This document shows, piece after piece, positions 1 through 64,000 of a stretch of 64,000 bases of DNA. Location: positions 1 to 64,000 of the forward strand of contig NZ_JAUXVR010000029.1 of assembly GCF_030680395.1 (NCBI RefSeq), given 5' to 3'. This DNA comes from Methylobacter sp. Lineage in GTDB: Bacteria > Pseudomonadota > Gammaproteobacteria > Methylococcales > Methylomonadaceae. The position numbers were made by a program, and so were the translations under genes. How positions within the stretch are numbered: the stretch's first letter is position 1; the number at the start of each line of letters is the position of its first letter. Below the pieces are notes generated by a model. It had not been told where the DNA came from. It searched no databases and saw nothing but the letters and a program-made list of their open reading frames with translations.

Positions 1-1
1 G

Positions 2-322
2 CAAAAAATCGATCAAGTGAAAGACCAGGCTGAAAAAGAAATTGAAGCCGCCAAGGAATCGGTCACCGATAAGACCCAAACAGCCGGAGAGTATGTCGAC
101 GACTCGGTGATTACCACGCAAGTCAAGGCGGCGATTTTAAACGACCCGTTGCTGAACGCCTCCCATATTGAGGTGACCACCGTCAAAGGCGTGGTGACAT
201 TGAGCGGCACAGCGGATTCCGAGCAAAGCATCAGCAGGGCGGTGGAAGTAGTCGGCAGCCAGAAACATGTGAAAGCGGTTGAAAACAATCTGGTTGTTAA
301 TGTTTTACCGGATAAAATTTAA
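2..322 (+). CDS. BON-domain protein, 5' end cut by window edge
   Basis: The frame is open to the first base of the window, so the GTG at 17 is probably internal and the gene begins upstream. The first 35 or so visible residues are a charged Lys/Glu/Ala-rich helix. The rest is one BON domain (VDDSVITTQVKAAI, then GVVTLSGTADS and a C-terminal NNLVV strand). BON domains bind phospholipid or other envelope surfaces and occur in OsmY-like periplasmic stress proteins. A signal peptide, if present, lies outside the window. The BON assignment is firm; the role is not known. Confidence 0.8.
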   Translation, partial: QKIDQVKDQAEKEIEAAKESVTDKTQTAGEYVDDSVITTQVKAAILNDPLLNASHIEVTTVKGVVTLSGTADSEQSISRAVEVVGSQKHVKAVENNLVVNVLPDKI

Positions 323-579
323 TATATTTTATCTATTATTGTTGTTGCATTGTTGAATGCGGTTCTTGTTATAGTCGCCTTTAATGAAAGGATCGTATAA
401 ATGCAATTAGAGATGTAACTGTATTAAGGAACGACCAAAGCTCGCCAGCTTCTCGGGGAGCCTTGGTACTTTCAAAAATCTAAATACCAGTAGACGCGAT
501 AGCGCATAAGCAGGAGCGACAGATCTTGTATGCTATATGCATTGTCGTTATTTCTTACGACCCACAAGGAGCAATTTTT
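323..579. other. intergenic stretch with no recognised element
   Basis: AT-rich spacer between the BON gene and the small secreted protein. It ends in a Shine-Dalgarno-like AAGGA at about 566, which supports the ATG at 580 over the upstream in-frame ATG at 526. I see no convincing hairpin or promoter. Confidence 0.4.
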
Positions 580-999
580 ATGAAACGGTTATATTTGGCG
601 CTTATTTTTCTCTGCATACTGAGCAGTTTCTCTGTAGGTGCGGAAGAGTTTATTATCAAGCCGCAAACCCAAGGCGAGGTTACGTTTGTCACCGGTGGAG
701 TCGGGGAGAATGAACGGAATGCGATGCAAGCCATGCGGGCTGAATACAATTTGAATCTGCTATTTTCGGTAAGGGATACAGGGGAATATCTCAGTGACGT
801 GACGGTTCGTATCACGGATTCACGGGGTAATACGCTGATGGAATCTGTGTCTGATGGCCCTATGCTATTCGCCAAACTTAAGCCTGGTCGTTATATCATT
901 AGCGCAGATCGAGGAGATGGCCAGGTAATCCATAAAAAGGTAATGGTCAAGCAGCGAACTGCACTGTCGTTTACTTGGCCTCAAGAGCAAGGGAACTAG
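580..999 (+). CDS. small secreted protein with a carboxypeptidase-regulatory-like fold
   Basis: 139 residues from the ATG at 580, chosen because the protein then starts with a clean signal peptide (MKRLYLALIFLCILSSFSVG/AEE) behind an AAGGA ribosome site; the track start at 526 adds an unlikely leader. The mature part has a central beta-rich section (VTVRITDSRGNTLMESVSDGP, then KLKPGRYIISA) like the Ig-like carboxypeptidase-regulatory domains of periplasmic proteins. It probably acts in the periplasm. No partner is suggested by the neighbours. The TAG stop lies inside the left terminal repeat of the element at 996-1126. Confidence 0.65.
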   Translation: MKRLYLALIFLCILSSFSVGAEEFIIKPQTQGEVTFVTGGVGENERNAMQAMRAEYNLNLLFSVRDTGEYLSDVTVRITDSRGNTLMESVSDGPMLFAKLKPGRYIISADRGDGQVIHKKVMVKQRTALSFTWPQEQGN

Positions 1000-1126
1000 T
1001 ACTCAGTCAATCTTGTTATGCCGTGTAAAAATTGTTTAGCTCAGCGTAAATCCGCTCATCTCTTCGACAGGCTCAGGACGAACGGATTTACTTTTACCCG
1101 CCAAAATAGAATTGACTGAGTACTAG
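996..1126. mobile_element. 131-bp MITE-like element with 16-bp perfect terminal inverted repeats
   Basis: CTAGTACTCAGTCAAT (996-1011) is the exact reverse complement of the sequence at 1111-1126, so both ends carry CTAG. A second inverted repeat lies inside (GTAAATCCG around 1050 and CGGATTTAC around 1083). There is no coding capacity. Nested palindromes with no ORF are typical of a MITE mobilised in trans. The left repeat supplies the stop codon of the preceding gene. Confidence 0.75.
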
Positions 1127-1203
1127 GCGGTGTCTCGTTTTTCTTCTGAGTATTTTGGTGCTGTTTTTCAGATAGGTTCTTCATTGATAGCGGGTCCTGC
1201 CAG

Positions 1204-1971
1204 CTATTCTGATTGGGTGGAAATGTCTGCTGTCGATGGAACATGTTGGGGAGAGGGAAGCAAACGATTGAACTCTGTTTTGACTACTTGGTAACACTCG
1301 CAGACCCGTTCTTCCAACCCCGTTCGATCCAGCACCGTGATACGGCCACGGCTGTAATCAATCAATGCAGCTCGCTGCAATTTTCCGGCAGCCTCTGTGA
1401 CGCCCTCGCGGCGTACGCCGAGCATATTGGCGATTAATTCCTGAGTCATATTCAACTCATTTGAAGGGAGTCGGTCGAGGCTTAATAGCAGCCAACGGCA
1501 GAGTTGTTGGTCTAGGGAGTGATGTCGGTTGCAGACTGCCGTTTGTGCCATCTGGGTAATCAATGCCTGGGTATAGCGCAGCAATAAATGATGTAGCGTT
1601 CCGTAGCGACGCCCCCCAAAGCGGTCGAATTCCTGCATAAGCAAGTTCGCCCGCAGCCGGTAAGCGTAGCCAGCACTCTGCACAACCGCACGATTAGGCA
1701 TAGTTCCTCCTCCCATAAAAAGTGCGACGCCAATGATGCCATCGTTACCGACCACGGCGATCTCGGCCGATGCACCATTCTCCATAACGTAAAGCAGTGA
1801 TACGATACTGGTCGTGGAAAAGTAGGCATGAGACAACTTGTCCCCCGGCTCGTAAAGGACTTTGCCGAGCGGCATCTGGACCAGTTCCATTTGGAGGGAA
1901 AGGCGCTCGTATTCATCCGGGGGCAGGGAACCGAGGAGATGGTTTTGTCGAGGGCTGTGTAGATCAGTCAT
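1204..1971 (-). CDS. Crp/Fnr-family transcription regulator
   Basis: 255 residues from the ATG at 1971; the longer track frame (2016) adds 15 residues not expected in the family. The N-terminal half is a cyclic-nucleotide-binding-type beta barrel (LYEPGDKLSHAYF, then a region ending VVGNDGIIGVALFMG). The C-terminal half is a Crp-type winged helix (MTQELIANMLGVRREGVTEA, with the recognition helix in the GVRREGV part). The cysteines of a classical Fnr iron-sulfur site are absent, and the ligand pocket differs from Crp, so this belongs to the broad group with unknown ligand. It stands alone and faces away from the radical SAM gene; the 550-bp shared upstream region could hold its sites. Confidence 0.85.
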   Translation of the reverse strand: MTDLHSPRQNHLLGSLPPDEYERLSLQMELVQMPLGKVLYEPGDKLSHAYFSTTSIVSLLYVMENGASAEIAVVGNDGIIGVALFMGGGTMPNRAVVQSAGYAYRLRANLLMQEFDRFGGRRYGTLHHLLLRYTQALITQMAQTAVCNRHHSLDQQLCRWLLLSLDRLPSNELNMTQELIANMLGVRREGVTEAAGKLQRAALIDYSRGRITVLDRTGLEERVCECYQVVKTEFNRLLPSPQHVPSTADISTQSE

Positions 1972-2519
1972 GAATGATATCCATATTTGTGGGTCAAGAT
2001 TGAATGGCTCCACCAATGAGGCTTAGGCTGGGTGGAAAATCCGAAGAGACAGGGTAGAAATAGTCTTTGTATTTTATAGCACAGTGAGCGTTTTAGCTTC
2101 AAATTACTGATCGGGATCGGTTGGATAAAACAGTGTAGAACCAAGTGGCGGTCATCGGGGAATTGATCCCCTGAATCGCCGAGAATTGCTTCGGGATTGG
2201 TACTTACTGCCTCAGGTCTGGAGCGTGATCGTAATAGCTCCATTCGATGAAGGTCTATTCGATGTTATTCGGTGGAGAACCAAGGCGAATTGAATCCAGC
2301 TTAGCGAAATCTATACCTAATCATCGACATTAGCTTTATGTGCGTTAGCGTACTGACACCGCTTGGTGTTGTAGTTATATTATTGTTTAATTCGGCCTGT
2401 GTGCGTTTATGGAACCGTCTTTGATCTAATCACTAATTCAAGGCGAGACTACGTTCTCTTTTAGAACGATGATCAGCACAACCGGAATGTTGCTCTCCTT
2501 ATAACTGCGAGATATACAC
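1972..2519. other. 548-bp divergent intergenic region
   Basis: Lies between the Crp/Fnr regulator (minus) and the radical SAM gene (plus). The 91-aa minus ORF here has no family resemblance and is probably spurious. I see no clear sigma-70 pair. Given the divergent arrangement, this is the most likely place for regulator binding sites. Confidence 0.4.
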
Positions 2520-3941
2520 ATGGCTAGAACCCGCCGTATCCATCTAATCAACCCGAAAGCCGATACTTTTGCGACCCGACCCTTATTCTTCGGTAAGGCG
2601 CTTTATTCTCCTGTTGCAGGACTTTTAGCTATAGCGGCACTGATTCCTGAACACGACTACGAAATCATTCTGACCGATGAAAACATCGAAGCTATTGATT
2701 TCGATCTAACTGTCGATATGGTGGGTATTTCATCAATGACGTCCTATGTAAACCGGGGTTATGAAATCGCCGATACGTTCCGGGCTCGCGGTGTTCCCGT
2801 CATCATGGGCGGCGTGCATGTCAGCTATCTGCCGCAAGAAGCGCTCAAACATGCCGATGCGGTAGTGGTCGGAGAAGCCGAGCTGATCATGGACAAAGTT
2901 CTCGAAGATTTGCTCCACGGTCGGTTAAATGGTATTTACAAGGCCGAAAACCTGCATTCGATGATCGACATGCCGAAACCACGGCAAGGATTGCTAAAAA
3001 GCAACCGCTACATTAACAAGGGCTTCGTCCAGACCTCCCGGGGCTGTCATCACGGCTGCACCTTTTGCGCCGAACCGACGATGTATGGCCTGCGCTTTCG
3101 CTACCGGCCCATCGAAGATCTTATTGCCGAGATCGAGCACATCGAAGAGCGGGTGATCCTGCTCAACGACGCCGATTTTTTCGGTACGCCGAGTCGGGCC
3201 ATCGAGGTCATGAGAGCATTCAAGGGCCGGGGGTTGAAATGGCAGGCCGCCGTGAACAGCCGTGACGCCAAGGATGAGCGCCTATTGGAATTGGCGGGGG
3301 AAAGCGGCTGTTTCATGCTGTCCATCGGCTTTGAGTCGATCTCGAAGCAAACCCTGCGTAACGTGCATAAGTGTCAGAACGATCCTGAATCCTACCACGA
3401 ACTGGTCGAAAAACTGCACCGATACGGCATCATGGTGCTCGGCCTGTTCATGTTCGGCTTTGAAGGCGACGAACCGACCGTGTTCGACGAAACCTTGAAG
3501 TTCAACATAGATGCCAAGTTCGACATGTGCGGCTATTCGCTATTGACCCCATATCCTGGCACCATCAATTGGTTTGAGATGATGCGCCGCAAGCAGATCG
3601 TCTCTTTCGACTGGGACAAATACGATCAATCCCACATCGTCTTCAAGCCGGCCGGGTTATCGGCCGATCAGTTTTACCGCGGTTACCTGAACACCTATGA
3701 CGGATTTTATACGCTGCCTTCAATGCTGCAACGTTTCCCGTGGGACGGCTCCCGCAACCGCGCTAACTGGGCCATCTACAATGCATTCTTCCGCAAAGGC
3801 GGCGTTGTGACCCGCGATCCCGATCAACTCATCGCAAGGCCGACGCCTGAACCCGAATTCGCGGCTATGCCGCCGCTGATGCCGCAAAAAGCCGCGTGGC
3901 GTGAACTGGTGATGGGGGCGACTGGAGAGGCGGGCGGGTGA
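2520..3941 (+). CDS. B12-binding-domain radical SAM enzyme
   Basis: 473 residues. The first 150 or so form a cobalamin-binding Rossmann-type domain (GISSMTSYVNRGYEIAD, VPVIMGGVHVSY, ADAVVVGEAE). A radical SAM barrel follows, with the CX3CX2C cluster motif in RGCHHGCTFCAEP at about residue 178 and a SAM-site strand (LSIGFESIS). The DxHxxG cobalamin motif of methionine synthase is missing, as is usual for this class. The family includes methyltransferases and ring-forming enzymes acting on unactivated carbon; HpnP and HpnR, which methylate hopanoids, share the domain order but I could not match this protein to either. The substrate is unknown. No hopanoid or cofactor genes lie beside it. Confidence 0.85.
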   Translation: MARTRRIHLINPKADTFATRPLFFGKALYSPVAGLLAIAALIPEHDYEIILTDENIEAIDFDLTVDMVGISSMTSYVNRGYEIADTFRARGVPVIMGGVHVSYLPQEALKHADAVVVGEAELIMDKVLEDLLHGRLNGIYKAENLHSMIDMPKPRQGLLKSNRYINKGFVQTSRGCHHGCTFCAEPTMYGLRFRYRPIEDLIAEIEHIEERVILLNDADFFGTPSRAIEVMRAFKGRGLKWQAAVNSRDAKDERLLELAGESGCFMLSIGFESISKQTLRNVHKCQNDPESYHELVEKLHRYGIMVLGLFMFGFEGDEPTVFDETLKFNIDAKFDMCGYSLLTPYPGTINWFEMMRRKQIVSFDWDKYDQSHIVFKPAGLSADQFYRGYLNTYDGFYTLPSMLQRFPWDGSRNRANWAIYNAFFRKGGVVTRDPDQLIARPTPEPEFAAMPPLMPQKAAWRELVMGATGEAGG

Positions 3942-4446
3942 GTGATTTTCGAATAACGCGGCTTGCCGGGTTTTCCGGTTTCCGTTGCTGTAAAGGCACG
4001 GAAGCCTATTACATGGCGAACAGATTTATACTTTAAAGCGCTCATATTTTCGGTTTTTGACAGGTTGCGCATGCCTTTAGAAATTATCATAAGAATCAAC
4101 CTAACAGGTACGCATAGCGCACCCCGCGGTAAGTTGAAAAAACCGAAAACTCAACCGTTCAGAGTATGTGTTCTATACCGTACAGACTAAGTTTGACCTG
4201 GGCGATACACTATTTTGTGCTTAAGGCATATTTTCATGGATATCATGATCGACCTCTTACTGGCTGTTGTGATACGACTATGAATTTTGTTAATACTGAG
4301 GTTTTTAAATTATTTCGTAGTCATGTATTTGATTGTCGAGAGTATCCGGGCTAATGCATTATCGTTTCATCGAAGGAGTGATCTCAGGGCCAAAGCATAC
4401 TGTTTTGGTTTTCAATTTAAAGCGTTTATCTATCAGGAGAACTACC
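3942..4446. other. 505-bp intergenic region without a supported gene
   Basis: Several short track ORFs cross this stretch in three frames, but none has a ribosome site or family motif. CTTGCCGGGTTTTCCGG just after the radical SAM stop can pair weakly with itself but lacks a T-run. The region ends with AGGAGA at about 4435, the ribosome site of the DUF3309 peptide. Confidence 0.4.
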
Positions 4447-4605
4447 ATGTCAACTGGCACAATCTTACTTATAATTTTAATTCTTATGTTGATCGGGGTC
4501 ATTCCAGCGTGGCCACATAGCCGGGGATGGGGCTACGGACCTAGCGGAGGGCTTGGACTGGTGCTGGTTATCTTGTTGGTCCTGGTCTTGATGGGTGTAG
4601 TCTAG
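4447..4605 (+). CDS. DUF3309-family small membrane peptide
   Basis: 52 residues: MSTGTILLIILILMLIG, a short loop with WPHSRGWGYGPSGGLG, then a second hydrophobic helix ending LMGVV. This matches the DUF3309 pattern of two membrane helices joined by a conserved Trp-Pro-His/Gly-Tyr-Gly-Pro loop. The start at 4447 is supported by AGGAGA seven bases upstream; the longer track frame (4333) and the overlapping frame are artefacts. The function of the family is not known to me. It is single-gene, with no operon partner. Confidence 0.8.
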   Translation: MSTGTILLIILILMLIGVIPAWPHSRGWGYGPSGGLGLVLVILLVLVLMGVV

Positions 4606-4707
4606 CCGCGGATTAACATCTTCTGTCCGTACCTTCGGAGCAAAGCCGATGCAGGTTGTCTCATTACCAAGGTGAGAGGTTTATAAACCAAGCTGAAAAA
4701 TATGCAC

Positions 4708-5613
4708 CTAATCTGGCATATTATCCGGAAATTTAGCTTGTTTTGAGCCTGTTAACCGACCAGAGAACTCATGCATCAGCAATGCGCCAAGTATGAGTAG
4801 TGTGCCTATTGCCACTTTAACGGTCAGCGGTTCATGATTAACGGCATGCCCCAATAGCAAAGCCATGACCGGTGAAACTAAGGTAATCAGTGCAACCTTG
4901 GTAGCACTCTGATGGATGAGTAAATAGTAATAAAGCACAAAGCCGATCGTCGTGGCTATCACCCCCAAGTAGACAATAGATGCCAGACTGATGGGTGAAA
5001 TTTCAGTGGGCCAATGACCATCAAATGTTGCCCAGGTAATCAGATAAGCCGGCAGAGACAACAACAGGCCGCCAGTGACCTGGGATAATGCCGGTATTTT
5101 TCCATCAATGCGTTTGACCCAAACCGAACTGACAGCCTGCAAAAATGTAGACACCAGTACGCCGATGATACCCAGCACTGCGTTATGACCCAATTGCCAT
5201 GCCGAGCCGAACATGATCCACAAGCCGCTAATGCCCAGAATATAGGCCAGAAGGTTGCCCAGAGTCAGGCTCCGCTCACCTAGCCAGATCGCCGCCAGTA
5301 AAGCGGTCATCAACGGCAAAAGACCGAATATCACCGAAATCCAGCCGGAAGGAATAAACTGCGCCGCCCAATAAACCACCAGCATCGATCCGTAAATTTG
5401 CACGGCCACGGCAAGATAAGTCTGTCGCGCTTTACGATGCCAGGCCAGGCGTTGTCCGGACAGACCCAGCATCAATAAGATGCACGCCGTACCGATTGCC
5501 ATTCGCCCGGTTACCCCGAACAGAAACCCCGGTCCTTCGCCGCTCCATTTGATAGCCAGCGGTGTCGTCGCCCAAAGTAAAACAATACTGATGTAGGCCA
5601 GATGTATACGCAT
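4708..5613 (-). CDS. EamA/DMT-family transporter
   Basis: About 301 residues with ten hydrophobic helices in two five-helix halves, the EamA duplication. MRIHLAYISIVLLWATTPLAIKW is a typical start for the family, so I prefer the ATG at 5613; the in-frame ATG at 5670 would add 19 residues and neither start has a strong ribosome site. The first half ends near residue 145. Members export amino acids or metabolites or carry nucleotide sugars; the substrate here cannot be told. It lies just downstream of, and on the same strand as, the cupin gene, so the two may be co-transcribed. Confidence 0.85.
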   Translation of the reverse strand: MRIHLAYISIVLLWATTPLAIKWSGEGPGFLFGVTGRMAIGTACILLMLGLSGQRLAWHRKARQTYLAVAVQIYGSMLVVYWAAQFIPSGWISVIFGLLPLMTALLAAIWLGERSLTLGNLLAYILGISGLWIMFGSAWQLGHNAVLGIIGVLVSTFLQAVSSVWVKRIDGKIPALSQVTGGLLLSLPAYLITWATFDGHWPTEISPISLASIVYLGVIATTIGFVLYYYLLIHQSATKVALITLVSPVMALLLGHAVNHEPLTVKVAIGTLLILGALLMHEFSGRLTGSKQAKFPDNMPD

Positions 5614-5685
5614 CAATTTAAATCGGGTGCTGTAAAGAAAGAGGATGGTACCGATTTTCGATAGTGCCATTCATCAATGGATAAC

Positions 5686-6081
5686 TTACTTGGCCGGCGC
5701 TAATTCAAAAATAATGAGTTCGGCGGCATCGTCGCCCACGTTTTCTACCGACATCAACTCACCCGTTTCCCAAAAAACGTCACCGGCAGAGTAGGTGTTG
5801 GCTTTGCCGCCCTCGACGACTTTTAATGTGCCTTTAACCACATAACGAGGTCCCGGTCCTTCATGGGTATGCCAAGGTGTTTTAAATGCGGGTGGGAACG
5901 CCACCCGTATCATTTTGGTATCGATGTTCGCACTGGAAAGTTCCAGTTTCTTTTCTAATAAAATAGTTCTATTCAGGCCGGTTTTCTCTAGGGCCGAGGC
6001 AGCTTGTATGCTGCTCAAGAATAGCGCTGTAAACGTTGCCAGAATAAAGCACGTTGATTTGATAGTTTGAATTTTTAACAT
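5686..6081 (-). CDS. secreted cupin-domain protein
   Basis: 131 residues. A signal peptide (about residues 1-30, ending near IQAASA) precedes a single cupin barrel. Cupin motif 1 is seen as TPWHTHEGPGPRYVVKG, with two His and a Glu able to bind a metal, and motif 2 as YSAGDVFWETGELMSVENVG. Such small periplasmic cupins are usually of unknown function. The second metal-binding His of motif 2 seems replaced, so catalysis is uncertain. The downstream transporter is on the same strand 72 bp away. Confidence 0.8.
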   Translation of the reverse strand: MLKIQTIKSTCFILATFTALFLSSIQAASALEKTGLNRTILLEKKLELSSANIDTKMIRVAFPPAFKTPWHTHEGPGPRYVVKGTLKVVEGGKANTYSAGDVFWETGELMSVENVGDDAAELIIFELAPAK

Positions 6082-6346
6082 CTACCGACCTCTCGATTTT
6101 ATGTTTTAGGGGGATAAACTTAATGCGTAAGTTGTTAACTGCTGTTCTATCGCTTGATCATTTTGTAGCTTATAGCTTTCTTAACGCCGTTTAAATAAAA
6201 AGTATACGCTACTGCCTGTTTTTTCTATTTGTTAAATTCTTTAAATGCACACAGAATATGCGCATCATTATAACGCTTTGACCGACTTACCAAATTAAAG
6301 AGACGATAGGATTATTGCTCTGGATTTTTTAACTACCAGCATTTAA

Positions 6347-7282
<936 letters not shown>

Positions 7283-7320
7283 GTAGGTAATAAAAAATAT
7301 ACGAAAATTAAAAAATTCTT

Positions 7321-7372
7321 ACCACGAAGAAAAAACAAAGCAAAAACTTCGTGTCCTTCGTGTGTTCGTGGT
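7321..7372. repeat. intergenic inverted repeat of the ACCACGAAG type
   Basis: ACCACGAA at 7321-7328 pairs with TTCGTGGT at 7365-7372, and CTTCGTGTCCTTCGTGTG lies between them. It sits in the hemF-argD spacer. It could be a dispersed repeat or a weak hairpin; it lacks a terminator T-run. Confidence 0.5.
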
Positions 7373-7500
7373 GATATGTTTAATACTTCCTGCTTAATCA
7401 TTAGAACTTGCCTGAGACTAAATTGAAACCTATAATCGAGCATTTTTGTAATGGGCGGCAGGTTGCGGCCTATTTATTCCTTTAATTACAGACGGAAGCA

Positions 7501-8688
7501 ATGACTAGCCACATTATGCCAACCTACGGCCGTTTACCCATAACCTTCGAACGGGGAGAAGGTGCATGGTTGTTTGATCAAAATAATAATCGCTACCTGG
7601 ATGCGGTATCCGGCATAGCGGTGTGCAGCTTGGGTCATGCTCATCCTGCCATACATCAAGCTATCTGCAAACAAAGTGAAAAACTGCTGCACACCTCAAA
7701 CCTGTACGGTATCGCCGTTCAGGAACAGTTGGCCGACAAACTGGCCGAAAAAAGCGGCATGGATAATGTGTTTTTTTGCAATTCCGGTGCGGAAGCCAAT
7801 GAAGCAGCAATCAAATTGGCGCGCAAATACGGTTACGAGCAGGGTATAGAAAATCCGGCGATTATTGTCATGGAAAGAAGTTTTCATGGTCGCACGCTGG
7901 CAACGCTGAGCGCGACCGGCAACGCTAAAATCCAACAAGGCTTTGCGCCGCTGGTTGAAGGCTTTATTCGTGTGCCTTACAACGACGTCAACGCCATCGA
8001 ACAAGCGGTTGAGCAGAATAAGAACGTCGTTGCGGTGTTGGTTGAACCGATACAGGGTGAGGGCGGCGTCAACATTCCTGCCGCCGATTATCTTAACCGA
8101 ATCCGCAGTCTGTGCGACCGGCATAACCTGCTGATGATGCTCGATGAAATTCAGACCGGTGTAGGCCGTACCGGTAAGTTTCTCGCGTTTCAGCACAACG
8201 CCATACTTCCGGATGTCTGCACGCTGGCTAAAGCCTTGGGCAACGGCGTACCCATTGGCGCCTGTCTTGCCCAAGGCAAAGCGGCCAAGGTATTCACCGC
8301 AGGCAATCACGGCTCCACTTTTGGCGGCAATCCGTTAGCCTGTAGCGCGGCTTTAGCGGTCTTGGCGACATTGGACGCTGAAAACCTGATCGATCAGGCC
8401 GCGCAAAAAGGCGATGCTATCTGTTCTGCATTTAAAGACCGGTTACAGGGCAATGCTCATGTTGTCGATATTCGTCACAAAGGCCTGATGATCGGCATCG
8501 AACTCGACAGTCCATGTACTGAGTTAGTGCAAGCAGCGCTGCAAAATAACTTGTTGATTAATGTTACCAGTGAAAAAACCATTCGTTTATTGCCGCCATT
8601 AATCATTAACGATCAACAAATCACTCAACTTGTAGAAACCTTATCGGCTCTTATTCATAAGCATACAGACACTCCCTATGAATCCTAG
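7501..8688 (+). CDS. argD: acetylornithine aminotransferase
   Basis: 395 residues, a class III PLP aminotransferase. It transfers the amino group of glutamate to N-acetylglutamate semialdehyde to give N-acetylornithine. Seen: the phosphate-binding [15 protein letters not shown], the [15 protein letters not shown] block, [15 protein letters not shown] with the pyridine-contacting Asp, the Schiff-base lysine in [14 protein letters not shown], and [15 protein letters not shown]. The ATG at 7501 follows a GGAAG site. The last 11 bases overlap argF, so the two are translated from one mRNA. Many ArgD enzymes also serve lysine synthesis. Confidence 0.95.
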
Positions 8689-9586
8689 ACATTTTATCAG
8701 CCTGCTTGACTTATCCGGCGACGAATTGCGTAGCTTGATCAACAGAGGCATCGTCCTAAAAAATAACCGTGATCCTGATTACCAACCGTTAAAAGGTCAG
8801 GTCTTGGCGATGATTTTTGAAAAATCGTCGACGCGCACCCGCATTTCATTTGAATCCGGCATGAGTCATTTCGGCGGCAGCGCCTTGTTTTTATCGCCCA
8901 GAGATACCCAGTTGGGCCGGGGCGAACCGCTGCAAGACAGTGCCAGAGTCATTTCCAGTATGGTCGATTGCATCATGCTTAGAACCGATAAGCACGAAAC
9001 GGTGACCACCTTCGCCCAATATTCAAGCGTCCCTGTGATCAATGGCTTGACCGATTTACAGCATCCCTGCCAATTACTGGCCGACATGCAGACTTATTTT
9101 GAACATCGCGGCGACATCAAAGGCAAAACGGTGACCTGGATCGGCGACGGCAATAATATGTGCCACTCCTATATCCATGCGGCAACGGTGCTGGACTTTA
9201 CGTTGAATATTGCCTGCCCAAAAGACTATCAGCCGTTAACAGCCATCGTCGAAGCTGCCGGAGAACGCGTCCGGTTTTTTGATACGCCTTTGGCCGCCGC
9301 TCAAAATTCAGATCTGGTGGTCACCGATGTTTGGGCCAGTATGGGGCAGGAAGAAGAACAAAAACAACGCGAGATGGCCTTTAAGGATTATCAGGTCAAC
9401 GCCGAGATCATGAAAGCTGCGAATAGTGACGCGCTGTTTATGCACTGTTTGCCCGCTCATCGGGGTGAGGAAGTCAGCGCCGAAGTGATTGACGGCTCTC
9501 AAAGCGTTATCTTTGATGAAGCTGAAAATCGCCTGCATGCACAAAAGGCACTGCTGGAATTTCTCCTGTGCAAAAAATCACGTTAG
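8678..9586 (+). CDS. argF: ornithine carbamoyltransferase
   Basis: 302 residues. Makes citrulline from ornithine and carbamoyl phosphate in the cytoplasm, probably as a trimer. The carbamoyl-phosphate site is clear ([13 protein letters not shown]), followed by [13 protein letters not shown], the ornithine-side [12 protein letters not shown], and [11 protein letters not shown] with the catalytic Cys. The start overlaps argD by 11 bp. Together with argA at 14.2 kb, three arginine steps lie within 8 kb without forming one operon. Confidence 0.95.
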
Positions 9587-9600
9587 AATTAACCTTAATC

Positions 9601-9701
9601 GCATCGGTCCTCTATCGATTGCGACGCATCTACCATTCCTGGCAGTCGGTCGCATAGGTTCCTTACCGATTGCGGCACTTCCGCCATCCCTGGCAGTCGT
9701 C
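9601..9701. repeat. two imperfect tandem copies of a ~50-bp repeat
   Basis: Unit 9601-9651 and unit 9652-9701 align along their length, each beginning GCAT(C/A)GGT and ending CCTGGCAGTCG. The string CTACC..CCTGGCAGTCGGTCGC resembles the reverse strand of the 48-bp repeat in amgK (CTACCTCCTGCGTCCATGCAGTCGTCGGC), so this may be an old degenerate pair of the same family. It fills the argF to SH3-gene spacer. Confidence 0.55.
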
Positions 9702-9725
9702 AGGTGAACAACCCTAGAGATTCAA

Positions 9726-10397
9726 GTGAAAAAAATACTAAACTCGTTTTTTATCTTACTGGTAACTTTTGGTTCGGCCCAAGCTGAAACCGTCTATGTT
9801 ACCGACAATTTGAATTTATCACTCAGGAGTGAAGAAAATAACAGCAGTAAAGTTGTAAAGCTGCTTCCGACCGGCACCCCCCTTACGGTAATAGAAGAAA
9901 ACAGAAGCACCGGATTCGCTCACGTCCGACTGAATGATGGCACGGAAGGCTACATGCCGATCCGTAATACCATGAAGGAACCACCCAGCCGTGCTCAATT
10001 AGAGGTTGTCAACAAAAGTATGGCGGCGTTGCAGTCTGAAAATGCCACACTCAAGGCCGAACTAGCCACAGTAAAAGAATCCATTACGCCCGGAACGACT
10101 CTTGAACAGTCTTTGGCAACAGAACGGGATCAGTTAAACAGGGAGCTCAACGAGCTGAAAAAAACCGCGGCCAGCACCATCGAGTTAAAAAACCAGCGCG
10201 ATGAACTTCAAGAACGCGTGGTTAATGTTGAACGGGAATTGCAACAATTCAAGCTTGAAAATCAAGCGTTGCAAGATACCGCCAATCAAGACTGGTTTTT
10301 ATACGGCGGCATACTGGCTCTTATCGGTGTTATTTTAGGATTTATTTTGCCTAAACTCAGCTGGCGCCGTAGCAGAAGCAGCTGGGATTCGTATTAA
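9726..10397 (+). CDS. membrane-anchored SH3-domain protein (TIGR04211 type)
   Basis: 223 residues from a GTG start. A signal peptide (ends near GSAQA/ETV) leads to a bacterial SH3 domain (residues about 22-85: YVTDNLNLSLRSEENNSSKVVKLLPTG and a GYMPIRN end). A coiled coil of Leu/Glu/Gln heptads (about 95-180) follows, then a C-terminal membrane helix (WFLYGGILALIGVILGFIL) and a basic tail. This order, with periplasmic SH3 and coiled coil anchored at the C-terminus, is that of the TIGR04211 family in gammaproteobacteria (E. coli YgiM-like). An envelope role is likely; the precise task is unknown. Confidence 0.85.
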   Translation: MKKILNSFFILLVTFGSAQAETVYVTDNLNLSLRSEENNSSKVVKLLPTGTPLTVIEENRSTGFAHVRLNDGTEGYMPIRNTMKEPPSRAQLEVVNKSMAALQSENATLKAELATVKESITPGTTLEQSLATERDQLNRELNELKKTAASTIELKNQRDELQERVVNVERELQQFKLENQALQDTANQDWFLYGGILALIGVILGFILPKLSWRRSRSSWDSY

Positions 10398-10400
10398 TTA

Positions 10401-10470
10401 AGGCAAAAGGCGAAAGGCAAAAGGCAAAAAAGCCCGGTTCCTTCGCCTTTCGCCTTTCGCCTTTTTCGCC
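10401..10470. repeat. AGGCGAAAGGC palindromic repeat
   Basis: AAGGCGAAAGGC on the left pairs with GCCTTTCGCCTTT on the right around the loop AAAAAAGCCCGGTTCC, and both arms contain further short direct copies of GGCAAAA or CGCCTTT. The same palindrome recurs at 38192-38261. It could also end transcription in both directions. Confidence 0.7.
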
Positions 10471-10490
10471 CTTAGACTTTAATTTTAATT

Positions 10491-12179
10491 ATGAGTGACA
10501 AAAACACCCGCACTTTCTCTTCCCTGGTCGTTGATGGCATGGAGCGCGCACCGAGCCGCGCCATGTTGCACGCCGTCGGTTTTAACAATGAAGATTTCAA
10601 GAAACCGCAAATAGGCATTGCTTCCACATGGAGCATGGTCACGCCTTGCAATATGCATATCAACAAGCTGGCCGATGCGGCAGCGGTTGGCGTTAACAAT
10701 GCCGACGGCAAGGCCGTGATCTTTAACACCATCACCATTTCCGATGGCATTTCAATGGGCACCGAGGGCATGAAATATTCGCTGGTGTCCCGCGAAGTGA
10801 TTGCCGACTCGATTGAAACCGTGGTCGGTTGCCAGGGTTTTGACGGTGTCGTCGCGATCGGCGGCTGCGACAAAAACATGCCGGGCTGCATGATTGCTTT
10901 GGCACGTTTAAACCGCCCGGCTGTGTTTGTTTACGGCGGAACGATTATGCCCGGCTGTCACAAAGACAAAAAACTGGATGTGGTTTCCGTATTTGAAGCG
11001 GTCGGCGCCAGAGCCAACAACCAGATCGATGATGCCGAGCTGGCTGAAATTGAAGCCAAAGCTATACCGGGAGCGGGTTCCTGCGGCGGCATGTACACCG
11101 CCAACACGATGGCGTCGGCCATTGAAGCGCTGGGCATGAGCTTGCCTAATAGCTCAGCTCAGGCAGCCATTTCAAACGACAAACGTCTGGATTGCGAACG
11201 CGCCGGCGCGGCCGTTTTGGAACTATTGAAAAAGGATATCAAGCCCAGAGACATCATGACCAAAGCCGCGTTTGAGAATGCCATTACCGTAGTTATTGCA
11301 CTCGGCGGCTCGACCAATGCGGTATTGCACATCCTGGCGATGGCTAATTCAACCGGCGTGGATATTACCCTGGACGACTTCACCCGCATCGGCAAACATG
11401 TACCTATGCTGGCCGATTTAAAGCCCAGCGGCCGTTATTTGATGACCGAATTGATCGAAATCGGCGGCATACAACCGTTGATGAAAATCCTGCTGGACAA
11501 AGGGTTGCTGCACGGCGATTGTTTAACCGTTACCGGCCTTACGCTGGCGGAAAATCTGGCTGATGTTAATCCGTATCCTGAAGACCAGGATGTGATTCAT
11601 TCTCTGGATAATCCGATCAAAAAAGACAGTCATTTGGTGGTGATGTACGGCAATCTGGCTTCAGAAGGCGCGGTCGCCAAAATTACCGGCAAGGAAGGGC
11701 TAGTGTTTACCGGCACAGCCAAAGTGTTCGATGCCGAAGAACAGGCGTTGAAAAGTATTTTAAACGGCGATATCGTCAAAGGGGACGTCATCGTTATCCG
11801 CTACGAGGGCCCCAAAGGTGGTCCCGGCATGAGAGAAATGCTTACTCCTACCTCGGCGGTCATGGGCAAAGGTTTGGGCAAGGAAGTGGCGTTAATTACC
11901 GACGGCCGGTTTTCCGGCGGCACCCACGGTTTCGTGGTCGGGCATATCACGCCTGAAGCTTATGTCGGCGGCGCACTGGCGATAGTCGAGAATGGCGATA
12001 CTATCACCATCGACGCGGAAAACAACGAATTGAAACTGCATGTCAACGAACATGAAATAGCTCGTCGTTTTGAAAAATGGACACAACCCGCGCCGCGTTA
12101 TACCCGTGGCGTGTTGGCGAAATATGCCAAGTTGGTGAGTTCTGCTTCGTTAGGCGCGGTTACGGATAATTTGGATTGA
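10491..12179 (+). CDS. ilvD: dihydroxy-acid dehydratase
   Basis: 562 residues, standard length. Dehydrates 2,3-dihydroxy-isovalerate and its methylvalerate analogue to the 2-oxo acids of valine and isoleucine synthesis, using an Fe-S cluster and Mg. Cluster ligands appear as [10 protein letters not shown] and [13 protein letters not shown]; other family blocks are [37 protein letters not shown] and [16 protein letters not shown]. It is monocistronic between repeat hairpins; no other ilv genes are in the window. Confidence 0.97.
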
Positions 12180-12190
12180 TGTATGGTACT

Positions 12191-12240
12191 CATCGCGTAC
12201 CTTTTCAATTTTCTGGCTATTCTAAAATTGGTACGCGATG
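12191..12240. repeat. inverted repeat downstream of ilvD
   Basis: CATCGCGTACC (12191-12201) pairs with GGTACGCGATG (12230-12240), an 11-bp perfect stem with an AT-rich loop. It begins 11 bases after the ilvD stop. It may act as a transcript end or be a dispersed palindrome; there is no T-run after it. Confidence 0.6.
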
Positions 12241-12277
12241 CGTCGTACCCTACTCGGCTAGATAATTTGGAGTAACC

Positions 12278-13522
12278 ATGAGTGACGAAGTAAGGTTGAA
12301 TCATTTTTTTTCCGTATTACGGGAGAAACACAACGTATTTTCGGATAATTATACTTTCTTTGCTCCCAAGCTAGCTCCCCGGTTTAATAGCTTTAAATTT
12401 ATCCGTCCAGATGAGATGAAGCTATCCGAAATTCTGGCTATGCTGCTAAATCCGCAGGGAGATCATGCACAGGGAGATATTTTTTTGCGGCTATTTTTCG
12501 CGGAAATAGATCTCACCTACCCAATTTATAAGAGCAACATTAAAATTGGCTGTGAGGTTTCTACAGACAGGATAGAAAACAAATCGCGACGTATTGATAT
12601 TGAAATCAATTTTGGTGATCAATTCGGGCTTGCCATTGAAAATAAGCCTTGGACATATGACCAATTTCAGCAACTTAGTGATTACGCTAAGCAAATGCAA
12701 AATAAATTTGGTGAAAACTGGTGTTTAATTTATCTGTCAGGGGACGACTCGAATCCTAGTGAAGGTAGCGTATCTCCAGCGCAGCTTGAGACGTGGGAAG
12801 AAAATAACCAATACAAAAAAATAAATTTTGGTCAGATTTTGGAATGGCTAAAAAAGTGTGAGGCACAATGTCAAGCGGATCATGTGCGGCATTTTTTACG
12901 CGATTTTATTGGTTATTGTAGAAGTGAATTTTTGGGAGAGACAGACATGGTAGATGCTAATTTGATAAAAGATTTTGCCTTAAAATGCGAAAACCTAGAA
13001 TTGTCACTTGCTATTGGGCAACAAATGATAGCTATAAAAGAAGAGTTGCTCAAAAAATTTGTGGCGGATTTAGAAACACAATTTAAAGATGCTCTCCCAA
13101 GCTGGGAATTCACACCGGACAAAAATTTTAGCTATTGGTCGTGTAAGCGGAATCCTTTTAAATTTCATAAGGTAGAGTGGGAAAATTATTGTCTCGCAAT
13201 TGAATTCGATAAAAATCAATGTATTGGACTGGCTTTTGGGGTTCGTAAAATGGATGACAATATTCCTGATTTGCCTGATGACGTTCTTAAAAATTTGAAT
13301 GAGAAATTAAATAAGTCAGGGTTAAAAAGTTCATGGTGGCCTTGGTATCAAAATTTCCCTTCGCCATATTTTGAGTGGTGGAATAATATTGAGCCTTGGC
13401 TTGATATTCAGTCTGGAGAAATGGCTAAGAGAGTCATAGATGAAATTGTGGCGTTGGCACATGAATCAGAAGCAATTATTGATGAAGCAGAGCTTGCCGT
13501 AGGATGGGCTTTAGTCCCGTAG
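12278..13522 (+). CDS. PD-(D/E)XK nuclease-superfamily protein
   Basis: 414 residues. After an N-terminal helical part (EMKLSEILAMLLNPQGDHAQG), the core shows the PD-(D/E)XK signature: RRIDIEINFGDQFGLAIENK, that is an Asp, then Glu-x-Lys on the next strand, followed by helix QFQQLSDYAKQM and strand CLIYLS. This layout matches the PDDEXK_4 group, whose members are often orphan genes in accessory DNA; a defence role is inferred only. The C-terminal half (SYWSCKRNPFKFHKVEWENY, rich in Trp) may bind DNA or a partner. Base composition is visibly more AT-rich than ilvD or argA next to it, which suggests transfer. The antitoxin gene follows 110 bp later. Confidence 0.75.
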   Translation: MSDEVRLNHFFSVLREKHNVFSDNYTFFAPKLAPRFNSFKFIRPDEMKLSEILAMLLNPQGDHAQGDIFLRLFFAEIDLTYPIYKSNIKIGCEVSTDRIENKSRRIDIEINFGDQFGLAIENKPWTYDQFQQLSDYAKQMQNKFGENWCLIYLSGDDSNPSEGSVSPAQLETWEENNQYKKINFGQILEWLKKCEAQCQADHVRHFLRDFIGYCRSEFLGETDMVDANLIKDFALKCENLELSLAIGQQMIAIKEELLKKFVADLETQFKDALPSWEFTPDKNFSYWSCKRNPFKFHKVEWENYCLAIEFDKNQCIGLAFGVRKMDDNIPDLPDDVLKNLNEKLNKSGLKSSWWPWYQNFPSPYFEWWNNIEPWLDIQSGEMAKRVIDEIVALAHESEAIIDEAELAVGWALVP

Positions 13523-13567
13523 GTTGAGTTAGTAGCTTATTGAGCGTAGCGAGATAACGTAACCTAC
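13519..13567. repeat. GTAGGTT...AACCTAC inverted repeat
   Basis: GTAGGTT at 13519-13525 pairs with AACCTAC at 13561-13567, and GCGTAGCGAGATAACG lies inside. It resembles the GGGTTACG/CGTAACCC palindrome near 32.75 kb and overlaps the end of the PD-(D/E)XK gene. Confidence 0.45.
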
Positions 13568-13632
13568 ATATACTCCTGGAGTTTGAAAATCAGCAAACAT
13601 TGCGCACATCTGACTGAAATGAGGGTGACATA

Positions 13633-13857
13633 ATGAATACAGCCGAATTAATTTACCAAAAAGCAAAGGCATTGCCCGAAGTTGAGGCGCGAGAAATTCT
13701 GGATTTCATGGAATTTTTGGAAACCAAGCGCCGAGGCGAAAGCGAAACTGCTTATCTTTTGCAAGAACCGGAAAATGCCCGAAGACTGTTGGCGGCGGCG
13801 GACAACATCCGGGCTGGACGATGCGTTGAAGCACGGGAATTGCTGCCCGATGATTAA
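13633..13857 (+). CDS. antitoxin with DUF2281-like start and YefM-like end
   Basis: 74 residues. The first half (AELIYQKAKALPEVEAREILDFMEFLETK) matches DUF2281 antitoxin-type helices. The second half (YLLQEPENARRLLAAADNIRAG) matches the toxin-wrapping C-terminus of YefM/Phd antitoxins, which carries the YLL..P.NA.RLL pattern. It sits directly before, and overlaps by 8 bp, the YoeB-type toxin remnant, as in yefM-yoeB. I read it as a chimeric antitoxin in which the usual YefM DNA-binding half has been exchanged. The reading frame is intact. Confidence 0.75.
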   Translation: MNTAELIYQKAKALPEVEAREILDFMEFLETKRRGESETAYLLQEPENARRLLAAADNIRAGRCVEARELLPDD

Positions 13858-14152
13858 TTTCGAGCAGCAAGGATGGGAAACTACCTGTTTTGGAAGCAAG
13901 CCGACAAGACCAAGGTTAAGCGTATCAATCAGTTAATCAGGGATATTCAACGCGATCCATTCGATGGCATTGGTAAGCCCGAAGCCTTGCGCCACGGGTT
14001 GACGGGATTATGGTCACGCCGTATTGATGACGACTGCATGGGTGCAGGAGGTAGAGCAATGCAGGAGCAATTGCCGAGGACATCGGCTGATTTATTCAGT
14101 GAGCGACAGAAAAATCATCATTGCCCAATGCCGTTATCACTATGGTGATTGA
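13850..14152 (+). pseudogene. YoeB-type toxin gene, broken by a frameshift and a repeat insertion
   Basis: Three frame segments together rebuild a YoeB RNase. MINFEQQGWE starts at ATG 13850, overlapping the antitoxin. After one lost base near 13880 the frame becomes YLFWKQADKTKVKRINQLI and continues to GKPEALRHGLTGLWSRRID. At about 14030 one unit of the 48-bp repeat is inserted, a net gain of about 46 nt, which shifts the frame again. HRLIYSVSDRKIIIAQCRYH, with the catalytic C-terminal Arg-Tyr-His-Tyr, follows from 14081 to the ancestral stop at 14150. YoeB toxins cut mRNA at the ribosome. As written, no full toxin can be made. The track ORF 13873-14148 is the middle segment read through the repeat. 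Confidence 0.85.
14030..14076 (+). repeat. 48-bp repeat, single copy inside the yoeB-type gene
   Basis: Begins ACGACTGCATGG and ends CAATTGCCG, 47 bp. It is almost identical to the first unit at 32751-32797, and to the units in amgK read on the other strand. It interrupts the conserved (D/E)EHR segment of the toxin. Confidence 0.85.
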
Positions 14153-14198
14153 AGCTGGAACTTGGGAACTAGCCAATAACATTCTTGCCAAACAAACC

Positions 14199-15515
14199 AT
14201 GAAACCACAAAACTCATTCGTCAGCTGGTTTAGGGATTCATCCCCCTACATTCACGCCCACCGCAATAAAACCTTTGTTATTTTCTTTGGTGGCGAAGCG
14301 GTGCTGGCTGATGATTTCGATCACCACGTTCACGATTTCGCCTTACTGAACAGCCTGGGCATACGCCTGGTTTTGGTCCACGGCATACGTCCGCAGATCG
14401 ACCAGCGGCTCGTCAAGCTGGACGTTTCCGCCCGTTTTCACAAAAACCTGCGCATTACCGACGATGTCGCGTTGCAATGCGTTAAGGAAGCCGCCGGACT
14501 GGTCCGCGTGGAAATTGAAGCGCTGCTATCTATGGGGCTGGCCAACTCGCCGATGGCGGGGGCTAAAATCAAGGTGGCCTCGGGAAATTTTGTCGTCGCC
14601 AAACCGATAGGCGTGATCGACGGCATCGATTACTGCCATACTGGGGAAGTTCGTCGTATCGACGGTGCGGCCATTCATCAGCAACTCGACCAGGACAATG
14701 TGGTGTTAATCTCGCCGGTCGGTTATTCGCCGAGCGGCGAAGTCTTCAATCTGTCGGCAGAACAAGTCGCTACGGCGGTTTCGATTACGTTAAAAGCCGA
14801 AAAACTGGTTTTGTTGACCGAACAAAGCTGCTGCAATCCCGATAACGGCGAGCAAATCCAGCAAATGACCACCGCCGAAGCCGACGCTTTTTTACAGCAA
14901 CACCCGGACATATCAACCGATATCAGCTTGCCGCTCAAAGCCGCTATGCAAAGCTGCCAATCCGGGATCGACCGTGTGCATTTAATTAATCGGGCCATTG
15001 ACGGTGCGCTGCTGCTGGAGTTATTCAGCCGCGACGGCATAGGCACGCTGATCAGCTCGACGGCTTTTGAAGAACTGCGCCCGGCCACGTTGAACGACAT
15101 CGGCGGCATTCTGGAGTTGATCAAGCCGCTGGAGCAGCAAGGCAAGCTGGCCAAGCGCTCCAGGGAAAAAATTGAAATGGAAATCGCCGACTATATTGTT
15201 ATCGAACGCGACGGCCTGATTATCGGCTGTACCGCATTACATCCTGACGTGCAAGGCCGGTTCGGCGCCATTGCCTGCCTTGCTGTGCATCCGGATTATC
15301 AGGGATCGGCCAGAGGCAATCGCATGCTTGAATATGTCTATCGCAGGGCGGGAGAACTCAGGCTTAAGAAATTATTCGTGTTGTCTACGCAAACCATGCA
15401 CTGGTTTATTGAACGGGGGTTTTTATCGTCATCTATTACCGATCTCCCCGATCAGCTCAAGGTGTTATATAACCCGCAAAGAAACTCTAAAATTCTTTGT
15501 AAAGAAATCGCATAG
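14199..15515 (+). CDS. argA: amino-acid N-acetyltransferase (N-acetylglutamate synthase)
   Basis: 438 residues from the ATG at 14199, which gives the usual start before FVSWFRDSSPYIHAHRNKTF; the longer track start at 14121 lies in the toxin remnant. The N-terminal amino-acid-kinase fold (residues 25-290; FVIFFGGEAVL, GIRLVLVHGIRPQID, NVVLISPVGYSPSGE) binds arginine as feedback regulator but lacks kinase function. The C-terminal GNAT domain (about 295-438; IACLAVHPDYQGSARGNRML) acetylates glutamate from acetyl-CoA. It is the first step of arginine synthesis. The cpdA gene follows 9 bp later and may be co-transcribed. Confidence 0.95.
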   Translation: MKPQNSFVSWFRDSSPYIHAHRNKTFVIFFGGEAVLADDFDHHVHDFALLNSLGIRLVLVHGIRPQIDQRLVKLDVSARFHKNLRITDDVALQCVKEAAGLVRVEIEALLSMGLANSPMAGAKIKVASGNFVVAKPIGVIDGIDYCHTGEVRRIDGAAIHQQLDQDNVVLISPVGYSPSGEVFNLSAEQVATAVSITLKAEKLVLLTEQSCCNPDNGEQIQQMTTAEADAFLQQHPDISTDISLPLKAAMQSCQSGIDRVHLINRAIDGALLLELFSRDGIGTLISSTAFEELRPATLNDIGGILELIKPLEQQGKLAKRSREKIEMEIADYIVIERDGLIIGCTALHPDVQGRFGAIACLAVHPDYQGSARGNRMLEYVYRRAGELRLKKLFVLSTQTMHWFIERGFLSSSITDLPDQLKVLYNPQRNSKILCKEIA

Positions 15516-15524
15516 AATCTTCCC

Positions 15525-16328
15525 ATGACCAATAACCCCGCCTGTATATCAATCCTGCAACTATCTGATTTGCATATTCTGGCGGAACCGGAAGATAAAA
15601 TGCTGGGAATTAATACTGAGCATTATTTTCATGCCTGTCTTGAGCAGGCCTTTACTGAAAATCGTCATTTCGATTTGATTTTGCTGACGGGTGATTTGGC
15701 TCAGGATCCTTGCCTTGCAAGCTACCAACGCATCTTAAACAGCCTTGAAGTCTATGGAACGCCATGTATCTGCCTGCCCGGCAATCATGACGATTATAAG
15801 TTTATGCAGCAGATATTTAATACCGACAGGATTAACTGCCGCAAACAGGTTAAGCTGGGTAATTGGCAGCTGATTAGCCTGAACAGCCAAATACCTGGAA
15901 AACCCGGTGGTCGTTTATCAAATGAGGAATTGGCATTTCTTGAAAACTGCTTAACTGAAAACCCAGATCGCCATGCGCTTGTCGCAGTCCATCATCATTT
16001 TCTGGAAACTAAAAGTCCCTGGATGGATACCATGATTATAGAAAACAGTCGGGAGTTATTGGCGATAATTGATAAATACCCGCAAGTAAAAGTCATAACT
16101 ACGGGGCATATCCATCAAGTCATGGATATAAAGACAGCAGCTCTTCGGGTATTGGGAGTGCCTTCAACCTGCTTTCAATTTGCACCTGAAACCCTTGAAT
16201 TCAGTGTGAGCGATGCGGCTCCGGGTTATCGATTAATAGAGCTGTATGCAGACGGTCGGGTTGAATCCGAGGTTGTCCGTTTGCCGGAGCCATTGACCGA
16301 ATTGCGGGCAAATGCACATGGATATTGA
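15525..16328 (+). CDS. cpdA: 3',5'-cyclic-AMP phosphodiesterase
   Basis: 267 residues, a class III cyclic nucleotide phosphodiesterase of the calcineurin-like fold with two metals. Metal ligands are visible in order: QLSDLHI, LTGDLAQD, CLPGNHDD, AVHHHF and TTGHIHQ. It hydrolyses cAMP to AMP in the cytoplasm and so would temper Crp-type regulation. It lies just after argA, an arrangement without clear functional link. The assignment to CpdA rather than another metallophosphatase rests on length and the closely matching DLH/GDLAQD/GNHDD spacing. Confidence 0.85.
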   Translation: MTNNPACISILQLSDLHILAEPEDKMLGINTEHYFHACLEQAFTENRHFDLILLTGDLAQDPCLASYQRILNSLEVYGTPCICLPGNHDDYKFMQQIFNTDRINCRKQVKLGNWQLISLNSQIPGKPGGRLSNEELAFLENCLTENPDRHALVAVHHHFLETKSPWMDTMIIENSRELLAIIDKYPQVKVITTGHIHQVMDIKTAALRVLGVPSTCFQFAPETLEFSVSDAAPGYRLIELYADGRVESEVVRLPEPLTELRANAHGY

Positions 16329-16348
16329 AAACAGGGTCAAAGCCATAT

Positions 16349-16371
16349 ATGCGCTGAAAAATGAAGCGCAT
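16349..16371. terminator. weak hairpin between convergent genes
   Basis: ATGCGCT (16349-16355) pairs with AGCGCAT (16365-16371) around GAAAAATGA, between cpdA and the minus-strand permease gene. There is no strong T-run on either side, so termination is only a suggestion. Confidence 0.35.
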
Positions 16372-16429
16372 CGTTCTCGTTCGATGTAAAAGACAGGCTG
16401 GTTATTTCCGGGACTAAACAGCTAATCGA

Positions 16430-17194
16430 TTAATTTTTAATGCCAATACCTTTATGCAAAAGATAAAGGCTAAATAATGTCAGGGTAATAATAAATCCAC
16501 CGGTAATGATAAATGTCATCTGAATATCAACATCCGTCACACCTATCAAGCCGTAACGAAAGGCGTTAATCATATATAAGATAGGATTTCCCATAGAGAT
16601 ATTCTGCCAAATACTGGGCAACATATTTACCGAATAGAAAACGCCTCCCAGATAGCTTAACGGAGTTAATACAAAGTTCGGGATAATCGAAATATCGTCA
16701 AAACTCTCGGCGAGTATCGCATTGATAAAGCCAGCCAAAGAAAATACAGTGGCTGTCAGCACGGCGATTGACAGGGCAATAGCGATGTTATTAACGGTAA
16801 TATCTGTAAATAACAAAGAAATCAAAGTTACAACAATACCCACCAGTAATCCGCGGATGATGCCGCCGCTTACATAGCCGCCAAGAATCACCCAGTTGGG
16901 TATCGGGGCAACCAGTAGTTCTTCAATATTACGTTGGAATTTGGTCGAGTAAAACGAAGACACTACATTGGCGTAGGAATGGCTGATAACCGACATTAAA
17001 ATAATGCCGGGAACGATATAGTCCATGTAGCTGGCGCCGCTGATAGTGCCTATACGGTCGCCGATTAACTTGCCGAAAATCAGAAAATACAGTGCGGTGG
17101 TGATAGCCGGCGGCAGTAAGGTTTGCGGCCAGATACGGATAAATCGGAATATCTCTTTGGTAACAATGGTTCTAAAGGCAATAGAGTAATTCAT
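16430..17194 (-). CDS. yadH: ABC-2 type permease, YadH-like
   Basis: 254 residues with six hydrophobic helices and the ABC-2 family region YMDYIVPGIILMSVI followed by SHSYANVVSSFYSTKFQRNIEELL. FVLTPLSYLGGVFYSV is the conserved loop before the last helices. It forms the inner-membrane part of an exporter with the ATPase encoded immediately upstream (start and stop codons share 17194). E. coli YadGH is the closest known match in length and order; the substrate is not known. Confidence 0.85.
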   Translation of the reverse strand: MNYSIAFRTIVTKEIFRFIRIWPQTLLPPAITTALYFLIFGKLIGDRIGTISGASYMDYIVPGIILMSVISHSYANVVSSFYSTKFQRNIEELLVAPIPNWVILGGYVSGGIIRGLLVGIVVTLISLLFTDITVNNIAIALSIAVLTATVFSLAGFINAILAESFDDISIIPNFVLTPLSYLGGVFYSVNMLPSIWQNISMGNPILYMINAFRYGLIGVTDVDIQMTFIITGGFIITLTLFSLYLLHKGIGIKN

Positions 17195-18135
17195 TATTTA
17201 TTACCTGTCGCTTTTGAGCCGATGGGGTTTGAGTCAATCAAATCCATAAATAATTGTTCCAACCGATTAGTCTTGTTTTTCAAGCTGGTGACTTCGATAT
17301 TCTGTGCGGTTAATTGACTGAATAGCTTATTAAGGCTGTGCTCTTTAGGTACGGCGACACTAAGCGTCTTGTCAGTCACACGCTCAATTTGGCAGCCTTC
17401 AAGCACAGGCGCCGCAGCAATAGGGCGAGCCAGATCCAGTACAAAATGTTCGACATGCAGTCTCGCCAGCAAACTTGCCATATCGGAATTTTCGACAATT
17501 TTCCCATGATTGATGATAGCGATATTGCGACACAGACTTTCCGCTTCTTCGAGATAGTGCGTGGTTAAAATGATAGTCGTGCCTTGCTGATTCACTTCCT
17601 GCATCATTTGCCACATGGAACGGCGTATTTCTATATCGACGCCTGCGGTTGGTTCATCAAGAATCAATAACTTGGGCGCATGCACCAGGGCGCGGGCTAT
17701 CATGACCCGGCGTTTCATGCCGCCTGACAAGCGCCTAGAAACAGTATCGCGCTTGTCCCATAAATCCATTTGTTTAAGACAGTATTCGGTGCGTTGCAGC
17801 GCAAGTTTACGCGACAGCCCGTAATAGCCGGCCTGATTGAGCAAAATACTCTTGACGGTGTCGAACTGATTAAAATTGACCTCCTGCGGAACCAGGCCGA
17901 TACAGCTTTTGGCTTTTGCTCGCTCACGTCTTAAGTCATGCCCGAAGATACTGACTGAGCCGCTGGATTCATTGACCAGTGAGCTGATAATGCCTATAGC
18001 CGTTGACTTGCCGGCGCCATTCGGTCCCAGCAAGGCAAAGAAATCGCCGGCCTCAACATCAAGATCAATGCCTTTTAAGGCTTCAAAGCCGTTATTATAG
18101 ATTTTTCTGAGATTACGCAGAGATAATGCATTCAT
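17194..18135 (-). CDS. yadG: ABC transporter ATP-binding protein, YadG-like
   Basis: 313 residues. Walker A (LLGPNGAGKSTAIG), Q-loop (GLVPQEVNFN), signature (LSGGMKRRVMIARAL), Walker B (LLILDEPTAGVDIEIR) and the switch His (ILTTHYLEEAE) are complete, so the ATPase should be active. The last 80 residues are a family-specific tail seen in exporters of the YadG/DrrA type. It is the first gene of a two-gene operon with the permease, probably from a promoter in the 130-bp gap shared divergently with ppx. Confidence 0.88.
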   Translation of the reverse strand: MNALSLRNLRKIYNNGFEALKGIDLDVEAGDFFALLGPNGAGKSTAIGIISSLVNESSGSVSIFGHDLRRERAKAKSCIGLVPQEVNFNQFDTVKSILLNQAGYYGLSRKLALQRTEYCLKQMDLWDKRDTVSRRLSGGMKRRVMIARALVHAPKLLILDEPTAGVDIEIRRSMWQMMQEVNQQGTTIILTTHYLEEAESLCRNIAIINHGKIVENSDMASLLARLHVEHFVLDLARPIAAAPVLEGCQIERVTDKTLSVAVPKEHSLNKLFSQLTAQNIEVTSLKNKTNRLEQLFMDLIDSNPIGSKATGNK

Positions 18136-18264
18136 GCTGAAACTAACACTTAACGGAAGCCTTTAAATAAGTTAAATTACGCGTTGCATCCATGTGTTTG
18201 GATGGTTAAAACCGTGTGATTTTATCAGATATTAACACGCTTCATAGACAAAACTGGATAACTA

Positions 18265-19764
18265 GTGCTGAAGAAACCTCCCGAAACCGTTGCTGCTGTA
18301 GACTTGGGGTCTAACAGCTTTCACATGATTGTTTGCAGTTTAACAAATGGTAATTTACAAACTCTCGATCGTCTTAAAGAAATGGTCAGGCTTGCGTCCG
18401 GCCTGGATAAAAAGAATTACCTCAAGATCGATACTCAAGAAAGGGCTTTAGAGTGCCTGGAACGGTTCGGTCAAAGGATCCGTAACTTTCCGCCGGAAAG
18501 CGTCCGCGTTGTCGGCACCAGTACCTTGCGCATGGCTAAAAACTCGCAACAGTTTTTGGAAAAGGCTGAAAAAGCGCTAAACCATCCGATCCATATCATT
18601 TCGGGCATCGAAGAAGCCCGCTTGATCTACCAGGGTGTCGCGCACAGTCTGGGCAGTAACGCCAATTTACGGCTGGTTATGGACATAGGCGGCGGCAGCA
18701 CCGAATACATCATAGGCTCTGGCGACACGCCCAGAATAAAAGAAAGCACGCCCATGGGCTGCGTGCTGGTAAGTAACGCCTTTTTTAAAGACGGGAAGCT
18801 ATCCGGAAATGCGTTCATACAGGCAACTTTGTTCGCCGAACAACAGCTTGAGCCGATTCAGAAACAATTTCAGCGCAAGAACTGGGACGAAGCCATCGGC
18901 GCATCAGGCAGTCTAAAGGCCATTGATAAAGTTCTTCAGGCCAAAAACTGGAGCAATAACGGCATAACCCGCGAAGGATTGGAGCATTTGGTCGCCCATA
19001 TTAATCAGTGCAGTCATATTGATGAACTTAACTTGCCGGAACTCGATCCTGAACGTCTTCCTGTATTTCCAGGCGGTGTCGCCATCGTCTACGCCACTTT
19101 CAAAAGCTTAGGCATTGAGCAAATGACTGTTTCCGATGGAGCGCTTAGGGAAGGGCTCATTCAGGATTTACTGGGTCGGCTCTATGATCATGATATTCGC
19201 TCCGCAACCGTGCAGGCCTTGGCGGATCGTTATCATATTGATAAAGAACACGCCGCTCGCGTTAAACAGACGATCAGCTATATTCTGGAGCAATTGGGTG
19301 AAGATTTTTGCGGGCCTAACCACGAACACGTTGTGCAATTTTTAAACTGGGCAGCAGACCTGCATGAGATCGGTCAAGACATCGCCCACAGCCAGTACCA
19401 TAAACACAGCGCTTATATCATTGAGAATGGTGACTTTGCAGGTTTTTCCAGACAGGATCAGGTTCTGTTATCAACCATTGTAAGATCGCATCGGCGTAAG
19501 CTCTCTCGCTCTCTTTTTAGTGGACTACCGTCTCCGTGGAATGTTGATGCGCCCATTCTGACTATTATTTTGCGACTGTCGGTATTGTTGCACCGCAATC
19601 GTCAGGAACATGACAAACCCGATTTTAAAATATCGCTAACAAAATCAAAAATTCGCTTGCAGTTTCCAGACTATTGGCTGACTCAGGCGCCGCTGACCCA
19701 TGCCGATTTGATTCAGGAAGCCGACTATTTAAAATCGGCAGGATTCAAGTTGGAGTTTTCTTAA
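18265..19764 (+). CDS. ppx: exopolyphosphatase / Ppx-GppA family
   Basis: 499 residues from a GTG start. The N-terminal half is the actin-like ATPase fold of the family (AAVDLGSNSFHMIVCSL, VVGTSTLRMAKN, VMDIGGGSTEYI), and the C-terminal third is an HD-type helical domain (FLNWAADLHEIGQDIAHSQYHKHSAYI). It removes terminal phosphate from polyphosphate or converts pppGpp to ppGpp; the length favours Ppx. No ppk gene is in the window. The next gene begins 11 bp downstream. Confidence 0.9.
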   Translation: MLKKPPETVAAVDLGSNSFHMIVCSLTNGNLQTLDRLKEMVRLASGLDKKNYLKIDTQERALECLERFGQRIRNFPPESVRVVGTSTLRMAKNSQQFLEKAEKALNHPIHIISGIEEARLIYQGVAHSLGSNANLRLVMDIGGGSTEYIIGSGDTPRIKESTPMGCVLVSNAFFKDGKLSGNAFIQATLFAEQQLEPIQKQFQRKNWDEAIGASGSLKAIDKVLQAKNWSNNGITREGLEHLVAHINQCSHIDELNLPELDPERLPVFPGGVAIVYATFKSLGIEQMTVSDGALREGLIQDLLGRLYDHDIRSATVQALADRYHIDKEHAARVKQTISYILEQLGEDFCGPNHEHVVQFLNWAADLHEIGQDIAHSQYHKHSAYIIENGDFAGFSRQDQVLLSTIVRSHRRKLSRSLFSGLPSPWNVDAPILTIILRLSVLLHRNRQEHDKPDFKISLTKSKIRLQFPDYWLTQAPLTHADLIQEADYLKSAGFKLEFS

Positions 19765-19774
19765 CCGCCGGATT

Positions 19775-21100
19775 ATGAAAATTTTATTCGGCAATCATTC
19801 GATGCGTTGCTCTCAGTATACCGTTACGCTGCTCCATGCACTCGTGCGCATTTTGTTATATGGCTTTTGTGCATTATTAATTTTATGCATGATGTTGGTT
19901 CTTTTTGGCGTTGGCAACAAACCCGAGCTTGAAGTGGGATGGTCGCCTACCCGTGAAGACTTGGTCAGGGCAAAAAAAATCCTGCATGAAGGTTCTAAAA
20001 CCAAACCTGATGAGATCGGTATCATTGAGTTAACCGAAGCCGATCTCAATCTTGCCGGCAATTATTTGTTAAACCGCTACAGCAAAAGCGCAGCCGATTT
20101 GGATTTTAAAAACAATGAGCTGAGATTTAAAGTCACCATTACTTTGCCCGAAAACAGCCTAGGCAAGTATTTAAACATCAGTTTTAGATTAGGCAATATT
20201 GAAGGCAACGATCTTCCCGTAATAACCAAATTTAAAGCCGGAAAATTGTTGTTGCCGGCAAAATTGGCCGCTTTTGTTATCGACACTGTTATTCAGCACT
20301 CATCGTTGAATGAATATTTCATTCTGGCAACCCGGCCTATCAAGGCGGTTAAAATTGACGCGGAAAAACTTACCATTACCTACTATCCGAACAAGGATAC
20401 ATTGATTCAGGCGCGAAACTTCCTGACTCACACAGGCGACAATTCTACGTTGAATATTTACCAGCAAAAACTCGCGGACATCGTCACCAAACATGACCCG
20501 GCATGGCGCTTATCGCTGGCGGACTTGTTGCGCCCATTGTTTGAACTGGCTTACCAGCGCTCTACACTGGAAAGTGCCATAGATGAAAACAGGGTTGTTA
20601 TTTCCGCGATCAATGACTACGTCAATAAACAGGAGACCAAAAAACTCCTGTCTACGCCTGATTCTACGCCGACGGCCGGGCAACAATATGCTGCTTTTTT
20701 ATACAAGCGCATAGATCTGGCTCAACATTTCATAGGTTCAGCAGCGCTTACCGCATCGGTAAACAAGCAAGCGGCCCAGATTGCCGGTGAAGAAAAAGAA
20801 TTAAGCGATGCACACGGCGGTAGCGGATTCAGTTTTATTGACTTGGCTGCCGATAAAGCAGGTACACGCTTTGGTGAAATGGCAACATCATCGCCGGAAA
20901 ATGCCCGGAAAATGCAAAAAGCCATGTCACGGATAAAAGATTACAGCGATTTTATGCCGGACCCCAGAGACCTTCCCGAACATATGAATGAGGTCGACTT
21001 TAAACAGCGCTTCGAATCCGTAAACAGTCCCGTTTATCAGGAAATTTCAAAGCAGATTGATGCCCGTATTTCGGCAACACCCATTTATAACGTAGAATAA
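19775..21100 (+). CDS. uncharacterised membrane-anchored protein
   Basis: 441 residues, family not recognised. One membrane helix near the N-terminus (about residues 25-48, ILLYGFCALLILCMMLVLFG) puts the rest in the periplasm. Residues 60-260 are mixed beta/alpha (LTEADLNLAGNYLLNRYSK, FKVTITLPENSLGKYLNI), with a shape seen in lipid- or polymer-handling envelope proteins, but this is only an impression. The C-terminal part is helical and polar. It is tightly linked to ppx (11 bp) and so probably co-transcribed. Confidence 0.65.
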   Translation: MKILFGNHSMRCSQYTVTLLHALVRILLYGFCALLILCMMLVLFGVGNKPELEVGWSPTREDLVRAKKILHEGSKTKPDEIGIIELTEADLNLAGNYLLNRYSKSAADLDFKNNELRFKVTITLPENSLGKYLNISFRLGNIEGNDLPVITKFKAGKLLLPAKLAAFVIDTVIQHSSLNEYFILATRPIKAVKIDAEKLTITYYPNKDTLIQARNFLTHTGDNSTLNIYQQKLADIVTKHDPAWRLSLADLLRPLFELAYQRSTLESAIDENRVVISAINDYVNKQETKKLLSTPDSTPTAGQQYAAFLYKRIDLAQHFIGSAALTASVNKQAAQIAGEEKELSDAHGGSGFSFIDLAADKAGTRFGEMATSSPENARKMQKAMSRIKDYSDFMPDPRDLPEHMNEVDFKQRFESVNSPVYQEISKQIDARISATPIYNVE

Positions 21101-21105
21101 AAAAA

Positions 21106-21121
21106 GGGAGCGTAAGCTCCC
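21106..21121 (-). terminator. rho-independent terminator for the peroxidase gene
   Basis: Read on the minus strand, GGGAGC-TTAC-GCTCCC is followed by TTTTTTT, a classical terminator about 50 bases after the stop of the dihaem peroxidase gene. On the plus strand it lies directly after the stop of the unknown 441-aa gene and could help end that transcript too. Confidence 0.8.
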
Positions 21122-21131
21122 TAAATGCAAT

Positions 21132-21161
21132 TTCGGGAATGACCGACCGGTCATTCCCGAA
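21132..21161. terminator. 13-bp perfect hairpin between convergent genes
   Basis: TTCGGGAATGACC (21132-21144) and GGTCATTCCCGAA (21149-21161) form a perfect stem with a four-base loop, GACC. It precedes the T-run terminator for the minus gene. It may work with it as a two-way transcription end, or be a REP-type palindrome. Confidence 0.65.
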
Positions 21162-21170
21162 TCATCAACT

Positions 21171-22175
21171 TCAATTAAAAGTAGAACCTGATGTGCCAGG
21201 CAAAACAGGCATTTTCTGTTTAGGGAATTCACCGGTCAAACCATTCAAAAAAGCTACAATATCCGCAACTTCTTCTTTAGTTAAATCCTTGCCCAATTGC
21301 AGTTTTGCCATCAAGGTTACCGCGCTATCCAGCGTTTTAACCGAACCGTTGTGGAAATAAGGCGCAGTCAAAGCGATGTTACGTAAAGTCGGTACTTTAA
21401 ATAAATGCTCATCGGCTTGATTTTTGCTGACTTCCGCTAAACCTTTATCCTTACTGATATGATATTGCGCTTCCCAGTAACCGTTGGGAATGACAGGAAA
21501 CTTCTGGAACACTCCGGGGCCATTGAACGCCGGGCCGCTATGGCAAGTGGTACAACCCAATTCCGCAACTTTTTCCATGCCGCGAACCTGTTGCGCCGAT
21601 AAGGCTGATTTATCGCCGGAAACATACTTGTCATAAGGACTGTTAGGCGTAATCAAGGTTCTTTCATAAGCCGCAATCGCTTTAGTTACAGCGTCTTTAG
21701 TAATGGTATCCGTACCAAAAGCCTGCTCAAAAGGCAGCTTGTAACCTTCAATCGACTTCAAGCGCGCGACAACCTCATCCCAGTTTTTCATGCCCATTTC
21801 AATCGGATTGGTCACGGGACCTGCTGCCTGCGCTTCCAGACTTGCCGCTCTGCCATCCCAAAACTGGACGGTATTAAACGCAGCATTCCAAACTGTCGGC
21901 GCACTACGTCCGCCCGTTTGACCGTTAACACCCATAGAATTCGGCCTGTTGTCTTCTCCGCCCAGCATGGTGTTATGACAAGAAGAGCAGGAAACTGTAC
22001 CGGTAGAAGATAAACGCGGATCATGATAGAGCATTTGACCTAACTCGACTTTAGCCGGAGTAGTAGGATTATCAGCAGGTGCATCAACCTGTGTCGGTAA
22101 AGCATCCCAAGCCGAGGCTACCGAAATTGAACTTGCTAACGCCAACGCGCTAACCAGCGAACGAATTTTAAACAT
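21171..22175 (-). CDS. ccpA: periplasmic dihaem cytochrome c peroxidase
   Basis: 334 residues from the ATG at 22175, which follows GGAGAGAG and opens a signal peptide (MFKIRSLVSALALASSISVASA); the track start at 22301 is too far upstream. Two haem c sites are present: CSSCHN at about residue 67 (low-potential haem) and CTTCHSG at about residue 209 (electron-entry haem). LFKVPTLRNIALTAPYFHNG is typical of the CcpA/MauG superfamily, with a Met/His ligand region after it. It reduces hydrogen peroxide to water in the periplasm using cytochrome c. No operon partner. Confidence 0.9.
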   Translation of the reverse strand: MFKIRSLVSALALASSISVASAWDALPTQVDAPADNPTTPAKVELGQMLYHDPRLSSTGTVSCSSCHNTMLGGEDNRPNSMGVNGQTGGRSAPTVWNAAFNTVQFWDGRAASLEAQAAGPVTNPIEMGMKNWDEVVARLKSIEGYKLPFEQAFGTDTITKDAVTKAIAAYERTLITPNSPYDKYVSGDKSALSAQQVRGMEKVAELGCTTCHSGPAFNGPGVFQKFPVIPNGYWEAQYHISKDKGLAEVSKNQADEHLFKVPTLRNIALTAPYFHNGSVKTLDSAVTLMAKLQLGKDLTKEEVADIVAFLNGLTGEFPKQKMPVLPGTSGSTFN

Positions 22176-22889
22176 ACCACTCTCTCCAATATTATTTGTT
22201 ATTAATGTGAGGGGAACCCTAAGGAGCCCGGTAATCTTACTGTACATCCAATGGGATTGTAAGATATGCAGCGGATAAGGTACAACCAAATTTCCTTGCA
22301 TGAGTTTAACCGTCTGGTTATAGGGGAAATGCTTGCTTCATGGGATTCCCGGCGCTACGAGCTACTTGCCGTCATTCTATGGGTTGCTCTCTATATATTT
22401 AAGTAATAAACAACTGTTGTAGTACACGTTAAATGCCAGGAAAAAGATGACCTTAACAACTATCTATTGTAAGAGCCATCAAAAAACCGTCCGGCAAAAA
22501 AATATCCGGGCTCTGTTATGTTATTACTGTTGCCTATCGACCGTAGTAATAGCCGGTAAAACTTAAGCTCTTGCTATGGACGGCGTGTAGGAGTAGAGCG
22601 CAAACAGCAGTCGCTTTACGACTATGGGGGTGGCGTCGTCGTTTCTCTGGCCTTTCCCCGCAGAAGAGGGCACAGAGGCGCGGAATTTTGAAATGCAATA
22701 AGCAATATGAAATTCATCATGCGCCGCAACTCAATCTTATTCAAAATGGACCTCTATCGCCGGTTATTGTCTCGATTTTTACCCCGACTAAAACTTCTTT
22801 CATTATCAGTCAGCGGGGGTTTACACTGCACCGTGAGATAAGGGAGTCAAACCTTAGATTGCTCTGCACACTGCAACAGGAGATTAATA
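22176..22889. other. 714-bp region without a supported gene
   Basis: Divergent spacer between the peroxidase gene and the 159-aa gene. ATCTTAC and GTAAGAT around 22233 and 22258 form a 7-bp inverted repeat upstream of the peroxidase start, a possible operator. The 116-aa plus ORF 22571-22921 has low-complexity Arg-rich sequence and no ribosome site, so I do not call it. A ribosome-like AGGAG is at 22877. Confidence 0.4.
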
Positions 22890-23369
22890 ATGCGCAAAAT
22901 AATGATCAACCAAATCGCTGAAAATACCCCGTCTTCCGATCTGAATTTTCTGGATCTGGAGCAGTTGGCTCAAGTAGAGTTTACTTCGGAGTGTCTGGAG
23001 TACCCTATAGAATCGGCCTTATTGTTGACGGAGGATTCGGGGTCGGGATGGCGGGCGGCAAGCGGCGGTGAGCAAACGATCCGTCTGTTCTTCGATCAAC
23101 CTCGCACTATAGAGCATATTTTTCTGATATTCGATGAGCCGCAGCAATCGCGGACCCAGGAGTTTGTCCTGCTTTGGCTGATGGATAAAGAAAGCTCTTA
23201 TCGAGAGATTCTGCGTCAGCAATATCACTTTAGTCCGCCCGACACCACGCGTGAAATCGAGCATTATGAGGTCAGGCTTAATCAATTAAAGGTATTGGAA
23301 TTAAGAATAATTCCAGACATCAGTGGGGGTGAAGCTTGTGCCAGACTTAAACAGTTGCGTCTCGCGTAA
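22890..23369 (+). CDS. conserved hypothetical protein with a discoidin-like beta fold
   Basis: 159 residues. The start at ATG 22890 has AGGAG upstream. The sequence alternates strands in a pattern like an F5/8-type or XRCC1-like jelly roll (SGWRAASGGEQTIRLFF, then TIEHIFLIFDEP, EFVLLWLM, VLELRIIPDISGG). It has no signal peptide, so it is cytoplasmic. I do not know its function. It stands 116 bp upstream of hppA on the same strand. Confidence 0.6.
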   Translation: MRKIMINQIAENTPSSDLNFLDLEQLAQVEFTSECLEYPIESALLLTEDSGSGWRAASGGEQTIRLFFDQPRTIEHIFLIFDEPQQSRTQEFVLLWLMDKESSYREILRQQYHFSPPDTTREIEHYEVRLNQLKVLELRIIPDISGGEACARLKQLRLA

Positions 23370-23485
23370 ATGCCGATTCTAATAGTCATGGCTGTCCAAT
23401 TGCATACGAATAGCCAAAACAAATAATAAAAAATAGCATGAGCTTATGAGCTTATAGCTAAATCAACTAAAGAGGAGAGATAGTT

Positions 23486-25612
23486 ATGATGTTTCCAACA
23501 TCTGCATCAGTTGTTATCGCATTATTGATGGGTATTGTAGGGGGCGCATTCGTGATTTGGGAATTACGACGCGTTCTTAGCTATGACCCCGGTAATGAAG
23601 CCATGCAAGCCATTGCAAAGGCTATTCAAGAAGGATCGGCGGCTTTTTTGTCGCGTGAGTATCGTGTCATTGCGATTTTTGTCGTTATCGTCGCTACGGT
23701 TATTTCCACATTTTTGCATTGGCAGACTGCACTTTGTTTTGTGGTGGGCGCGATTGCATCGGCAGGCGCGGGCTATCTGGGTATGTATGTGGCGGTTCGG
23801 GCCAACGTCCGAACTGCAGCGGCAGCCGGTCGCAATCTGCATGAAGGGTTACGCGTTGCCTTTGGCAGCGGCTCGATTATGGGCATGGCTGTGGTCAGTT
23901 TTAGTCTGGTCGGCATGACGGTATTGTTTTTGATATTTAACGGCAATCCGAATCAGCTTACTTATATTACCGGCTTCGGTTTTGGCGCCAGCAGTATTGC
24001 GCTGTTCGCCAGGGTCGGCGGCGGCATTTATACCAAAGCCGCTGATGTGGGCGCTGACTTGGTAGGTAAGGTAGAACAAGGCATCCCCGAAGACGATCCA
24101 CGTAATCCCGCCGTCATTGCCGATAATGTGGGTGATAATGTGGGTGATGTCGCAGGCATGGGGGCCGACTTATTTGAAAGTTATAGTGGTTCCATTATTG
24201 CTGCCGCAACGCTGGGCGCGGCATTGGGTGCAAAGTCGCCGGCTTTTATCGGCTTGCCTTTTCTGGTTGCCGCCGTAGGCATAATTGCCAGTCTTTTTGG
24301 TATTTATATGGTGACCGGCGAAGAACAAAAACAGTCGGAAAACGGTAATAATTCCAGAACCGCCCGCATAGCCCGGTTTATCGGGCAATATGTAATAAAA
24401 ATTGATGAAAATGCCAGTCTGGATGATTTGTTGAAAGCGTTACGCCATTCCGTTTGGGGTGCTTCAGTGATCATTCTGGGACTTTCTTTAATCGCTGTAT
24501 TGATTTCGGGTGTCAGTTTCAATTATTGGCTGGTTATTCTGGTCGGTTTGGTGGCGGGTAATGCCATTGCTTATGTAACCGAGTATTACACGGCGTACAC
24601 CGAAAAACCCACGCAAGCCATTGCTCACGCAACGCAAACGGGCGCGGCAACAACCATTATCCAAGGTTTGGCCGTGGGCATGATGAGTACCGTATTTCCG
24701 GTATTGATTGTCGCGGCGGCTATCTTGCTGAGTATCTGGCTGGGTCATAAAGCCGACGGCACTATTGCTGCAGGTCTCTATGCGGTAGCTCTGGCGGGTG
24801 TGGGGATGTTAAGTACTCTGGGCGTTACGTTGGCGACTGATGCTTATGGGCCTGTAGCCGATAATGCGGGCGGCATTGCTGAGATGAGTCATTTGCCCAG
24901 TGAAGTGCGCCATCGCACCGACGCGCTGGATAGTTTGGGTAATACTACTGCCGCTACCGGCAAAGGCTTTGCGATAGGCTCGGCGGTATTGACGGCGTTG
25001 GCCTTATTGGCCGCTTATGTGACGGCCGCAAAAATCGACAATTTGAATATTCTGGGGCCTACCATGCTGCCGGGTATCCTGATTGGCGCGATGATGCCTT
25101 ATCTGTTTTCCGCACTGACCATGATGGCGGTGGGCAAAGCGGCTCACGAGATTGTTGTTGAGGTGCGTCGCCAGTTTCGCGAAATTCCAGGCTTAATGGA
25201 AGGTACAGGGCAGCCTGATTATGCAACTTGTGTCGGTATCAGCACCGAAAGCGCTTTGCGTGAAATGATATTGCCCGGCGCATTGGCGGTTGTTGTGCCG
25301 CTGGTTGTGGGGCATGTATTGGGTAAAGAAGCCCTGGCGGGTATGCTGGTCGGCACCATGTCTTCCGGCTTCCTGCTGGCGGTGATGATGGCTAATGCGG
25401 GCGGTGCCTGGGACAATGCGAAAAAATGGATTGAAACAGGGCAATATGGCGGTAAGGGTTCCGACTCTCACAAAGCTGCTGTGGTCGGCGATACTGTCGG
25501 TGATCCGTTCAAAGACACCAGCGGCCCGTCTTTAAATATTTTGATTAAGCTGATGACCATAGTCAGTCTTGTGTTTGCTACTTCATTTGGTTCGGGGTGG
25601 TTTAACTTTTAA
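23486..25612 (+). CDS. hppA: membrane-bound pyrophosphatase, K+-dependent signature
   Basis: 708 residues, about 16 hydrophobic helices. Hydrolyses PPi and pumps H+ or Na+ across the inner membrane. Active-site blocks: [52 protein letters not shown], and [20 protein letters not shown]. The motif [16 protein letters not shown] has Ala where K+-independent enzymes have Lys (GNTTKA), placing it in the K+-dependent group. With Glu in DLFESY, both Na+-pumping and K+-dependent H+-pumping members fit, so the ion is open. GAGGAGAG precedes the ATG. In methylotrophs such enzymes recover energy from biosynthetic PPi. Confidence 0.95.
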
Positions 25613-25634
25613 AAAACGCGTCCATTATGGTTAT

Positions 25635-25666
25635 GCCATTTGCCTGTTTTCGATTAGGCAAATGGC
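25635..25666 (+). terminator. hairpin after hppA
   Basis: GCCATTTGCCT (25635-25645) pairs perfectly with AGGCAAATGGC (25656-25666) around a 10-base loop, 22 bp past the hppA stop. No T-run follows, so it may stabilise the 3' end rather than stop transcription. Confidence 0.6.
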
Positions 25667-25725
25667 AGGCTCGGATGCAAAGTTGCTACTAAGCTAAGTT
25701 TTGGAATCTAATTTGCGAGGTTGAT

Positions 25726-26331
25726 ATGTTTAAATGGCTGAGTGTTTTGTTCATGATGACTGTTTTGTCCGGCTGCGGTTATAACACGCTACAGTCCGGC
25801 GATGAGGGTATTAAAGCGGCATGGGCAGAGGTGCTAAACCAGTACCAGCGCCGTGCCGATCTGGTGCCTAATCTGGTGAATGTGGTGAAAGGTTATGCTG
25901 CTCACGAAAAGGATGTGCTTACCCAAGTTACCGAGGCTCGTGCCAAAGTCGGGTCGTTACAGGCCACGCCGGAATTGGTTGATGATGAGCAGGCATTCCA
26001 GAAGTTTATTGCCGCTCAGGGGCAGATGACCAGTGCGATTTCACGGCTGCTGGCAGTGGCCGAAAACTATCCGCAACTGAAAGCCGATGGTTTGTTCAGG
26101 GATTTGCAAGCGCAACTGGAAGGTACGGAAAATCGTATTACCGTGGCGCGTAATCGCTATATTGGTGCGGTCAAGGATTACAATATTACCGTGCGCTCTT
26201 TTCCTTCCAACCTTACGGCGATGATGTTCGGTCACAAAGCCAAACCGAGCTTTACCGTAGAAAATGAACAAGCTATTGCAAAGCCGCCTACAGTCGACTT
26301 TGGTGCGCCTGCGCCGGCTGGCGGACAGTAG
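25726..26331 (+). CDS. lemA: LemA family lipoprotein-like protein
   Basis: 201 residues. The N-terminus is a lipoprotein signal (VLFMMTVLSGCGYN, lipobox L-S-G-C). LemA landmarks follow: AWAEVLNQYQRRADLVPNLVNVVKGYA, then AISRLLAVAENYPQLKAD and ENRITVARNRYIGAVKDYN, all helices. The C-terminus ends in a Pro/Ala-rich segment (FGAPAPAGGQ). LemA proteins are envelope-linked and of unclear role. It is the first gene of a three-gene unit with two TPM-domain genes, the usual partners. Confidence 0.93.
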   Translation: MFKWLSVLFMMTVLSGCGYNTLQSGDEGIKAAWAEVLNQYQRRADLVPNLVNVVKGYAAHEKDVLTQVTEARAKVGSLQATPELVDDEQAFQKFIAAQGQMTSAISRLLAVAENYPQLKADGLFRDLQAQLEGTENRITVARNRYIGAVKDYNITVRSFPSNLTAMMFGHKAKPSFTVENEQAIAKPPTVDFGAPAPAGGQ

Positions 26332-26332
26332 A

Positions 26333-27178
26333 ATGTTGTCTGCGATATTTCCCCGCGTCCGTTACGGGCTCGGGTTTTTCCTGCTGTTGTTTTGTATGGT
26401 GTCTTGGGCGATAGTCGGTGTTCCCGAGCTATCGCGTCGAGTCACTGATCTTACCACTACACTCAGTGCCGAACAGATAACTAAATTGGAAAATAAGTTG
26501 GCGGCATTTGAAGCCAAAAAAGGCAGTCAGATCGCAGTATTAATAGTCCCGACTACTCAACCTAAAGATATATCTGAATTTGGCATAGAGGTTGCCGATT
26601 TATGGCAAATAGGCCGCAAAGGCGTCGATGACGGGGTCATTCTAATAGTGGCAAAAGATGATCGAAAGTTGCGCCTGGAAGTTGGCTACGGTCTGGAGGG
26701 TGTTATTCCCGACGCAGTTGCCAAAAGGGTGATAGCCGAGACCATTACGCCGCATTTTAAGGAAGGCGACTACGCGGGCGGGATTGATGCAGGCGTTACG
26801 CAGCTAATGATGTTGATTGAAGGAGAGGCTTTGCCGGCACCGTCTGAAAATTCAGGTGAAAGTCTGGGTGAGGGATCTTTTATGTTTGTTTTGATTGGCG
26901 GCTTAATCGCAGGTTTTGCGCTGTCGGCCATGATGGGCCGAGTCATGGGAGGCATGCTTGCTGGGTTGGGTAGTGGTGTGGTAGCTGCACTGGTTTTGGG
27001 ATTAGCTTTTTCGGCAGCGTTATTTGTCGGCTTAATGGTTTTTTTTATCGTTGGGGTTCGCTCAACGGGTGGACGCGGTTGGTCCAGCGGCGGGGGCTTT
27101 GGCGGGAGTAGTGGTGGCGGTTCATGGGGCGGTGGCGGTGGCCGCTTTGGCGGAGGAGGGGCGTCAGGATCATGGTAA
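26333..27178 (+). CDS. TPM-domain membrane protein with Gly-rich tail
   Basis: 281 residues from the ATG at 26333, one base after the lemA stop. After an N-terminal membrane helix comes a TPM domain (about 35-165; VTDLTTTLSAEQITKLENKL, GSQIAVLIVPTTQP, DDGVILIVAKDDRKLRLEVG). Two hydrophobic segments near 185-240 follow, then a Gly/Ser/Trp tail rich in GGG and GSS blocks (YgcG-like). TPM domains occur in photosystem repair and envelope proteins. The family function in bacteria is unresolved. The stop overlaps the next gene. Confidence 0.9.
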   Translation: MLSAIFPRVRYGLGFFLLLFCMVSWAIVGVPELSRRVTDLTTTLSAEQITKLENKLAAFEAKKGSQIAVLIVPTTQPKDISEFGIEVADLWQIGRKGVDDGVILIVAKDDRKLRLEVGYGLEGVIPDAVAKRVIAETITPHFKEGDYAGGIDAGVTQLMMLIEGEALPAPSENSGESLGEGSFMFVLIGGLIAGFALSAMMGRVMGGMLAGLGSGVVAALVLGLAFSAALFVGLMVFFIVGVRSTGGRGWSSGGGFGGSSGGGSWGGGGGRFGGGGASGSW

Positions 27179-27672
27179 ATATTAAGCGTTGGTTTCGGCA
27201 TGCCTTTATGCTGCCGTGGCGATGGCGGGTGTTGTTCCCCAAGGCGGTACTCGGAGATATAGAAAAAGCAGTAAAATATTCCGAGCATCAGCACAGCGGA
27301 GAACTCCGTTTTGCCATTGAAAATGTACTTGCATTGAGTCAGGTTTGGCGTGGTATATCGGCTCGTCAGCGTGCGATAGAGGTGTTTTCAGATTTACGGG
27401 TCTGGGATACTGAACAAAACAGCGGCGTTTTGATTTATCTGTTGCTGGCGGACCGTGAAGTCCATATTGTCGCAGACCGGGGTATTGCCAAGTGCGTAGA
27501 GCAAGTCGAGTGGGATGCCATAGCCCAGGATATGCAACAAGAATTCCTGCGCGGTGATTTTCTGCGTGGGTCGCTGCAAGGTATTGAACGTATTACAATG
27601 TTGCTGGCTACTCATTTTCCACCCGGTGCGGATAATCCCAATGAGCTTTCCAATAAGCCTGTTATCGTTTAG
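27172..27672 (+). CDS. second TPM-domain protein
   Basis: 166 residues from the ATG at 27172, which overlaps the end of the previous gene (ATGGTAA), as expected for translational coupling; the track start at 27124 is inside that gene. It has no signal peptide but basic and aromatic residues near the start (WFRHAFMLPWRWRVLFP). The TPM core is IEKAVKYSEHQHSGELRFAI and VLIYLLLADREVHIVADRGI. Third member of the lemA-TPM-TPM set, common in proteobacteria. Confidence 0.88.
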   Translation: MVNIKRWFRHAFMLPWRWRVLFPKAVLGDIEKAVKYSEHQHSGELRFAIENVLALSQVWRGISARQRAIEVFSDLRVWDTEQNSGVLIYLLLADREVHIVADRGIAKCVEQVEWDAIAQDMQQEFLRGDFLRGSLQGIERITMLLATHFPPGADNPNELSNKPVIV

Positions 27673-27708
27673 CATTGATAGCTTAGCCTCTTTAATTAAT
27701 TATCTTGC

Positions 27709-27738
27709 CTATCTTTTATTGGCTGAAGATAGGGCTTT
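27709..27738 (+). terminator. hairpin ending the lemA operon
   Basis: CCTATCTT (27709-27716) pairs with AAGATAGG (27726-27733), followed by GCTTTTAG. It lies about 35 bases after the TPM gene stop and ahead of the yceD promoter. Confidence 0.65.
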
Positions 27739-27774
27739 TAGTTCTATCCACTCATACAGGATAGTCATTTAGGA

Positions 27775-27803
27775 TTGACGAATTTGTTGTTTCCATATAC
27801 TAT
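27775..27803 (+). promoter_or_regulatory. sigma-70-type promoter for yceD-rpmF
   Basis: TTGACG (27775-27780), 17 bases, TACTAT (27798-27803). Transcription would begin near 27810, and the ATG of yceD is at 27813, so the leader would be only a few bases. Confidence 0.65.
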
Positions 27804-27812
27804 TGCGCGGTT

Positions 27813-28340
27813 ATGTTAGCTCGATTACCTGAATATATAGACCCCTTGCACCTGGCTGATAAGCGTGGTGAATTAAAGGGGCAAATACCTGTAAGTAGCT
27901 TGGATCGTTTGGCCGACGTGCTGTTCAACGATACAGGAGCTGTAGCTGTGGATCTTTTTTTTGGTCGGGAAGGAAGATTGGCCAAAGTTGAAGGGCAAAT
28001 AGAAGCGGTTCTGGAACTTAAGTGCCAAAACTGCCTGCAAGGAGTGCAATGGCCTGTCAAAAACACCATCAAGCTAGGTATTGTTACTTCAATAGATCAA
28101 GCAGACAGATTGCCCGAGGATTATGAGCCGTTGTTAGTTGATGAAGAAAAAATCCTTTTAAAGAGCATTATTGAAGACGAATTGTTACTTATTTTGCCTG
28201 CATTCCCCAAGCACCAGCACAATTGTCTCGCCCATAAGTCGGGCAATAATAAAGTAGACTTTTTACTGAATGAACAGCAGTCGTCCACCGAAAACCCTTT
28301 TTCCATCTTAGCCAAATTAAAAAACACTGGAGATTTATAA
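27813..28340 (+). CDS. yceD: YceD/DUF177 family protein, 23S rRNA accumulation protein
   Basis: 175 residues. The family start ([20 protein letters not shown]) and the Cys pair in [12 protein letters not shown] are plain; a second Cys-rich site near the C-terminus (CLAH) is less complete. In E. coli, YceD is needed for normal 23S rRNA levels and is co-transcribed with rpmF, the same order as here. The stop overlaps the rpmF ATG by one base (TAATG). No ribosome site is seen, in line with the very short leader. Confidence 0.9.
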
Positions 28341-28522
28341 TGGCCGTACAAAAAAGTAAAGTATCGCGTTCAAGACGTGGTCAACGTCGTTCACACGATG
28401 CGTTAACAGGTAGAACTTTGTCTCAAGATCCAATGACAGGTGAAACTCATATTCGTCACCATGTTACTCCAGATGGTTTCTTTAAAGGCCGCCAAATCGT
28501 AAGCAACGGCGACGAAGATTAA
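28340..28522 (+). CDS. rpmF: 50S ribosomal protein L32
   Basis: 60 residues, full length. [20 protein letters not shown] is the invariant N-terminus, followed by [17 protein letters not shown]. This is the zinc-free version of L32: the Cys pairs of zinc-binding L32 are absent. It is coupled to yceD and followed by a terminator before plsX. Confidence 0.97.
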
Positions 28523-28553
28523 TAAATCTTTCCACCTTGCAGCATGATGATAT

Positions 28554-28591
28554 GCCGAAGTTGATCAAATCAGGTCAGGTTCGGCTTTTTT
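28554..28591 (+). terminator. terminator between rpmF and plsX
   Basis: GCCGAA (28554-28559) pairs with TTCGGC (28580-28585), with extra pairing TTGAT/ATCA inside the loop, and TTTTTT follows directly. It probably thins out transcription from the ribosomal-protein gene into the fatty-acid genes. Confidence 0.75.
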
Positions 28592-28618
28592 ATAATAACT
28601 CAGGAGTCATCCGTAAGC

Positions 28619-29647
28619 GTGAGCCTAACAATTTCGATTGATGCAATGGGCGGGGATTACGGTCCTGAAGTCACCATTCCGGCATCATTGGATTGTTTAA
28701 AAAACAATCCAGACTTAAAACTGATCTTAGTGGGCGATGAAGCTGTTCTCAATCCGCAGTTAGCCCATGCATTAATTGATTACCAAGACAGACTCAGTAT
28801 TCAGCACGCATCCCAGTGTGTTGAAATGGATGAGTCTCCATCCAAAGCGCTAAAAAATAAAAAAGATTCGTCAATGCGGGTTGCTATCAACCTGGTCCGC
28901 GACGGGCGCGCAGATGCTTGTGTTAGTGCCGGCAATACCGGAGCCTTAATGGCGACTGCCCGTTTTGTACTAAAAATGATTCCGGGTATTGATCGGCCCG
29001 CGATTATTTCCACATTACCTTCAATTAACGGACATACCCATGCACTTGATCTGGGGGCCAATGTGGATTGCACTGCGGAGCACCTTTTTCAATTTGCGGT
29101 AATGGGCGCCGAGTTGGTTAAGGCGGTAGAAAATATTGATAACCCCAAGGTGGGATTATTAAATATTGGCGAAGAAGACATGAAAGGTAATGAGCAGGTT
29201 AAGGCGGCCGCAAAGTTACTGGAGAATTCATCGTTAAACTACATAGGCTATGTCGAAGGCGACTCCTTAAATGCAGGTCATATCGCAGTTGATTTGATTG
29301 TTGCCGATGGTTTTGTTGGTAATGTCGCGCTCAAATCCATTGAAGGTGCAGCAAAAATGATTGGAACTGCGTTGAGAGAGGCTTTTGGCAAAAACATTGT
29401 CACCAAGTTGGCGGGGTTGCTGGTCTATCCGGTACTCAAATCATTTAAAAAACGCATCGATCCGCGCTTGTATAATGGAGCGAGTTTTTTAGGGTTGCGC
29501 GGCCTGGTTATTAAAAGCCATGGCGGTGCTGATGTGCTGGCGTTTAAAACAGCTATTCATCTTGCTGAAATTGAAGTCAAGAAAGATGTTATTAGAAAAA
29601 TAAGCGAACAAGTCGAAAAAACTTTGGCTCTGAGAGAGAATGCATGA
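28619..29647 (+). CDS. plsX: phosphate acyltransferase PlsX
   Basis: 342 residues from GTG (the preceding CAGGAG at about 28601 serves as ribosome site). PlsX makes acyl-phosphate from acyl-ACP for phospholipid synthesis at the membrane. Family blocks: [70 protein letters not shown] and [19 protein letters not shown]. The ATGA overlap with fabH (29644) couples the two genes. Confidence 0.96.
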
Positions 29648-30612
29648 CTCGTTATTCAAGAGTAATCGGTACCGGTGGTTATTTACCGGAAGAAGTTCGT
29701 ACCAATGAACAAATATCACAAACTGTTGATACTTCCGATAGTTGGATTTTTGAGCGTACCGGCATTAAAAGCCGTCGCATTGCGGGAGCTGATGAAACAG
29801 CCTCAAGTATGGCTGAAATTGCTGCAAGACAAGCCATAGAAGCCGCCGCTTGTGATCCCGAAGAAATTGATTTGATTGTTGTTGCGACCGGGACGCCTGA
29901 TCGTGTTTATCCTAGTACCGGCTGTTTATTGCAGCGGCGCTTGGGTATTAAAAACTGCGTCGCCTTTGATGTGCAGGCCGCCTGTTCAGGTTCGATTTTT
30001 GCGTTGAGCATTGCCGATCAATATATAAAATCGGGCGCAGCCAAGAAGGTTCTTGTTGTAGGGTCTGAAATCTGTTCGCGCGTTGTTGACTGGACTGATC
30101 GGGGCACTTGCATCTTGTTCGGTGATGGCGCAGGCGCGGTATTGCTGAGCGCATCGGATGAGGCCGGTATTTTATCGACGCATATTCATTCTGACGGTGA
30201 ATATGAAGATCTGCTGTATTGCCCGAATCCTCAGGCGGCTACCGAGGCGAATAAACATGAAGCCGGTTACATCAACATGCGTGGTAACGAAGTGTTCAAG
30301 GTGGCTGTCAACACGCTGGGCCGCATAGTCGATGAAACCTTGGCTGCAAATAACATGCAGCAATCCGATGTTGACTGGTTGGTTCCTCATCAGGCGAATA
30401 CGCGGATTATTGCGGCGACAGCAAAAAAATTAAAAATGTCCATGGATCATGTTATTTTAACCCTTGAAAATCAGGGTAATACTTCATCTGCGTCCGTGTT
30501 GCTCGCCCTCAATGAAGGTATTCGGGACGGTCGTATTCAGCGCGGACAAGTCGTTTTGCTTGAAGCATTTGGAGCGGGATTCACTTGGGGTTCTGCATTA
30601 ATTAAATACTAA
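29644..30612 (+). CDS. fabH: beta-ketoacyl-ACP synthase III
   Basis: 322 residues. Starts fatty-acid synthesis by condensing acetyl-CoA with malonyl-ACP. The active-site Cys is in [14 protein letters not shown], the His in [10 protein letters not shown] and the Asn in [28 protein letters not shown] is the typical start. It overlaps plsX by four bases and is followed closely by fabD. Confidence 0.97.
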
Positions 30613-30618
30613 AAGCGT

Positions 30619-31575
30619 ATGGAAATGAATAACCAAATTTATAACTTAGCTTTTGTTTTTCCAGGTCAGGGTTCGCAATCTGTCGGTATGTTGACTGATT
30701 TGGCTGCCAGCTATCCTGAAGTTAAACATACTTTTGAAAGGGCATCCGATGCGCTGGGCAAAGATTTATGGTCTATTGTCGCAGAAGGTCCGGAAGACGA
30801 GCTTAATCAAACGCATAATACACAACCTGCAATGCTGTCCGCCGGTGTGGCCGTTTGGGAGGTCTGGTGTAAACACAGTAATGTTCGTCCCGCATGGATG
30901 GCAGGACACAGCTTGGGCGAATATACTGCCTTGGTGTGTTCGGGCGCCATGTCGTTTGAAGATGGCATAAGGCTGGTTGCAGCAAGAGGGCGACTGATGC
31001 AGGAAGCTGTGCCTGCCGGTGTCGGCGCAATGGCGGCAATTTTGGGTCTTGAAGACCATCAGGTTGTTAAGGTTTGCGCCGATGCGGCTGAGGACGAAAT
31101 AGTTTCGGCAGTTAACTTCAATTCGCCGGGGCAGGTAGTCATTGCAGGTAATGTTGCTGCCGTTGAAAGAGCAATGCTTGCGGCAAAAGCAATAGGCGCG
31201 AAACGAGCTGTATTGTTGCCGGTTAGTGTTCCTTCGCATTGCGCATTAATGGAGTCAGCGGCCAAAAAGCTGGATGAACAATTACAACATACTATGATTG
31301 ACACTCCAAAAATGACGTTGATTCATAATGTGGATGTTGCATCGCACAGCGCCCCTGAAGTCATCCGTAACGCATTAAAAGAACAACTCTATAAGCCGGT
31401 GCGTTGGGCCGATAGTATCAAGTTTATGCATGATCAGGGCGTTACCTGTTTTGTTGAATGCGGTCCGGGCAAGGTGTTAATCGGGCTGAACAAACGCATC
31501 GCCAAGGATGCCGAACAACTATCTATTTATGATCCGGAAACATTAAATAAAGTATTGGAGCAACTCAATGGATAA
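30619..31575 (+). CDS. fabD: malonyl-CoA:ACP transacylase
   Basis: 318 residues. Transfers malonyl from CoA to ACP. The nucleophile Ser is in AGHSLGEYTAL, preceded by VFPGQGSQSVGML. The catalytic His lies in VSVPSHCALM. The two starts MEMNNQ (30619) and MNNQ (30625) cannot be separated; the first is used. The end overlaps fabG by 8 bp. Confidence 0.97.
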   Translation: MEMNNQIYNLAFVFPGQGSQSVGMLTDLAASYPEVKHTFERASDALGKDLWSIVAEGPEDELNQTHNTQPAMLSAGVAVWEVWCKHSNVRPAWMAGHSLGEYTALVCSGAMSFEDGIRLVAARGRLMQEAVPAGVGAMAAILGLEDHQVVKVCADAAEDEIVSAVNFNSPGQVVIAGNVAAVERAMLAAKAIGAKRAVLLPVSVPSHCALMESAAKKLDEQLQHTMIDTPKMTLIHNVDVASHSAPEVIRNALKEQLYKPVRWADSIKFMHDQGVTCFVECGPGKVLIGLNKRIAKDAEQLSIYDPETLNKVLEQLNG

Positions 31576-32296
31576 ACAAGTAGCTTTAGTAACGGGCGCC
31601 AGTCGTGGCATCGGTCGGGCAATCGCAGAAAGATTGGCGCAGGATGGTTTTTTTGTTATCGGTACCGCCACCACAGAGAATGGCGCTGATTCAATTTCAG
31701 CCTATCTGGGCGAGCATGGCAAAGGCCTAAAGCTTGATGTCGCTAATCCGGATTCTATTGCAGACGTCATGAAAATTGTTAATGACGAGTTCGGAGCGCC
31801 GACCGTGCTGGTCAATAATGCAGGTATCACTCGGGATAATTTGTTGATGCGCATGAAAGACGAGGAGTGGGATGATATTATCAATACCAACCTGACTTCG
31901 GTTTTTCGTATGAGCAAAGCAGTACTGCGCGGCATGATGAAAGCCAAAACAGGTCGTATTATCAATATTTCATCTGTAGTAGGTTCAACCGGCAATGCAG
32001 GGCAGGCAAATTACGCCGCAGCAAAAGCCGGAATGGTTGGCTTTGCCAAGTCTATGGCCAAAGAAGTGGGTTCGCGTAATATCACCATCAATACAGTGTC
32101 GCCTGGGTTTATCGATACTGATATGACCAAGGAACTGAGTGATGATATTAAGAATACCTTGCTGTCGTCTATTCCCCTGTCTCGTTTGGGTAAGGCGGAA
32201 GAAATAGCGCATACGGTTTCATTTCTGGCTTCTGATGGCGCAGCCTATATCACTGGTGAAAACATTCATGTAAATGGTGGCATGTTCATGCCGTAA
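31568..32296 (+). CDS. fabG: 3-oxoacyl-ACP reductase
   Basis: 242 residues, short-chain dehydrogenase fold. NADPH site TGASRGIGRAIAERL, NNAG motif (VLVNNAGITRDNLLMR), catalytic Ser/Tyr/Lys in INISSVVGSTG and YAAAKAGMVGF. Reduces the keto group in each elongation round. Ends the plsX-fabHDG block; acpP has its own promoter in the gap. Confidence 0.97.
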   Translation: MDKQVALVTGASRGIGRAIAERLAQDGFFVIGTATTENGADSISAYLGEHGKGLKLDVANPDSIADVMKIVNDEFGAPTVLVNNAGITRDNLLMRMKDEEWDDIINTNLTSVFRMSKAVLRGMMKAKTGRIINISSVVGSTGNAGQANYAAAKAGMVGFAKSMAKEVGSRNITINTVSPGFIDTDMTKELSDDIKNTLLSSIPLSRLGKAEEIAHTVSFLASDGAAYITGENIHVNGGMFMP

Positions 32297-32340
32297 GAGG
32301 TGTTGCCTATAGGCCGTATCAGTATGTTCATGCCTTAATA

Positions 32341-32370
32341 TTGTGACATTGGCGCAATATAAAGTATAAT
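32341..32370 (+). promoter_or_regulatory. probable acpP promoter
   Basis: TTGTGA (32341-32346), 18 bases, TATAAT (32365-32370), perfect in the -10 box. It would let acpP be made in large amounts independently of fabG. Confidence 0.65.
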
Positions 32371-32378
32371 TCCCCCGC

Positions 32379-32400
32379 CGTCTGGAATTTCCGGAGACGG
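32379..32400 (+). other. 5' leader hairpin upstream of acpP
   Basis: CCGTCT (32379-32384) pairs with AGACGG (32395-32400), with GGAA/TTCC inside. It falls at the predicted start of the acpP transcript, where it may protect the mRNA 5' end. No T-run follows, so it is not a terminator. Confidence 0.5.
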
Positions 32401-32483
32401 GATTTCAAATAAAACTAATAACAATACTATTGTAGGTCTCAGATTAGACGCTGGGAAACTTACATTGTTTGAGGACAATAATT

Positions 32484-32714
32484 ATGAGTAACATTGAAGA
32501 ACGAGTAAAAAAGATTGTTGCAGAACAATTGGGTGTTAAAGAAGATATCGCTACTGATGCTTCATTCGTAGATGATCTTGGTGCTGATTCTCTTGATACA
32601 GTCGAACTCGTCATGGCTCTTGAAGAAGAATTCGAATGCGAAATTCCAGACGATGAAGCTGAAAAAATAACAACTGTTCAGCAAGCTATCGATTACGTAG
32701 TAAAAAACGCTTAA
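32484..32714 (+). CDS. acpP: acyl carrier protein
   Basis: 76 residues from the ATG at 32484 with GAGGA upstream; the track start at 32469 is too early. [18 protein letters not shown] is the usual N-terminus, and the phosphopantetheine Ser is in [19 protein letters not shown]. Very acidic, as in all AcpP. Central carrier for the FabHDGF enzymes around it. Confidence 0.97.
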
Positions 32715-32750
32715 AACTGATCTTTAGTTGATGAGCTTATAGGTTGGGTT

Positions 32751-32845
32751 ACGACTGCATGGACGCAGGAGGTAGAGCAATGCAGGAGCAATTGCCGACG
32801 ACTACATGGATGCAGAAGGTAAAGCAACGCACGGAGCGATTGCCA
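32751..32845 (+). repeat. two tandem units of the 48-bp repeat between acpP and fabF
   Basis: Unit 1 (32751-32797) starts ACGACTGCATGGACGCAGG; unit 2 (32798-32845) starts ACGACTACATGGATGCAG and ends CGATTGCCA. They sit inside a palindrome, GGTTGGGTTACG on the left and CGTAACCCACA on the right, as if the array had inserted into an existing hairpin. Confidence 0.85.
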
Positions 32846-32951
32846 AACGTAGCGTAACCCACACTTAGTGCTTCGATGTCATGTTACGATGCACTTCGGC
32901 CTATATAACCAACTCTTTATCCCTCCTTTATTTTTCTTACGGTAAATCACA

Positions 32952-34196
32952 TTGAGCAAACGTCGAGTTGTAATAACTGGATTAGGCGCAATCACGCCTT
33001 TAGCTAACACGGTCTCAGAAACATGGGACGGTATTATTAATGGTAAAAGCGGTATAAGCCCAATTGATTCCTTCGACATTTCTTCTTTTGCCACCACCTT
33101 TGGCGGCGTTATAAGAAATTTTGATATTAGCCAATATATTCCCGAAAAAGATGCCAAACGTATGGATGGTTTCATCCATTACGGTATTGCAGCGGGCTGT
33201 CAGGCGATTGAAGATTCAGGTATTGAAGTAACCGAAGCTAATGCCGAACGTATCGGCGTTGCTATCGGATCGGGTATCGGTGGTATTACCGGTATTGAAG
33301 AATGTTATGCCGTTTACGACAAGAGTGGCCCACGACGTATCTCGCCGTTTTTTGTTCCCGGCAATATCATTAATATGATTTCAGGCAACCTTTCAATCAA
33401 ATACGGATTAAAAGGTCCAAATTACGCCATTGTTACCGCTTGTTCCACAGGCACGCATAACATTGGCGATGCTGCACGTTTAATTAAATACGGCGATGCC
33501 GATGTCATGATTGCGGGCGGTGCTGAACGCTGCACGACATCACCGACAGCAATGGGCGGTTTTGCTTCGGCAAAAGCCTTGTCCCGTCGCAATGATGATC
33601 CGCAGGCCGCCAGTCGCCCCTGGGATAAGGACCGTGACGGCTTTGTGTTAAGCGATGGCGCCGGTGTTGTGGTTCTTGAAGAACTGGAACATGCCAAAGC
33701 GCGCGGCGCAAAAATTTATGCTGAATTGGTAGGCTTTGGCATGAGCGGTGACGCTTATCACATGACTACGCCTTCCGTCGGTGGCGAAGGCGCTGCGCGG
33801 TGCATGAAAAATGCGCTGCGTGATGCCGGATTAAATGCCGATGCTGTCGATTACATCAATGCGCATGGCACATCAACACCGGCCGGCGATGTGGGCGAAA
33901 CTCAGGCGATGAAAGCCGCATTGGGCGACCATGCCTATAAAGTTGCCGTCAGCTCAACAAAGTCTATGATTGGTCATTTATTAGGTGCTGCGGGCGGTAT
34001 TGAAGCAGTGCTGACCGCATTAAGCATCAAAAATCAAATTGCTCCGCCAACCATCAATCTGGAAAACCAAGATCCGGAATGTGATCTGGATTTTGTGCCG
34101 AATATCGCAAGAAACATGAAGATTGATGTAGCCATGTCCAATTCATTCGGTTTTGGCGGCACTAATGGCTCGTTAGTTTTTAAACGGTATGAGTAA
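32952..34196 (+). CDS. fabF: beta-ketoacyl-ACP synthase II
   Basis: 414 residues from a TTG start ([17 protein letters not shown] is the family N-terminus). Elongates acyl-ACP. Active-site Cys in [14 protein letters not shown], His in [11 protein letters not shown] and [11 protein letters not shown]. The rare start codon and the repeat array upstream set it somewhat apart from acpP. pabC follows 41 bp later. Confidence 0.97.
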
Positions 34197-34237
34197 TTAG
34201 TTTTCAGGTAAAAAACTGAAAACCGTGAATCAAAAAA

Positions 34238-35146
34238 ATGATTCTCATCAATGGTGAAAGCAAGGAGCATATCGAAATATCAGATCGCGGTTTTCAATAC
34301 GGCGATGGATTATTCGAAACCATTGAAATTAGAGACGGACAAGCTGTTTTTCTCGAACGTCATTTGCAACGGCTAAAATCAGGCTGCCAACGGCTTTATA
34401 TCCCTTTTCCAGATTCAGAATTACTAAGCTCTGAAGCTGGAGAGCTTTGTCGTCGATGGGTCAGCGATACCCACTCCGTTCGAGCGGTGCTCAAAGTTAT
34501 AGTCACGCGCGGCTCGGGGGGGCGAGGTTATCGTCAACCCGATGTCATTCAACCTACTCGCGTATTAAGTCTTCATCCTTATCCTGACTATCCGGAAATA
34601 TACCGGGAGCAGGGCATCGTCGCCCGTTTTTGCGTTACCCGTTTAGGTTTGAATCCCGCCTTGGCAGGCATTAAGCACCTGAACCGGCTTGAGCAGGTAA
34701 TGGCGAGAGCTGAATGGAATGACCCGGCCATTCAGGAAGGGCTTATGCTTGATGTCAACGATCATGTTATTGAAGGAACAATGACTAATTTGTTCTACAT
34801 TAAAAATAACAGTCTTTATACGTCAGTGCTGACTCAATCAGGCGTTGCCGGTATTATGCGCGGCATTATAATGACGATTTCAGCTGACCATGGCCTTTCG
34901 GTAATTGAACATGCATTTACGAAAGATGAGCTGCTATCGGCTGATGACGCATTCGTCTGTAATTCAATTATTGGCATCTGGCCCATCAAACAAATCGAAA
35001 CCACGTACTTTTCAGTTAGTCCAATAACCAAGAATATTAAAATCCAGCTGGACAGGTTTATCAATGACGAATGCATTGCTGCAGGAGGTAGAGCAATTGC
35101 CGAGAGCACCAACAGTAGGCGTTTTAGACGAGGCACTCAACAATGA
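34238..35146 (+). CDS. pabC: aminodeoxychorismate lyase with a repeat-derived tail
   Basis: 302 residues; the family norm is about 270. Fold type IV PLP enzyme: it converts 4-amino-4-deoxychorismate to p-aminobenzoate and pyruvate. Seen are ISDRGFQYGDGLFETI, the PLP lysine in AGIKHLNRLEQ, EGTMTNLFYI and DDAFVCNSIIGIWPI. Catalytic parts end near residue 275. The last 27 or so residues (ECIAAGGRAIAESTNSRRFR...) are encoded by the 48-bp repeat and its second module. The TGA overlaps the mltG ATG (ATGA), so coupling is kept despite the insertion. Confidence 0.93.
   Translation: MILINGESKEHIEISDRGFQYGDGLFETIEIRDGQAVFLERHLQRLKSGCQRLYIPFPDSELLSSEAGELCRRWVSDTHSVRAVLKVIVTRGSGGRGYRQPDVIQPTRVLSLHPYPDYPEIYREQGIVARFCVTRLGLNPALAGIKHLNRLEQVMARAEWNDPAIQEGLMLDVNDHVIEGTMTNLFYIKNNSLYTSVLTQSGVAGIMRGIIMTISADHGLSVIEHAFTKDELLSADDAFVCNSIIGIWPIKQIETTYFSVSPITKNIKIQLDRFINDECIAAGGRAIAESTNSRRFRRGTQQ
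35067..35127 (+). repeat. shortened 48-bp repeat plus second module, inside the pabC 3' end
   Basis: ACGAATGCATTGCTGCAGG with GAGGTAGAGCAATTGCCGAG corresponds to a unit with a middle deletion. It is followed by AGTAGGCGTTTTAG, a module shared with 51390-51403. Confidence 0.75.
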
Positions 35147-36141
35147 ACAATAAAGTCATCGGTTTTACCTTGTTGATGCTAAGTTTTGCAAGCGGCTGGG
35201 TGTGGATGGACTATCAGAGTGCGTTGCATCATCCTGCGCTGGTCGATAAAGCTGTTACTATAGAAATTGAAAAAGGCGACTCGCTTGACCGCATTAGCGA
35301 TAAGCTTGTAGCCCAACAACTGGCTGTTAAACCTTTCTGGTTTAAAGTCATCGCCTTTCAGGAAAATGCACTCAAAAAGCTTAAAACAGGGGAATATGAG
35401 TTAACTTCAGGCTTAACGGCACCTCAAATATTAGCTTTATTCGTGCAGGGAAAAACCAAGCAGCACGCTATCACTTTTCCTGAAGGTTGGAGCTTTAAAG
35501 AAATGCTGCATGAAATTGAGAAAAACTCCAATCTTGAGCATACGTTAAACAGTGTCGATTTTGGAAGTGTAATGGCCAAATTCAAGTCTGATATGCAGTC
35601 GCCTGAAGGTTTGTTTTTTCCCGATACCTATTTTTTTGAAAAGCATACAACCGATGTGTCTTTATTAAAAAGAGCCTATGACAAAATGCAGCTGGCATTG
35701 CAACAGGAATGGCTTAATAAAGAGGAAGGCCTGCCTTTTAAAACACCTTATGAAGCCCTGATTCTTGCTTCGATTGTAGAAAAAGAAACCGGATCAGCTG
35801 CTGAAAGACCTTTAATAGCCGGTGTGTTTATCCGCAGGCTGGAACAGAATATGTTGTTGCAAACTGATCCTACCGTCATTTACGGGATGGGTGAAAGTTA
35901 TCAGGGGGATATTAAATCTAAAGATTTAACCACAGCCACGCCGTACAATACTTATGTTATTAGCGGCTTGCCGCCAACGCCGATCGCCATGCCGGGACGC
36001 GATGCACTTTATGCCGTCCTGCATCCTGATAAGGGGGACAGTCTTTATTTTGTAGCCCGTGGTGATGGAACACATGTATTTTCGGCAACCTTAAAAGACC
36101 ACATAATAGCCGTTGACCAATTTCAAAGGAACAAGAAATGA
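35143..36141 (+). CDS. mltG: endolytic murein transglycosylase
   Basis: 332 residues. One N-terminal membrane helix, then a LysM-like subdomain (TIEIEKGDSLDRISDKL) and the YceG catalytic domain with the active Glu in LASIVEKETGSAAERP, plus LQTDPTVIYGMG and YNTYVISGLPPTPIAMPG. MltG cuts nascent peptidoglycan strands at the inner membrane. It is between pabC and tmk with overlaps on both sides, the order found in E. coli. Confidence 0.95.
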   Translation: MNNKVIGFTLLMLSFASGWVWMDYQSALHHPALVDKAVTIEIEKGDSLDRISDKLVAQQLAVKPFWFKVIAFQENALKKLKTGEYELTSGLTAPQILALFVQGKTKQHAITFPEGWSFKEMLHEIEKNSNLEHTLNSVDFGSVMAKFKSDMQSPEGLFFPDTYFFEKHTTDVSLLKRAYDKMQLALQQEWLNKEEGLPFKTPYEALILASIVEKETGSAAERPLIAGVFIRRLEQNMLLQTDPTVIYGMGESYQGDIKSKDLTTATPYNTYVISGLPPTPIAMPGRDALYAVLHPDKGDSLYFVARGDGTHVFSATLKDHIIAVDQFQRNKK

Positions 36142-36809
36142 TCCGAGGTAAGTTTATTACACTGGAAGGTTGTGAAGGAGTGGGCAAGACTACCAATATG
36201 GTATTTATCAAAGACTACTTAGAGCAGCATAACATTTCTGTTGTTGTCACGCGCGAACCCGGCGGCACCAGGCTTGCCGAAAAAATACGCCAATTATTGC
36301 TGGACAACAAAAGCGAGGCCATTTCAGAACAGGCAGAATTATTGATGATGTTTGCGGCAAGAGCCCAGCATATCAAACACGTTATTGAACCGGCGTTGGC
36401 ACAAGGAAAATGGGTGCTTTGCGATCGATTTACCGATGCGACATATGCCTACCAGGGCGGCGGCCGAAACATGAAAATCAGTACCATAAAATGGCTGGAA
36501 AATCTGGTGCAAGGTACATTGAGACCTGATTTGACCCTGTTATTGGATGCGCCGATTGAAATAGGCATAGCGCGGGTCAGAGAACGCGGAGCTCTGGATC
36601 GTTTTGAATTAGAAAAAATCAGTTTTTTCGAAAATGTCAGGCGGGCTTATTTATTACAGGCCGAATTATATCCCGAACGCATCAAGCTGATCAAAGCCAA
36701 CCAACCGTTAGTCGACGTGCAAAGAGCCATTACCGATGTCATTCGTGTTTTACTCGGTTTGTGCACCCTGAACTGCCCTACGTCTTCCAAGCATGGCATC
36801 ATGAAATGA
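36138..36809 (+). CDS. tmk: thymidylate kinase
   Basis: 223 residues. Phosphorylates dTMP to dTDP. P-loop LEGCEGVGKTTNM, DR(Y/F) motif in LCDRFTDATYAYQGGGR, and the lid region RVRERGALDRFE. The Arg-rich lid without a P-loop Arg fits the E. coli-like type. It ends with a short extra tail (LNCPTSSKHGIMK) overlapping holB. Confidence 0.96.
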   Translation: MIRGKFITLEGCEGVGKTTNMVFIKDYLEQHNISVVVTREPGGTRLAEKIRQLLLDNKSEAISEQAELLMMFAARAQHIKHVIEPALAQGKWVLCDRFTDATYAYQGGGRNMKISTIKWLENLVQGTLRPDLTLLLDAPIEIGIARVRERGALDRFELEKISFFENVRRAYLLQAELYPERIKLIKANQPLVDVQRAITDVIRVLLGLCTLNCPTSSKHGIMK

Positions 36810-37828
36810 CTGTTCCTAACCGGTTATTACCCTGGCAACAGCATCAGTGGGAGCATTTATGCAGTTATATTGCGCAGGAACGCATTCCCCAAGCATTACT
36901 CATTACCGGCAATAAGGGACTGGGAAAACGTCAGCTAGCCAATCAGTTTGCCGTTGCCCTGCTTTGCGCAACACCGCAAGCCAATGGTATGGCTTGCGGT
37001 GTTTGCAGCAGTTGTTTATTGGTTAATGCCGAAACTCATCCCGACTTTATTCATGTACAGCCCGAGGAACCTGGCAAAGGCATTACTATCGGACAGACAC
37101 GCAGCCTGATTACCCGGTTAACTTTAAAGCCGCAGTTTGATACTTATCGCGTTGTTGTCATTAATCCGGCCGACAAGATGAACAATGCGGCGGCGAATGC
37201 ATTCTTAAAATGCCTTGAAGAGCCGACCGAGCGCACCGTGATCATCTTAATTACCGAAAAACCCACCAAATTGCCCGCGACTATTATCAGCCGTTGCCAG
37301 AAGCTGGCGATAACGACGCCGGATACGGGAGCTACCCTTGCGTGGCTGGAGAAGATATTTCTGGAGAAAACATTGCAAGGTGACACCAATCCGAATATGA
37401 CTCTGCCTGGTAGTTTAGCTTTAGCCCAAGGCGCGCCTTTACTGGCACTGGATTATGCCAATGATGAGACATTAACGTTACGTAATGAATGTTTCAATGC
37501 CTGGATGGCAATAGCAAAACAGCTTAAATCTCCGGTCATTATTGCCGAAGACTGGCACAAACTACCCGCATCGCCGTTAATATTATGGATTACGTCCTGG
37601 ATTATCGACTTGATTAAGTGTTTTTATCATACCAATGCCGAAAATTTGTATAATCCGGACTTAAGTGAGCCGTTGCAAGAACTGTCCCAACGACTAGAAT
37701 TAAAAGGACTTTATAAGTTATACGATTTATTATTGGCAGGCCGCCAACGACTGGATACCCAGATCAACAAGCAGTTATTGTTTGAAGAAATTTTAATACA
37801 ATGGCACGAACTAAACCGGAGTAAATGA
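36806..37828 (+). CDS. holB: DNA polymerase III delta' subunit
   Basis: 340 residues from the ATG at 36806, which overlaps the tmk stop (ATGA); the track start at 36761 lies inside tmk. Clamp-loader subunit of the AAA+ fold. P-loop-like ITGNKGLGKRQLANQ, zinc-site cysteines in CATPQANGMACGVCSSC, sensor region NAAANAFLKCLEEPTERTVII, and SRCQ. As in other delta' proteins, the P-loop is altered and nucleotide binding is doubtful. Confidence 0.95.
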   Translation: MTVPNRLLPWQQHQWEHLCSYIAQERIPQALLITGNKGLGKRQLANQFAVALLCATPQANGMACGVCSSCLLVNAETHPDFIHVQPEEPGKGITIGQTRSLITRLTLKPQFDTYRVVVINPADKMNNAAANAFLKCLEEPTERTVIILITEKPTKLPATIISRCQKLAITTPDTGATLAWLEKIFLEKTLQGDTNPNMTLPGSLALAQGAPLLALDYANDETLTLRNECFNAWMAIAKQLKSPVIIAEDWHKLPASPLILWITSWIIDLIKCFYHTNAENLYNPDLSEPLQELSQRLELKGLYKLYDLLLAGRQRLDTQINKQLLFEEILIQWHELNRSK

Positions 37829-38181
37829 CCATGGCAGATGCAGGGCCCGGACAAGGCATATTGTCCCTTTCAATTAAAGATAAAAACGCTTTGTACGCAG
37901 CCTACATGCCTTTTGTCACCAACGGCGGACTGTTTATTCCCACCAATCGGGAATATGAAATGGGGCAGGAAGTCTTTATGCTGCTCAATTTAATGGACGA
38001 AACCGAACGCTTACCGATAGCCGGAAAAATAATCTGGATAACGCCGCCCGGCTCGGAAGGTTACAGAGCCAGTGGCGTTGGCGTACAATTTAGCGATCAG
38101 GACGGTGGCGTGTCACGCAACAAAATAGAAAACTATCTGGCCGGTGCTTTAGAGGGTGATCGCTCTACGCATACTATGTAA
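37825..38181 (+). CDS. pilZ: PilZ-domain protein (type IV pilus assembly type)
   Basis: 118 residues. It overlaps the holB stop by four bases. Core: ILSLSIKDKNALYAAYMPFV, GGLFIPTNREYEMGQEVFM, AGKIIWITPPG and GVGVQFSD. The Arg-xxx-Arg of cyclic-di-GMP-binding PilZ domains is absent, so like Pseudomonas PilZ it probably does not bind the nucleotide. In related bacteria it is required for pilus extension. Position between holB and tatD is conserved in gammaproteobacteria. Confidence 0.92.
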   Translation: MTMADAGPGQGILSLSIKDKNALYAAYMPFVTNGGLFIPTNREYEMGQEVFMLLNLMDETERLPIAGKIIWITPPGSEGYRASGVGVQFSDQDGGVSRNKIENYLAGALEGDRSTHTM

Positions 38182-38191
38182 ACAAGACAAA

Positions 38192-38261
38192 AGGCGAAAG
38201 ACTAAGGGCACAGAACGTTGACGCTCAGGTTTTTTCGCCTTTAGCCCTTAGCCTTTCGCCT
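38192..38261. repeat. second AGGCGAAAG palindromic repeat
   Basis: AGGCGAAAGACTAAGGGC (38192-38209) pairs with GCCCTTAGCCTTTCGCCT (38244-38261) with one mismatch. Same core as 10401-10470. Lies in the pilZ-tatD spacer. Confidence 0.7.
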
Positions 38262-38279
38262 GCTTTTATAAAAACTTTC

Positions 38280-39053
38280 ATGTTAATAGACTCCCATTGC
38301 CATCTGGATCGTATCGATCTGGCACCCTATCAAAATGATTTTGCCTGTTTCATGCACGAAGCGTCCAACAGCCAAATTGAACACCTGTTATGTATCGCGA
38401 TAGATTTGGAAGCCTATCCGGCAATGCTGGCTTTGGTGTCCCCTTATCCGCAAATATCCGTGACCGTGGGTGTGCATCCTAATGTTCAGGATGGTCAAGA
38501 TCCCAGTGTTGAAGAGCTCATCGCGTTAGGTCAAGCAGACAAAGTTATCGGCATAGGTGAAACCGGTCTGGACTATTTTCGTAGTGAAGGCGATTTAGGC
38601 TGGCAACACCAACGTTTCAGAAATCACATTAACGCCGCAAAAGTGTTGAAAAAACCGTTGATTATCCATACTCGTGAAGCCAAACACGATACGCTACGTC
38701 TATTGGAAGAAGAGAGCGCAGACGAAGTAGGAGGGATTATCCACTGTTTCACCGAAGACTGGGAATTCGCCAAAAAAGCCCTGGATTTGAATTTCTATAT
38801 TTCTTTCTCCGGTATAGTGACTTTTAACAGTGCCAAGGAAATCCAGGAAGTAGCCAAAAAAGTACCCTCCGACCGTTTTCTTATTGAAACCGATTCGCCT
38901 TATCTGGCCCCCGTACCGTTCCGCGGCAGGCCCAACTATCCAACCTACGTACGCTACGTTGCAGAAAAACTGGCACAATTGCGTGGAACAACGATAAATG
39001 AAATTGCGGAGTCATCGACTGAAAATTTTTATCGATTATTCAAAATTGCTTAG
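38280..39053 (+). CDS. ycfH: TatD-family metal-dependent hydrolase (YcfH type)
   Basis: 257 residues. Metal sites: the opening DSHCHLD, IGETGLDYF, IIHTREAKHDTLRL, IIHCFTEDWE and ETDSPYLAP. TatD enzymes are 3'-exonucleases or esterases, and YcfH is of uncertain natural substrate. It follows pilZ as in E. coli and Pseudomonas, and closes the 11-kb cluster. Confidence 0.93.
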   Translation: MLIDSHCHLDRIDLAPYQNDFACFMHEASNSQIEHLLCIAIDLEAYPAMLALVSPYPQISVTVGVHPNVQDGQDPSVEELIALGQADKVIGIGETGLDYFRSEGDLGWQHQRFRNHINAAKVLKKPLIIHTREAKHDTLRLLEEESADEVGGIIHCFTEDWEFAKKALDLNFYISFSGIVTFNSAKEIQEVAKKVPSDRFLIETDSPYLAPVPFRGRPNYPTYVRYVAEKLAQLRGTTINEIAESSTENFYRLFKIA

Positions 39054-39541
39054 CTTTAGATCATTGCTCGCTTTGCGGGCGAGGCTATATAAGGCAAAGC
39101 AAAGCTAAAATTTTCGAGAATACCGTATCCGGTCATAAAGCTGTTATTCAATTGTTATCCTAAAAGTGAATCAAGGGCTTTTATTGAAGCGACAGGTGTT
39201 TATTATTTTGATTCAGCGGTAACGGGGTACTTGTGCGGGTTTAGATTCACGGCAATTTGAATCCCGCCGCAAGCATGATGAAAAAGCCACGTATCAATCC
39301 AGGCAGGGCATTAATCGCAGTGTGCCATGCGCTTCATATTAACAACTATTACGCGTATATAATTAAAGGTTTGAAGAAGAATCAAGCCGCGCCGTAATGC
39401 GTAAACTGTTACACGCCATCCATGGCATGCTGAAAGCTAAAAAAGAATTTGACGGGGTTCGCTCTTACAAGTTTCCTGTTGAAGAAAAATCATAAAATTC
39501 TATGATTTTTGCAAAACTGGGCTTGTGTTTTAAGAAAGTGC
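39054..39541. other. 488-bp spacer holding a transposase remnant
   Basis: The first 200 bases have no gene. GCTCGCTTTGCGGGCGAGG near 39067 is a short hairpin. From about 39270 it holds the IS110-type remnant described separately. Confidence 0.5.
39270..39495 (+). pseudogene. C-terminal remnant of an IS110-family transposase
   Basis: Two frames combined give KPRINPGRALIAVCHALH, then YYAYIIKGLKKNQAA, then after a frame change AVMRKLLHAIHGMLKAKKEF ending at TAA 39493. The YxxLxxKGK...AVMRKLLHxIxxMLK pattern is the C-terminus of IS110-type (Transposase_20) proteins. Only the last 70 or so residues remain, and no ends of the element are seen. Confidence 0.7.
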
Positions 39542-42500
39542 CTACGAATGATGCACCCAATCCGCCCCCAAAGTCCCTTGCAGATCTTTCAGATAAGCCG
39601 GGTTGTTGATCTCGGCCAACATGCGTTCAGCCGCTTCGAGTTTTTGGCTTAATCCGGTGCGGCTGATTGAATCATTCTGCTCTGTTTTACTCAATTGCTG
39701 CTGAATATAAGTCTTGTGCTGCTGCCAAAGTTCGTTGTCACGTTGCTGTTTGATTTCAAGGCGCTGTTGATACCAGTCGCTTTGCAGCAAATAGTCGCGG
39801 GTGAACATCGCGCGAATAGCCGGATCGCTGATGGATTGGCCTGCATAGTGACCCTCGGCCATAATGTGCAGCAGCGCTTTCAAGGGCGGGCAGGCATTAT
39901 CAATGGAACCGTCCTGGAAATACTGTTGCGCTACCCGTTGCTGTGCTTCGTACACGTTGTCGATGCCGTCAACATAGCTGGGCATATCCTGCGTTTCCGG
40001 TTTCAACATAGCATCGTCGAATACCGCGGTCGGGTAATCGAACATCTTGCCGAAATTGGTATGCACAAACCGTTCGGTGATGCGATAGCCCAATCGGCTT
40101 TGGAATACGGTGCGACCTTCGTATTCAAAATCCTCCAGCTTTTCCAGCTGTCCTTTTGCAATCAAATACTGCGGGTTGCGCTGGTCTACAGGCAAGCGTG
40201 ACCAGATTTCAGGGATCAGCAGACTGATGTCATGGTCGATTTGGCGTTTGGAACCTATGAAACCCGCCGCCGTGGAAAAACCGTCATAGCTGCATAATAT
40301 GAACGAAACCAGCGCGGTATTCAGATCGGCGGTGGTGGATAAGGCATTGAAAGGGCCTTTGGTCAATGCGCCTTCGGAACCTGCGCCGGTGGTGGAGGGC
40401 GATTTTCCGGTCAGGCTGCAAATAAAATCCATAAACAGCTCAGGCAATTCCTGGTAATGGATCGGATTATAGATAGCCAGCGGCCGGATGCCTGCCTCCA
40501 GATCGGCGGGGTTGTTGCGGCGTCCTGTCAGTACTGCGTTAACCGGGAAATAAACGGTTTGATCGGTATCAAGTCCCCGTGCCAAACGAGTGGACAGTTC
40601 CGCGATATAGCGCATTTTCGGACTGGCTATATCCGGGCGAAGTTGCAGATAGCGAACGTTGAGGCTGGGCTTTCCGTCAACCAGACGAGGATGCGCCGAT
40701 GATACAAAGTATTCGCCATCTTTGCCGTTGACGGCCTGAAGGATGACGTTTTGCATCGGTTCGCTGAATTCGTCAAAGTGTATGACGTCTTCGATGAACT
40801 CGCGGGCGTCTTGCGGGGTGAGTGGTTGAAAATTGGAGATAAAATTATCCGTGCGCGAAAAATCCAGCTCGGTTTGTAAATCAGTGCCCCTGTGTATTGC
40901 ATCATCAGGACGTTGAAAGAAACTTTGCTCGCAATTATCGACCAGTTTGACGCTGGGATTTTTATAATCGGGATTAAGCCCGGTAAGATAACGTACCGGC
41001 ACAACGGTAGATGCGGAAATGTCGTCTTCCATTTGGACTTTGGCCGAGGCGATAAAATCCTGGCGCAGTTTGAAAACCCGCCATGCGCCTTTTTCGTCAA
41101 AGCCTACGCGCAGGTAGCTGGCGATCAGTTTGCGGCCTTGAAACTTTAGTTCGTTACCGGGGTGGCTGTTGACCATATCGACGGAGAAATATTTTCTCCA
41201 GTCCGATCCCCATTCTTCCTTGTAAAATCGCTTGATCATCAGTGCGACTGCCAATATATGCTGGGGTATTGTCGCCAGCCACTGGTTATGGGCGCCCGAA
41301 AATTCGGTTTCAGACGGCGTCAGCAGTTTAATGACCGAACCCAAAGTACGTTCATTGCTGAGCAGGTGGCGTTGGTCGAGTCCATTTAGGGCAGGATTGC
41401 GAAACCGGGTGGAATAATCGTGATTGAATATAGCGGTGACTATATCCATGTCTTTATCGAAATTATCGACAAAAACAGGGCCGGAAATGACAGCTCCCGC
41501 AATCGATTTTGAAATTTCCGATTTGCCGCCGCCGGATACGGTGCTCGGTTTATGGCAGAAAGTGCCTTCCTGATGGGTGCCGATCAAGCGCCAGCTGGGC
41601 GCAGTAGGATGGCGTTCCATGTGGATTTTAAAGCCGTTGGGGTAGACATAGGTGTAGCCGAACAGCAATTTAAGTGATTGCATCTGGCGCTTATGCGTCC
41701 AGCTGACTTGCTGTTGCTGAATGTTAAACTTCGCCGAATTGGGAATATAAATAATGTCGGGATAGTTTTTGTCGACAGCATAGCCTTCGTCTTTAGGATC
41801 TATGACCGACGACAGTTGCCGACAGACTTTGTCGAAAGAATAATGCTCGCTGATATAGGAGGTATGCGGCAAAAAGATTTCGCCGAGAATGACCCTCGGG
41901 AAAGCCAGGGCACCGCCTGAATGTTCTTCTTCAGCGCCGCCGTAAAGGTTGGCTGCATAGCTGATATGCGACTTGATTTCTTTCTTGCTGTAACCGAAAT
42001 AGTTGTCGGCAATGATGGTAACGATCACACCTTGCATATTGCGGCATACCAGTTTAAACGGTTGGCCGTTATTGTAGAGTTCGTCTTCCTGTTTCCAGCA
42101 CATGCCGTCTTTGCGTTGGCGCTCGGTTGCATCATCAAAATGCGGCAGGCCGAGATCTTTTTTCCGGCAATGAACCAGGTGCGAAGCGAGAATAATGCAG
42201 CCGGTGTGTCCGGTCCAGTGATTGATATCCAGTGCGGCATCGTTTTCGGGCAGGAACGGGTTTCCCGCATTACCGAAAATGGATTCGACAAAATCCAGAT
42301 TAGCGACCAGTCCCCCTGGGGCGAAAAATCGGACTTCCATGGTTTTGACCGGCATAGTTGCTGAAACTTCCGGACATACGATAGGTCTCATCAGCGATGA
42401 TACCCAGAGTTTTGCGGTGTTTGCTTGGGCGCTGGTAAAGGGCAGGGACAACAGGTCGTCGGGAGGCGTCAGGGCTGCGCGCAGCAACGCTGCGTAAGCT

Positions 42501-43000
42501 TCTACCGGCACTTCGCTTTTATCGGCCGGAACCGGAAGGCCGCCGGCGGCAATGTGAAATACGCCTTTGGTGGTGCGTCGGTCATTTTTCGGATTATGCA
42601 GAACGCCTTGCTGTATCCGGTAAGAATCCACATAAGCCGAATGAAATTCGTTATGCTGGAAAGGCAGGGATAATTCCCTCGCCAGTCCTTTTTGTTCCAG
42701 AACAAAGGTTTCACCCGGCAAGCTGACAGTCCCGTCTATGCCGTTTTCAGTCAAGTAACCGTTAAGAAAGTCTTGTATGCGTTGATCGGCCGGACAGCGG
42801 TATTTGGCCAGCGCTAACAGGCGACGTTGTTGGGAATAGTTTTTTAACAAACCGCCTGCAATTTTTAGATATTGCGGGTCGTTTTCGACTTCACAAGTTG
42901 GCTGCCCCAGGGCCGCAAGTTGCAGGTTGATGTGTTGTAATTCTTCCAGTCGCTTTGGGGTGGATGCGTCAGGCTGGGGTTGATGGGTAAATGAGTTCAT
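39542..43000 (-). CDS. probable PPi-type phosphoenolpyruvate carboxykinase
   Basis: 1152 residues, cytoplasmic, no membrane segments. Size and several features fit the PPi-dependent PEPCK family found in Propionibacterium and Entamoeba (about 1100-1150 residues, unlike GTP or ATP PEPCK). It has a Gly/Ser-rich phosphate loop SGGGKSEISKS near residue 490, an Arg/Asn-rich active-site stretch RFRNPALNGLDQRH near 540, and the conserved FFAPGGLVANLDFVES near 230. The family makes oxaloacetate and PPi from PEP, CO2 and phosphate, or the reverse. I assign it from recollection of the family, not by alignment. It faces away from its neighbours, with a 104-bp gap to the DHH gene. Confidence 0.6.
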   Translation of the reverse strand: MNSFTHQPQPDASTPKRLEELQHINLQLAALGQPTCEVENDPQYLKIAGGLLKNYSQQRRLLALAKYRCPADQRIQDFLNGYLTENGIDGTVSLPGETFVLEQKGLARELSLPFQHNEFHSAYVDSYRIQQGVLHNPKNDRRTTKGVFHIAAGGLPVPADKSEVPVEAYAALLRAALTPPDDLLSLPFTSAQANTAKLWVSSLMRPIVCPEVSATMPVKTMEVRFFAPGGLVANLDFVESIFGNAGNPFLPENDAALDINHWTGHTGCIILASHLVHCRKKDLGLPHFDDATERQRKDGMCWKQEDELYNNGQPFKLVCRNMQGVIVTIIADNYFGYSKKEIKSHISYAANLYGGAEEEHSGGALAFPRVILGEIFLPHTSYISEHYSFDKVCRQLSSVIDPKDEGYAVDKNYPDIIYIPNSAKFNIQQQQVSWTHKRQMQSLKLLFGYTYVYPNGFKIHMERHPTAPSWRLIGTHQEGTFCHKPSTVSGGGKSEISKSIAGAVISGPVFVDNFDKDMDIVTAIFNHDYSTRFRNPALNGLDQRHLLSNERTLGSVIKLLTPSETEFSGAHNQWLATIPQHILAVALMIKRFYKEEWGSDWRKYFSVDMVNSHPGNELKFQGRKLIASYLRVGFDEKGAWRVFKLRQDFIASAKVQMEDDISASTVVPVRYLTGLNPDYKNPSVKLVDNCEQSFFQRPDDAIHRGTDLQTELDFSRTDNFISNFQPLTPQDAREFIEDVIHFDEFSEPMQNVILQAVNGKDGEYFVSSAHPRLVDGKPSLNVRYLQLRPDIASPKMRYIAELSTRLARGLDTDQTVYFPVNAVLTGRRNNPADLEAGIRPLAIYNPIHYQELPELFMDFICSLTGKSPSTTGAGSEGALTKGPFNALSTTADLNTALVSFILCSYDGFSTAAGFIGSKRQIDHDISLLIPEIWSRLPVDQRNPQYLIAKGQLEKLEDFEYEGRTVFQSRLGYRITERFVHTNFGKMFDYPTAVFDDAMLKPETQDMPSYVDGIDNVYEAQQRVAQQYFQDGSIDNACPPLKALLHIMAEGHYAGQSISDPAIRAMFTRDYLLQSDWYQQRLEIKQQRDNELWQQHKTYIQQQLSKTEQNDSISRTGLSQKLEAAERMLAEINNPAYLKDLQGTLGADWVHHS

Positions 43001-43104
43001 GCGTATCGGTTCCTGCGATTTTGAGTGACAACTAGGCTGGGGCTTAGTTTAATTTAAAACGGAAATGTTCAGGCAAACCGTTTTCTCGCATTGTACCAGT
43101 TACT

Positions 43105-44061
43105 TTATGAATAAAAATCCTCAAATTTCTTGATAAAAATATTTAGCTTATCGCCGGGCAAATGATTGATGCCTGCCGCAGCTTTACGTCCGCCGCCGGT
43201 TGCAAAGGCGGAACACAGTTCATCAGCGCCGATTTTATTAGATAACGGCGCCCTGACGCCAACCTGGTAATCGTCGTCCTTATTATGGGTGATTACCGCA
43301 TGGGCTCTGGTTGGATTAAGATTAGCCAGGAAATTCCCGAATACGCCGTTAACACGCCTTGCCCAAGCGGTATCGGGCAGGATGAACACGGTGACAGCGT
43401 CGCTTTGGTACTCCGGGGCAAGGCGTTGGGCATTTGCCATGTCTTCTTGATAGCCCTGTTCCAGTTGCGTAAAGATGTCATGATTGCCGCTGATAAAGTC
43501 GAAAGGGGATTGGAATCCGGCCATTTCCCGATACAGTTTGTCGGGGGCAAAATGCAGGTCATCGACGCAGCTGCCGTAACCGTTGTAGTTGATGTAGATG
43601 CCCAGATTTTCCAGGGTTTTGAGTTCTGTTGGGCTGAGATTCAAGGAGGCGGCCAGCTGTTCGGCGCTGTGGTTTACATTGTCGCCAAAGGCTGCCGTTA
43701 TTGCCCATAACGGGTATTTGCCATTCAGGTATTGATTGACCAGCAAGCTGGTGCAGGTCGCGCTGTCGGTGTTAATCAGAGTTTTTAAGTGAGGATGCTT
43801 TGGAATGTCGCCGGGTTGATGGTGATCGACATAAAAAATATGAGCTCCCTGGCTTAAAAACTCATTAACTCTAGCACTGTTTTTTTGCAGGGAAATATCC
43901 AGCACTGTGATGTGGTCGCCTGAACTTACGCTAAATTTATCCAGTAATTGTATGTCGCGTTTAATGCCGGTAATGAGCTGTGATGTCAGCGGTCGATCAA
44001 GGCGCAGTTGAATCAGGGCGCAAATCCCGTCGGCATCGCCATTGAAGACATCGAAATACAT
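43105..44061 (-). CDS. DHH/DHHA1-family phosphoesterase
   Basis: 318 residues. Metal ligands in FDVFNGDADGICAL (DxD), VLDISLQ, FYVDHHQPGD (the DHH motif), then AFGDNV. The C-terminal DHHA1 domain carries the substrate site ATGGGRKAAAGINHLP. Relatives act on oligoribonucleotides, 3'-phosphoadenosine phosphate (NrnA) or cyclic dinucleotides. It starts 3 bp after cysC, so the two are one transcript. Since CysC makes PAPS and the later reduction frees PAP, removal of PAP is a natural guess, but it is only a guess. Confidence 0.8.
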   Translation of the reverse strand: MYFDVFNGDADGICALIQLRLDRPLTSQLITGIKRDIQLLDKFSVSSGDHITVLDISLQKNSARVNEFLSQGAHIFYVDHHQPGDIPKHPHLKTLINTDSATCTSLLVNQYLNGKYPLWAITAAFGDNVNHSAEQLAASLNLSPTELKTLENLGIYINYNGYGSCVDDLHFAPDKLYREMAGFQSPFDFISGNHDIFTQLEQGYQEDMANAQRLAPEYQSDAVTVFILPDTAWARRVNGVFGNFLANLNPTRAHAVITHNKDDDYQVGVRAPLSNKIGADELCSAFATGGGRKAAAGINHLPGDKLNIFIKKFEDFYS

Positions 44062-44064
44062 GAT

Positions 44065-44718
44065 TTATACCGTCGATTGCATCAGTGTATGAACAATTGC
44101 CGGGGCGGGCAGGATGTTTCGATCGCGTAATAACGATATGACCTGTTGCACGCTTTCTTCGAGCGTAAGCTGATGCGTGTCGATTTTTAAATCCGGGTTT
44201 TCGGGTTCTTCGTAAGGCGAGGATATACCGGTAAAGTCTAAGATTTCGCCTAGGCGCGCTTTTTTATACAATCCTTTGACATCCCGTTGCTCGCAAACCG
44301 TTAACGGACAAAAACAGTAAATTTCAATAAAATCGCCCTGCGGCATCAGGCTTCTTGCCGTGGCACGTTCCGCTTTAAACGGCGAGATAAACGCAGTCAA
44401 TGTTATTACGCCCGCTTCAATCAGCAGTTTGGCTGTTTCACTGATGCGGCGGATGTTTTCCTTACGGTCTTGATCGCTAAAGCCCAAGTCGCTGCATAAG
44501 CCGTGACGTATATTATCGCCGTCCAAAACAAAAGTATTTAAGCCGCTTTGATGTAGTCGCTCTTCTACGGCATGGGCCAGCGTCGATTTGCCGGAGCCGG
44601 AGAAACCGGTAAACCAGAGGACGACTGATTTATGGGTGTTTTTTTGTTCGCGGCGTTGCCGGGTTACGGTGGCTCGGTGCCATACAGTGTGGGTACTTTT
44701 ATTTAACGGCTTATTCAT
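44065..44718 (-). CDS. cysC: adenylyl-sulfate kinase
   Basis: 217 residues. Phosphorylates APS at the 3' position to PAPS. P-loop [18 protein letters not shown], then [36 protein letters not shown] and [25 protein letters not shown], all normal. The stand-alone form is not fused to cysN. It lies 21 bp after dodecin and runs straight into the DHH gene. The sulfurylase genes are not in the window. Confidence 0.95.
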
Positions 44719-44739
44719 GAGTAATTGAAGACAATGTCT

Positions 44740-44949
44740 TTATTCTGTGAGAGCAACACCGATTTTAACGGTGACCTGCCAATGTGCGATTTTGCCTTTT
44801 TCTATGTGACCACGGGTTTCAACGACTTCAAACCAACGCATGTTACCGTTAGTTTCGCCGGCCTTACTGACGGCATTTTCGATAGCTTCCTGTATGCCGA
44901 CGGCTGATGAGCCGGTCAGTTCTATTTTTTTATAAACATGGTTAGACAT
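44740..44949 (-). CDS. dodecin flavin-binding protein
   Basis: 69 residues: [22 protein letters not shown], then [20 protein letters not shown], then a last strand VTVKIGV. This is the beta-alpha-beta-beta dodecin fold, a dodecamer that stores flavin. The Trp and the Gln/Lys near the flavin site are present. It sits between murU and cysC on the same strand with very small gaps. Confidence 0.93.
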
Positions 44950-44954
44950 GATCT

Positions 44955-45626
44955 TTACCTTTGTTGAGTGTAATAAAAATCCAGTTCCTGCAAGCGTTCA
45001 GGTGTACCTATGTCCATCCAGAACCCCTTCGCTTTTTGCCCTGAAACCCGGCCGCTTGCTATGGCTTGGCGTAGTAAAGGCCCCAGTTTGCCGGGGCCGG
45101 TGGGTATGTTGTTGAACAGTTCAGGACGATACAGCCCGATGCCGCTGAAAGTAAGTTGTTCGGTACTATTTGAGACGACCAATCCGGTATCAGCTAAGCC
45201 AAAGTCACCTTTTATATTATGCGCCGGATTATCGACCAGAACCAGATGAGCCAAATCGACGGTCTGGTTTTTGAGTTCGGCAAACGGAAAATCTGTCGCT
45301 ATATCGCCATTGACTACCAAAAACACCTCATCGCCTAATAAATGCAGCGCGTTAATAATACCGCCAGCCGTTTCCAACGCTTGTTCGCCTTCGGGTGAAT
45401 AGCTTATGTTTGCGCCAAGCTCATTGCCGTTGCCCAGCTGATCTTCTATTTGCAATCCCAGATGGGCATGGTTAATGACTATATCATTAAAGCCGGCTGC
45501 GACCAGTTGTTTGATTGTATATTCGATCAGCGGTTTGCCTGCGGCGGTAAGCAGGGGTTTGGGGGTATGGTCGGTGAGCGGGCGCATTCTTTCGCCGCGC
45601 CCTGCCGCTAAAATCATGGCCTTCAT
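44955..45626 (-). CDS. murU: N-acetylmuramate alpha-1-phosphate uridylyltransferase
   Basis: 223 residues from the ATG at 45626, giving the nucleotidyltransferase start [20 protein letters not shown]; the track start (45641) is inside amgK. Key parts: [28 protein letters not shown], and [14 protein letters not shown] near the end. MurU makes UDP-MurNAc from MurNAc-1-phosphate in the fosfomycin-independent peptidoglycan recycling route. It overlaps the end of amgK, its pathway partner. Confidence 0.92.
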
Positions 45627-46834
45627 AGAGCAGAAGGGCAAGGCATGACGCTCTGATTGCCGTATGCAGGCAACACTTGATCGAGCAGGAAGCCATTGAA
45701 CTCGGCAAGTTCAGGATAAGCCGCGCAAACAGCGGTGACATAGTTCAGTGTGCGCGGTATGTCGTCAAGGTAATTGGACTTGCCGTCTCTCAAATGCAAG
45801 CGGGAGAAAATACCGATAGCTTTAAGGTGACGCTGTAGCCCCATCAGGTCAAACCAGCGTTTAAATTGGGCCGGAGTGCAATTAATGAGGCCTGCCAGTT
45901 GGAGTCGTTCAAAATAGTTAAATCGCCATTGTTCAACCTGTTGCTCAGGCCAGGCTATATAGCAATCGCGCAATAACGAGACCAGATCATAGGTGATAGG
46001 GCCGATGACGGCGTCCTGGAAATCGATGACGCCGGGTGAGTCACTGTCTAAAACCATCAGGTTGCGGGAATGATAATCTCGGTGCACGCAGGTGCTGGGT
46101 TGCTCCAGAGCCGATGCGGTGAGAATGGTACGCGTTGTCTCCCAAACCGGTGCGGGAATTTCAATGTCCAGCAACTGTCCTAAAAACCATTCGTCAAAAA
46201 TAGCCAGTTCCCTGTGCAGGAGCGGTTCGTCATAGCTGGGCAATCCGGAGTTTTGTACAGGTATTTGGGTTTGCAGTTTGAATAAACTGTCGAAAGCAGT
46301 TTGATATAAATCGGGAGCGGTGGCTTCATTAAGCTGATCGAGAAAACACTGATTACCGAAATCCTCCAGCAGTAGAAATCCGTCAGTCATGTTTTGTTGA
46401 AAAATGGTCGGGACGTTAATCCGAGACTGCGTTAGTAGCTTGGCAATTCTAATGAAAGGTTCAATATTTTCTTTGGCCGGCGGGGCATCCATGACAATAA
46501 ATTGTTGCTCGGCAACTGCTCCCTGCATTGCTCTCGGCAACCGCTCCCTGCGTTGCTCTACCTCCTGCGTCCATGCAGTCGTCGGCAACCGCTCCCTGCG
46601 TTGCTCTACCTCCTGCGTCCATGCAGTCGTCGGCAATTGTTCCCTGCATTGTTCTGCCTCTCCCATCCTTGGGGTCGTACCTCCTGCATCCATGCAGTAG
46701 CCTGAAGTTTTGACTCTAAAGTAACGCCGAAAGCTGGCATCGCTGGAGGCGGGGTCGCATGCAGTGATGGTAAGCAATAAATCGTTTTCAAGCCAGTCGA
46801 ACATCGATATTGTTCTTAAGTCTTCAGGCATCAT
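45623..46834 (-). CDS. amgK: N-acetylmuramate/N-acetylglucosamine kinase with a repeat-coded insertion
   Basis: 403 residues; relatives are about 340. Aminoglycoside-phosphotransferase fold. SSDASFRRYFRV (N-lobe) and FIVMDAPPAKENIEPFI should be near neighbours but are separated by about 60 residues made from the 48-bp repeat (units reading TTAWTQEVEQRRERLP). The rest is normal: LLEDFGNQCFLDQL, catalytic VHRDYHSRNLMV, and GVIDFQDAVIGPITYDLVSLL. It phosphorylates MurNAc at C1 before MurU. The insert lies in a loop of the N-lobe, so activity may persist. The start could be 46834 or the in-frame ATG at 46804. Confidence 0.92.
   Translation of the reverse strand: MMPEDLRTISMFDWLENDLLLTITACDPASSDASFRRYFRVKTSGYCMDAGGTTPRMGEAEQCREQLPTTAWTQEVEQRRERLPTTAWTQEVEQRRERLPRAMQGAVAEQQFIVMDAPPAKENIEPFIRIAKLLTQSRINVPTIFQQNMTDGFLLLEDFGNQCFLDQLNEATAPDLYQTAFDSLFKLQTQIPVQNSGLPSYDEPLLHRELAIFDEWFLGQLLDIEIPAPVWETTRTILTASALEQPSTCVHRDYHSRNLMVLDSDSPGVIDFQDAVIGPITYDLVSLLRDCYIAWPEQQVEQWRFNYFERLQLAGLINCTPAQFKRWFDLMGLQRHLKAIGIFSRLHLRDGKSNYLDDIPRTLNYVTAVCAAYPELAEFNGFLLDQVLPAYGNQSVMPCPSAL
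46510..46699 (-). repeat. array of the 48-bp repeat inside amgK
   Basis: In plus-strand order: a partial unit (46510-46532), two identical 48-bp units (46535-46582 and 46583-46630), a diverged 48-bp unit with CCATCCTTGGGGTCGT (46631-46678), and a partial unit (46679-46699). A 48-bp period is 16 codons, so each added unit keeps the frame. Reverse-strand copies carry the same motifs as the plus-strand copies at 14030 and 32751. Confidence 0.95.
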
Positions 46835-46938
46835 GATGGTAGGATAGATTAGTATAATGTAGGGGTAGTAAGGTAAAATTAACGTCCGGCATTTTATTCG
46901 ATTTATGATTCACTACGCTACTAAACTTGATATTACCT

Positions 46939-49900
46939 ATGCGCCGCCGTTTAATACTGTTTTTTTTACCTTCTATTTATGCACCTGTCAGCATTGCCAA
47001 CGAAGCAATCTGGAATTGCGCACAAGATAAGGATAGCAAAGAGTGGGTTTGTGTGGGTGATAAAAAACCTGCGGAGAAAACCAGCGAGGCAAAGGTGCCT
47101 GCCAGCACTGAGCCCCTCGGCAATGCTCAGGAGAGTCCTGTCAAAGACGTACAGCCAGCGCCCACAAAGGCCGTTGAAAGTGCTCAGCCGGTCGTAGCAG
47201 AGCCTGATCGCGCGCCGGTTGAGGCTGTTGAGACCCAGCAGTCCGTCCCTGTCGAGAAGGCCGCGGCGGAGCTTGGCGTGCCTAAACTTCCAGTTAGTAC
47301 TGATAGCGATAAAAACACCCGGCAAGTTAGCATGGAGACTAATCCCATCGCTCCGCCTTCGGCCGATACCAATTCAAAAAGACCACTTCAAACTGATGCT
47401 AATCGTCCAGGTTGGACCTGCGATGCCAAGGCCGCAGACAAAAACTGGGATTGTAAGTTGGTCGGCGCCGATCCTAAGGGGCAGGCGCGTATTATTGAAA
47501 CCTCTGAACCCGGCATGAGTTTTCTTACTCCGGCGTTTGACCATAATGAAGAGCTAACTTTTAGCAATCTTAAATCACAATTGAAATACGATCCCTGGCA
47601 AAGCTGCACAGCGCCTGATGGTAAAAAGCCCGGCTTTGTGCCGGAAAAGGATTTGAGGGAGGCATCTCCTCTGGATATCGATTCCGATTATGCAGAAATA
47701 TTCGAGAATGAAATCTACAATTACACCGGTAATGTTGAAATGACTCGTGCGGATCAGCGTTCATTCTCTAATAAAGCAAGTTATGACACAGTGTCGGAGA
47801 CCTTGGATTTACAAGGTAGTGTTTACTATAGCGAAGATGAATTGGCCTTGCACAGTGAGTCGGCATCCCTTAACTTGGCTTCCGATCAGGCACGCCTCCG
47901 GGAAGCCTTGTTTATATCTCCGGCTACGCCGCTCAGAGGTCGGGCGAAAACGATTTATCGGGAGAGTAGTTCCCTGTCTCGATATAAAGAGGTTGCTTAT
48001 ACCAGCTGTCGCCCCGGTAATCAGGACTGGGTTGTGCATGCGAGTGAGCTGAAAATGAATAAAATTAGCGGTCAAGGCTCCGCTAAAAATGCCTGGCTTG
48101 AGTTTAAAGGTACGCCTGTGTTTTATTCGCCTTATCTTTCTTTTCCGATAGACGACAGACGGATTTCCGGTTTTCTTGCGCCTTCATTCGGTAATACGCA
48201 GCGGGGTGGATTCAGTCTGACAACGCCGTATTATTGGAATATAGCTCCCAATTACGATGCCACTTTCCGACCACGATATCTTGCAAAAAGAGGGGCCATA
48301 CTGGGTGGAAATTTTGGCTATTTAACAGAGATGACAAAAGGAACGGCAGATCTGGAATTTATGCCTCATGACAGTCTTCGTGATAAGTCGCGGTATCTGG
48401 CAGCAATTAAGAATACGACCCAATTTACATCCCATATTAATTCAAACATGGATTTGAATTATGTGTCGGATAAAGATTATTTCTCTGACTTAGGTAATGC
48501 GCTTAGCATGTCGACCTACAGTAGTTATCTTTTAAGTCAGGCTAATCTGGGTTATGTTAATAATGGTGTTTCTTTAACAGGCCATGTCGATAATTATCAA
48601 TCGATTGATAAAGCGATAGCCAAAGAGGGGATACCGTATCGGAGGTTACCGCAGGTTAACCTTAATTTGAACCATTCATTCAAATTTATGCCGTTGACAA
48701 CCTTGCTGGATGCTGAATATGTGTATTTTCAGCATGATCCTGTAGTGTATGTAACAACAGTGGAGAACGGAGTACCAGTAAGACGTGTAACAAAAAATTG
48801 GACCGGAGTACAAAATGAAGTTGATAGCACGCCGGTGAATGGACAGCGAACCAATATCAGGCCGTCAGTCAGTTTCCCATTGCAAACCGCCAGTACTTTT
48901 TTAACGCCTAGGCTTTCTTTCCAGTCTACTCAATATTCTCTAAGCAATCCAAGTGGAGGCCCAATAACACTGTCAGGCCAAGTAGTTTCTTCAAGTCAGT
49001 CCAGAAATCTGCCGATTTTTTCTACTGATACCGGTCTTTATCTGGAAAAGGACACGAATATTTTCAATAGATCATATTTGCATACCCTTGAACCCAGATT
49101 GTTTTATTTGTATGTACCCAATACAGATCAAGACAATATTCCTCTATTCGATACTGCGCCGAATGATTTTTCCTTTAATAGCATGTTCCTGGAAAACCGC
49201 TTTAGCGGCCAGGATAGGGTAGGGGATGCTAATCAGCTAACGGCAGCCTTAACAACGCGCTTGGTCGATGCTAAATCCGGCAAGGAAAAGCTAAAGCTCA
49301 GCGTGGGTGAGATTATTTATTTTCAGGATAGAAAGGTTATTTACCAGCCTAACTACCAGGAAATTTTGCCGGGCTATTTTCCTAATACCGATAAATTTTC
49401 AAATCTGGTAGCTGAGCTCAATGTCGAGCTGACGGATCATGTTTCGGTAGGTTCCGGGACGCAATGGAATCCGCATTTGAGCGAATTTGTCAGGCACAAC
49501 GCCATGCTCCATTATATTAATGAGCCTGGTGAGGTTGTTAATATGGGCTATCGGTATAGAAAAAATACAACTTATCCGGATTTACTGGGGGCGAGAACTT
49601 ATGACATTATTCAAAGCGATGTTAGCGTTCACTGGCCGATTTATAACGATTGGTCTGTGGTTGGGCGTTGGACGTATTCATTGCTGAATAATTCAACTCA
49701 GGAAAGTTTTTTTGGCGTGGAAAAAGAGAATTGTTGCTGGCGTTTTCGTGTTATTGGACGACGCTGGATTAACAGTATAAATCTTAATACAAGCCCAAAT
49801 ACACCCCAAAATATTCAAAACGCCCTTGCTATCGACGCCACAGGTATAAGTCAGACAGGTGTTTTTCTTCAGCTAGAACTTAAGGGGTTGACAGGTATTG

Positions 49901-49962
49901 GGGAAAAGCTGGATGAGTTTTTTGAACAGCAAATTTATGGTTATCGGAAACCTCAAGAATGA
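46939..49962 (+). CDS. lptD: LPS-assembly outer-membrane protein LptD
   Basis: 1007 residues from the ATG at 46939, preferred to the TTG at 46927 because it starts the signal peptide MRRRLILFFLPSIYAPVSIA. Residues 20-200 are a long Ala/Pro/Glu-rich linker bracketed by paired W-x-C motifs (IWNC..WVC and WTC..NWDC). An OstA/LptA-like jelly roll follows (about 235-390; YAEIFENEIYNYTGNVEM), then the beta-barrel (WLEFKGTPVFYSPYLSFPID, QSDVSVHWPIYNDWSVVGRW). With LptE it inserts LPS in the outer membrane. The CC pair near the end (ENCCWRFR) supplies disulfides. Divergent to amgK, upstream of surA. Confidence 0.95.
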   Translation: MRRRLILFFLPSIYAPVSIANEAIWNCAQDKDSKEWVCVGDKKPAEKTSEAKVPASTEPLGNAQESPVKDVQPAPTKAVESAQPVVAEPDRAPVEAVETQQSVPVEKAAAELGVPKLPVSTDSDKNTRQVSMETNPIAPPSADTNSKRPLQTDANRPGWTCDAKAADKNWDCKLVGADPKGQARIIETSEPGMSFLTPAFDHNEELTFSNLKSQLKYDPWQSCTAPDGKKPGFVPEKDLREASPLDIDSDYAEIFENEIYNYTGNVEMTRADQRSFSNKASYDTVSETLDLQGSVYYSEDELALHSESASLNLASDQARLREALFISPATPLRGRAKTIYRESSSLSRYKEVAYTSCRPGNQDWVVHASELKMNKISGQGSAKNAWLEFKGTPVFYSPYLSFPIDDRRISGFLAPSFGNTQRGGFSLTTPYYWNIAPNYDATFRPRYLAKRGAILGGNFGYLTEMTKGTADLEFMPHDSLRDKSRYLAAIKNTTQFTSHINSNMDLNYVSDKDYFSDLGNALSMSTYSSYLLSQANLGYVNNGVSLTGHVDNYQSIDKAIAKEGIPYRRLPQVNLNLNHSFKFMPLTTLLDAEYVYFQHDPVVYVTTVENGVPVRRVTKNWTGVQNEVDSTPVNGQRTNIRPSVSFPLQTASTFLTPRLSFQSTQYSLSNPSGGPITLSGQVVSSSQSRNLPIFSTDTGLYLEKDTNIFNRSYLHTLEPRLFYLYVPNTDQDNIPLFDTAPNDFSFNSMFLENRFSGQDRVGDANQLTAALTTRLVDAKSGKEKLKLSVGEIIYFQDRKVIYQPNYQEILPGYFPNTDKFSNLVAELNVELTDHVSVGSGTQWNPHLSEFVRHNAMLHYINEPGEVVNMGYRYRKNTTYPDLLGARTYDIIQSDVSVHWPIYNDWSVVGRWTYSLLNNSTQESFFGVEKENCCWRFRVIGRRWINSINLNTSPNTPQNIQNALAIDATGISQTGVFLQLELKGLTGIGEKLDEFFEQQIYGYRKPQE

Positions 49963-49976
49963 TCAAACAAGAAAAC

Positions 49977-51263
49977 ATGAAAAGATTTATTGTTACAGTA
50001 ATGCTGTGTAGTTTATTGTTCGGCAGCTTTTTAGTTCACGCTGAAATTCTTGATACCATCATCGCTGTGGTTGAAGAGGACGTTATCCTTGAGCGTGAAT
50101 TACAAAAAGAAGTGGCGGCTATTGAGCAAAGAATACAGCAAAGTAATGCCGCCGTTCCGCCTGTTTATGTGCTGCGTAAGCAAGTACTGGAAAAAATGAT
50201 TGTTGATAAACTCCAGCGGCAGTTAGCGGAAAAAGCCGGAATTACTGTCAACGAAGAAATGCTTAACAGTTCGGCCTCGGATATAGCCCGAAGAAATAAT
50301 ATGGATTTGGATCAATTCAGGGCTGAGCTGGAAGGACAGGGCATTACTTATCAAAGTTTTTTGGATAATATGCGCAATGAAATCATCATTAACCAATTAC
50401 GTGGCAGAGAAATAGGCGGACGCATTAAAGTGACTGACCGCGAGGTTGAGCACTACATGGAAACTCAGGATAAAATCGGCGAAGAGTCTTCGCAGTATCA
50501 TCTGGGGCATATATTAATTGCAGTTAAAGAAGGCGCGTCATCGACAGAAATACAAAAAGCGATGAGTAAAGCCGATGATCTTGTCAAGAACCTGCGAGTA
50601 GGGCAAGATTTTACTCAAACAGCGATAAGCGATTCAGATGATGCGAATGCTCTAAAGGGCGGTGACTTGGGTTGGCGCACCATGAGTGAAATACCAACTT
50701 TGTTTGTTAATGAAATCAGGCAAATGAAGCAGGGCGATGTGTCCGAACCCATACGCAGTCCGAGTGGTTTTCATATTATTAAAATGATAGAGCTAAAAGG
50801 TACGGATAATCATATGATTATCAAAACCAAAGTTCGGCATATTTTAATAAAAACCAATGAGTTGGTTGATGATGCCGAGGCAAATAAACGTTTGCAGGCA
50901 TTAAAAGTCCGCATTGCTGATGGCGATGATTTTGCTGCACTGGCTCGGGCGCATTCAGATGACAAAGGTTCGGCATTAAAAGGCGGTTTACTTGACTGGG
51001 TCAGCCCCGGCGATTTGGTTAAACCGTTTGAAGAAGCCATGGTAAAACTCGGCATTAACGAAGTGAGCGAACCTGTACAGACACAGTTCGGTTGGCACAT
51101 CATTCAGGTCTTGGGCCGGGAAAATAAGGACGATAGTAGCGAGTTTAAAAAGAACCTGGTGAGAGAGGCTATTCGTAAGCGGAAAATCGAAGAAGAAACA
51201 GAGCTCTGGGTGCGCAGATTGCGCGACGAGGCTTTTGTAGAAATTTATCAAGATAGACTTTGA
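49977..51263 (+). CDS. surA: periplasmic chaperone and peptidyl-prolyl isomerase SurA
   Basis: 428 residues from the ATG at 49977, which begins the signal peptide MKRFIVTVMLCSLLFGSFLVHA; the track start (49959) overlaps lptD. An N-terminal chaperone domain (about 22-170; DTIIAVVEEDVILERELQKE) is followed by two parvulin domains (about 170-275 with YHLGHILIAVKEGA and GGDLGWRTMSEIP, and 285-385 with VRHILIKTNEL and GGLLDWVSPGD). It guides outer-membrane proteins, LptD among them. Directly behind lptD, as in most gammaproteobacteria. Confidence 0.95.
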   Translation: MKRFIVTVMLCSLLFGSFLVHAEILDTIIAVVEEDVILERELQKEVAAIEQRIQQSNAAVPPVYVLRKQVLEKMIVDKLQRQLAEKAGITVNEEMLNSSASDIARRNNMDLDQFRAELEGQGITYQSFLDNMRNEIIINQLRGREIGGRIKVTDREVEHYMETQDKIGEESSQYHLGHILIAVKEGASSTEIQKAMSKADDLVKNLRVGQDFTQTAISDSDDANALKGGDLGWRTMSEIPTLFVNEIRQMKQGDVSEPIRSPSGFHIIKMIELKGTDNHMIIKTKVRHILIKTNELVDDAEANKRLQALKVRIADGDDFAALARAHSDDKGSALKGGLLDWVSPGDLVKPFEEAMVKLGINEVSEPVQTQFGWHIIQVLGRENKDDSSEFKKNLVREAIRKRKIEEETELWVRRLRDEAFVEIYQDRL

Positions 51264-51297
51264 AACAGCGCGGTGCAGTTAGCCCTTTTATATCGGA

Positions 51298-51768
51298 ATG
51301 ATCACCAATAATAAACATGATTGCACGGCTGCAGGCGATAAGGTTCCAAGGATGAGGGAGGTAGAGCAACGCACGGAAAGAGCGCCAAAAGTAGGCGCTT
51401 TAGGCAATGCAGGAACAATTATAATCCAGCCAAGCATTAAAATGGTTCGCTATCGATTGGATGTGGGAAGTAAGCATCAGGTTACGTCCGAAGAGCTTAA
51501 AAAAATATTGATTGAAGAGTCTGGAGTCGACAAAAATAATATTAACAATATTAATATTCAGGGTGATTACACGCTTGTCGAGTTGCCCGATGAAATGCCG
51601 CAAGATATATTTCTGCATTTAAAGTCGGTAGAAATCAAGCAACATAAACTGGATATAAAACGGGTAAAGGCACGTAATAAAAGACGTAGCAACAACTACG
51701 GTCGACGTGGAAGACAGCGTACGCCTCCATCTAACAACAGTGGTTCCGATCAAGCCCGTGGCGTTTAA
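51298..51768 (+). CDS. stand-alone DbpA-type RNA-binding domain protein with repeat-coded N-terminus
   Basis: 156 residues if the first ATG is used. Residues 49-122 resemble the DbpA RNA-binding domain at the end of DEAD-box helicases (MVRYRLDVGSKHQVTSEELKK, then IQGDYTLVELPDEMPQDIFL), followed by a basic tail (RRSNNYGRRGRQR). No helicase core is present. The first 45 or so residues come from the 48-bp repeat and its second module. The native start may be the ATG at 51442; neither start has a strong ribosome site. Placed after surA, where pdxA or ksgA often follows. Confidence 0.65.
   Translation: MITNNKHDCTAAGDKVPRMREVEQRTERAPKVGALGNAGTIIIQPSIKMVRYRLDVGSKHQVTSEELKKILIEESGVDKNNINNINIQGDYTLVELPDEMPQDIFLHLKSVEIKQHKLDIKRVKARNKRRSNNYGRRGRQRTPPSNNSGSDQARGV
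51319..51410 (+). repeat. 48-bp repeat with CCAAGGATG variant and second module
   Basis: GATTGCACGGCTGCAGG starts the copy. CCAAGGATGAGGGAGGTAGA matches the diverged fourth unit in amgK, and AGTAGGCGCTTTAGG matches the module in pabC. It is in the 5' part of the DbpA-domain ORF. Confidence 0.75.
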
Positions 51769-51859
51769 GCTAATCGAACAGATGCAGGGATAATCGCCTA
51801 GATATTGCAGATGTCCAGAGCGGGGCAATTACCGAGGAACAAATATCTGTCCACCAATA

Positions 51860-51885
51860 CTCTACCTCCTGCATCTTACACTCGT
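51860..51885 (-). repeat. fragment of the 48-bp repeat, reverse orientation
   Basis: CTCTACCTCCTGCATC followed by ACTCGT matches the middle of the amgK units. GCGGGGCAATTACCGAGG at 51820 may be another worn end in the opposite direction. Confidence 0.55.
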
Positions 51886-51949
51886 AGGACTTTCGCTATA
51901 CCCCGAATAAGCCTTAATTCCGGGGTTACGCAGTTCGGCCCGGGCTTGG

Positions 51950-52229
51950 TAGAGTGACTTTTTTCAAGGAGGTCGCTTTGACTTTTCGGTATTTTTGATT
52001 AGCCCCTTGACCAGTTTTCCCACACCTGCCGCGCCGTTATTCGGCTCTGTTTAAGGAAGTTGCTCACCACATCGTGACTGACATTGTCAAAATGCTCGGA
52101 CAAGTTGAAGCAGGAAATTTGCTTTTGGGAAGCCGGTTCGACTGTTGAATCTTTAAAAAATATACCGCCGATTATGGCTGGTTCCGTGTCGTGGTGATAA
52201 ACCACATCCCCGTGCAGTGAAAATATCAA
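51950..52229 (-). pseudogene. N-terminal remnant of a DDE transposase
   Basis: On the minus strand the frame reads KQISCFNLSEHFDNVSHDVV then SNFLKQSRITARQVWE, and after a frame change LVKGLIKNTEKSKRPP. A start of the type (S)xxxLSxxLDxxSHDxVxxFLxxxxxTxxxxW is common in IS4- or IS701-like transposases. The catalytic part is missing. The family name is uncertain. Confidence 0.6.
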
Positions 52230-52269
52230 CTACTTCTTTGCCAACCTTAACAAATATCACTCTGTCTTA

Positions 52270-52315
52270 ACCTGCATTGCTTTGCCTCGGTCGTACTTCA
52301 TGCATCTTTGCAGTT
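52270..52315 (-). repeat. degraded copy of the 48-bp repeat
   Basis: CCTGCATTGCTTTGCCTC and GTCGTACTTCATGCATC match the last two units of the amgK array (GTCGTACCTCCTGCATCC) with scattered changes. Same orientation as in amgK. Confidence 0.6.
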
Positions 52316-52420
52316 GAAAGAGCGGTTCTGCTGGTAAGCGGTAACGGCAATCATACAAAAAATCAAATTTCATCGCTAAAAATGACAACTGTAAAAAAGC
52401 AACCAACGCTGTAAGGCGTA

Positions 52421-52500
52421 TCCGTAGGATGCAATAGCGTAGCGTGTTGCATGGCGAGATTGTCACGCCGCAATACGCGATAAAGCTGCTATTGGGCCCT
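52421..52500. repeat. REP-like palindrome TCCGTAGGATGCAATAGC
   Basis: ATGCAA (52429) pairs with TTGCAT (52452) around TAGCGTAGCGTG, and CCGTAGG pairs with CCTACGG near 52500. The first 18 bases recur exactly at 54341-54358, 1.9 kb away. Confidence 0.65.
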
Positions 52501-52536
52501 ACGGGCTGATGTTCATGTAGGTAAGGAGCCCTCTTG

Positions 52537-53496
52537 TTACCACTTAACCGCAGTAAAAGCACGCGACAATACAGCTCTGGCCTCGAACATTGATTTTTTC
52601 GTATCTTCGGCGGCGCTGACAGCCTCGGTTTTGGCTTGTTCGGCACTGTGGGAATGATCCTGGATGCGAGCTGAGGCCTCTTGGGCCTGCGCGTGCAATT
52701 CCCGGGCATCATCACGCAGCCTCTGCGCATCATCGCGAGCCTGTTCAGCCAAGTTCTGGGCATTTTGAGTTTCGGAAAGTGCTTGTTGCAGTTGTGATAA
52801 TACAAACTCGGCTTGAGCACGAAGACCCCGTATCCTATCCATCTCTGTTTGCGCTTCACTGCGCTGTTGTTCAATTTCTTGAGCGCGACTGGCTGACTGC
52901 TCACTAAACTGGGCTGCTTGAGTGGCGTGTTCCTGAGATTGACTCACTGTCTGGCCGGTCAAATAGGCGGATGCTTGAGCGTCGCTTGCAAACCGAGCTG
53001 CTTGTTGTGCCTCATCCTCCGCCTTAATGGCTGCCTGGGCTGCTGTTTGGGCGCTACCGTTTGCATCCTGAGCTGAGGTACCGGTATTTTCAGCCTGTTG
53101 TTGGGCCTGCTCGGCACAGTCTTGCGCCGTTCGTGCAGAAGCCTGGCTTTCAGTCGCCGCATGTGCGGCTGTTTCGGCGTGGGTGCGGGCTTGTTGCGCT
53201 TCATCCTCTGCCTTGCTGGCTGCCTGGGCCGCTGTTTGGGCGCTGTCATTAGCACTTTGAGCTGCGTTGCCGGCATTTTCAGCATGTGTTTCAGCATGAT
53301 GGAGAACTAATGCGGCTTGATGAGCATGCTGATCAGCTTGAACTGCGCGTTCTGACGCTGCTTGTGCCTGTCGTTCAGCGGCTCGTTGAGATTGTTCAGC
53401 AGATTGACAGAAATCTTCGCAACGGTTTGCCGCCTCTCTGGCGCGTTCAGCTTCTTGATTGGCAATATCGAGTGCATCGGAAATATATTCGGACAT
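52537..53496 (-). CDS. Ala/Gln/Glu-rich coiled-coil protein with an internal duplication
   Basis: 319 residues, nearly all predicted helix with no Pro and heptads of Ala. No signal peptide or membrane segment. Two copies of a 60-70-residue unit are clear: NAAQSANDSAQTAAQAASKA EDEAQQA and, 67 residues later, SAQDANGSAQTAAQAAIKA EDEAQQA, each followed by a similar helix. I do not recognise a family. It could be a filament, a phage-tail-type rod or a surface-linked fibre. AAGGTAACGCTC upstream contains a possible ribosome site (AAGGTAACG). Composition bias makes database hits unreliable. Confidence 0.7.
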   Translation of the reverse strand: MSEYISDALDIANQEAERAREAANRCEDFCQSAEQSQRAAERQAQAASERAVQADQHAHQAALVLHHAETHAENAGNAAQSANDSAQTAAQAASKAEDEAQQARTHAETAAHAATESQASARTAQDCAEQAQQQAENTGTSAQDANGSAQTAAQAAIKAEDEAQQAARFASDAQASAYLTGQTVSQSQEHATQAAQFSEQSASRAQEIEQQRSEAQTEMDRIRGLRAQAEFVLSQLQQALSETQNAQNLAEQARDDAQRLRDDARELHAQAQEASARIQDHSHSAEQAKTEAVSAAEDTKKSMFEARAVLSRAFTAVKW

Positions 53497-53785
53497 GAGC
53501 GTTACCTTCTTATTTGGGTAATTTATTATTGTGGTTTAAAGTGCATTGGATTCTATCAGCAAAAGTATTGCCTGAACAGCATCTTGCATTGCCTTGATTT
53601 TATCTATTGTTTTGCCTCGCATTGGTCAGGAATTTATCGCCATGTAGCCGGTAGGTCGGGCAAGCAGTTTATGCCCGACATTAATGAGCATCAAACGTAG
53701 GGCAACGAAAAGATTACATTGCTGAATTAGCTTAGACAGCCATAAGTTTCTGTTCAAATGCCCCCGCTAGTCCCGTTACGAGCAA
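53497..53785. other. spacer with a TCGGGCA palindrome and no gene
   Basis: Between the coiled-coil gene and the 151-aa gene. Only the palindrome at 53654-53679 stands out. Confidence 0.4.
53654..53679. repeat. GTCGGGCA...TGCCCGAC palindrome
   Basis: Perfect 8-bp stem around AGCAGTTTA. Related: GCATGCTGTTTATGTCCGAC at 54371, GGCATGCTGTTTATGTTCGA at 63863 and TCGGGCAAC...GTTGCCCGA at 62534. Confidence 0.65.
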
Positions 53786-54241
53786 TCAATGATCACTACG
53801 ATTGATATTGTGTTGATGCTCAATACCTTCGGTTAAATTATAACCTTCGTTATTGAATAGATCTCCGGTAAAAAACAAACGCATATCTATAATCCAAGCA
53901 ATTTTTTTTAGCTTATTGTTTTCTATAATAATGATTGAAAGTTTCTGATTGTTATCAATAATCTGACCCACAATTGTTTTTGGATTAGTAGGATCTTCTT
54001 TTAGCGCACCAGACACAATACGCTGAGCAGATTCCATTGTCAGCACTGGATTCGTAGTAGGTAGTTCAGCGTTCTTATCATTTTTAAGTGACTGCGCGTT
54101 AAAATAACCAATATCATAGACAAGCTTAAACATCAGACCAATCACAATCACGCCACCATAAACAGAGAGGCCAATTTTTAATCGCCTTCTAACGCGAGGA
54201 TTTGATAGTTTTTTTATAATAACGCGAGTTCTCATATTCAT
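53786..54241 (-). CDS. uncharacterised membrane-anchored protein
   Basis: 151 residues. A basic N-terminus (RVIIKKLSNPRVRRRLKIG) leads to one membrane helix (about 25-50), leaving a periplasmic domain of about 100 residues. The part NKLKKIAWIIDMRLFFTGDLFN vaguely recalls the N-terminal domain of DsbC-type isomerases (a W-(I/V)-x-D...F-x-G-D pattern), but the thioredoxin part and its CXXC are absent. AT-rich compared with core genes, so possibly acquired. Function unknown. Confidence 0.6.
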   Translation of the reverse strand: MNMRTRVIIKKLSNPRVRRRLKIGLSVYGGVIVIGLMFKLVYDIGYFNAQSLKNDKNAELPTTNPVLTMESAQRIVSGALKEDPTNPKTIVGQIIDNNQKLSIIIIENNKLKKIAWIIDMRLFFTGDLFNNEGYNLTEGIEHQHNINRSDH

Positions 54242-54340
54242 TTTTATTGCGGTTCTATGGCATTATTTACATCTAATTCGGCGTTGTTGAATAAATCAAA
54301 ATTGGCCCAAGCTCAACATGGTTGTGCAGTTGTAGTGCAA

Positions 54341-54390
54341 TCCGTAGGATGCAATAGCCGGGTAGATTAGGCATGCTGTTTATGTCCGAC
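54341..54390. repeat. second copy of TCCGTAGGATGCAATAGC with GCATGCTGTTTATG
   Basis: 18 bp identical to 52421-52438, followed by GGCATGCTGTTTATGT, which is shared with 63863-63878. It abuts the stop of hicB at 54392. Confidence 0.65.
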
Positions 54391-54391
54391 A

Positions 54392-54805
54392 TCAAGTCAG
54401 CGTCACATCAATATGCTTGCCCAGCGCCTTGGCCGCCGCCTCCAATTGATCCAGTCGGGAAGCATGCCTCAAGTCAAACAGCCGATCAACCTGTGGCCCT
54501 TTCCAGCCTAAACGACGTGCCAGTTCGGCCTTACGCACACCTTGTATCATCATTTCCCGATAAACGGCCAACTTAATGCCCTCCAGTGCGGAAGGCTTAG
54601 CAGTGCGTAAATCAGGACACACGGAAGGTTCCGGCAAAGGTTTTCTGGCATCGACATAAAATGACAAAGCGGTTTCCAACGCGTCAACTGCATTAAGTAA
54701 GGCTTCTTCCTCATTCTTGCCGAAAGTAATCGCTTCCGGCACATCGGGAAACGTTACTAATAGTGTGCCATCGTCTGGGGTCAAAATGACGGGATAATTA
54801 AACAT
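54392..54805 (-). CDS. hicB: HicB-family antitoxin with C-terminal helix-turn-helix
   Basis: 137 residues. The N-terminal half is the HicB partial RNase-H-like fold (YPVILTPDDGTLLVTFPDVPEA and NEEEALLNAVDALETAL). The C-terminal half is a Cro-type HTH (GVRKAELARRLGWKGPQVDRL, then LEAAAKALGKHIDV). It neutralises HicA and represses its promoter. It lies 9 bp downstream of the hicA remnant, in the usual order toxin-antitoxin, and appears intact. Confidence 0.88.
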   Translation of the reverse strand: MFNYPVILTPDDGTLLVTFPDVPEAITFGKNEEEALLNAVDALETALSFYVDARKPLPEPSVCPDLRTAKPSALEGIKLAVYREMMIQGVRKAELARRLGWKGPQVDRLFDLRHASRLDQLEAAAKALGKHIDVTLT

Positions 54806-54814
54806 AGTTGTCCT

Positions 54815-54993
54815 TTATTTTAAACCAAGTTGACGTTTAATGGCAGCTTCCAAGCTTTTGCCAAGTTCGGTAGCGCCGTGCATGGGTAAAGTAGACTGTT
54901 TTCCATTTAAAAATACTTTCAAATGTGAGTCCTTGCCTTTTTGAAAGGTTGTTCCTTGTTGTTCCAGTCATTTTTCATCTGCTTAGAATTCAT
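54815..54993 (-). pseudogene. hicA: frameshifted hicA toxin gene
   Basis: From ATG 54993 to TAA 54815 is 179 bases, not a multiple of three. The first frame gives MNSKQMKN and then turns to nonsense. The second frame gives LEQQGTTFQKGKDSHLKVFL, then GKQSTLPMHGATELGKSL and KRQLGLK, the HicA dsRBD-like core with its catalytic His in KDSH. One base has been lost near the start (around 54970). Unless a sequencing slip, no toxin can be made. Too short and broken for the track. Confidence 0.8.
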
Positions 54994-55245
54994 GGTAAAT
55001 TATAACACTTCTGTTGTTTTTTTCTTTGGTAAATGGTTATCCATTCATAGTTTCTCATACGCTTTCTCGTCTTTGGTCGGATTAAAAAAAGCGTGAAACT
55101 ATAGCAACGAACCTTTTTCTTTTCCGATTAGTGTCGATTGCACTTATGAGTTGAATCCGCCTTATTGTTATAATGATAAAAGTGGTGCCCGATCTGTTTT
55201 ATGGGTAACTTTTTAATTGAGTACATAATTGAGTACATATTTTTA

Positions 55246-56466
55246 ATGAAAGAATCATCAAATGCTCTAAAACATAGCGAATCAAGCATCAATACCGACG
55301 CAACAAACATCCAATATATAAATACCCCAGACCAGCTGGCTAAATTGTGTGAACAGATAAAGAAAGAACCCTGGTTAGCTCTTGATACGGAGTTTTTACG
55401 GGAAAAAACCTATTACCCAAAGTTTTGCTTGCTGCAAATAGCAACACCGGAATGGGTGGCATGTATTGATCCCATCGCACTACCCTCCTTGGATATCCTT
55501 TTTGAAGTGATATACAGCCCATCCATTGTAAAAGTATTTCATTCCAGCAGACAGGATTTGGAGATTTTTTATCAATTAACCGGGAAACTGCCTGAGCCGC
55601 TGTTCGATACCCAAATTGCTGCGCCGTTGCTCGGTTTTCAGGAGAATCCGGGTTATGCGATGCTGGTTTCCAGCCTGTTAAATGTAAATTTAAACAAAGC
55701 GCATACACGGGCAGATTGGAGCAAGCGGCCGCTGATAAATGCAGAAATTCAATATGCTGCGGATGACGTGATTTATCTCTGCAAGATTTATCAAATGATG
55801 TTGCAGAAATTAGCCGAACTGGGACGAATCGATTGGCTGGAACGTGACTTTGCCGAGCTGGCAAATCCGGATCTTTATGAGGTAAAGCCTGAAAAAGCCT
55901 GGTTGAAAATAAAAGGTAAAAACAAACTGACCGGCAGGCAATTAGCCATTGTTCAAGCCTTGGCCGAATGGCGGGAAAAAACCGCGCAGTCTGAAGATCG
56001 ACCCAAGAGTTGGCTGTTGCGTGATGAGATGCTGTTCGATTTAGCCAAACTGCAACCGGAAACAGTGAGCGAATTAGCCAATGTTCGCGGCATTAATGAG
56101 CGTGCGGTTAATCGTTATGGCGCAGAACTGTGTCAACTCATTACGGCCGCCAAAAATCGTGCGCCGATACCCTTGAATGAAAAAGGTCGGCCTGCTAAAA
56201 AGACTCAGCAGCAGGAAGCGATACTGGATATTTTGACCGCACTGGTCAGAATTCGCGCCGAAGAAAACGCATTAAATCCAATTATTCTTGCGACACGTAA
56301 GGATTTGGAAGTGCTGTTGTTCAATGACGATGATGAGTGTCCGCTATTGCATGGCTGGCGTTTTGAAATGGCCGGCAGGGAATTAGTCGGCTTGTTAAAA
56401 GGCGAGTTATTACTCGGGATTGAATCTGACAAGCTGGATATTATTGAAAAGAAATCTTTGGCATAG
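55246..56466 (+). CDS. rnd: ribonuclease D
   Basis: 406 residues from the ATG at 55246; a start at 55201 would add 15 hydrophobic residues, and neither has a good ribosome site. DEDD exonuclease motifs: LALDTEFLREKTYYPKF, VFHSSRQDLEIF, and the late YAADDVIYLCKIYQMM. HRDC domains follow (about 215-290, LAIVQALAEWREKTAQSED...). RNase D trims tRNA 3' ends. No operon partner. Confidence 0.95.
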   Translation: MKESSNALKHSESSINTDATNIQYINTPDQLAKLCEQIKKEPWLALDTEFLREKTYYPKFCLLQIATPEWVACIDPIALPSLDILFEVIYSPSIVKVFHSSRQDLEIFYQLTGKLPEPLFDTQIAAPLLGFQENPGYAMLVSSLLNVNLNKAHTRADWSKRPLINAEIQYAADDVIYLCKIYQMMLQKLAELGRIDWLERDFAELANPDLYEVKPEKAWLKIKGKNKLTGRQLAIVQALAEWREKTAQSEDRPKSWLLRDEMLFDLAKLQPETVSELANVRGINERAVNRYGAELCQLITAAKNRAPIPLNEKGRPAKKTQQQEAILDILTALVRIRAEENALNPIILATRKDLEVLLFNDDDECPLLHGWRFEMAGRELVGLLKGELLLGIESDKLDIIEKKSLA

Positions 56467-56838
56467 TTTTGTGAATTAGCTTTTAAAATCAGACATGGAT
56501 GTACAACGGCGCAACAAGCAGATACCTATACTCACCAACTTGCTTTAAAGGGTTGATTTTATAGATATATTGAAGAGCTAGTAACCCACATCAAAGTTCC
56601 CTTGTAGTCTAACCCTGACTATAGGGGAACGTATCGTTCAGCTTTTATCCCCTTTAATAACCATCAGTTGTAGCCGTCAGTAAGACTAAAAAACAACAGC
56701 GCGGCAATAGATTGACAAATGTTGTTGTCAGCCCTGCTTTCTAATATTGTGTTTTAACACGCTAAGCTGATGCTTGCTGCGCTTGGTTGTCATATAATGC
56801 GCGTTTTAGTTTTTTATGTTCCCATAAGGAAAGTTAAT
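56467..56838. other. 372-bp spacer upstream of the mxaD-like gene
   Basis: TTGACA at 56712-56717 is a good -35 box, but the nearest TAATAT (56742) is 24 bases on, so no sound promoter can be called. The ribosome site AAGGA is at 56826. Confidence 0.4.
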
Positions 56839-57402
56839 ATGAAGAAAATCATTTTGTTTGTTTCAGTTTTGCTGTTCTTTTTTACTTCAATAGCCAGCGC
56901 TCATGGCCCGGTGCGCCAAAAAGCCGAAGAGAAAATCACCATCAATGCGCCTGCTGAAAAAGTCTGGGCTCTTATTAAAGACTTTGGCGATATGTCCTGG
57001 CATCCCGATATTTTTAACACAACCATTACAGGCGGCAATACAAAAGGCGCGGTCCGTGTCCTGACCTTAAAAGACGGCGGTACAATTACCGAAGAGTTAA
57101 AAAAGTATGACGACAAGAAAATGTCTTATGCCTATAAAATCACTGAAATGAGTTCATCTAAAACTATCACTCATGCCGGTGCCGAAGAAAAAGTTCCTGC
57201 GTTACCTGTAAATGATTACGCAGCAAGCATCGAATTAGCCGATAAAGGCGGTAAGACTGAAGTTATCTGGAAAGCCGGTTACTACCGCGCCTACATGAAC
57301 AACAATCCACCGGAAGAAATGAACGAAGAAGCCGCCAATACAGCAGTGAAAGCCGTTTTGGAAACAGGCTTGCTTAATCTGAAGAAATTGGCTGAAAAGT
57401 AA
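56839..57402 (+). CDS. MxaD-like periplasmic SRPBCC-domain protein
   Basis: 187 residues from ATG 56839; the track start at 56770 is upstream of the AAGGA site. A signal peptide (MKKIILFVSVLLFFFTSIASA) is cut before HGPVRQKAEEKITINAPAEKVW. The body is one START/SRPBCC fold (WALIKDFGDMSWHPDIFNTT, GAVRVLTLKDGGTITEELKKYD, KAGYYRAYMNNNPPEEMNEEAA). MxaD of methylotrophs, which helps electron flow from methanol dehydrogenase to cytochrome cL, has the same HGP...EKVWALIKDF start and size. No other mxa gene is in the window. Co-transcribed with the propeller gene 10 bp away. Confidence 0.8.
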   Translation: MKKIILFVSVLLFFFTSIASAHGPVRQKAEEKITINAPAEKVWALIKDFGDMSWHPDIFNTTITGGNTKGAVRVLTLKDGGTITEELKKYDDKKMSYAYKITEMSSSKTITHAGAEEKVPALPVNDYAASIELADKGGKTEVIWKAGYYRAYMNNNPPEEMNEEAANTAVKAVLETGLLNLKKLAEK

Positions 57403-57411
57403 GGTTTAGCA

Positions 57412-58470
57412 GTGTTTCCAGTGAGCTACCGCCGCGCCAGTTCCCTGATGGTGTGCGGTATGCGCACCATCCTTGGCAATAAGGCTATGGCGATTTGCAT
57501 CGCTATAGCCTTTTTATCTCCACCGCTTGCAGCCCAGCCTTTTGCTTACAGGGACGTAAGCAAGGGGCGTGAGCTGGGAGCGGCAAGCTTTGCCTACATC
57601 AGCAATCAATTGGACGATAGCGTGTCTGTTATCGATACGGCAACGGGTCGTGTAGTCGATACCATTGCTGTTGCCGGTAAACCGGCTGGCGTTGCGGTTG
57701 CACCTGACGGCAATAAAGTTTATGTCAGTACGCCGGAAGCCAAAGGCTTTGCCGTTGTCGATACTCAAAAACGCGAAGTCATCGCCAACGTTGCTGTAAA
57801 TGACGGCACATTGGGTATTGCTGTGGGACCGGACAGCAAGCGGATTTATGTGGCAGACTGGTACAAGAACACCGTTTCGGTTATTAATGCGGACAGTCTG
57901 CAGGTAATTAAAACGATTGGCGTCGGCGAATCGCCATCAGGCTTGGTTGTCAGTCCCGATAATCGCTGGTTATATGTCGCCAACCGGATCAGTAATTCAG
58001 TTTCCCAGATCGACTTGAAGACATTGACGGTCAAGAAAACCGCACAGGTTGGTACGCACCCGTTTGGACTTACTATTGATTCAAGAGGCGAACGCATTTA
58101 TGTCGCCAATGTAAAAAGCGATGATGTAACGGTTGTGGAAACGGCAAGGATGAAGCCTATTGCTACCGTAAAGGTCAATATGTTGCCTTATGCAACAGCA
58201 CTGGCGCTTAACGACAGCCGCCTGTTGGTGACTAATCAGGATGACGGTTCGGTTTCTGTGATCGATACGGAGACGCTAAAGGAAATCGCCCTGATTACTG
58301 TGGGTACCAAACCCGAGGGTATCAGCACCCATCCGGATGACCGGCATGTCTACGTGGCTAACTGGTTTGACGGCAATGTTTCGGTAGTCGATGCCAGAAC
58401 CCTGAAAGTGATCGATACTATTCAAACCGGCGAAGGCAGTCGTGCCTTTGGGCAGTTTATGAGCAAATGA
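57412..58470 (+). CDS. YVTN-type beta-propeller protein
   Basis: 352 residues from GTG. A signal peptide (about residues 20-42, AMAICIAIAFLSPPLAAQP) leads to seven or so repeats of about 42 residues with YVTN/YVAN cores: AYISNQLDDSVSVIDTATGR, RIYVADWYKNTVSVI, WLYVANRISNSVSQID, RIYVANVKSDDVTVVE and HVYVANWFDGNVSVVD. It is secreted or periplasmic, YncE-like. Genes of this type lie near methanol dehydrogenase operons in methylotrophs, consistent with the MxaD-like neighbour. The function of the family is unsettled; it may bind quinoprotein or metal chaperones. Confidence 0.85.
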   Translation: MFPVSYRRASSLMVCGMRTILGNKAMAICIAIAFLSPPLAAQPFAYRDVSKGRELGAASFAYISNQLDDSVSVIDTATGRVVDTIAVAGKPAGVAVAPDGNKVYVSTPEAKGFAVVDTQKREVIANVAVNDGTLGIAVGPDSKRIYVADWYKNTVSVINADSLQVIKTIGVGESPSGLVVSPDNRWLYVANRISNSVSQIDLKTLTVKKTAQVGTHPFGLTIDSRGERIYVANVKSDDVTVVETARMKPIATVKVNMLPYATALALNDSRLLVTNQDDGSVSVIDTETLKEIALITVGTKPEGISTHPDDRHVYVANWFDGNVSVVDARTLKVIDTIQTGEGSRAFGQFMSK

Positions 58471-58614
58471 TTATGAATAAGCAATAAATAATTTTTTGTA
58501 GGGGATTTAGAGCTATGGCCATTAAGGATAGCTCCCCTACAGCCTAACTATTTGAACAATCCCGATTTATTTCGCATTGTTAATGCAAAGCTCATCACAA
58601 GCCCCCCAATATAA

Positions 58615-60003
58615 ATGCCGTCACCAAATCAACTCATCGCTCCCCTACCTTATTTTTCCGACAGTGCAGAACTGTTTTCCGCCTGCGTAGATAAAGCTTG
58701 GGCCGTTTTTCTGGATAGCGGTTTTCCTCACAGCAATCAGGGTCGATACGATATTATTGCGGCCGAGCCGGTATGCACCTTAATCACGCATGGCGAGATT
58801 ACCGAGATTACCCGTAACGGCGCGACACTAAAATCAACTAAAAATCCGTTCGATTTAGTTAAGCAACAGCTTTGTTCGTTCCCGGATTTTAAGCTGGAAG
58901 CGGGTCTTGACGATTTGCCGTTCAACGGCGGCGCCATCGGTTATTTTGCCTATGATTTAGCCCGCCGACTGGAAGCGCTGCCGACTATGGCCGAAGATGC
59001 AGAGCATATTGCCGAGATGGCGGTAGGGATTTACGAGTGGGCCGTCATCGTCGATCATCACCGGCAAAAAAGTTATCTGGCAGGGCATTGCAATCAGCAA
59101 AAATGGCAAGCTTTGATCAAGCAGTTCAGCCAACTATCGGCAAGACAGGATCATCATGAGTTTAAGGTCGTCAGCGAGATTAAGTCCAATATGGACAGGG
59201 ATTCTTATGTTCGTGGCTTTAACCGGATCAAGCATTACCTTAAGGAAGGCGACTGTTATCAGGTGAATCTGGCGCAGCGGTTTGTAGCCGATTGCGAGGG
59301 CGATCCGTGGGTAGCCTATCAAGCCTTGCGTAGATTAAATGCAGCCCCGTTCAGTTGCTATCTTAATCTGCCCGAAGTGCAGATTTTAAGCTCATCCCCG
59401 GAGCGTTTTTTAAAACTGACCGATGGCGTTGTCGAGACCAAACCCATTAAAGGAACGCGGCCGAGAAAGCAGGATTATGCGGAAGATCAGCAGCAAATAA
59501 AAAACCTGGAAGCCAGCAACAAAGACCGGGCGGAAAACCTGATGATCGTCGATTTGCTTAGAAATGACATCAGTAAAACCTGCAAGAACGGTTCAGTCAA
59601 AGTGCCGAAGTTATTTGATGTGGAAAGCTACGCCACCGTGCATCATCTGGTCAGCACAGTAACCGGCATACTGGCTGATAATCAGCACGCACTGGATTTG
59701 TTAAAAAGCTGCTTTCCGGGCGGATCGATTACCGGCGCACCCAAAATCAGATCCATGGAAATCATAGAAGAGCTTGAGCCCAACCGGCGCGGCATTTATT
59801 GCGGGGCTATCGGTTACATCGGTTTCAATGGCAATATGGATACTAATATCGCTATCAGAACACTGGTGCATTCGGAAAACACCATCCGTTTCTGGGCCGG
59901 TGGCGGTATCGTCAACGATTCCGTAGCAGAAGAAGAATATCAGGAAAGTTTTGACAAGGCGGCAGCCATGCTCGATTTGTTGCAGAGATTTACGGTAAGG
60001 TGA
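58615..60003 (+). CDS. pabB: aminodeoxychorismate synthase component I
   Basis: 462 residues. With PabA it makes 4-amino-4-deoxychorismate, the substrate of PabC at 34.2 kb. Seen: the N-terminal tryptophan-like pocket (NGGAIGYFAYDL), YLKEGDCYQVNLAQRF, FLKLTDGVVETKPIKGTRPR, the MIVDLLRNDISKTC stretch, FPGGSITGAPKIRSMEII, and RFWAGGGIVNDS. The KxxPIKGT-type region fits PabB rather than TrpE (which has PIAGT). It is followed 30 bp later by the kinase gene. Confidence 0.93.
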   Translation: MPSPNQLIAPLPYFSDSAELFSACVDKAWAVFLDSGFPHSNQGRYDIIAAEPVCTLITHGEITEITRNGATLKSTKNPFDLVKQQLCSFPDFKLEAGLDDLPFNGGAIGYFAYDLARRLEALPTMAEDAEHIAEMAVGIYEWAVIVDHHRQKSYLAGHCNQQKWQALIKQFSQLSARQDHHEFKVVSEIKSNMDRDSYVRGFNRIKHYLKEGDCYQVNLAQRFVADCEGDPWVAYQALRRLNAAPFSCYLNLPEVQILSSSPERFLKLTDGVVETKPIKGTRPRKQDYAEDQQQIKNLEASNKDRAENLMIVDLLRNDISKTCKNGSVKVPKLFDVESYATVHHLVSTVTGILADNQHALDLLKSCFPGGSITGAPKIRSMEIIEELEPNRRGIYCGAIGYIGFNGNMDTNIAIRTLVHSENTIRFWAGGGIVNDSVAEEEYQESFDKAAAMLDLLQRFTVR

Positions 60004-60033
60004 TGCACAGTTTAATCGTCGTACGAAGGTAGC

Positions 60034-60609
60034 GTGATTATTATCAAACTGGGCGGTAGTCTGTCCCGCTCGGATACCCTCGTTAACTGCCTGAGTGCGG
60101 TGGAAAAAAACTATCAGGGCAGGGCGGTGGTTATCGTCCCCGGCGGCGGCGCGTTTGCCGATCAGGTTAGATTAGCGCAACAACAGTGGCAATTCGACGA
60201 TACCACCGCGCATCACATGGCTCTCTTAGCCATGCAGCAAATGGCCTTGATGTTTAAAGGGCTTAAACCGGATTTCTCTATTGTCCCGTCTGTCGAGGCG
60301 ATTCAAAACCAACTGGACCGGCAAAAAACCGTCATTTGGTCGCCGGATATTATTGAACTTGATAACGCAGGTATTGAGGCAAGCTGGGATATAACCTCAG
60401 ACAGCTTGGCGGCATGGTTGGCCAAGACACTATCGGCAACCGAACTTATCCTGATAAAGTCAGTCGCTATTGATACCCGCCTTAGTCTTAATCAACTCGC
60501 AGAACAACATATAGTCGATAAAACCTTTTGTGAATTTGTCGCGAAGGCCGGGTTTAAAGTACACATCGTTAATGCCCGAAACTATGGGGCTGGAATAATT
60601 TTAATCTAA
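60034..60609 (+). CDS. amino-acid-kinase-family protein, tetrahydromethanopterin-associated type
   Basis: 191 residues from GTG, shorter than typical kinases of the fold. KLGGSLSRSDTLVNCL and VVIVPGGGAFADQVRLAQ form the phosphate site; DDTTAHHMALLAMQQMALM, SWDITSDSLAAWLA and ELILIKSV follow. This is the pattern of the small kinases (orf17 in Methylorubrum, MfnE in archaea) encoded with C1-transfer cofactor genes, where MfnE makes aminofuran diphosphate for methanofuran. Co-location with pabB (pABA is a part of methanopterin) supports this. Product and substrate are inferred. Confidence 0.75.
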   Translation: MIIIKLGGSLSRSDTLVNCLSAVEKNYQGRAVVIVPGGGAFADQVRLAQQQWQFDDTTAHHMALLAMQQMALMFKGLKPDFSIVPSVEAIQNQLDRQKTVIWSPDIIELDNAGIEASWDITSDSLAAWLAKTLSATELILIKSVAIDTRLSLNQLAEQHIVDKTFCEFVAKAGFKVHIVNARNYGAGIILI

Positions 60610-60632
60610 GCCGTTATTCCGGCAGGGAATCA

Positions 60633-60691
60633 CTCCGGGCTATCCTGCCCGGAGCCCTTCGGGTAAATGCAAATCCGTTCCAGACGGATTT
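60633..60691 (+). terminator. two hairpins after the kinase gene
   Basis: CTCCGGGC/GCCCGGAG (60633-60654) and AAATCCGT/ACGGATTT (60671-60691). The first could end the pabB-kinase transcript, though no T-run follows. Confidence 0.5.
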
Positions 60692-60703
60692 GTGCCGGAA
60701 TCC

Positions 60704-60783
60704 ACGACTGCATGGACAGGAAATGATCCAGTCATTTCTCTGCATTCCCCACATTCATGTAACTTAGCAGTTGCCGAGAACAC
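60704..60783 (+). repeat. degraded 48-bp repeat upstream of the BASS transporter
   Basis: ACGACTGCATGGAC at 60704 and AGCAGTTGCCGAGAACA near 60766 are the two ends of a unit. The middle has been replaced by a palindromic stretch, GAAATGATCCAGTCATTTC. Confidence 0.65.
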
Positions 60784-60815
60784 ATGGATGTGAAAAGAAA
60801 ACTAAAAGGATCTTC

Positions 60816-61772
60816 ATGTTAAATGTTTGGCAAAAAACCTGCATAAAAATAGCCGAATGGTTTTTGTTGTGGATTGTAGCAGGCTGCTTGTGGGCATGGT
60901 GGCAACCCGAAGCGTGGATATGGTTCCAGCCTTACATCACAATCGGGCTGGGTGTGATCATGTTAGGCATGGGCCTGACCCTGCGGCTGTCCGATTTTTC
61001 AGAAGCATTGCGTATGCCGAAAATTATCGCTATCGGCGTTTTGGCACAGTTTGTCATCATGCCGCTGGCGGCTTACTTTTGGGCAAAAGCCATGGATTTG
61101 GAGATAGGTTTGGCGATAGGCTTGATACTGGTCGGCTCCTGTCCCGGCGGCACCGCATCCAATGTAATTTGTTACCTGGCGCGTGCCAATGTGGCCTTGA
61201 GCGTCCTGTTGACCATGTGCTCCACTTTCGCCGCCGTAGTAATGACACCGTTACTGACCCAATGGCTGGCGGGCTCCTACTTGCCGGTTGACGGTTGGGG
61301 CTTGTTTCGTTCGATGGTTCAGGTGGTATTGATCCCTTTAATCGCGGGATTGTTAATCAATACTGCGCTGGATCGAATACAGCAGCATAAACGCCACACC
61401 GTGCGTGCCGCCATACATACAGTCGGTCCTGTCGTCAGCATCGCAGTGATTGTGCTGGTGGTGAGCAGCATTGTGGCGGGCAACAAAATGACGATTGAGC
61501 TGGCTGGGCCAAAATTATTCTGTTCGGTTTTTTTACTTCACACCACCGGCTTTGCCTTAGGTTATTTTGTGATGCAGTGGCTGGGTTACGGCAAGGCAGA
61601 AAGCCGCACCGTATCAATCGAAGTGGGCATGCAAAACAGCGGACTTGGCGCATCGCTGGCTAAAACGCATTTTGCCGATATGGTGATGGCTCCGGTTCCT
61701 GCCGCGATTTCGGCGGTATTTCATTGTTTGATTGGTAGTGCGCTGGCGGGGATTTGGGGTAGAAAAAGATAG
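60816..61772 (+). CDS. bile-acid:Na+ symporter (BASS) family transporter
   Basis: 318 residues from ATG 60816 behind AAAAGGA; the track start (60771) is in repeat DNA. About ten helices. Typical BASS/ArsB-3-like landmarks: MGLTLRLSDFSEAL, FVIMPLAAYFWA, GLILVGSCPGGTASNVICYLARANVALSV, and SIEVGMQNSGLGASLAKTHF. Members carry organic anions with sodium, for example pantoate or 2-oxo acids; the substrate here is not known. Use of a sodium gradient would go with a sodium-pumping pyrophosphatase, if hppA is one. Confidence 0.88.
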   Translation: MLNVWQKTCIKIAEWFLLWIVAGCLWAWWQPEAWIWFQPYITIGLGVIMLGMGLTLRLSDFSEALRMPKIIAIGVLAQFVIMPLAAYFWAKAMDLEIGLAIGLILVGSCPGGTASNVICYLARANVALSVLLTMCSTFAAVVMTPLLTQWLAGSYLPVDGWGLFRSMVQVVLIPLIAGLLINTALDRIQQHKRHTVRAAIHTVGPVVSIAVIVLVVSSIVAGNKMTIELAGPKLFCSVFLLHTTGFALGYFVMQWLGYGKAESRTVSIEVGMQNSGLGASLAKTHFADMVMAPVPAAISAVFHCLIGSALAGIWGRKR

Positions 61773-61790
61773 CTGCCTTAGATGTCTTGA

Positions 61791-61812
61791 TTTGTGTATT
61801 TTTGTGTATAAT
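61791..61812 (+). promoter_or_regulatory. hicAB promoter with tandem TTTGTGTAT repeat
   Basis: TTTGTGTAT occurs twice in tandem with a 10-bp period (61791 and 61801), the second copy running into TATAAT (61807-61812). The ATG of hicA is at 61819, so the leader is very short. The direct repeat over the -10 box is a likely operator for HicB. A matching -35 box is unclear (TTGATT at 61787 is too near). Confidence 0.55.
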
Positions 61813-61818
61813 TAAAAT

Positions 61819-62007
61819 ATGAACAGCAAAGACGTGATTAAGCGGTTAGTTCAAGAAGGCTGGATAAATGTGGGCGGTAAAGGCGACCACATCAAATTCA
61901 AGCATCCGGATAAGCACGGTCATGTGGTCGTGCCGCATCCACGTAAAGACGTGGCGTTAGGCACATTAAGAAATATTTACCGGCAAGCCGGTTGGGAGTG
62001 GCAATAA
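61819..62007 (+). CDS. hicA: HicA-family mRNA interferase toxin
   Basis: 62 residues, complete. The dsRBD-like fold NSKDVIKRLVQEGWINVGGKGDHIKFKH has the catalytic His in GDHIKF, then HPRKDVALGTLRNIYRQAG. HicA cleaves mRNA independently of the ribosome. The stop shares bases with the hicB start (TAATG). Unlike the copy at 54.8 kb it has no frameshift. Confidence 0.93.
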   Translation: MNSKDVIKRLVQEGWINVGGKGDHIKFKHPDKHGHVVVPHPRKDVALGTLRNIYRQAGWEWQ

Positions 62008-62405
62008 TGTTATATTCAGTTTATGTGCATTTGGGCGATGATAAACACGCGCATGGCGTGACCATTCCCGATTTTCCGGGTTGTTTCTCGGCGGCGGATG
62101 ATTGGGATTCGTTGCCGGCTAACATTCAGGAGGCTATCGAATTGTATTGCGAAGGGGAAGATATGGACATTCCCGTACCGACCCCGCTGGAACAATTGGT
62201 ATCCCGCCCGGAATATGAAGGCGGAGCATGGCTGCTGGTGGATGTTGATGTTTCACGTTTATCAACCAAGCCGGTACGAATCAATATTTCCTTGCCGGAA
62301 AATTTGGTGCAAAACATCGATAGCTACGCCAAGTCACATCATCTTACCCGTTCCGGTTTTTTGGCGCGTGCGGCGTTGGCGGAAATACAAAAAGGGGGGG
62401 CGTAA
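62007..62405 (+). CDS. hicB: HicB-family antitoxin with ribbon-helix-helix C-terminus
   Basis: 132 residues from ATG 62007. The HicB core (LYSVYVHLGDDKHAHGVTIP, DFPGCFSAADDW, IQEAIELYCEGEDMDIPVP) is followed by an RHH-type segment (VRINISLPENLVQNIDSYAK, SGFLARAAL), a different DNA-binding domain from the HTH in the other hicB of this window. Pairs with the hicA directly upstream. Confidence 0.93.
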   Translation: MLYSVYVHLGDDKHAHGVTIPDFPGCFSAADDWDSLPANIQEAIELYCEGEDMDIPVPTPLEQLVSRPEYEGGAWLLVDVDVSRLSTKPVRINISLPENLVQNIDSYAKSHHLTRSGFLARAALAEIQKGGA

Positions 62406-62533
62406 CTTAGCCTGCGTTGTTTAAGCGTTGATGTGCCGGGAATGCATGTTATGCCGAGCATTCTCATGTTTTAACAGGCAGGTAGATTTCGGGTTTGCCA
62501 GCCGCTGTTTCAGCATCGGATGTCTTAAATATA

Positions 62534-62559
62534 TCGGGCAACGCAAAGCTGTTGCCCGA
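62534..62559. repeat. TCGGGCAAC/GTTGCCCGA hairpin
   Basis: Perfect 9-bp stem with an 8-base loop, between hicB and the SIR2 gene. Related to the palindrome at 53654. Might also end the hicAB transcript. Confidence 0.55.
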
Positions 62560-62617
62560 GCTATCCGTCCGGAAATGCGGTATTTTACAATAATAAGCAA
62601 GAGTTGAGGTTGTGGTA

Positions 62618-63850
62618 ATGTCTCGAAAGAAAAAGATTTTAGTTGTAGTTGGGGCTGGTGCTTCAATAGATTTTGGAATGCCCTCAGTAACAGAAATCAA
62701 TAAGTTGTTTATCAAATGGGCAAAAGATGAGTTCCCCCTAGCTAGCAATCAGGACGATAACCTTTATTCATTTTTTGAACGAGAAATTGAGAGATATAAG
62801 AGGGATCATTTAGCTGGCCACCTTAGGACATGCACTAATTTCGAAGAGGTTTTATATAATATGTACCTCATGCCAGCTTTTTACCCCAACGGAGTTTTTA
62901 CCTCGTCGATTGGAGCTTTTCTAGGGGTTAGGAAGTTACCGGATATTCGTTATCTTGGCTGGCACAGAACGACTGATTCTCATGTTTTAGGGAGGCTAGC
63001 AGAATATTTAATTGAATCATTGCTTAAAGAATTTAGAAAGAGATGCCAAGAAGTTGATAAAAATAAAACAGCTCAATGGAATGACTTTTTGACCAAACTA
63101 GACGAAGATTTTGAGTTAGCTATTGTTAGCCTTAATTACGACAATCTTGTGTACCAAGCGTTATCTTCATTGAATACAGGATTCGACCCAGTTGCCAAAT
63201 TGTTTAAACCAGAAATGATTTGGCAACGCAAAAGTTGGCGATGCTTATTACACCTTCACGGTTCGGTACATTTTGATTTTTGGGAGGGTTTGCGATGGAT
63301 AGACGATTTAGCTAAAACTTATAACCCAGATTTGGGGGAAGCCAGAGGACGTTCTTCTATAAATACCAAAGAAGGGGCGGTTTTTCCAAGTTCTGAAATT
63401 GTGGCTGGATACGGGAAGTTGTCGCGACTATCAAGCCAGCCATTTAGAACGTATTATGCGGAACTGGATAGATTAGTGCATGAGTGTGAAGGGGTTTTAT
63501 TTCTGGGTTACGGCTTTGCGGATAATCACCTGGACCAAGCATTTTCAAATTTTCGTAACGATCCTAGACGTCCCGTGGTCGTTATAGACAAGGCTAATGG
63601 TGACACCATGACGATTCGATCTTCATATGATGTGTCGCCTACTGCTAAATCCGCTGTGCGTCTTTTTTGTAAAGACCCTCTATCAATGAAATGGCTCGAT
63701 AATGATTTTTCAGAACGGGTTGAACGGTTAAATGAAATAGATGAATTTGAAAGTTCAAATGATCCAAACATACCTTTATCTATTTGGTATGGCGGCATGC
63801 AAAAGGCATGCTGTAATTATGAAAAAATTAAGCATATTCTTACCAGCTAG
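62618..63850 (+). CDS. SIR2-like domain protein, possible defence NADase
   Basis: 410 residues from ATG 62618, eight bases after GAGG (GTG 62612 is an alternative). NAD-binding elements of the SIR2_2 group: LVVVGAGASIDFGMPSV, IVSLNYDNLVYQAL, LLHLHGSVHFDF and EGVLFLGYGFADNHLDQAF. The zinc-binding cysteines of true deacetylases are missing. Proteins of this shape are frequent in anti-phage systems, where they deplete NAD on infection; here that is inferred from fold and context (hicAB, AT-rich DNA). No second subunit is encoded in the window, but the window ends 150 bp on. Confidence 0.8.
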   Translation: MSRKKKILVVVGAGASIDFGMPSVTEINKLFIKWAKDEFPLASNQDDNLYSFFEREIERYKRDHLAGHLRTCTNFEEVLYNMYLMPAFYPNGVFTSSIGAFLGVRKLPDIRYLGWHRTTDSHVLGRLAEYLIESLLKEFRKRCQEVDKNKTAQWNDFLTKLDEDFELAIVSLNYDNLVYQALSSLNTGFDPVAKLFKPEMIWQRKSWRCLLHLHGSVHFDFWEGLRWIDDLAKTYNPDLGEARGRSSINTKEGAVFPSSEIVAGYGKLSRLSSQPFRTYYAELDRLVHECEGVLFLGYGFADNHLDQAFSNFRNDPRRPVVVIDKANGDTMTIRSSYDVSPTAKSAVRLFCKDPLSMKWLDNDFSERVERLNEIDEFESSNDPNIPLSIWYGGMQKACCNYEKIKHILTS

Positions 63851-63862
63851 CCCTGTTTGTTG

Positions 63863-63880
63863 GGCATGCTGTTTATGTTC
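63863..63880. repeat. GGCATGCTGTTTATGT repeat
   Basis: 16 bases identical to 54370-54385, here just after the SIR2 gene. Confidence 0.6.
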
Positions 63881-63934
63881 GAAATTCTCTTGTTGTTGCC
63901 GTTCCCACGCTCCGGAGACTGTGAAAGTATTCAT

Positions 63935-63981
63935 GTGGGAAGGGCTTTAGCCTCGACCTTCGGGGCTAAAGCCCTTCCCAC
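63935..63981. repeat. 18-bp perfect REP-type palindrome
   Basis: GTGGGAAGGGCTTTAGCC (63935-63952) and GGCTAAAGCCCTTCCCAC (63964-63981) pair fully around an 11-base loop, TCGACCTTCGG. Such long perfect stems between genes are typical of REP elements moved by RAYT transposases. Confidence 0.75.
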
Positions 63982-64000
63982 GATTAATAAAACAATGATT

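Follow-up and report, generated by a model that had tools for sequence, protein, structure and literature searches.

A 47–48-bp two-hairpin mobile element inserted between and within genes of Methylobacter and other Gammaproteobacteria

Palindromic elements of Rickettsia (RPE), which have a length of about 150 bp (PMC10969869), are located between genes as well as in frame within unrelated protein genes, and the enzyme mobilising them is unknown (PMC10969869, PMC3733652). For TnpA_REP, published pairing between guide and cleavage sequence involves CT or CA (PMC8266576). In this study, we analysed a 64-kb stretch of a Methylobacter genome (hereafter the window, referring to its full length) and related genomes with respect to a repeat unit of 47 or 48 bp, which we regard as a new family whose behaviour is of a known kind, namely that of in-frame selfish inserts such as RPE.

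Most prominently discussed here is a 192-bp insert (46509–46700, minus strand) in amgK, the gene for an N-acetylmuramate/N-acetylglucosamine kinase (45626–46834, minus strand), which comprises four 48-bp units and is read in frame as 64 residues, so that the gene stays open through the insert. In this insert, three inner 48-bp units arranged head to tail interrupt an outer unit at the GGA^GGTAG within it. Two of these are identical (46534–46581, 71.3 bits, E = 1.5e-18; 46582–46629, 71.3 bits), and the third (46630–46677, 57.3 bits) displays the stem variant CCCA/TGGG in hairpin 1. The outer unit is represented by its first part up to GGA^GGTAG (46678–46700, 17.3 bits, E = 0.004) and by the rest, consisting of the second hairpin and the CGA end (46509–46533, with 21.5 bits at 46512–46533), all on the minus strand. 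On the plus strand, a 47-bp copy (14031–14077, 64.9 bits) lies out of frame in a yoeB-like gene, in which the upstream frame ends with LWSRRID and the downstream sequence reads GHRLIYSVSDRKIIIAQCRYHYGD, out of phase. This yoeB-like toxin gene is broken by the copy, and the gene preceding it reads as an antitoxin. Further plus-strand copies are a tandem pair, consisting of a 47-bp unit (32752–32798, 65.5 bits) within an inverted repeat GGGTTA..TAACCC and a worn 48-bp unit (32799–32846, 50.3 bits), and a worn copy with an internal deletion (35068–35103, 31 bits, E = 5e-7 for the window). Thus, of the sites listed in the first-pass annotation, those at 14030, 32751 (two units), 35067 and 46510–46699 were confirmed, while those at 51319 (51341–51388), about 51860, about 52270 and 9601 gave only weak matches. 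The latter comprise degenerate copies at 51341–51388 (plus strand, 16.4 bits, E = 0.008) and 51843–51884 (minus strand, 13.9 bits, E = 0.04) as well as matches at 52291–52316 and 9650–9699, with E values from 0.008 to 0.12 for all four. A copy at 60704, previously described as worn, turned out on direct reading of the sequence to be a 73-bp long form (60705–60777, plus strand) that shares the ends CGACTGCATGGA..GCAGTTGCCGA and the A^G context with the unit and carries other hairpins inside.

Other repeats were observed in the window as well. Tandem relatives at 9615–9699 (minus strand, including 9650–9699) follow the same two-hairpin plan with GGA loops and have a different linker, GAAGTGCCGCAA, and different stems; judged by these letters, they look like a differently stemmed sister subfamily of the unit. 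Another dispersed repeat, TAGCCGGGTAGATTAGGCATGCTGTTTATGTCCGACAT, is present in three copies (53644–53681, 54355–54392 and 63848–63885) and is possibly a GTAG-type REP. Besides, a pair of direct repeats, each about 110 nt long, with 79% identity and a spacing of 189 nt was found at 53000–53298, and an inverted repeat with 35-nt arms (83% complementary, 61 nt between them) and the ends CTAGTACTCAGTCAAT at 996–1126.

A search of the 4.36-Mb genome with the 16-base core GCAGGAGGTAGAGCAA resulted in 95 matches with at most two mismatches versus 0 for the reversed control, which excludes a chance origin, and a covariance model that we constructed from the unit gave 132 matches in this genome at E<=1. 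Within the genus, the unit is present in each of the 23 genomes, at 1 to 131 copies. It was also detected in several further genera of the family, with almost none in the other families of the order, and in 39 of 369 sampled genomes (34 of 272 genera) of the Gammaproteobacteria, the class to which every carrier found belongs. Among the carriers are Methylobacter, Methylovulum, Shewanella, Pseudoalteromonas, Thiohalomonas, Sedimenticola, Zhongshania, Endozoicomonas and Lysobacteraceae, and one 47-mer is letter-identical in Shewanella, Methylobacter and further Gammaproteobacteria. Copies are scattered, and few are common to different species. The repeat is therefore dispersed, as had been proposed, throughout the genome and beyond the genus, and a confinement to the window is excluded. 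In eight Shewanella loci and one of Pseudoalteromonas, between one and four 47-bp units in tandem occupy a fixed place within a larger repeat, which measures a few hundred bp and ends with ATTGGTAT; here, the unit was apparently carried along by the larger repeat.

Comparison of orthologues with and without the unit defined its exact ends. Orthologues of amgK (NF045759, E = 1.7e-75, which is below the family's curated cut-off, with the match starting past the insert) were present in 23 of 23 genomes of the genus. The gene is uninterrupted in 15 sister species, e.g., reading ..ACGCCTGGGCAACAATTT, with the empty site TCAGG^GCAACAATTT; in the window's genome, the 192 bp stand directly between TCAGG and GCAACAATTT, without target duplication. 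Elsewhere, the same gene harbored a worn 51-bp unit (genome G006), an insert of 147 bp (G021) or remnants of 30–45 bp, and all of the insert lengths, i.e., 192, 147, 51, 45, 36 and 30 bp, are divisible by three. Similarly, a site in a gene for an RlmI-like methyltransferase (GAACGCA^GTCATCTT) is empty in 13 genomes and filled in others with 48 bp (three genomes), a nested insert of 96 bp, a long form of 99 bp (two genomes) or 117 bp, all multiples of three; TTAEMQEVEQCMEQLPS is a predicted peptide of the RlmI-like protein with its insert. The nested insert in G006 additionally holds the repeat motif GTACCAACAGTAGGCGCTTTAGG and is still in frame, and this motif also adjoins other copies of the unit, e.g., at 51341 in the window. 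A third case was identified in the BREX gene pglX of E. coli ZF34, with a 48-bp in-frame copy at TTCAATGCAGA^CAACCGC, a junction that is uninterrupted in three other E. coli. The protein with the insert is listed as intact in RefSeq (WP_136516626.1). Near-identical BREX DNA is located on a Salmonella Panama plasmid, and the copy evidently arrived together with the BREX island.

No target duplication was detected in any of these orthologue comparisons for amgK, the RlmI-like gene and pglX. About 80% of the non-redundant insertion sites read A^G and about 10% T^G, the +1 base of the target being G in 89–95%, and new copies adjoin or enter older ones, either in tandem or nested at the internal GGA^GGTAG. 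The unit is thus a mobile element and not native gene sequence. That the units are native parts of genes that are merely alike, to which their being read through in frame could be ascribed, is almost certainly wrong: orthologues are cleanly empty at several loci, copies also occur between genes and nested in each other, and both orientations and five reading frames are used.

In order to characterize the copies inside genes, the flanks of each copy were joined by script and a reading frame was sought across the junction. Where the joined frame had at least 200 codons, 32 of 37 copies were a multiple of three in length versus 38 of 87 intergenic copies (Fisher's test, p = 8.7e-6); for joined frames of any length, it was 42 of 56 copies (p = 2.7e-4). 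The 47-bp form was thereby shown to be depleted within genes. As the first-pass annotation had recognized, the repeat lives in coding frames as well as between genes, and its 16 codons are stop-free in several frames: five of the six frames are open, and all five are in use among the hosts, so that the 48-bp form is able to persist inside genes as 16 additional residues. Host genes identified by NCBIfam are amgK, acnB, leuS, rep, hypF, uvrC, nifN and a gene for a TatD-family nuclease, to which a squalene-hopene cyclase gene, flgJ and ccmI were added by reading of the sequence. For AcnB, an alignment with E. coli aconitase B (1L5J) extends over both sides of the insert, which is located at about residue 41. 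Within genes, orientation showed no preference (16:16); between co-directional genes, sense and antisense copies amounted to 33 and 20, respectively. We infer random insertion followed by purifying selection from this genic pattern, in which case the copies inside genes would mostly be those that selection let pass, and not ones selected for a benefit.

In regard to its structure, the unit is built as CGA-hairpin-GAGGTAGA-hairpin-CGA. Hairpin 1 (CTGCA-NGGA-TGCAG) stands between the 5' CGA and the linker; hairpin 2 (GCAAC-GC-[A]NGGA-GC-A-GTTGC), displaying one bulged base, is followed by the terminal CGA, and the 47-bp form lacks one base of the second loop. A GTAG is located internally at positions 21–24 of 48. 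As single-stranded DNA, each unit folds into two hairpins with about -10 kcal/mol for the whole fold, the z values of its two strands being -3.25 and -4.35. Analysis of 51 distinct 48-mers revealed 96.1% of cells as paired, both-sided changes in 8 of 12 pairs and 41 double-change cells. Shuffled controls gave 8.7 such cells, with 0 of 500 shuffles reaching the observed number, and sliding of the partner gave no more than 9. In hairpin 1, the stem TGCA/TGCA is exchanged for TCCA/TGGA, GCCA/TGGC or GGCA/TGCC, and in hairpin 2 GCAAC/GTTGC is replaced by GCAAT/ATTGC or ATCGC/GCGAT. Both hairpins were thus shown to be maintained by compensatory change although the letters of their stems vary, and the previous description of the units as not strongly palindromic has to be revised accordingly. 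Longer forms retain the ends unchanged with different hairpins within. An alternative terminal stem, CGACTGC/GCAGTTG, is present in many copies and is lost when hairpin 2 becomes ATTGC, for which reason the two-hairpin fold was preferred.

The loop ANGGA stays constant while the stems covary, hairpin 1 showing C-ANGGAT-G, and GGA appears in the hairpin loops and three times per unit. These features would also suit a unit retained for an RNA function, e.g., as a putative decoy binding CsrA/RsmA. CsrA is common in Gammaproteobacteria, to which the carriers are restricted, and the sense copies prevailing between co-directional genes point in the same direction. Nevertheless, we regard such a function as improbable, since this 33:20 ratio is weak, orientation inside genes is balanced, copies are scattered with few common to species, and clean insertion would be left unexplained.

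RAYT genes are numerous in the genus, and the copy number of the unit rises with the number of RAYT genes (Spearman 0.77 over the 23 genomes of the genus, or 0.62 per Mb; 0.62 over 61 genomes). The unit could accordingly be a true GTAG-type REP, in which hairpin 2 and the preceding GTAG would represent the REP and the remainder a passenger, mobilised by resident RAYTs. Apart from the correlation within the genus, the position of GTAG one base ahead of a bulged hairpin, as in E. coli REPs (PMC8266576), and the recurrence of the unit in RAYT genes themselves (see below) speak for this. However, the GTAG is internal and not terminal, nine RAYT-rich genomes harbor none or one copy of the unit, and the junctions on the GTAG strand read A^C (5') and A^G (3') instead of CT or CA. 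Pairing with RAYT guide sequences was also compared by hand for both strands with the published rules (PMC8266576), none of which explains CGA^ or A^G. Furthermore, only 1 of 30 unselected RAYT loci had a copy within about 1.5 kb. With an internal GTAG, unflanked RAYTs and the CT/CA rule not followed, the unit is no REPtron repeat by these tests, and we consider a true REP unlikely. Linked transposases were sought in Y1/RAYT neighbourhoods as well, and the single close case is no more than the copy density predicts.

That no transposase accompanies the unit, as stated earlier, thus holds for its neighbours, but RAYT genes proved to be a recurrent insertion target. Three of them look interrupted by the unit, in each case at the catalytic HUH motif (H-x-H^C). 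When 237 genomes of the family were searched specifically for such junctions, with a pattern picked after the site had been seen, 12 insertions of this kind (L359–L370) emerged in 10 genomes of five genera. In all 12, the unit is located at one nucleotide, CAY NTN CAY T^GY, with two sites one base off the pattern, and by a rough estimate well below one random hit is expected at this nucleotide. The flanks of these sites differ from the general target consensus. With a pattern for the right-hand junction, which proved too short, matches did not exceed background and were disregarded. The interrupted genes belong to differing RAYT subgroups and form about eight lineages among uninterrupted ones in a FastTree tree (e.g., L368 beside L222 and L366 beside L058). 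This, together with sequence differences among the inserted units, speaks against a single insertion that gene conversion would have spread. Most of these genes carry further disruptions; in L359, the insert is in frame and the gene intact. Since the junction was found in none of 369 sparsely sampled genomes of the class, the hot spot has so far been seen only in the family to which the window belongs. A bolder reading, which we hold to be doubtful, takes the unit as a 48-nt structured DNA parasite that would be moved by RAYTs in trans, home to their HUH codons and disable them, and elsewhere leave harmless 16-residue inserts. If so, the element would disable the transposase it exploits, and the host's RAYT gene would then decay.

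Altogether, with moderate confidence, we favor a non-autonomous mobile element of 47–48 bp that is moved by a trans-acting single-strand enzyme of the HUH/Y1 type. A protein supplied in trans would recognise the folded single strand of the unit, cut after the terminal CGA and join the unit to a W^G target, in the manner of HUH/Y1 single-strand transposases. The even orientation within genes favors an action on DNA. The scarcity of copies near unselected RAYT loci and the junctions departing from the CT/CA rule speak against this model. IS200/IS605 elements usually show a replication-strand bias; in one genome (G019), sampled for skew only, no consistent bias of this kind was seen for the unit. 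The structured single strand, the missing target duplication and the constant A^G junction would equally fit a spread by RNA copies reverse-transcribed at nicks, making the unit a very small retroposon. This appears quite improbable, as the copies are mostly full length and not 5'-truncated (217 of 293 matches at E<0.01), and antisense copies are equally common inside genes.

In-frame selfish inserts in bacterial proteins have been known mainly from Rickettsia, which are hosts hard to manipulate. The unit represents an independent family that behaves in the same way in Gammaproteobacteria which are free-living and can be cultured (Methylobacter, Shewanella, Pseudoalteromonas), and named E. coli and Salmonella are among its carriers. 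Based on exact empty sites and a unit of 16 codons, its movement and its tolerance by proteins are directly testable, and the repeated insertions in active-site codons of RAYTs offer an opening to the mechanism. Moreover, blocks of 16 residues in aconitase, LeuRS, a helicase and nitrogenase-assembly proteins are taken as ordinary sequence by automatic annotation.

In regard to known families, no Rfam model and no phage record matched the unit, and neither its core sequence nor the encoded peptide was found in a non-exhaustive search of the open literature, in agreement with the initial view that no family of this sequence is known. With GTAG-type REPs and their REPtrons (TnpA_REP/RAYT), the unit shares the GTAG before a bulged hairpin, a high copy number and RAYT-rich carriers. 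It differs by the internal position of the GTAG, the constant order of two hairpins that are unlike each other, constant CGA ends, frequent location inside genes, absence from the flanks of RAYTs and a junction on the GTAG strand other than CT/CA. CGTC-tagged repeats (PMC3733652) are likewise palindromic and without a dedicated transposase, but carry a terminal CGTC tag that is absent from the unit with its CGA..CGA ends. Non-autonomous derivatives of IS200/IS605 (PATEs) resemble it in their structurally maintained hairpins near both ends, the absence of target duplication and a fixed junction base, whereas the unit, at 48 bp, is far shorter and has no tetranucleotide target; no parent IS with its ends was found in RAYT/Y1 neighbourhoods. 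ERIC, of about 127 bp with long inverted repeats, and other gammaproteobacterial MITEs are also non-autonomous and occasionally intragenic, but unrelated in sequence, and the unit lacks a target duplication. With RPE, finally, it shares its occurrence both in intergenic DNA and, in frame, in protein genes that are unrelated to each other, and the earlier restriction of this likeness to behaviour is fair: the unit is not a long palindrome of about 100–150 bp with RPE sequence, but has 47–48 bp, an unrelated sequence, a two-hairpin fold, gammaproteobacterial hosts, clean insertion at A^G, growth by nesting and in tandem, and recurrent insertion into REP-transposase genes. The unit thus works like RPE but belongs to a separate family.
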